A stretch of DNA of 21,777 bases from a virus: positions 1 to 21,777 of IMG/VR virus record IMGVR_UViG_3300027708_000325; one strand, 5' to 3'. This document shows positions 1 through 21,777 of the stretch, piece after piece. A program made the translations under genes and the position numbers. The notes below the pieces were generated by a model. The model worked only from the letters and a program-made list of their open reading frames with translations, had not been told where the DNA came from and did not search any database. Position 1 is the first letter of the stretch. Every line of letters starts with the position of its first letter.

Positions 1-1241
1 CCATCATATGTATAAGTTCTACCATCATTAGTGTTTACCCAAACTTCTCCAACATATGGAGGTACTGGTTGAGCAGAGCCAATATTAAATGTACCTTGGG
101 CGCCTAACAGACCTTGAGTACCTGTCGTGCCTTGCGCACCCGTAGTTCCTTGAGTTCCAGTAGTTCCTTGTGAGCCTGTTGTGCCTTGAGAACCAGTAGT
201 TCCTTGAATACCTGTTAAGCCTTGGGTACCAGTAGTGCCTTGAGTACCTTGTATTGAAATTCCCTGAGTACCTTGCGTACCATCGTATCCTTGTAATCCC
301 TGTAGACCTTGTACACCTTGAGTACCTTGGGTTCCTTGTGTTCCTTGTAAACCTTGAGTACCTTGGGTTCCTTGTAACTGTGCATAACCAAAGCCTTGTA
401 GTCCTTGATTACCCTGTAAACCTTGAGGTCCTTGAATGCCTTGAATACCTTGCGTACCTTGAGATCCTTGAAGTCCAATTAATCCTTGAATACCTTGTAA
501 GCCATTAAAACCTTGTGCACCTGTTACGCCTTGGTTACCTACAATTTGTCCTACATTTATCCAGATAGTACCTGCCCAAACATATAAGTCTAAATCAGTT
601 TCATTAATGTAAGCATCATTAATAGTATTGTTTGTTGCGGGTAGTTGACTTACACTAGTGATGTAACCACGAATATTAATGTTAAGGCCTGGGTTACCTT
701 GAAAACCTTGAATACCTTGTAAACCTTGCAGTCCTCTAAAACCTTGTAAGCCAGTGTAGCCTTGCACACCTTGTACACCTTGAGTTCCTTGATTTCCAAG
801 ATTACCTTGAATACCCTGGGTTCCTTGTGTTCCCTGAACACCCTGTACACCTTGCGTGCCTTGTAAGCCTTGAACTCCTTGTAAGCCCTGTACGCCTTGA
901 GGTCCAAGATTACCTTGAATACCTTGTAATTGAGCATAGCCTAATCCCTGAACACCTTGTAGACCTTGTACTCCTTGATTACCTTGCAATCCTTGTACGC
1001 CTTGAGGTCCCTGAATACCTTGTAGCTGAGCATAACCAAAACCTTGTATACCAAGATTACCTTGCGTACCTTGAAGACCTTGAATACCCTGAGGACCGGT
1101 AGCAGCAATATTAGTAATGTCTGGGGAGAGAGGGTCTGGAATAAGATCAGAGGTTATATAAGTAATGCCTGGAGATACATCAGTAACGATAATAAGTTCA
1201 GTACATTGAGTACATGTTCCGCAGTTATCTAAGCAACTCAT
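1..1241 (-). CDS. Collagen-like tail fibre protein (3' end outside window)
   Basis: The reading frame starts at 1241 and stays open to the left edge, giving at least 413 residues. Residues 1-48 are non-repetitive and begin with a Cys cluster (Cys3, 7, 10, 13). From about residue 49 the protein becomes Gly-X-Y triplets rich in GTQ, GVQ, GLQ and GIQ. The repeats are broken three times by GYAQLQG and once, at about 184-234, by a globular segment with a [14 protein letters not shown] stretch. A second segment of that kind ([18 protein letters not shown]) begins near residue 387, just before the edge. Collagen-like triplets with such inserts are known in phage fibres and would form a trimeric rod on the virion surface for host contact. 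The ATG shares one base with the stop codon of the upstream gene (TAATG), so translation is probably coupled. Fibre assignment is inference from repeat type and position. Confidence 0.8.
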
Positions 1242-2791
1242 TAGAAGGGTCCTAGTGGATTACTAACCTCTGAGTGTGTAAATACCTTGCCATAAAGGTA
1301 TGTCTTAACTTTTCCGCTATTTGAGGTCATTTGCAAATCGTAGTATGAAACATTTGGTAAATCTCGTGTAACTGAGCCGGGAAGAGTCATGGTTAATGTA
1401 TCTACAATTCCGCCTACTACAGACGCACTCTTTGTTAAAGTAAATGTTCCAACAATTACTGGACCAACTCTGCTTCCAGGAATAGATGGATATAGACGAA
1501 TTTGAGAAAGAGGAGTATAGGAAGTAATATCCATAGAGAATTTAATGACCTCCATAAAATCATCCCCAGCATAAAGTGATAGATCTTTAGAAATAACTGG
1601 TACGTCAGGTGCAGTATCTCCGTAGTTAGGGATAGGTAGAGAAACTCTTTGTGGAATTGATCCGTCATCAATTTCTTGAGGATGATATACGGGAATATAA
1701 CGATTTGTCATGCGGCTAATACGGCGCAGAGTAAATACCTCAATGCGATGAAGGCCAATGTTGAGTAGGGAACAAAGCTCACGATACTGTTCCTTCTTTG
1801 CTTGAACCATTTCCATGAGCTGGCGGTAACGCTCAGAACGTGGGATAGATACGCCATCTGGAGAAATAATATCAATGTCAAACGCCGCATCATTAGCCAA
1901 GGTGTAAAGAGCCATAGTTGATGCTAAGAGAATTAATGGGTATTCTTCAATACCTGGAAGTCTATTTAGTTGACTAATCGCACTACCATTAGTATCGGCT
2001 TCATTACGCGTATGTTCTATAAAGGCAGTGGTTATATAATAGGATACTTCAGAATCAGTAAAATATCGGTAGGCTGTACCGGATACAGTAATTACCGCAT
2101 TGTTTGCAGGAGCCGTTGCCAAGGTCATAATGCCGATGCCTTCTTCTATAACTGTAGTAGAAGAGACGTCAAATGTTGTAGCCAAACCAGAGGCCACTGC
2201 TGAGGCGCCAGTTACTGCAACACCAGTGGTGGCATTAGTTACTGTAAAAGATGTTGTAGTTCTAGAGGCTACTATCACACCAGTTAAATTAAACGGGGAT
2301 GAATACGTACCTGTTGCAGTTGAAGTTGCTCCGGTAACAGCAGAGGTAACTGTAAAACTAGTTCCGGCATTGACTGCTAAAATAGTTTTTGTACCATTAA
2401 AACCAGTTGTGGTAGAACCAGATATAGTAATCGTTTGCCCTGCTGAAAGACCTGTTGTTGACGTTGTCGAGTAAGTTACAACGGAGCCAGAACCCGCAAT
2501 AGCGGTTATAGAAATAGAGTTAGTTAATCCAGTAATGTTTACAGTTTGTCCAGCGGTTAAAGAGTTGCTAGAAGTATAGGTAATGGTTCCTGAGGCAGCT
2601 GAGGCAGCTGTTACTGTAGATGTAGATGTTGGGACAGCCACTGTAATAACTAGGCTACTGCCTAGAACTGGAGCTTGACTAAGTTGAAATCTAGTTGTTA
2701 ATCCATCGCCTGTGTAAGTGTCTACAAAAGAACGTGGAGTATCGCCAATTTCTGACCGCAATCTACTAGCGAGTTGTGATAAGGTGGCCAC
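1241..2791 (-). CDS. Virion adaptor/baseplate-like protein with inserted Ig-like modules
   Basis: 516 residues from a GTG at 2791 with GGAGG four bases upstream. Residues 1-57 ([13 protein letters not shown], then DGLTTRFQL) and about 205-260 ([28 protein letters not shown]) look like the two halves of one domain. Between them, at about 60-200, lie Thr/Ser/Val-rich beta repeats with [13 protein letters not shown] and [12 protein letters not shown] motifs. The C-terminus from about residue 400 ([15 protein letters not shown] to [19 protein letters not shown]) resembles the BppU-type N-terminal domain found in phage baseplate and upper-fibre proteins. This suggests a head-tail adaptor or tail protein that holds the fibre encoded next to it. 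The Ig-like part resembles residues 94-160 of the protein at 17245-18228. The exact virion role is uncertain; it could also be a neck protein. Confidence 0.6.
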
Positions 2792-2864
2792 TGATCCTCC
2801 ATATAAGGTTGCTTGTGCATATCATCTTAGATTTTGCTTAAATAATCCGCCTAAACGTTAAAGA

Positions 2865-2900
2865 CCCCCTACAGACAGGAGGGCGGTTGTCTGCAGGGGG
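2865..2900 (-). terminator. Strong GC hairpin downstream of 2929-3294
   Basis: CCCCCT-A-CAGACA pairs with TGTCTG-C-AGGGGG: twelve base pairs with one A/C mismatch and a ten-base loop. It lies in the 137-base gap between two minus-strand genes. Read on the minus strand it is followed only by TCTTTAACG, a weak U-tract, so it may attenuate transcription or protect mRNA rather than fully terminate. A second small hairpin, AAGAGAG/CTCTCTT (2907-2930), overlaps the stop codon of 2929-3294. Nothing else is visible in this gap. Confidence 0.5.
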
Positions 2901-2928
2901 CGGGATAAGAGAGTCTTAAAAAGCTCTC

Positions 2929-3294
2929 TTACAATCTATCGTACAGATAACCTTTTTCTTGAAGGTGATTAGCTACATGCTTTGACACCTTATATTTTTT
3001 ACCGGCCTGGAAAGAATAACTATTTCCTGCTCCGATGGTCATCTGATCAATGTTTTCTGCCACACGCACTACGACTGAATCGTCTGCTAGGCTAACGCCC
3101 ACGCTTTCTACTTCATCAATAACGGTTGGTGCTGAAGGAATAGTCATATCCACAACTTCTGTTGCATCCTTGACTTCTTTTACAGCTGTTGCCATAGACA
3201 TCTCGTTAACACGAGCTGCTTGCTGTTCTGCCACTGCCTTAATTTGATCTTCACGTTGACGACCTGTTACGTCAGTTACTTTTGCTTTTGCCAC
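2929..3294 (-). CDS. Small protein following the capsid gene (unknown function)
   Basis: 121 residues from a GTG start at 3294, with AGGAG about ten bases upstream; no nearer ATG is in frame. The N-terminal half is charged and low in complexity (VAEQQAARVNEMSMATAVKEVKDATEVV) and probably helical. The C-terminal half reads YSFQAGKKYKVSKHVANHLQEKGYLYDRL in pieces, a compact alpha/beta segment of a type often found in small proteins encoded just after actinophage capsid genes. It lies directly downstream of the major capsid gene, bracketed by hairpins on both sides, which suggests a head component made in large amounts, such as a decoration or completion protein. I do not recognise a named family, so the role is inferred from position only. 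Confidence 0.7.
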   Translation of the reverse strand: MAKAKVTDVTGRQREDQIKAVAEQQAARVNEMSMATAVKEVKDATEVVDMTIPSAPTVIDEVESVGVSLADDSVVVRVAENIDQMTIGAGNSYSFQAGKKYKVSKHVANHLQEKGYLYDRL

Positions 3295-3324
3295 GATGTG
3301 TGTTCTCCTTGTAGGTTTTAGGGT

Positions 3325-3350
3325 GAGGGGGCTAGTTTCCTAACCCCCTC
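3325..3350 (-). terminator. GC hairpin between capsid gene and 2929-3294
   Basis: GAGGGGG (3325-3331) pairs with CCCCCTC (3344-3350), and an inner TAG/CTA extends the stem past one mismatch, leaving a TTTC loop. It follows the stop of the capsid gene on the minus strand. The bases after it are ACCCTAAAACC, with no run of U. It is therefore either a weak terminator or an mRNA-stabilising/processing hairpin at the 3' end of the capsid message. Confidence 0.5.
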
Positions 3351-3360
3351 GGGGTTTAAA

Positions 3361-4437
3361 TTAGTTGGTTTCTGCGATGATTACAGACTGATCTGTAATA
3401 AGGCCAAGACCGTAAATTGCGTACCAAGCAAGAGCGTGCTCACGACCGAAGTCAAGAATACCGCCGTCACGAAGTTCCACTGGAAGTGAAATAGCGTGAC
3501 CGAATGCGTTGTCACCAATAAAGATTGCTGAGTAGCGATCCTTGTTACCGTTACCGGTCTTTGTTACTGGTGTTGTGTATCCTCCACCAGTTGGGTATGT
3601 GATATCTCCAGGAGCAACAACTGAGTCAGTGGTATAGCCACTGCCTGCGCCGTTTGTTACCTTCTGGATTTGAGTTGTTTCGATGAAGACTGTATCGTAT
3701 AGACGACCAATTTCACCGAGCATGAAGTTACCTGGAGCTGCGTACTTGGTTACTTCAATGAACTCAGGATTGTCACGAAGACGACGTGATTGGTGTGGAT
3801 GCACGAATGCAACATATGTCTCACCAAGACGTGGGATGTTCTTTGTTGAGAGGCTCTCAACTGCGTCCTTAACAACGTGTGGAGATAGGTAAGCTGCACC
3901 TGTAAGGGTTGCACGTGATGTTGCTACTGTGCCGTAGTCATACCAGTTGTTAGAACCTGTTAGGGCTGAGCGATCTTCACCGTAGATTACGGATGAAGCT
4001 GCCATGAGTGTGTCACGAGCCTGGCCATCAAGGTAGAGAGCCATGTTACGTCCAAGAAGACGTGAAGCTGATGCCATAACGTCATCGAATGATGCGTTAA
4101 GTAGTAGTTCTGATACAGCAATTGCAAAGCCGTGCTCTGCTACTGTGATTGAGAACTGTTGTGCTGTCAATGCGCTTGTTGACATACGGACGCCTTCAAC
4201 TAGTGAAGATGCGAATCCGAGGTTGTTGTAACGCATGAAGTTGATCTGGAGTCCAGGAGCTACGCCAAGTTCTGTCTTCTTGACTGCGAATTGTTCGAAG
4301 CGCAAGATAGGCATTGATTGGAATAGAATTTCCTTAGACCAGATGGTCTGAATTGCTTGTGTAAGCTGGCTGTTTGAACCAGAATACGCTGTAGGTGCTG
4401 CGGCTAAATTGCCGGTACCTGTTACGGCTGATGCCAT
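3361..4437 (-). CDS. Major capsid protein, N4-gp56-like family
   Basis: 358 residues, starting at an ATG with AGGAG ten bases upstream. The order of recognisable segments fits the N4-gp56 group of HK97-fold capsid proteins: an N-terminal arm with LTQAIQTIWSKEILFQSMPILRFEQFA, then LGVAPGLQINFMRYNNLG, a helix region SITVAEHGFAIAVSELLLN with LGRNMALYLDGQARDTLM, and a C-terminal domain with YVAFVHPHQSRRLRDNP and FMLGEIGRLYDTVFIETTQI. Lengths near 300-400 are usual for the family. It builds the icosahedral shell around the scaffold encoded immediately upstream at 4485-5249. There is no obvious maturation-cleavage signature that I can read. Base composition and the flanking hairpin fit a highly expressed late gene. 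Confidence in the capsid role is high, somewhat lower for the exact family. Confidence 0.85.
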   Translation of the reverse strand: MASAVTGTGNLAAAPTAYSGSNSQLTQAIQTIWSKEILFQSMPILRFEQFAVKKTELGVAPGLQINFMRYNNLGFASSLVEGVRMSTSALTAQQFSITVAEHGFAIAVSELLLNASFDDVMASASRLLGRNMALYLDGQARDTLMAASSVIYGEDRSALTGSNNWYDYGTVATSRATLTGAAYLSPHVVKDAVESLSTKNIPRLGETYVAFVHPHQSRRLRDNPEFIEVTKYAAPGNFMLGEIGRLYDTVFIETTQIQKVTNGAGSGYTTDSVVAPGDITYPTGGGYTTPVTKTGNGNKDRYSAIFIGDNAFGHAISLPVELRDGGILDFGREHALAWYAIYGLGLITDQSVIIAETN

Positions 4438-4484
4438 GTCGGTATTACTCCTTGTTCATATATGGGTTAGGGGGTGTAAAACTA

Positions 4485-5249
4485 TTAACCAAAGATTCCT
4501 CGATCAGGTGAAGATACTCCTGGGAGTAGCTTATTTCTGATTTTTGCGTATTCAGTAACCGACATAGCAGAAAGTTGTTCTGCCGTGAACTGTTGTTGAT
4601 CCGAATTGTTTTCCATGGTTGGTGGCAAAGTAGTCTTAGTTCCTACCATCTCACGACGGGTGGACTGAAGTGCCTGCTGTGCCGAATCTAGTATCTTAGA
4701 CGAACGATCTCTAAGATTGGTGATGCTTTGTTCAATCTCGTCGGGATTATTTCCTGAGATTAGATCTACAAGCTCAGGGATTATGTTATCCCGTTCTTCT
4801 TCTAAACGACGATTACGATAGTTAGTAAGTTCTGCATACTGGCGTTCACGCTCTAGTAGTGCATCCTTACGAGCATTCTCTTGACGAATTTCATCAAGTT
4901 GGGCTGCCCATTCTTTTTCCTTAACCTCAAGAAGTTGACGAACATCTAGTTCGGATTCTGCTTGGCGCTTAGCTACTGCTTCTGCTTCTGCTTTCGCTGC
5001 TTCAGCTGCTGCTACACGCTCTTCACGTTCTTTCTTAAGAAGATTTAATTCTTCTTTAAGTGAATCTATCTGAGGGTAAAGTTTTGATTTTTCTTGTTCA
5101 CGTACTCGCTTTAGATCGTCTTCAGTGTATCCCTTTTGTTCTGTGAACTGTTGGGAGGCCACTGCTTGAGTTGTTTGAGTTGGATTGACTTCTGAAGCAA
5201 AAGCTTCTTGAGCCACTGCATTCTCAACAACGGGTGAATCTGTTGCCAT
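4485..5249 (-). CDS. Capsid scaffolding protein
   Basis: 254 residues, preceded by AAAGGA eight bases before the ATG. The N-terminus is acidic and Gln/Thr-rich. Residues of about 45-160 form a long charged coiled coil full of Glu, Lys, Arg and Ala (for example LKEELNLLKKEREERVAAAE). The C-terminal part contains TAEQLSAMSVTEYAKIRNKLL, a short helical segment of the kind scaffolds use to contact capsid subunits. Size, coiled-coil content and the place between portal and capsid genes are typical for phage scaffolds, which template the prohead and leave or are degraded before packaging. The family is recognised by architecture and synteny rather than by conserved residues. Confidence 0.75.
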   Translation of the reverse strand: MATDSPVVENAVAQEAFASEVNPTQTTQAVASQQFTEQKGYTEDDLKRVREQEKSKLYPQIDSLKEELNLLKKEREERVAAAEAAKAEAEAVAKRQAESELDVRQLLEVKEKEWAAQLDEIRQENARKDALLERERQYAELTNYRNRRLEEERDNIIPELVDLISGNNPDEIEQSITNLRDRSSKILDSAQQALQSTRREMVGTKTTLPPTMENNSDQQQFTAEQLSAMSVTEYAKIRNKLLPGVSSPDRGIFG

Positions 5250-5325
5250 GATTATTCCTTTAGGTTTAAGAGGTCGTTGTCCGAATTAGTGCCACGATGA
5301 CCTGCGGGTTAGTTTGGTATACAGT

Positions 5326-5351
5326 CTGTCAAATACTTGAAGTATTTGCAG
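5326..5351 (-). promoter_or_regulatory. Intercistronic hairpin between portal and scaffold genes
   Basis: CTG-T-CAAATAC (5326-5336) pairs with GTATTTG-CAG (5342-5351) around a TTGAA loop: ten pairs with one bulged T. It lies ten bases after the portal stop on the minus strand, in a 111-base gap. There is no U-tract, so a role in mRNA processing or stability is more likely than termination. The same gap holds TATACAG at 5318-5324. Confidence 0.35.
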
Positions 5352-5360
5352 GCTTAATGC

Positions 5361-7085
5361 TTAATTTGTTTGACCTTTAAAGTCATCCTCTGCTCCGCCG
5401 TCTTTATCAGCTGAACGCCACTGTGGAAGTTTAGTTCCATAGGCTTCAGTCACGATCTCTGACTGCATTTGAGCTAGAGTCTGCTCTTCAAATGGGGTCA
5501 CAACTCCAGGTTGTCCAAGAGGTCCTGGGCCTGTTCCATCACCTGGTTGAGCTCCTGGAGGCATGGTGCCGTCTGGCATCATTCCTGTTAGAGAGGTAAT
5601 AGCGGAGTTGATTTGTTGCTTGATAAGGTTAACAGCTCCATCAGCCTTAGCATCAGCGATAAGCTCTTGACGAATCTCTTCAAGCTTCTCAGCTGGGAAC
5701 TCTTCACCGAGCTGGCGCAAAGCACCTTCACGGCTTTCCAAGTTCATATTCATCTTCTGTTGGATTTCATTGAGGACGATGAGCTTATCCAATGGAAGAG
5801 GTTGTGGGAAGTGAACAATCGTCTCATAAGTGATTGGGTCATTCAAATCTAACTGGGTTAGCTGATTAGGCTTGATTGGGCCGTTAAACTTAGGATTGTA
5901 AGTAAATAGCTCAGGCTCTTTAAATGCCAAGGTACGTAGGACAAGCTCATTAACCCGACGCAATCCCTCACCATATTGTACTAACTTTTGCTGGTAACGA
6001 TTCATAAGAGGTTGGTACTGAATAGAAAGAGCAACACCAGAGGTATTAGAGATAGGCTGTACTTGTCCAAGTGCTGTCTCAGGTACTCCGATCATCTCGT
6101 GCATAGCAGTCTTGACCATCTTAAGATACTCAAGAGCACCTGTAAGACCTTGTCCGCCACCTTCTAGGTTAAATACTTGTGCATCCTTTGGAAGTCCGCC
6201 CCATACCTTCTTAGGGCCTTTTTCAAGGGCTGAAGCTTTAGCTCCTGTGATAACTGTAACTGGTGCGGCGTGGTAGTTGACTATGTCAGCAATATCTGTA
6301 GCAGTTTCATTATAAGCACGGTTAAGAGTAATAACGTCGTGACAATCAGCTAGTCCCCATGGGGATCCTGAAACACGAACGTTAGGAATATGAATAACTG
6401 GAACTATGCCGATAGGGTTTGGACGGCTATCGATCATTTCATCGTTGATGTATTCTTCAATACGCTCATCGGTCAAAATTTCTGTATATGTGTAGACCTG
6501 TCGTGTGCCTTCTACTGAGGTGCCCCAGAAGCGGTACTTAAGCTTAAAACGAATCAAGCGTGAACGATCATGTGGGTGAAACTCTGGAAAACAGAAAGAA
6601 GCATTGAGAGGAAGTACACGAACACGACCCGGGTGGCGTCCTCCTACTGAGTCTTCATAAGCTTCTTCGTAAGCTACTTTAATAAAGCAGTCGCCAGATA
6701 CTCCGCCTTGCTGGCCCATTTCCCACATAACGCCATGCTTATCATTATCAATTTCCCATACACGCTTTAAGATGTCGGGAATGATTGCCTCTGTTGCTGC
6801 AGGGCTGCGAAATGAAACTGCACGTCCAAATGTAAAGTTAATAATAAAATCTGTAAAAGCACGATAATAGTTATATACCATCTGCGATTCGCCTAATTCA
6901 CGGCGGTAAGACCAATGGTGTCCTAGATACATTGCCCAGTTAAGTGAGTAACGGTTTAGACGTGGCCCATGAACTTCGAACTCTTCATCAGCAAGTTCTA
7001 CAAGTCCCAGTGGGGAAATGGAGATTGTTAAATCACTCGACGCCGCTCTATACGACGGAGGACTAAAATCAATACCACCACTCAT
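5361..7085 (-). CDS. Portal protein
   Basis: 574 residues. The portal forms the dodecameric ring at one capsid vertex through which terminase drives DNA. Supporting features: the length is typical; YNYYRAFTDFIINFTFGRAV and GDCFIKVAYEEAYED lie in the N-terminal half; residues of about 315-400 contain LEYLKMVKTAMHEMIGVPETA, LGQVQPISNTSGVALSIQYQP and LMNRYQQKLVQYGEGLRRVNE in succession, a pattern characteristic of phage portals (clip/stem helices). The C-terminus is Gly/Pro-rich (MMPDGTMPPGAQPGDGTGPGP) and acidic. It lies between terL and the scaffold gene, the standard order. The start at 7085 has only a weak Shine-Dalgarno, but the six-codon frame ATG GGA TTT AAT CGA TGA just upstream (with one more ATG before it) overlaps the portal ATG by ATGA and may couple translation. 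Confidence 0.88.
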   Translation of the reverse strand: MSGGIDFSPPSYRAASSDLTISISPLGLVELADEEFEVHGPRLNRYSLNWAMYLGHHWSYRRELGESQMVYNYYRAFTDFIINFTFGRAVSFRSPAATEAIIPDILKRVWEIDNDKHGVMWEMGQQGGVSGDCFIKVAYEEAYEDSVGGRHPGRVRVLPLNASFCFPEFHPHDRSRLIRFKLKYRFWGTSVEGTRQVYTYTEILTDERIEEYINDEMIDSRPNPIGIVPVIHIPNVRVSGSPWGLADCHDVITLNRAYNETATDIADIVNYHAAPVTVITGAKASALEKGPKKVWGGLPKDAQVFNLEGGGQGLTGALEYLKMVKTAMHEMIGVPETALGQVQPISNTSGVALSIQYQPLMNRYQQKLVQYGEGLRRVNELVLRTLAFKEPELFTYNPKFNGPIKPNQLTQLDLNDPITYETIVHFPQPLPLDKLIVLNEIQQKMNMNLESREGALRQLGEEFPAEKLEEIRQELIADAKADGAVNLIKQQINSAITSLTGMMPDGTMPPGAQPGDGTGPGPLGQPGVVTPFEEQTLAQMQSEIVTEAYGTKLPQWRSADKDGGAEDDFKGQTN

Positions 7086-7111
7086 CGATTAAATCCCATC
7101 ATTGTTTGCCC

Positions 7112-7381
7112 TCAAACTACGAAATTTTGTTTTTTCAGATTACGCTTTTTGCGATCTGTCTTCTGCTTTTCTTTATCTCTTGCTACTGCTTTCAAATCCA
7201 CTTTATTTGGATCGGCATCTTTCAAAGTTCTAGGTTCTTGCTCTCCTGTAGCGGCCCACTGTTGACTAATCATTTTGTTTGCTTGGGGAGTTGTTCCTGC
7301 ACCTCTGCGCTTTGGGTATCTAGCCTTAGCTTGATTCACAATCGCTTCATACGATTTTAAATACTTTTTAGCTGTTCCCAT
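7112..7381 (-). CDS. Small basic protein in head module (unknown)
   Basis: 89 residues, starting with MGTAKKYLKSYEAIVNQAK at 7381; GGGAG sits six bases upstream. The protein is strongly basic, with a Lys/Arg cluster at the C-terminus (RDKEKQKTDRKKRNLKKQN), no Cys pairs and no membrane segment. It lies between the portal gene and 7440-7847. Nothing identifies a family. Being basic and encoded among head genes, it could be an internal nucleic-acid-binding virion protein or a small packaging factor, but this is only inference. Confidence 0.6.
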   Translation of the reverse strand: MGTAKKYLKSYEAIVNQAKARYPKRRGAGTTPQANKMISQQWAATGEQEPRTLKDADPNKVDLKAVARDKEKQKTDRKKRNLKKQNFVV

Positions 7382-7398
7382 GTTTCTCCCTTATGTTA

Positions 7399-7420
7399 TC
7401 CCCGGCCTTGCGACCGGGGA
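7399..7420 (-). terminator. GC hairpin after 7440-7847
   Basis: TCCCCGG (7399-7405) pairs perfectly with CCGGGGA (7414-7420) around an eight-base loop. It lies 20 bases after the stop of 7440-7847 on the minus strand and just before the Shine-Dalgarno of 7112-7381. No U-tract follows (TAACATAAG), so it may be an attenuator or processing hairpin. Confidence 0.45.
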
Positions 7421-7439
7421 CGACATTAGTATACAGTAA

Positions 7440-7847
7440 TTAGTCGTTAACTGAAGCAGGGTTCATGCGCTCATAGCGTGAGCCATTGCGGATGACTTCT
7501 TCAATAACTGTCTGAGAGTGATCTCCGAAGTTTCCTTGTGCAAACTCGCCAAGGTATGTAGGAGCTTCTACCCACGCAGCTGAGCCGACGTGTGCACGTT
7601 CCTTCATTGTTTCTTCTGGATACTTCTCAAAAACGTTCTCGTTGTGGTTAGGACGACCAGCTGGTGTGTCATAACCTTGATCCAAGCCAAGTTGGAAATC
7701 ATTTGGAACGTCTGTATCTGTTGCAATACCTTCTTCAAAACGAAGTGGGCCACGTAGGCCTGGTGTTGCTGGGCTGAACTTGCGTTCATAACTTGTGCCT
7801 ACACGCTCAGGGAACTGAGGAGTAGGTGCAATATTTTCCATTGCCAT
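7440..7847 (-). CDS. Conserved-looking structural-region protein (unknown)
   Basis: 135 residues beginning MAMENIAPTPQFPERVG, with AGGAG eight bases before the ATG. It is rich in Pro, Asn, Glu and Gly and contains AHVGSAAWVEAPTYLGEFAQG and SQTVIEEVIRNGSRYERMNP. There is no signal peptide, Cys or transmembrane segment. It is the first gene after terL and after a well-formed promoter at 7904-7931, so it is probably made in quantity together with the portal, scaffold and capsid. Its sequence composition resembles small virion proteins, but I cannot name a family. Confidence 0.65.
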   Translation of the reverse strand: MAMENIAPTPQFPERVGTSYERKFSPATPGLRGPLRFEEGIATDTDVPNDFQLGLDQGYDTPAGRPNHNENVFEKYPEETMKERAHVGSAAWVEAPTYLGEFAQGNFGDHSQTVIEEVIRNGSRYERMNPASVND

Positions 7848-7903
7848 TGTTTATTCTCCTATAGGGTTGGGATTGAGGTCCTCGGGTATTATTATTCGCT
7901 AAA

Positions 7904-7931
7904 ACTATAAGATCTGTCTTAGTAAATACAA
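7904..7931 (-). promoter_or_regulatory. Sigma70-like promoter before the head-gene operon
   Basis: On the minus strand TTGTAT (7926-7931) and TATAGT (7904-7909, five of six matches to TATAAT) are separated by 16 bases. The site falls in the only gap (7848-7934) between terL and the following gene and points at 7440-7847, portal, scaffold and capsid. This would raise shell-protein synthesis relative to terminase. No experiment is implied; the call rests on the hexamers and the context. Confidence 0.45.
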
Positions 7932-7934
7932 TAA

Positions 7935-9524
7935 TTAAAAGAACGGGTTGGCGCTAACTTCAACAGTAGGCATAACCATCTCTTGGGTAAGAGAACAGGC
8001 TAAGGCAAGTGAGTCCACGAAGTCATCGTGGGCATGTACCTCATCTGGGGCTGCTACTAGAAAATTAGGGCCTTTATACTGAACTTCAGCATCTACCATT
8101 TGTTGGTAAAACTTCTTCCAAATACGAAGTCGTCTGGTTTTAGCATGGGAAGGCCATGAGACCAGCTGACGTTGAATTAAAGCTTGAAGGTGCTTCCAGC
8201 GCTTGGATTGCTCTGTAGGGCTGGATGTTACAGGGATTACCTCAGCACGAGGCATAAGGATCTTTAGACGACCAGCAACTGCGTCACCAACACCGTTGGC
8301 ATCTACTCCAATAGCTAGCACATCGTAGTTAGATAAGAACTGTTGAATTTGAAAATATTGTTCTTCCCAGTCATCGCCCTGTAATTCCAACCAATTTAAT
8401 ACTCTATGATCATAATAACCGTATTCATCTGGTCGGTCCCAGTCTACCCATACTACTGTTACAACTGTTGAGTCCATTTTACGAGCAGGGTCCACACCGA
8501 CTACTACTGGAGATCTAAAGTGACTCTTAACAATCTCTTGTGAGGTATCACCAAGATCATCCATAATAGTTGAGGTAATGAACATACCACGTTCAAGCAA
8601 CCATTTACAGTTGTATGAAAGCTGGAACTCATCTGAGTCCTCGCCAATACGTAGCATCTCCTTTTTAATGAACTTGCCGTAGTTTTCGTTGTACTTAATT
8701 ACCTCTCGCCAGTCCCATTGAAAATGGTTCTGCTTAGCACGTGAGCCGGTCTGGCGTCGTTTGTTAAGTTGGATGGCACGATAAAAGTTATTTTTGTGGG
8801 TTGTAGGGGTTCCGGTCTTTACTATGGTGGCGTTATAGTACGCACCCATAGGAGCAATAGATTTTGAAACTACAAAGTCATCAGCTTCTTGACACTCATC
8901 AATAATAATTAAATGGAAAGATTTAGATTCGATCTTAGCTCTTGGGTTAGCTGTCATCATCATAAGAGTGGAGCCAGACTTCTTAAGCTTAATGTTTTTA
9001 GTTACGCCTGGGGTTTTAGTAGGAATATCGTCTACTTCTGGATCCCCAAAGATTTCCATAGCACGGTCACTTGTTAGGCGGGAAACTGTACGACCATAGA
9101 GGGTTTCTACCTGGTTTTGAACTGGAGCAAACATTCCAACCCATAAACCGTCACCAAATTTACCAAGTAGCTCTGGGTACATGCGGGCTAGACGTGGAAG
9201 GATTACCATCAAAGTAGAGACAGTATTAGCAATAGTTTCTGATTTACCTGATTGACGTGAGGCTAGAGCAGTTACTTCTTCACCATCGTTAATAAGTACG
9301 GATTCAATAATTCGTCTAGCTAATGGGGCTTGATATGGGTGAAGCTGATGTCCTACCAATAACTCCATAAACTGCATGATTTTATCTACAAGCGCTTTTA
9401 CAAACTCTTTAGATAATTCATCAAGCTCTTCTTCAGCATCTTCTACATCTATATCTTGTGGTTCTAGATCAAGTTCAAGTTCATCGATATCAACCTCATC
9501 AAAGAGATCTTCTTCGTCGCTCAC
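7935..9524 (-). CDS. terL: Terminase large subunit (DNA-packaging ATPase/nuclease)
   Basis: 529 residues from a GTG at 9524, with AAAGG eight bases upstream. The first 40 residues are very acidic. The ATPase domain has a Walker A-like SRQSGKSE at about 89-96 and Walker B LIIIDECQE near 205, followed by a GTPTT coupling motif. The C-terminal RNase H-like nuclease has its first Asp in VVGVDPARKMDST (near 342), a second in IGVDANGVGDAV (near 405) and a third in HAHDDFVDSLALA (near 498). Length and motif order are typical of TerL, which docks on the portal, cuts concatemeric DNA and pumps it into proheads. The start overlaps the preceding gene by GTGA. No separate small terminase is evident; the gene just upstream is a candidate. 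Confidence 0.95.
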   Translation of the reverse strand: MSDEEDLFDEVDIDELELDLEPQDIDVEDAEEELDELSKEFVKALVDKIMQFMELLVGHQLHPYQAPLARRIIESVLINDGEEVTALASRQSGKSETIANTVSTLMVILPRLARMYPELLGKFGDGLWVGMFAPVQNQVETLYGRTVSRLTSDRAMEIFGDPEVDDIPTKTPGVTKNIKLKKSGSTLMMMTANPRAKIESKSFHLIIIDECQEADDFVVSKSIAPMGAYYNATIVKTGTPTTHKNNFYRAIQLNKRRQTGSRAKQNHFQWDWREVIKYNENYGKFIKKEMLRIGEDSDEFQLSYNCKWLLERGMFITSTIMDDLGDTSQEIVKSHFRSPVVVGVDPARKMDSTVVTVVWVDWDRPDEYGYYDHRVLNWLELQGDDWEEQYFQIQQFLSNYDVLAIGVDANGVGDAVAGRLKILMPRAEVIPVTSSPTEQSKRWKHLQALIQRQLVSWPSHAKTRRLRIWKKFYQQMVDAEVQYKGPNFLVAAPDEVHAHDDFVDSLALACSLTQEMVMPTVEVSANPFF

Positions 9525-9754
9525 TTAATCGACCTTTCGCTTAATGCGTCTACGATTGCGTGCAACGCTTCTGCGCCCACTCTGGCTTCCTCTAAAGAGA
9601 AAGGATTTTGACTTTTCTGCCATGCAGATAGATTACGACCAACTGTATACATTATTTGGTCGCTCCATGTAAGAAGTTCTGCCGTAGGCAGCATCTGTAC
9701 ACGCTTTTGTATTTTTGTTAATTCTTTTGCTAACTTACTCTTCTTCTTGAACAT
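9521..9754 (-). CDS. Small helical protein before terL (possible small terminase)
   Basis: 77 residues if started at the ATG at 9754 (MFKKKSKLAKELTKIQKRV); an in-frame ATG at 9793 would add 13 residues and deepen the overlap with the upstream gene from 20 to 59 bases, so I prefer the shorter form. Neither start has a strong Shine-Dalgarno. The protein is predicted to be mostly helical, basic at the N-terminus and acidic/amphipathic later (LEEARVGAEALHAIVDALSER). Its stop overlaps the terL start (GTGA), so the two are co-translated. Position and size would suit a small terminase subunit, but no helix-turn-helix is clear, so this remains a guess. Confidence 0.65.
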   Translation of the reverse strand: MFKKKSKLAKELTKIQKRVQMLPTAELLTWSDQIMYTVGRNLSAWQKSQNPFSLEEARVGAEALHAIVDALSERSIK

Positions 9755-10034
9755 TCTCTGCCCCAAATCGTATTTTGTCCCAATCAACTTCATCTTGCTT
9801 CATTGGGCGACCTATAATCGCTCTTGTTAACGCAGAGCTTTCATCATAGGCCTTAGTCCATTTTCCAATGACTAAAGCATACCGTGTAAATGGAAGTCGG
9901 GTTACCCACCCATGTCCACCACGGTATTTGCCGTCAATCTCTTGTGTTTCTGCTTTTTCTATAATGCTTGGTGGTTTTACCGGGTACACCATAAAGTGCC
10001 AGTAATAATCTCCAACATCATGCGTCTTCGCCAT
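9735..10034 (-). CDS. Small protein of packaging region (unknown)
   Basis: 99 residues starting MAKTHDVGDYYWHFMVYPVK at 10034. The frame is open further upstream to 10187, but that part overlaps 10018-10290 and looks non-coding, while this start leaves only a 17-base overlap. The body contains GKYRGGHGWVTRLPFTRYALVIGKWTKAYDES, a beta-rich pattern with several aromatic residues, then an acidic tail (DWDKIRFGAENVQEEE). No Cys pairs or membrane helices. Its stop lies inside the start of 9521-9754. I do not recognise the family. Confidence 0.65.
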   Translation of the reverse strand: MAKTHDVGDYYWHFMVYPVKPPSIIEKAETQEIDGKYRGGHGWVTRLPFTRYALVIGKWTKAYDESSALTRAIIGRPMKQDEVDWDKIRFGAENVQEEE

Positions 10035-10290
10035 CTTCGATGCCCTCACATACGTGGTCTGGAATTTTGTGCTCATACACAAGTTGCTGGCAGAAGCGGC
10101 ACTTGAAGATTTTTGGTTCTTTAAATTCATTTTGTGCTGTCGCCCCTGTCGGAATATCATCATCAAATGGAACATAATCCGTAACAACTTCTGTTCTTTG
10201 GTAAATCTCTGGTGGAAACGGTCCCTTAGGATTGTGTGCTGTTTTCGGAACTGGATGTCCCTGCTTCGTTACTATTCGTTCTATTCTCAT
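10018..10290 (-). CDS. Small zinc-finger-like protein (unknown role)
   Basis: 90 residues starting MRIERIVTKQGHPVPKTAHN, with AAAGG six bases before the ATG. The first half is Pro-rich; the second half has KCRFCQQLVYEHKIPDHVC, i.e. Cys-x2-Cys then His-x3-His-x-Cys spacing, which fits a single zinc site. The tail is acidic (EGIEDGEDA). It is the first gene of the packaging group, upstream of terL, and probably binds nucleic acid or protein through the zinc knuckle. Function is not known. Confidence 0.7.
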   Translation of the reverse strand: MRIERIVTKQGHPVPKTAHNPKGPFPPEIYQRTEVVTDYVPFDDDIPTGATAQNEFKEPKIFKCRFCQQLVYEHKIPDHVCEGIEDGEDA

Positions 10291-10342
10291 CTTGTACCTT
10301 TGCTTTCCTTGCCATGAGGATCTTTGATACGCATTTTGCCAT

Positions 10343-10572
10343 ATAAGGTCCTTTCAGGCCAGTTTATACAGGTCTATAGTATCTCATACATATTTGGTTG
10401 TTGCGCTAACCCTGTATTTACTGGTACAGTATTTCATAGAGGGGTCATAGCCTCTAACACTAACAACGAAACAAAAGGGTTGCAACTAGCTTGGCAGACA
10501 GACGCCGGGCTATTTTCATCCAAGTGACAGTTGGATGAGGATTCGGGTTGGCTCTCAAGCCTAGGAGATAGT
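10343..10572. promoter_or_regulatory. Divergent control region between packaging genes and lysis gene
   Basis: This gap separates minus-strand 10018-10290 from plus-strand 10573-11100. For the plus strand, TTGCGC (10401-10406) and TACAGT (10425-10430), 18 bases apart, are a weak promoter candidate. For the minus strand only CTGTATA (10365-10371) stands out. Two hairpins are visible: TAGAGG/CCTCTA (10437-10456) and TCATCCAA/TTGGATGA (10516-10538), the latter just ahead of the lysis gene and possibly affecting its translation. AGGAG at 10563-10567 serves the GTG start at 10573. No convincing gene fills this space. Confidence 0.35.
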
Positions 10573-11100
10573 GTGCATTTTAATGGAAAAAGAAAACTAG
10601 CGGTAGTAGTGCTCTCAGTAGTACTAGCAATAACAAACTCGTTTACCTCGACAGCTAGAGCTGTCACAGCCAAGGTGGTCCCCACGTGCGTAGACCCCGT
10701 TCTCAAATACTCCGGTATGAGAAAGCTCAGCCAAATTCAACTATATGACCTTTTACGCCTAACAGGTTTTCAAGGACAAAGCTTGAAGGTTGCCTGGGCA
10801 GTGGCAATGAAAGAATCCCATGGAAATCCTTTATCTCATAACTTTAATCCTCGTACTGGGGATAATTCTTATGGGATGTTTCAGATTAACTTATATGGTG
10901 CCTTAAAAGCCCGTGTAAGCCAGTATGGGCTTGTTTCAGCTACTGACCTATATAATCCCGTTACCAATGCCAAGATAGCCTTCCAGATGACCTCTGGAGG
11001 CCGTAATTGGGGTAGCTGGGGAGTAGGAAGAAATTCTTATAATGGTGGTGTTTCAACAAACGTTGTAAAGTACTGGCTTAAAGCAGCACCTTTAGCTTAA
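10573..11100 (+). CDS. Secreted lytic transglycosylase (SLT/lysozyme-like)
   Basis: I choose the GTG at 10573 because AGGAG lies five bases upstream and the product then starts with a clean signal peptide: basic GKRKL, hydrophobic AVVVLSVVLAI, and a TARA-V cleavage site after residue 30. A TTG at 10531 is in frame but lies in a hairpin and lacks a good ribosome site. Mature length is about 145. The catalytic domain has AVAMKESHGNPLSHN (Glu81 in the ES motif), then GDNSYGMFQINLYG, and NPVTNAKIAFQMTSGGRNWGSWG, the standard order of the SLT/goose-lysozyme fold. It would cleave the glycan strand of peptidoglycan from outside the membrane. It is the only plus-strand gene inside the minus-strand late cluster, so it must have its own promoter. 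It could be an endolysin-like lysis factor or a virion/entry enzyme; the signal peptide favours secretion by the host. Confidence 0.8.
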   Translation: MHFNGKRKLAVVVLSVVLAITNSFTSTARAVTAKVVPTCVDPVLKYSGMRKLSQIQLYDLLRLTGFQGQSLKVAWAVAMKESHGNPLSHNFNPRTGDNSYGMFQINLYGALKARVSQYGLVSATDLYNPVTNAKIAFQMTSGGRNWGSWGVGRNSYNGGVSTNVVKYWLKAAPLA

Positions 11101-11108
11101 GCTTTTTT
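11075..11108 (+). terminator. Terminator overlapping the convergent stop codons
   Basis: GCTTAA (11076-11081) pairs with TTAAGC (11097-11102), followed by six T (11103-11108). The stem contains the TAA of the transglycosylase gene. The palindrome AGCTTAAGCT (11094-11103) carries the stop codons of both convergent genes, which share four bases. Confidence 0.45.
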
Positions 11109-11393
11109 ACCAGCTCTGCGCTTATTCTCCTTGGCAGTATTCTTGCCATGCTTGAGTGGGCGCAGGTTGCTGGAAGAATCATTATCATGATTATTATCCT
11201 TGTGGTCCACATCTGTTCCCTTAGGTAGCTTGCCATGTGTTTTTTCATATTTAGCCTTGGCAGCGTTCTTTGAAGTAGTATGCCATTTACCGGCTTTATC
11301 TTTATAATGCTCAACAATAATTTTACGACCACCATTAGCAGCAGATCCTTTATATTCTTTACCGCCTGCGACTGCTTTTTTCTTAGTTGCCAT
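11097..11393 (-). CDS. Small HNH-endonuclease-like protein
   Basis: 98 residues, very basic, with GGGAG eight bases before the ATG. After a Lys-rich N-terminus (MATKKKAVAGGKEYKG) comes a beta strand region (RKIIVEHYKDKAGKWH) and then an HNH-type beta-beta-alpha signature: TDVDHKDNNHDNDSSSNLRPL, with Asp63-His64, Asn76 and His82 at the places usually filled by metal ligands and catalytic His. HNH proteins cut or nick DNA and in phages often assist packaging or act as homing enzymes. The gene starts inside the last codons of the ADP-ribosyltransferase-like gene (11-base overlap) and ends against the lysis gene. Metal-binding Cys pairs are absent. Confidence 0.65.
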   Translation of the reverse strand: MATKKKAVAGGKEYKGSAANGGRKIIVEHYKDKAGKWHTTSKNAAKAKYEKTHGKLPKGTDVDHKDNNHDNDSSSNLRPLKHGKNTAKENKRRAGKKA

Positions 11394-11934
11394 TATTTTT
11401 CTCCCGTATATCCTGAAATTTTAATTGTTTGTATTTTTTTGTAGGCGGGTCATACAATGGTGAATTGTTTCCCAGAGGGGTGTGCCTCCCCATATAATCC
11501 ACTAAATGAGTAGCCTCTAATACTTTAAACTGTTTAGATAAGTAGTGCCCATGTTCTTTTCCCCAAGATCTTTCTCCATGAGGATGAATATCCTTTAATA
11601 CTTCGTTATCTTCTGTAGGCCCTACTCTATGGACAATACCCCAAAACACTCCCTGACCATTTATTTCAGTGTTTGGACCTCGTGCATATACCCCAGCAGC
11701 TCCCTGAAGAGAGCTTGCAAAAGCATATCTTCTAGACTCTGGATCTGGAGATTTTGGATGAGGCCTTACAGTATCTCCCACCTTAATATGACTACCTGAA
11801 CCATGATAAAGTGGGGGAAGTGAGGACTTATCTGCAACAACAGGCATTCTATGAACACCTACAGTTATACCCTCAGGGGATACTACATTTAGTCTTTGAC
11901 CTTTTAAAGGAAATAAAGACTTCTCGGCTGACAT
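11383..11934 (-). CDS. Arr-like ADP-ribosyltransferase-fold protein
   Basis: 183 residues. After about 38 leader residues the sequence follows the rifampin ADP-ribosyltransferase (Arr) pattern: LYHGSGSHIKVGDTVRP (His44), then RRYAFASSLQGAAGVYARG (Tyr70), then a strand GVFWGIVHRVGPTEDNEVL (Asp109), and near the end FKVLEATHLVDYM. In Arr enzymes a His-Tyr-Asp set in these places binds NAD and transfers ADP-ribose. The match is from motif order that I recognise, not from a search. A phage version could modify a host protein after injection or act within the virion. Its ATG shares a base with the stop of the 53-residue gene upstream (TAATG), and it overlaps the HNH-like gene downstream by 11 bases. 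Confidence 0.55.
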   Translation of the reverse strand: MSAEKSLFPLKGQRLNVVSPEGITVGVHRMPVVADKSSLPPLYHGSGSHIKVGDTVRPHPKSPDPESRRYAFASSLQGAAGVYARGPNTEINGQGVFWGIVHRVGPTEDNEVLKDIHPHGERSWGKEHGHYLSKQFKVLEATHLVDYMGRHTPLGNNSPLYDPPTKKYKQLKFQDIREKNNGN

Positions 11935-12095
11935 TACTTGCCCTTTTTCTTTGCGGCAGCCATATTATCAATCAAATTAGGATAAGGGCGACCAGCAGCT
12001 TTAGCACGTGCTTTAGCCGAAGCTTTCTTCTTAGAAGATAGCTTCTTATGCTTGCCACCATCAGGATCTTTTTTATCCCATACTTCTTTAGCCAT
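11934..12095 (-). CDS. 53-residue Lys-rich phage protein
   Basis: Reads MAKEVWDKKDPDGGKHKK and later ASAKARAKAAGRPYPN, then LIDNMAAAKKKGK. Both ends are shared with neighbours by TAATG overlaps, which strongly supports expression despite the small size. The segment KKASAKARAKAAGRPYPNLID resembles short Lys-rich proteins seen in several groups of tailed phages, where a similar APNLID-type ending occurs; the function is unknown. High Lys content suggests nucleic-acid or virion-interior association. Confidence 0.65.
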   Translation of the reverse strand: MAKEVWDKKDPDGGKHKKLSSKKKASAKARAKAAGRPYPNLIDNMAAAKKKGK

Positions 12096-12358
12096 TAGCA
12101 GTCCCATGCCCTTCTTGCTTTGTTTAAACGACTATCTGGATCTTTAGCTGCTTTAGGAAACATTTTAGCTTGTCCTGCAGAGCGTGCACAATAAGACTTA
12201 CGACGTGCAGCAGACTTCTTAGATTTAGCTGCTTCTTCTTTTTTTACAGGAGGTTTTAAATTATGTCCTTCTTTTTTGGCAGAGGCGCGACCTTTAGCGT
12301 TTAGTCCGCCATTAGGGTTCTGACCTTCTTTACGAGTCCAAGCTGCTGATTTAGCCAT
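12095..12358 (-). CDS. DUF6321-like small basic phage protein
   Basis: 87 residues starting MAKSAAWTRKEGQNPNGGLN at 12358, with GAGGAG upstream. The conserved run of this phage family is clear: AWTRKEGQNPNGGLNAKGRAS, then NLKPPVKKE, ARRKSYCARSAGQAKMFP, and RLNKARRAWDC at the end. Such proteins occur widely in tailed phages, including marine and freshwater ones; their role is not established. The product is very basic, with two Cys. Its stop overlaps the start of the 53-residue gene by one base. Confidence 0.7.
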   Translation of the reverse strand: MAKSAAWTRKEGQNPNGGLNAKGRASAKKEGHNLKPPVKKEEAAKSKKSAARRKSYCARSAGQAKMFPKAAKDPDSRLNKARRAWDC

Positions 12359-12405
12359 TATTTTTCTCCTCTTGTTGTGCAGACCCTATTGAAAACTCAA
12401 AGTTG

Positions 12406-12615
12406 TTATCCATAGATATCCCTACGCCTTGCTTGTGCATCCTTAGATGAATCATAGCATCTGTGGGCTTCAGCCTTGCGCTGCCCGGCATTTTGCTCTT
12501 TACTACCACCTAGAGCAGTCTGTGTCCATGGACAGCTAAGGCAATGCCATTTGTGCAAGCCTTTACCATTAAGCTCTCCACCATGGGTGTAGATAGTGTC
12601 GTTATTAAGCCCCAT
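12406..12615 (-). CDS. Small zinc-finger-like protein
   Basis: 69 residues: MGLNNDTIYTHGGELNGKGL followed by HKWHCLSCPWTQTALGG and AEAHRCYDSSKDAQARRRDIYG. Cys-x2-Cys plus a later His-x-Cys suggests one zinc site. The ATG is linked to the preceding stop by TAATG. Stop lies 47 bases before the next gene's start, which contains a good Shine-Dalgarno. Function unknown; possibly a nucleic-acid-binding accessory protein. Confidence 0.65.
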   Translation of the reverse strand: MGLNNDTIYTHGGELNGKGLHKWHCLSCPWTQTALGGSKEQNAGQRKAEAHRCYDSSKDAQARRRDIYG

Positions 12616-12791
12616 TAGTTATTAGACCCCGATGATCTTCCTGCACGACCGATAGGCTTCATAGCATCTGGATCAGACTCATATGGGATGCCTGTTAGAT
12701 AGGTTGCAGCCTCACGTGCGTTATTACGCAAGTTCTTAGGTAGCTTATTGCCTTTAGGGTAATAAGACTTAAAGATCTCCGATAGAGACAT
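12615..12791 (-). CDS. 58-residue protein (unknown)
   Basis: Frame from ATG 12791 to TAA at 12615: MSLSEIFKSYYPKGNKLPKN, then LRNNAREAATYLTGIPYESD and PDAMKPIGRAGRSSGSNN. It starts five bases after the stop of the 1054-residue gene, and its stop forms TAATG with the start of 12406-12615. The tight packing supports a real gene. It is basic at the start and low in complexity at the end. No family is recognised. Confidence 0.6.
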   Translation of the reverse strand: MSLSEIFKSYYPKGNKLPKNLRNNAREAATYLTGIPYESDPDAMKPIGRAGRSSGSNN

Positions 12792-12796
12792 GGCTA

Positions 12797-15700
12797 TTAG
12801 AAGTCACTAGCAGGGACGTGAACAGGGTTAGCAGGATTGCTATCCGGAATAAATGTTACGTGAGGAGCTTCAAACTTCTTTACTCCCTTACGTAGAGTTT
12901 CCTGTGTAGCATTTCCTCTGCGAACAACATTACCTGTGCCAGGAATATCTGTTCCGGTTTCATGGTGCGCAGCTACATAGCCTCGTCCCAATGAAGGGTG
13001 AACAGCAATTGTTCCAGCAAACTTTCCTGTCTTAGGATTAACAGCGTTAAGATTTACTGGTCCTTGTAGGTTGCTGAACTGACGTCCACGACCTTCCTTA
13101 ACAGAACCCTTCATACCACGATTTTCTGGCTTCTCTTCAGGAACAGGAAGCTTCTCACCGTATACACGCTTCATGTTCTTAGGAACCTTAACTGCAGAAG
13201 CAGCCTTCTTACCTGTAGGCTCCATAACTTCTTTAACTGGTCCGCCCTTAACCATAGATTCTTCACTACGAAGTCCAGGCTTAACAGCAGCATTTAACTT
13301 TTCAACAGGTGTTCCCTTACGAGAAGCAGGCTTAACAGGAGCTAGTACAGGCTCAAACAAACGAGAGTACTTAACTTCGTTAAGACCTTCTTTGCCTGGA
13401 GTTACGCCTTCAGCACGATACTTACTGAACTGATCAAGAGAACGAAGATCTTTAGCCTCTTCTGGATGAATCTTTCCAGTCTTTAGAGCCTGAACAACAT
13501 CTGTACGCTCTGGTAGGTGCTGGATGTGTGCGTGTACTTCAGTATCACGTACTGGACCACGCTCATCTGCCATTACCTGGAATGAACGCTTACCTACAGC
13601 GCCCTTCTTACGAGCTTGTGCAGGGGTAAGTCCAAAAGTATTCTTAGCACGAACAATTGAAGTTCCAAGATCTTTTACTGCAGCTTGCTGATCTGCAGAA
13701 AGTCCTTGACCTTCCATATTATCCTGGTTGTAAACAGTAGGAATAGTTTCTCCCACTTCTACTGTTCTCCATTGACGTCCACCAGATACTTCAGCTTTAG
13801 CCTTAGTAAACTTGGAAGACTCTGTCTTTCCAACAGCCTTAGCATCACCAAAGCGGTTATAGAATGACTTTCTAGGTGAAAGAGCTTTTTGCTGAGCTTT
13901 AAGAGCCTTAGCATTTTCACTTTCCTTATGAGCCTTCTCAGATTGAAGATATAACTTGTGAGCTCTAGGGTTGCTCTCTTTAAGTGACTTCTTCTCTTCC
14001 TTGCTTAAATATTTGAAATCTCCGGCACGTGGGGTACCAACAAGCTGTCCCTTATTCTTTTTAGGAGCATTACGAATATTAGGATCAAACTGTCCTGCTT
14101 GTTCAGTAGTAATCTTGCCAGCTTTAAGAGCTTTTCCAACAGCACCGGTATCACGAACCAACATATCAGTACCTGTTGACTTAGGTGGACGTGGGTTAGT
14201 TGCATAGTGGTATGGCTCTTTCTGAGATGTAAGAACATCTTGAGTCTTGCTAAGAGCAGCGGCCATTCCCTTTACAGCTTTTTTAACCGGAGCAGATTTA
14301 GCAGACTTAGCTGCAGCAGCTTTCTTCTCATCTACAAGCATAGAAGCCTGTGCAGCTACATAGTCTGCAGCATGCATCTTTTGAGACTCAGGAACATTAG
14401 TTAGTGGGTGTTGGATCTTACGCCAAACGTTATCGCTGTGAAGAGTCCAACCTTCATGGCTTGCAACAGCTGAAGGCTCATGTGATGAAATAGAGGCAAC
14501 CATTCCAGTCTTGCTCATGCGTTGCTGTGGCTGTGTTGGCTTTTCAGCTACTTGAGCAGCACCCATTGATGTTTCAGTGTCCTCTTCATCTGGGATATGA
14601 ATCATTACCTTAGGTTGAGCTGTACGTGTAAAGTCATTAGGAAGGGATAGTGGGCTCACTCTTCCACCCTTTTCAAATACGAATGGGTGAACCATTCCTT
14701 TTTCATCTTCCCAACCCTTATGTCCCTTTTGAACTTCATTAGCGACATTGATCTTACGAGTAGATTCTGCCTTATTAACAGCAGCGCTCATTAAAGCTTC
14801 TGATTTTACCCTAAACTTTTCACGATCAAGTCCAGGTGCAGCCATAACATCTTTTTCAGTCAAAGATGGAAGATGGCGAAGTTGGTATGCCATAGCTTGG
14901 TGAGGAGTTCCAAGAATGTCTTCTACCTTAGATGGGCGCTTATCTGTAGGCTTAATACCGTTAACTTCTTTACCGGTACGCTTAGCCGCACGATGTGACT
15001 TTTTTGCAAGAGACAAAGCGTGTGAGTTTACAGTACGAGTCGCTACAACATTTCCTGCAGCATCTTTAACATCGTATGGTTCATCTCCAGAATATGAAAT
15101 ATCTTCAGGAGCTTTACCTGTAAGTTCTGCAATCTTTGGTCGAGCTTCTTTAAGACTTGCGGCAGCACGCTCTGCTGAGTTGCTCATGTAGTCGTATACG
15201 CTAGGAGCTAATCCCTTATCTGCAGGACGAAGCTTTGCTGTAGCAGCCATAGGATCAAACTGTGGCTTTCCTGCAATCTCTGCCTTTTTCTTTGTAAACT
15301 TAAGAGAAGCAGCAGTAATCTCTTGACCTTCTCTTGCACGAGCATCTCGCTCTAGCTTATCTGCATAAAGCTTTGCGCTTTTTTCTGCATTAACAGCAGA
15401 CTCTTCAGCTGTAAACGATGTTTCAGTTAGATCTGCTTCTGGAGTACCTAAAGTAATAGGCTTTTCAAAACGTCCACGCTTAGGTAGATCAAAAGCTTGT
15501 TTCTTTGTAGCACGCTCTAAAATTTCTTTCTTACCTAGAACTTTTAGCTCTGCTTCATCAAGCTTAGGCTTTCCAATAGGTACAGTTTCAGTAGGTTTCT
15601 TAGATTCAATAAATTGTTCACTCTTAGCCGCATATTTTGCATCAGCAGCTTCTCTAGCCTCTTTACGCTTACGCTCTTCATAGGCCTTACCACGAGGAAC

Positions 15701-15961
15701 TGTTACTGTTTCAACTCCCGGTACGCCTGCTCCACGAGCAAGGGTTGCTTCATAACGCTTTTGTTCTGCTGCAGCATCACGCTCTTCACGTTGTGCAAGA
15801 GTAAGTGCGCCACCAATAAGTGCGGCTTCACGTGCAGCCTTATACTTCTTACGTTCAGCACCACGATCTACCTTAGGTTTTTCTTCAGTCTTAACGCCAA
15901 GGTTCTTAGCGATGTCCATATCTTCTGGTGCGATATCAATTTTCTTTTTACTACGTGCCAT
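12797..15961 (-). CDS. Large Lys/Ala-rich protein, probable internal virion protein
   Basis: 1054 residues, extremely rich in Lys, Ala, Glu and Arg, without signal peptide, Cys-rich motif or membrane helix. The first 250 residues are helical and charged (KRYEATLARGAGVPG, KLYADKLERDARAREGQE). The middle holds short folded-looking segments: YQLRHLPSLTEKDVMAAPGL, then GWTLHSDNVWRKIQHPLTN. A helix motif occurs twice: ALKAGKITTEQA near 608 and ALKTGKIHPEEA near 823. The C-terminus is less charged and beta-rich (NLNAVNPKTGKFAGTIAVHP and PHVTFIPDSNPANPVHVP). Such large, mostly helical, basic proteins in late clusters are often packaged and injected with DNA, but no lytic or enzymatic domain is visible. 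The start forms TAATG with the stop of 15961-16710. Function is inference. Confidence 0.6.
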   Translation of the reverse strand: MARSKKKIDIAPEDMDIAKNLGVKTEEKPKVDRGAERKKYKAAREAALIGGALTLAQREERDAAAEQKRYEATLARGAGVPGVETVTVPRGKAYEERKRKEAREAADAKYAAKSEQFIESKKPTETVPIGKPKLDEAELKVLGKKEILERATKKQAFDLPKRGRFEKPITLGTPEADLTETSFTAEESAVNAEKSAKLYADKLERDARAREGQEITAASLKFTKKKAEIAGKPQFDPMAATAKLRPADKGLAPSVYDYMSNSAERAAASLKEARPKIAELTGKAPEDISYSGDEPYDVKDAAGNVVATRTVNSHALSLAKKSHRAAKRTGKEVNGIKPTDKRPSKVEDILGTPHQAMAYQLRHLPSLTEKDVMAAPGLDREKFRVKSEALMSAAVNKAESTRKINVANEVQKGHKGWEDEKGMVHPFVFEKGGRVSPLSLPNDFTRTAQPKVMIHIPDEEDTETSMGAAQVAEKPTQPQQRMSKTGMVASISSHEPSAVASHEGWTLHSDNVWRKIQHPLTNVPESQKMHAADYVAAQASMLVDEKKAAAAKSAKSAPVKKAVKGMAAALSKTQDVLTSQKEPYHYATNPRPPKSTGTDMLVRDTGAVGKALKAGKITTEQAGQFDPNIRNAPKKNKGQLVGTPRAGDFKYLSKEEKKSLKESNPRAHKLYLQSEKAHKESENAKALKAQQKALSPRKSFYNRFGDAKAVGKTESSKFTKAKAEVSGGRQWRTVEVGETIPTVYNQDNMEGQGLSADQQAAVKDLGTSIVRAKNTFGLTPAQARKKGAVGKRSFQVMADERGPVRDTEVHAHIQHLPERTDVVQALKTGKIHPEEAKDLRSLDQFSKYRAEGVTPGKEGLNEVKYSRLFEPVLAPVKPASRKGTPVEKLNAAVKPGLRSEESMVKGGPVKEVMEPTGKKAASAVKVPKNMKRVYGEKLPVPEEKPENRGMKGSVKEGRGRQFSNLQGPVNLNAVNPKTGKFAGTIAVHPSLGRGYVAAHHETGTDIPGTGNVVRRGNATQETLRKGVKKFEAPHVTFIPDSNPANPVHVPASDF

Positions 15962-16710
15962 TATGGATTAACCTTTGCGATAGTAGCTTTCTTAGCACGA
16001 CGTGCAGGCTTTACTTGAGGAGCTGCAGCCGGGGTTACAACAGGTGATGAAGATGGGTTTGGTGTTGCGCCTACTGGAGTAGTACGAGGTTTAGGAGCAC
16101 TCTTCTTACGAACTTTACTTGTAGGAGGTTGAGTTCCTGGGTTAGGGTTAGTAGTTTTTGTATTAGTATTGCCAGCTGCTCCGGCAGCAGGGAATAGTGT
16201 ATTAATATGCTGAGTTAATCCAGGACCAATATTTTGAATGCTATTTGGGCCAGCAACAAATGGAGAAACAGTACCTTCATTAAGACTTTTGCTAAGTGCT
16301 TTCATAGAGTTAAGATCTGTTACATTTCCATGTTTCTTTGTAGCACGAGCAGCTGCAGCAGTTTTCTGTGCAAGTTTAATATTTCCTGAAGTAGCTTGAT
16401 CTTGTTGTGCAGTCTTATTAATATGCTTTGCTTGTTCTAATTGCTGATCAAGTTCGTTTTGACGAGTGTTACGCTTATCAAGCTCTGAAGTCTTGATGCC
16501 TTCCATAACAGTATTATAATGATGTTGAATTGCAGCGCCAGCAGATTCTGCTGCAAGACCCATTATAGTTTTGTGCTTGATGCGATCCATCTCTAAATTG
16601 TGGTTATAATCCATCTGCCACTTTTTGACCATTGCACCAAGGATGCCACCGTTTGCCCCGATGGTATTACTGGCCTGAACGGCGCTACCATTATTCAATG
16701 TGTTCTTCAT
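15961..16710 (-). CDS. Virion-associated helical protein with Pro/Ser/Thr-rich tail (unknown)
   Basis: 249 residues starting MKNTLNNGSAVQASNTIGAN. Residues 20-130 look helical, with NHNLEMDRIKHKTIMGLAAE and a Gln-rich coiled-coil stretch NELDQQLEQAKHINKTAQQD. From about 175 onward the chain is disordered, rich in Pro, Thr, Asn and Lys (TKTTNPNPGTQPPTSKVRKK) and ends in a basic segment. No Cys. It is translationally linked to both neighbours: ATGA with the zinc ribbon upstream and TAATG with the 1054-residue gene downstream. Helical-core-plus-basic-tail composition and position suggest an internal virion protein, possibly a partner of the large one. Unrecognised family. Confidence 0.6.
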   Translation of the reverse strand: MKNTLNNGSAVQASNTIGANGGILGAMVKKWQMDYNHNLEMDRIKHKTIMGLAAESAGAAIQHHYNTVMEGIKTSELDKRNTRQNELDQQLEQAKHINKTAQQDQATSGNIKLAQKTAAAARATKKHGNVTDLNSMKALSKSLNEGTVSPFVAGPNSIQNIGPGLTQHINTLFPAAGAAGNTNTKTTNPNPGTQPPTSKVRKKSAPKPRTTPVGATPNPSSSPVVTPAAAPQVKPARRAKKATIAKVNP

Positions 16711-16886
16711 GCTAATCCTACCTTTTCGCCTGATATGTCAAGAAGTTTAGCAATTCCGCCCTTTTCTGTAAGCGCTTGGGCATTAATATTATAGTGATGT
16801 AGACAGAATGTTAAAATCCCCGACGTTAATGATACTTCCATCTTTGCTCTAGCAGAGCATTGGTCACATACCACCGGCCCCAGCAC
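16707..16886 (-). CDS. DUF7455-like zinc ribbon
   Basis: The frame is open upstream to 17090, but that portion is an out-of-frame reading of the neighbouring gene; the conserved part begins at VVCDQCSARAKMEVSLTSG and continues ILTFCLHHYNINAQALTEKG. Cys7, Cys10, Cys28 and His31 form a zinc site in the arrangement of the DUF7455 family, small proteins characteristic of Actinobacteria. Start choice is uncertain: GTG 16886 (AGGAG only three bases ahead, 59 residues) or GTG 16874 (55 residues). The gene overlaps the end of 16864-17160 by 11-23 bases and its stop overlaps the next start (ATGA). A frameshift fusion with the upstream gene is an alternative. Confidence 0.6.
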   Translation of the reverse strand: MLGPVVCDQCSARAKMEVSLTSGILTFCLHHYNINAQALTEKGGIAKLLDISGEKVGLA

Positions 16887-17160
16887 TAGCTCCTGAACCG
16901 GTTGAGACTGCTCCCGCTTCTCCGGCCTCTCCGCCTGCTGTTGCTGCTGCACCATCGCCTTGCTCCTGACTCTCTTGTTGAGACGTTTCACTAGCTTCGT
17001 GGTTGTTACTTTCATCACCATTACCCTTACCATCACAATTATTGCCCCAGCATCCCCACCAACTTTGCCCTGGTACCAAAAACCCACCACGTCCTACAGA
17101 CACAGTGTGATCATGCTTATGCTTTGCATGCTTTTTTAGATGATGGTGTGTGTGAGTCAT
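16864..17160 (-). CDS. His-rich, Gly/Ala/Ser-tailed small protein (unknown)
   Basis: 98 residues with GGGAG nine bases before the ATG. The N-terminus is a striking His/Lys cluster (MTHTHHHLKKHAKHKHDH; eight His in the first 18), followed by VSVGRGGFLVPGQSWWGCWG with NNCDG, and then a long acidic, low-complexity tail ending in GSGASAGAGGM. A metal-binding head on a flexible tail is a plausible reading. Its last codons overlap the zinc ribbon encoded downstream. No family is recognised. Confidence 0.55.
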   Translation of the reverse strand: MTHTHHHLKKHAKHKHDHTVSVGRGGFLVPGQSWWGCWGNNCDGKGNGDESNNHEASETSQQESQEQGDGAAATAGGEAGEAGAVSTGSGASAGAGGM

Positions 17161-17198
17161 AATCGTATTCTCCCACCAATAGAACTCTTAGAAATGCC

Positions 17199-17224
17199 AA
17201 AGGCCGGGATTTCTCCCGACCTTT
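17199..17224 (-). terminator. GC hairpin after 17245-18228
   Basis: AAAGG-C-CGGGA (17199-17209) pairs with TCCCG-A-CCTTT (17214-17224) around a TTTC loop, with one mismatch. It follows the stop of the Ig/PASTA protein by 20 bases on the minus strand. The following bases GGCATTTCTAAG contain only three U, so termination may be partial. Confidence 0.5.
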
Positions 17225-17244
17225 GCGCTATTTAGTTTTTGCTA

Positions 17245-18228
17245 TTATGAAGCTGTTGCAAACGGTGTGATTGTAATTGTAGCTGTTGTTGCGGTTGAGG
17301 CAGCATTTGCAGCTGTTGACTGAGTCTTGATTGTTCCAGCAACACCTGTAAGTCCAGCAACAGAAAGACCTGTTGTTGAAAGAGTACCTGATGTTGTGGT
17401 TGTGAAAGAAACAGTGTTTGTAGCAACTGCTGTAACTGTCCAAGTACCGTTTAGTGCAGTATCTGGTGATACAAGTGATGCAACTGTAATCTTAGTTCCA
17501 ACTGGGTACTTAGCACCAGCACCTGAAGAGGTGATTGTTGCTGCTGTACCTGTACGTGAAACTGCTGTGATTGTTGAAGCTGCGTTTGTTGCGCCAGCTG
17601 CTGTTGTGATATTAGCTGCTTCGTAACCAGCATCCTTAAGAGCATCAAGAGCAAGAGCTGTTGTCTTACCGATTACTGAAGGTACTTGAATGTATGGAAC
17701 ACCTGAGTTAATTCCAAAACCATCAGCTGCTGTAAGAGCAGTTGTTGATTGAACCTTACCAAGTTGACCTGTAATAGTTCCAGCGTTTGCTGCGTTAGTA
17801 ACTTGGAATGAAGTCTTTTGTGGGTTTACAACTGTTGCTGATGAAAGGTTGTAAGCATTTGCTGTAAGACCAGTAATGTTTACAGACTCTCCACCAGTGA
17901 AGTAATTCTGACATGTGTATGTAACTGTTGTTCCATCACCTGATACTGCTGAAACCATGTAGTTAGGTTCAGCTGCAATAAATGAAGGATAGTTAGCCCA
18001 CTCTGCTTCTGCGATAGCGTGGCTATCGTAAGATGCGTTTAGGCGAGCACTTGGATACACTGAGTATCCGGTCCACTGCTTGTTTTCAGATGCATCGGCA
18101 GCAACAACTGAAACAGCTGTTCCATCTGTGCGATCATCATTTGGTTGCATAGGGAAATTTCCCCATACGAAATCTACTGCAACGTTGCCGGAGGTATCCA
18201 CCAAGTTGCCATTATTATTTACGGCCAT
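17245..18228 (-). CDS. Structural protein with Ig-like modules and a PASTA-like domain
   Basis: 327 residues with AAAGG upstream of the ATG. Residues 1-90 contain VAVDFVWGNFPMQPNDDRT and SENKQWTGYSVYPSARLN, seen as a virion-attachment-like start. Residues 94-160 form an Ig-like beta module (VTYTCQNYFTGGESVNITGL, then KTSFQVTNAANAG) related to the 1241-2791 product; a 16-base stretch is identical in both genes. Residues 180-212 (IQVPSVIGKTTALALDALKD, then AGYEAANITTA) match the PASTA pattern, known from PknB kinases and penicillin-binding proteins that bind peptidoglycan. Residues 215-300 make another beta module and a Thr/Ala-rich tail. It is probably a surface decoration or tail-tip protein touching the cell wall. 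No Cys pair besides a single Cys106. Role is inferred. Confidence 0.65.
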   Translation of the reverse strand: MAVNNNGNLVDTSGNVAVDFVWGNFPMQPNDDRTDGTAVSVVAADASENKQWTGYSVYPSARLNASYDSHAIAEAEWANYPSFIAAEPNYMVSAVSGDGTTVTYTCQNYFTGGESVNITGLTANAYNLSSATVVNPQKTSFQVTNAANAGTITGQLGKVQSTTALTAADGFGINSGVPYIQVPSVIGKTTALALDALKDAGYEAANITTAAGATNAASTITAVSRTGTAATITSSGAGAKYPVGTKITVASLVSPDTALNGTWTVTAVATNTVSFTTTTSGTLSTTGLSVAGLTGVAGTIKTQSTAANAASTATTATITITPFATAS

Positions 18229-18298
18229 TATTTTACCTTTTCTATATAGAGGGTTTATCGTCCCGGTGCACTTAGGGACAGGAGTATAGTATTAAGGA

Positions 18299-18865
18299 TT
18301 AGGCAGTTTGTATGTGTGTAATGATTTTTCCGCCAGAATAAATATCATGTTTACAGGCAATCTCTACGGCCTTACGCAATATTTTTTCGGCAACTGCAGG
18401 ACTTTTAGCTTTTGTGTACTCTAAAGCCTCAAGTGCTCCTAGAGCTACATCTCCACCCGAACCTGCGTAGTAAACGTTGCGGGCTTCACGATCCCACGAG
18501 TAGTCTTCAAAAATTGGGTATATAACTCCACGAACTGAAATGATAAGACTAGAGTCGTGGCCAGCTGCATCGCCATCATCTTTGGCATCGTAACCGGCTT
18601 TTATAAAAGTTTCACGCATCTGGGGTATAAACCTATTTGTAATAAACACATCTAAGTTTTCATTAGCACGTGGTTTAGGCGGTTTCCAACCAAACTGTGT
18701 AATATTTCCACCACGGGAAGCACCGGAGACTGCGATCAGTATTCCGTTATTATCTATAACCTTAGAGGTAGCAAGGTCCATATAGCGACCATCTTCACTA
18801 GATGCACGACTATCGCATCCAATGACGGACCAGCCATCACCTTGTATAGCGACAAGCGTTGTCAT
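18299..18865 (-). CDS. Proteasome-beta/HslV-like Ntn-hydrolase protease
   Basis: 188 residues with AGAGGG ahead of the ATG. After removal of Met the chain starts TTLVAIQGDGWSVIGCDSRA; Thr1, Asp17 and a Lys at 34 (ATSKVI) fall where the catalytic Thr, Asp and Lys of proteasome beta/HslV subunits lie. A Gly-rich turn ILIAVSGASRGG and a later YYAGSGGDVALGALEALEY fit the same fold, as does the length. Ntn-hydrolases of this type form ring peptidases that are normally fed by an ATPase; no HslU-like partner is in the window. No classical prohead protease is visible either, so it may mature virion proteins, or it may degrade host proteins. It stands alone between KTSC-like and Ig/PASTA genes. Confidence 0.75.
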   Translation of the reverse strand: MTTLVAIQGDGWSVIGCDSRASSEDGRYMDLATSKVIDNNGILIAVSGASRGGNITQFGWKPPKPRANENLDVFITNRFIPQMRETFIKAGYDAKDDGDAAGHDSSLIISVRGVIYPIFEDYSWDREARNVYYAGSGGDVALGALEALEYTKAKSPAVAEKILRKAVEIACKHDIYSGGKIITHIQTA

Positions 18866-18902
18866 AGAACCCTCTCAGTAGTTAGGTGTAAATACTATCA
18901 GA

Positions 18903-19358
18903 CTAATCGATAGTGCCTTGTGTAAAGTTTTGGGGGTTGCTCTGAGGCAGGTTACCTAGAGTCTTATTCTCCCAGCGACCATTAGAGTAGCGGGAAAGAA
19001 TTGTTTCTATGTAATCAGTAGTTGAAGAGAAGCTGGAGTAGTCATCCCACTCATCTTCAGTAACGCCGGGATATCCTACAAGGGTTCCATCACGCATCAG
19101 GATAGCTAAGTACTGAAGATCCTTGTTATACCCAATTCTCTGGGCTCTAGCTCTTCCTAGCGGGTTTGAGGACTTAGCATCCATAACTTCATACCCGATA
19201 CCAAAATCAGGATCGCTGCTCTGTGCAAGAGTGCGGTTAGGGATAAGCATATCCAAACCATCATTGCGGGAGGCAATAACCTTCTTACCCGACAACATAT
19301 CAGCAGCTTCTTGTAAACGCTTGTATCCCTCGGGACCTAAACCACCTTTAGCTGCCAT
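18903..19358 (-). CDS. KTSC-like domain protein
   Basis: 151 residues. The N-terminal half is mixed helical (GYKRLQEAADMLSGKKVIAS) with a loop SSDPDFGIGYEVMDAKSSNP. Residues of about 71-121 read RAQRIGYNKDLQYLAILMRD, GTLVGYPGVTEDEWDDYSSF and SSTTDYIETILSRY, which follows the strand-turn-strand-helix layout of KTSC domains (a short domain common in phages and bacteria, usually read as nucleic-acid or protein interacting). The ATG at 19358 follows the upstream stop closely but with a poor Shine-Dalgarno. Function within this phage is unknown. Confidence 0.6.
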   Translation of the reverse strand: MAAKGGLGPEGYKRLQEAADMLSGKKVIASRNDGLDMLIPNRTLAQSSDPDFGIGYEVMDAKSSNPLGRARAQRIGYNKDLQYLAILMRDGTLVGYPGVTEDEWDDYSSFSSTTDYIETILSRYSNGRWENKTLGNLPQSNPQNFTQGTID

Positions 19359-19367
19359 TGGTCAAGT

Positions 19368-19538
19368 CTACTCTTTACCAGCCCAGCCGCCACCTTTAAA
19401 GTGTGCGGGGGTTGCTTGCCAAATGCGGATTAGCTCATCGCCACACCCGGGGCAGGGTGGTGTATTCACATCAGTAAAAGAACGGGTAATCTCATGGACT
19501 ACCTTACAGCGTTCACATCTAAAGTCATAGGTTGGCAT
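19368..19538 (-). CDS. FmdB-type zinc ribbon protein
   Basis: 56 residues starting MPTYDFRCERCKVVHEITRS; the frame is open upstream to 19586, but AGGAG seven bases before 19538 and the conserved MPTYDFRC start decide the choice. Cys8/Cys11 and Cys29/Cys32 (PPCPGCGDE) form a zinc ribbon, and the C-terminal PAHFKGGGWAGKE matches the conserved FKG(S/G)G ending of FmdB-family proteins. These are small regulatory-type zinc proteins of unknown biochemistry, common in Actinobacteria and their phages. It overlaps the small gene at 19525-19629 by 14 bases. Confidence 0.75.
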   Translation of the reverse strand: MPTYDFRCERCKVVHEITRSFTDVNTPPCPGCGDELIRIWQATPAHFKGGGWAGKE

Positions 19539-19629
19539 TCTTGCACTCCTTGTGAGCCTTAGTCGGATTCTTGGTTCCTTCTTCAACTTGGAACATTACT
19601 CCACAGTCATAACATAACACATCTAGCAT
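19525..19629 (-). CDS. 34-residue zinc-binding-like protein
   Basis: MLDVLCYDCGVMFQVEEG then TKNPTKAHKECKNANL, preceded by AAAGGAG six bases before the ATG. Cys6, Cys9, His26 and Cys29 could hold one zinc ion. It lies directly upstream of, and overlaps, the FmdB-like gene. The strong ribosome site and Cys spacing support it despite the length. Role unknown. Confidence 0.5.
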   Translation of the reverse strand: MLDVLCYDCGVMFQVEEGTKNPTKAHKECKNANL

Positions 19630-19662
19630 TTCGTCTCCTTTCGGCGGGAAGCCTTGATGTAG

Positions 19663-19755
19663 TTACTCCTCAAAGCTTACTTGGCTCTGCCAGAATAGAT
19701 CTTGCTTCTCTTGCTCTGTTAACTCTTTTACTTCTTTTTCTTTTACTAAATCCAT
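19663..19755 (-). CDS. 30-residue acidic peptide
   Basis: MDLVKEKEVKELTEQEKQDL then FWQSQVSFEE; AGGA lies eight bases before the ATG. Composition is Glu/Lys/Gln-rich and helical. It sits between the small zinc gene and the Hsp20 gene, in a gap otherwise empty. Very short, so support is limited to the ribosome site and the lack of other content here. Confidence 0.4.
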   Translation of the reverse strand: MDLVKEKEVKELTEQEKQDLFWQSQVSFEE

Positions 19756-19777
19756 CTTTACTTCCTAAAATTGTGGA

Positions 19778-19804
19778 GCCCCAGTAGGCATAACCTACTG
19801 AGGC
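19778..19804 (-). terminator. Hairpin downstream of Hsp20 gene
   Basis: CAGTAGG (19782-19788) pairs with CCTACTG (19794-19800) around CATAA, and GCC/GGC extends the stem past one C/A mismatch. It lies 26 bases after the Hsp20 stop on the minus strand. The downstream bases TCCACAATTTTAGG have only a modest U-tract. It may terminate part of the Hsp20 message. Confidence 0.45.
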
Positions 19805-19830
19805 GTCCTTATTAAATATTCTACCAGAGA

Positions 19831-20280
19831 TTATGCGATTTCAATAACCTTTGGCTTCTTCTCCTCGGGTAGCTCCTGAGCTAGATTAATGCGTAGTAAT
19901 CCATCCTTCATCTCTGCTCCCTTGACTACTACATACTCCGCTAATACGAAGTCCTGCTTGAAGTCACGGTTAGCAATTCCCTTGTGCACATACTCGTCCA
20001 CAGATGGCAATTTAACGCCTTCTACGGTCAGCTGAAGCTCTTTCACAGTGATGGTGATATCTTCCTTAGCAAATCCTGCTACAGCGATCTCTAGGACGTA
20101 ATTGTCCTTATATTTGAAGATGTTGTATGGAGGATACCCGCTCGATTTTGCACTAGAGACACGAGAAAATGTGTCAAATAGTGGATCAAACCCGATTGCC
20201 CAGCGATTGAACTGAGGAAAGAGGTTTGAGATTGTGATTTCTGAACGATCTGGTGTTAAACCAGTAGTAAATGTTGCCAT
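19831..20280 (-). CDS. hsp20: Small heat-shock protein (Hsp20/IbpA-like)
   Basis: 149 residues, with TAAGGAG ahead of the ATG. Residues 25-40 hold the WAIGFDPLFDTF motif typical of IbpA-like proteins, then YPPYNIFKYKDNYVLEIAVA opens the alpha-crystallin domain, followed by GFAKEDITITVKELQLTVEG, YVHKGIANRDFKQDFVLAE and GAEMKDGLLRINLAQELPEE. The terminal PKVIEIA corresponds to the I-x-I anchor. Such chaperones hold unfolded proteins and form large oligomers; they are known in cyanophages and other phages, where they may aid late protein synthesis or virion assembly. It is the first gene of the minus-strand cluster and lies beside a divergent promoter region, so it may be among the first of these to be expressed. 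Confidence 0.92.
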   Translation of the reverse strand: MATFTTGLTPDRSEITISNLFPQFNRWAIGFDPLFDTFSRVSSAKSSGYPPYNIFKYKDNYVLEIAVAGFAKEDITITVKELQLTVEGVKLPSVDEYVHKGIANRDFKQDFVLAEYVVVKGAEMKDGLLRINLAQELPEEKKPKVIEIA

Positions 20281-20504
20281 TTTAATTTCTCCTTAGACGA
20301 AATTAGTTAATTAGAGCCTCATTTTGAGCACTCTGCATGAAGTTTAGCATATTCCCCGCCATTTTTTCACCAACTATGATGAGAGTTACCCGTTTTTACG
20401 CTCACAACTTATCAAACTATGATCAAAGTCACAAATCGGACACTGCCTTGGCCACTGTATAGCTCAAAATAGTCCCAACCCTGCGTCTCACCTGGCGGAC
20501 AAAC

Positions 20505-20522
20505 ACGACTTAAACGACTTAA
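20505..20522. repeat. Tandem 9-mer ACGACTTAA x2
   Basis: Two perfect adjacent copies of ACGACTTAA, immediately followed by a G-rich tract (GGGTAGGGGGGG). It lies in the divergent control region and could be a protein-binding site. Confidence 0.6.
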
Positions 20523-20623
20523 GGGTAGGGGGGGACAAAGGTGTCGAATGTATTTTTTATCGTTGTATGTATCGGTAGGAAGCCGAGAGATACTGCGGGC
20601 GTGGTGCGCTCTGCTTCTTCTGT

Positions 20624-20680
20624 CCCTGCTAGGCGTCTAGTCTAGCAGGGGTGGTGGGAGCAGGGCGAGTGGCCCTGCTC
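20624..20680 (+). promoter_or_regulatory. Two tandem hairpins in the leader of 20705-21277
   Basis: First stem: CCCTGCTAG (20624-20632) with CTAGCAGGG (20642-20650), nine perfect pairs, nine-base loop. Second stem: GAGCAGGGC (20658-20666) with GCCCTGCTC (20672-20680), nine perfect pairs, five-base loop. The two are only seven bases apart and are followed by the perfect Shine-Dalgarno AGGAGG at 20691-20696. Both share a GCAGGG core with the hairpin after the gene. They may attenuate transcription, protect the mRNA 5' end, or belong to a larger structured RNA. Confidence 0.55.
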
Positions 20681-20704
20681 TCTCTCCCTTAGGAGGGGAG
20701 TATT

Positions 20705-21277
20705 ATGTCCACACACACACTAGCAACAGCGTTAGAGCCTATCTTCCTAGAAGAAGGCAATAGCGAAACAGCAGTAACCGCCCGCTTTGTAAAAGTGGCA
20801 GGGGTATTCGCACAATTCCCCCACAGCACAATAAACGACGCATCAGACCTAATAAAGTCTGATGAAGTCCGTCGTCTTGCTATGGGTGGTTGGTTGCTTT
20901 ATACCTACGGCGCAACTAAGGAGAACAAGACAGCCGTCTACAAGATGGCTCGTCTTGGTAAGTCCGAAGTGTATCGCTCTGTAATGAAAGCCGACACCTT
21001 CGAGAAGGTTGTCGAGTCATACAAGAAGGCGGTCAAGCGTCTAACTAAGGTAAGCCAAGCCAAGCGTCAAGAAGATAATACTTCTGGCGTAGGTGGCAAG
21101 GCACTCCTTAAGTCTGCTTCTCGCTTAGATGATGAGTCTATTGTCTTCACACCAGATGAAGAGCAAGATGACTACATCAAGGCACTCAAGGCGGTCATCA
21201 AGCGTTACGAATCTGCCAAGACTTCAGCGAAGGTCAAGGCAGTTATGAGCGCACCAGAGCCAGCGTTAATCTCCTAA
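20705..21277 (+). CDS. Plus-strand gene of unknown function
   Basis: 190 residues, start fixed by AGGAGG eight bases before the ATG. The protein is soluble and helical: LEEGNSETAVTARFVKVAGV, then GWLLYTYGATKENKTAVYKM and FEKVVESYKKAVKRLTKVSQ, a low-complexity centre (QEDNTSGVGGKALLKSASRL) and a C-terminal helix DDYIKALKAVIKRYESAKTS. It has no Cys, signal peptide or membrane segment. Codon use (CGT, AAG, GTC, many C-ending codons) and base composition differ from the AT-richer late genes. It is the first gene of a rightward, probably early, unit and is flanked on both sides by hairpins sharing GAGCAGGG. Function not recognised; a DNA- or RNA-associated regulatory role is only a guess. Confidence 0.8.
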   Translation: MSTHTLATALEPIFLEEGNSETAVTARFVKVAGVFAQFPHSTINDASDLIKSDEVRRLAMGGWLLYTYGATKENKTAVYKMARLGKSEVYRSVMKADTFEKVVESYKKAVKRLTKVSQAKRQEDNTSGVGGKALLKSASRLDDESIVFTPDEEQDDYIKALKAVIKRYESAKTSAKVKAVMSAPEPALIS

Positions 21278-21740
21278 TCGCATAACTCGGTAGAGCAGGG
21301 GGGGATTAGGTTCTCCCCCTGCCTCTATCTATGGTCATAGTCTCTATGGTCATAGATGGGGTATGCCGACCAATCGGCTCAGTGCTAGGTGTAATGTCTA
21401 GCCCCCCAGAGCAATCCACGCCCGCAATTCGGTGTCCTGCTAACGAATAGGCTCCCTATCTCCCATCATTGGGAGTGGGGAGTCTATTCAGGCTACTGTC
21501 GGCAACTATCTATGATCATTGTGAGTACCACCAGGCCTACGGCTAGGGGGCTACTCTATGAGCAGGTAGTTACTAGGTAGTTAGTGGAAGAGACATAAGA
21601 CTTATGACTGAGGCTTCTTAGTGAGCGTGTATGGTCTCTGTTCCTTATGTCTCTCTCACTCTCTATCTACACAGAGAGCCATCGGTATCCCCGCCGATTT
21701 TCGCCCGACATAAACAATCCCACCCACGAAAGGTAATGCT
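21278..21740 (+). ncRNA. Gene-free stretch rich in stem-loops: candidate structured RNA
   Basis: 463 bases without a convincing gene. Stems visible on paper: TAGAG+CAGGGGG with CCCCCTG+CTCTA (21291-21327, one bulge); a 14-pair hairpin with two G-U pairs and a UCU loop (21327-21357), built from two direct copies of CTATGGTCATAG; GCCGA/TCGGC (21365-21378); GCTAG/CTAGC (21384-21402); a long stem GAATAG-G-CTCCC-CTCCCA with TGGGAG-GGGAG-T-CTATTC (21445-21489); and AGAGACATAAG/CTTATGTCTCT (21589-21599 with 21644-21654). TGCCGAC (21364-21370) could alternatively close a multi-branch structure with GTCGGCA (21498-21504). The first stem may also serve as the terminator of 20705-21277. It could instead be a set of regulatory or terminator hairpins; expression is not shown by the sequence. 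Confidence 0.4.
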
Positions 21741-21777
21741 ATGAACGCAACCATCTATTGCGCTAAGTGCAAGAGCA
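21741..21777 (+). CDS. Start of a zinc-ribbon-like gene (3' end outside window)
   Basis: ATG with AAAGG eight bases upstream, then NATIYCAKCKS before the right edge. Cys-x2-Cys near the start suggests a zinc-binding protein. Only twelve codons are visible, so nothing more can be said; its orientation shows that the rightward unit continues past the structured stretch. Confidence 0.5.
   Translation, partial: MNATIYCAKCKS

What the first reader, a model, noticed from the sequence alone, without database searches (positions are those of the whole stretch)
21278..21740. Dense tandem stem-loops in a 463-base gene-free stretch: possible new structured RNA
At least five independent hairpins with 5 to 17 pairs follow one another, several perfect or with compensating G-U pairs, and a possible long-range pairing (21364-21370 with 21498-21504) would close a multi-branch fold. 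Dense phage genomes rarely leave this much space. Large ornate RNAs such as GOLLD are known from lake metagenomes and actinobacterial or lactobacillal phages, so a related or new RNA here is plausible. It lies between two rightward genes.
Basis: partly seen in the sequence, partly recalled or inferred. Interest (0 to 1): 0.68.

Follow-up and report, generated by a model that had tools for sequence, protein, structure and literature searches.

The report
New large structured phage RNA
Between two genes of an uncultured freshwater phage lies a long, intricately folded RNA that is kept at the same place in about forty related phages, by base changes that preserve its pairing, and that matches no catalogued RNA family; its job is not known.

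Summary
In detail: 21278-21740 is gene-free and folds far better than shuffled sequence (z -6.2). It is the most foldable of 94 window tiles. Homologues occur in about 40 related lake-phage contigs, always directly after a divergent ~180-aa first gene that points away from the Hsp20/HslV genes. Their helices covary: H2 has 7 pairs and T has 9 pairs changed on both sides, and no shuffle of 500 equals either. G-U pairs lie on one strand and the sense strand outscores the antisense in nearly every full H2 match, so it is an RNA, read rightward. No Rfam family matches. The structured stretch is larger than reported: it starts ~120 nt before ORF190, runs through its coding sequence and ends ~300-600 nt after it. 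ORF190 is an all-helical protein with no known relative. Best reading: a new family of large, modular, co-transcribed phage RNA, probably processed and working with the ORF190 protein. Existence and RNA nature are strongly supported; function is inferred.

The parts
20519..20534 (+). TTAAGGGTAGGGGGGG, conserved DNA block 150-225 nt before the ORF180 start codon; candidate promoter-side element
   Evidence: found at about -151 to -225 in roughly two thirds of 30 relatives, as TTAAGGGTRG(4-7)
20624..20650 (+). leader hairpin L1 (9-bp stem)
   Evidence: 120-nt windows at -120 have median z -3.66 in 33 relatives
20658..20680 (+). leader hairpin L2 (GAGCAGGGC...GCCCTGCTC)
20682..20700 (+). leader hairpin L3, which holds the Shine-Dalgarno AGGAGG of ORF190
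20705..21277 (+). ORF190 (ORF180 family): first gene of the rightward operon; all-helical protein of unknown family; its coding sequence is itself unusually foldable
21295..21322 (+). hairpin H1, 11-bp G-rich stem; base composition of the stem varies with pairing kept in relatives
   Evidence: 212 of 216 pair cells standard, shuffle maximum 167; stems were picked by MFE
21323..21361 (+). hairpin H2, 18 pairs, abuts H1; TATGNNCATA in each arm nearly invariant, NN covaries between arms
21365..21378 (+). hairpin H3 GCCGACCAATCGGC
   Evidence: sequence conserved in 11 genomes, little covariation
21384..21402 (+). hairpin H4 GCTAGGTGTAATGTCTAGC
21428..21441 (+). conserved segment TTCGGTGTCCTGCT before hairpin P
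   Evidence: GTGTCCTGCT identical in 11 genomes; GTGTCTTCTGTC in a second subgroup
21445..21489 (+). long hairpin P, 20 pairs
   Evidence: about 18-20 pairs in 11 diverged genomes, with changed stems in L145, L028, L144
21490..21497 (+). conserved segment AGGCTACT after hairpin P
21523..21535 (+). conserved segment GAGTACCACCAGG (ACCAGG in nearly all relatives)
21576..21667 (+). terminal hairpin T (arms 21576-21599 and 21644-21667), strongly covarying stem, apical part exchanged between relatives
   Evidence: at most one exact-or-near copy of its 3' arm per record
21659..21678 (+). alternative hairpin S (CTCTCT...AGAGAG) that shares bases with the 3' arm of T
   Evidence: sequence inspection
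21741..21777 (+). start of the next rightward gene (43-aa Cys-rich protein, complete in L001 6037-6168)

Best explanation
SHOWN: a large, modular structured RNA family encoded on the + strand as the 5' part of the rightward operon of a group of about 100-kb lake phages. It comprises a hairpin-rich leader, the ORF190 coding sequence and a 300-600-nt 3' domain (H1-H2, H3/H4, P, T). INFERRED: it is transcribed from the divergent promoter region together with ORF190, folds co-transcriptionally, and is cut out of the polycistronic transcript at its long helices (RNase III-type cuts, with hairpin S left as the 5' cap of the downstream mRNA). It then persists as a stable RNA that acts with or on the ORF190 protein early in infection. 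Confidence that it is a real conserved RNA is about 0.95; that the RNA itself, not only mRNA processing, is the product is about 0.5.
For: Folding z -6.2; 40 relatives, median z -7.45 sense against -4.38 antisense. Covariation in H2 and T, each 0/500 shuffles and well above slid registers; H1; P. Sense H2 matches outscore antisense ones, e.g. 64.9 against 26.1 bits, as G-U pairing predicts for RNA. Same position, right after the stop of the ORF180 gene, in 42 contigs although ORF180 has diverged to 8-30% identity to the window protein in nearly all. H2 once per genome in two nearly complete 100-kb genomes; T motif at most once in 18 records. Sharp z profile from -120 to about +300. Conserved segments outside the long stems (GTGTCYTSYTG, GGCTACT, ACCAGG, TATCAGGTA) are more than a processing signal needs.
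Against: No transcript data. No promoter fits in the 10-40 nt between the ORF180 stop and H1, so a free-standing ncRNA would need processing or a promoter inside ORF180. No intrinsic terminator was found after T. Structure in the coding sequence is not conserved helix by helix (covariation term only -0.96; +1.73), and other early genes downstream are also somewhat foldable (median codon-shuffle z -3.15). ORF190 has no recognisable RNA-binding fold.
Confidence: 0.55

Rival explanations
1. Cis-acting intercistronic element only: the hairpins are RNase III-type processing and stability signals that set different levels of ORF190 and of the downstream genes, with T/S as an alternative-hairpin switch before the next ribosome-binding site.
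For: Strict position between cistron 1 and 2, no own promoter or terminator found; long near-perfect stems of 18-21 pairs are the usual RNase III substrates (general knowledge); T and S share CTCTCT next to the following Shine-Dalgarno; start region of ORF180 also in hairpins.
Against: Conserved sequence inside stems (TATG..CATA) and in segments outside the long stems, and 300-600 nt of elaborate structure, exceed what processing sites need; subgroup-specific middle domains are kept.
Confidence: 0.35
2. Nascent-RNA antiterminator: H1-H2 are a put-like pair of hairpins that bind the transcribing RNA polymerase and let it read through the downstream operon.
For: Two abutting, covarying hairpins with invariant stem positions near the start of an operon; HK022 putRNA does this in early phage transcripts (abstract of PMC9378689).
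Against: It lies about 700 nt into the transcript, after a gene, and the rest of the element (P, T, middle domain) would be unexplained; no sequence comparison with put was made.
Confidence: 0.12
3. DNA-level feature: palindromic operator sites (CTATGNNCATAG twice) or a replication origin, with hairpins as a by-product.
For: Each arm of H2 is itself a near-palindrome and a similar CTATGATCATTG recurs near 21510.
Against: The NN positions covary between the two arms, G-U pairs sit consistently in one orientation, antisense scores are much lower, and sense folding exceeds antisense in relatives.
Confidence: 0.04
4. A divergent member of a known ornate RNA family such as GOLLD or ROOL.
For: Size and ornateness, phage origin, freshwater samples.
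Against: No Rfam match for GOLLD, ROOL or any other ncRNA family besides tRNA at gathering level in relatives; at E<=1 only tRNAs and sub-threshold chance-type hits; none of these families in the window to E 10; different position (between cistrons, not in a tRNA array).
Confidence: 0.03

Closest known systems
GOLLD RNA
   Same: Large, ornate, phage-encoded, conserved and variable parts; many members exceed 800 nt (PMC12286853)
   Different: No covariance-model match; here the RNA follows the stop codon of one particular gene family and takes in that gene's leader and coding sequence; not in a tRNA array
ROOL RNA
   Same: Large ornate phage/prophage RNA of unknown function (PMC12286853)
   Different: No covariance-model match; different position and modular make-up
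HK022 put RNA (antiterminator)
   Same: Stem-loop element in an early phage transcript that acts on RNA polymerase (PMC9378689, abstract only); two adjacent stem-loops (general knowledge)
   Different: Much larger, lies after the first gene; not compared by sequence or tested functionally
T7-type intercistronic RNase III sites (general knowledge)
   Same: Long hairpins between early phage genes
   Different: Conserved sequence motifs, branched middle domain and covarying modules over 300-600 nt

Membership tests
GOLLD | match to the Rfam covariance model | tested here: not met
   window; 12 relatives, gathering; 7 relatives, E<=1
GOLLD | lies near tRNA genes or in a tRNA array | tested here: not met
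   no tRNA in window or L001; relatives carry none to four tRNAs near Hsp20/HslV, not adjacent to the element
GOLLD | homo-oligomeric cage; expression rises at lysis | not testable with these tools
   needs cryo-EM and infection RNA-seq
ROOL | match to the Rfam covariance model | tested here: not met
put-like antiterminator | two adjacent stem-loops near the promoter in the nascent transcript | tested here: inconclusive
   H1 and H2 abut but lie about 700 nt downstream of the presumed promoter region
put-like antiterminator | makes RNA polymerase resistant to terminators | not testable with these tools
   needs a transcription assay
conserved structured RNA (general) | covariation beyond shuffled and shifted controls | tested here: met
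   shuffles do not model phylogeny, slid registers keep relatedness
conserved structured RNA (general) | transcribed in vivo | not testable with these tools
   no transcriptome at hand

The most novel reading that the evidence does not exclude
A new class of phage RNA that is at once mRNA and ornate RNA: leader, coding sequence and 3' domain together form one >1-kb folded particle, with exchangeable cassettes joined at TATCAGGTA, and the protein it encodes is its partner.
Probability: 0.2. Interest if true: 0.9.

Novelty: new variant of a known kind. Interest (0 to 1): 0.7.

Why it matters
Large ornate RNAs are few, and the functions of GOLLD and ROOL are poorly understood. A family with strong covariation, a fixed protein-gene neighbour, one copy per genome and about 40 diverged members gives a tractable RNA-protein pair for asking what such RNAs do for phages. 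These appear to be phages of freshwater actinobacteria: the nearest cultured terminases are from Streptomyces phages such as BRock (52%); the host is inferred.

Tried and rejected
Rfam at gathering and permissive thresholds: only tRNAs and chance-level hits. blastn in the phage collection with the window element and two divergent homologues: none. Cultured phages LuckySocke and DSL-LC01: no H2 match in the whole records. Bacterial/archaeal genome scan: one Diapherotrites hairpin, taken as chance because no other part of the element was seen there by blastn. First MAFFT alignments of H1 misplace its register, so H1 was counted structure-guided, which is biased towards pairing. Consensus folding of the ORF180 coding sequence gave no convincing shared fold, so only general foldability is claimed there. 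Protein family, PDB and fold searches of ORF190: nothing. tRNA or tmRNA in the window: none by ARAGORN.

Full report
Observation. The interval 21278-21740 is exactly the gap between the stop of ORF190 (20705-21277) and the next rightward start at 21741. It folds with z -6.2 on the + strand and -4.45 on the - strand, and a tiling of the window ranks it first of 94 tiles/strands.

Relatives. The window phage is also in IMG/VR as a 42-kb contig with an identical locus. Hsp20 and HslV queries brought about 160 loci of related phages, and blastn of the 463 bases hits dozens of them at the matching place and strand. In 42 distinct contigs the element follows the stop of a first gene of roughly 160-220 codons (start choice uncertain) that is divergent from Hsp20/HslV. 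H2 was recognised in 38 of these, one of them incomplete; three contigs (L131, L119, L113) carry a different 5' part but keep TATCAGGTA, and in one (L104) the contig ends inside H2.

Covariation. H2, aligned by MAFFT without structure: 93.8% standard pairs, 7 pairs changed on both sides, covariation score 0.253 against 0.177 shuffled, 0/500, and no slid register comes near (same on the wider alignment). T: 97.3% paired, 9 pairs and 32 cells changed on both sides against 3.7 and 5.4, 0/500. H1: 212 of 216 cells pair against at most 167 in shuffles (stems chosen by folding). P: about 18-20 pairs in 11 diverged genomes, replaced by unrelated but equally long hairpins in two further subgroups. These shuffles do not model phylogeny, but the slid registers keep relatedness and fail.

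RNA rather than DNA. H2 uses U-G and C-G interchangeably at the same pairs with G on the 3' arm, and a covariance model of H2 (R1) scores the sense strand well above the antisense in nearly all full-length matches, e.g. 64.9 against 26.1 bits for L013 and 56.6 against 29.3 for the window; a few low-scoring or partial matches are exceptions. In relatives the sense strand folds better (median z -7.45 against -4.38). H2 occurs once in the pieces of two nearly complete 100-kb genomes, and the T motif at most once in 18 records.

Extent. A profile of 33 relatives (120-nt windows) is flat upstream, drops at -120 (median z -3.66), stays low through the ORF180 coding sequence (-1.6 to -2.8), is lowest in the 3' domain (-5.7, -4.5, -4.2) and fades by about +300 to +600. 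Against synonymous-codon shuffles the ORF180 coding sequence has median z -5.4 in 30 genomes, HslV -0.57, Hsp20 -2.56, late genes -0.48; but other genes downstream in the same operon reach -3.15, and consensus folds of the coding sequence are not well conserved. So the coding sequence is unusually foldable, without proof of one shared fold. The element is not the only foldable place in these genomes.

Partner gene. ORF180 genes mostly have ribosome-binding sites and close relatives differ largely at third codon positions, so they are taken as real proteins. AlphaFold2 gives an all-helical model (mean pLDDT 83) with no convincing Pfam, PHROG, PDB-sequence, PDB-fold or viral-fold relative. Strict adjacency to the RNA suggests, but does not show, a functional link.

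Mechanism. Shown: a conserved + strand RNA structure between the first and second gene of the operon. Inferred: transcription from the divergent region (conserved TTAAGGGTRGGGG block about 150-225 nt before ORF180), excision at the long helices, accumulation and action with ORF190. The chief rival is a purely cis-acting processing/stability island. A put-like antiterminator role for H1-H2 is possible but leaves most of the element unexplained.

Known families. No Rfam family fits. It resembles GOLLD and ROOL in size and phage origin (PMC12286853) but fails their sequence/structure models and differs in position. Families published but not in Rfam 15 could not be checked, and the literature searches found no description.

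Noticed in passing
L097, L118, L120, L142, 3' domain after ORF180: The same 120-bp cassette with a short Cys-rich ORF (MSKELCDCGHTHKHCVCPTCPKCGYIECYCKEL...) sits between two copies of TATCAGGTA inside the RNA element of four otherwise diverged phages; a second, hairpin-like cassette (GGCTTAGTCCAGCC...) is shared by L028, L098 and L121. This suggests cassette exchange at TATCAGGTA.
   Followed up: partly
L119/L066 1067-1082, L131 5429-5444, L069 4780-4795, L067 4744-4759: parS-like palindrome TGTTNCACGTGRAACA (ParB site consensus, from memory); in L119 and L131 it lies in the same intergenic region, in variants without H2.
   Followed up: partly
L001 7670-8160 (also G002 21751-22000): A second gene-free, highly foldable stretch of about 490 nt two kilobases downstream, ending in conserved hairpins before a small Cys-rich protein gene.
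   Followed up: partly
leaders of ORF180 in L148, L112, L121, L147 and relatives: A ~12-bp stem with a 7-nt T-loop-like loop (TTCGATT, TTCGACT, TTCAACT), resembling the acceptor/T-arm minihelix of a tRNA.
   Followed up: no
window 20352-20367 and 21687-21703; L001 6382, 6658: Motif TCCCCGCCNATTTTC/TTTTTT repeated at gene junctions of the rightward operon, 3-4 copies per genome in the pieces scanned.
   Followed up: partly
leaders of L112, L128, L121, L110, L147, L150: Four copies of the iteron-like repeat CGGACAAA in the divergent region before ORF180.
   Followed up: no
window 3-1241, minus strand: Long collagen-like Gly-X-Y protein ([10 protein letters not shown] repeats) at the window's left end.
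   Followed up: no
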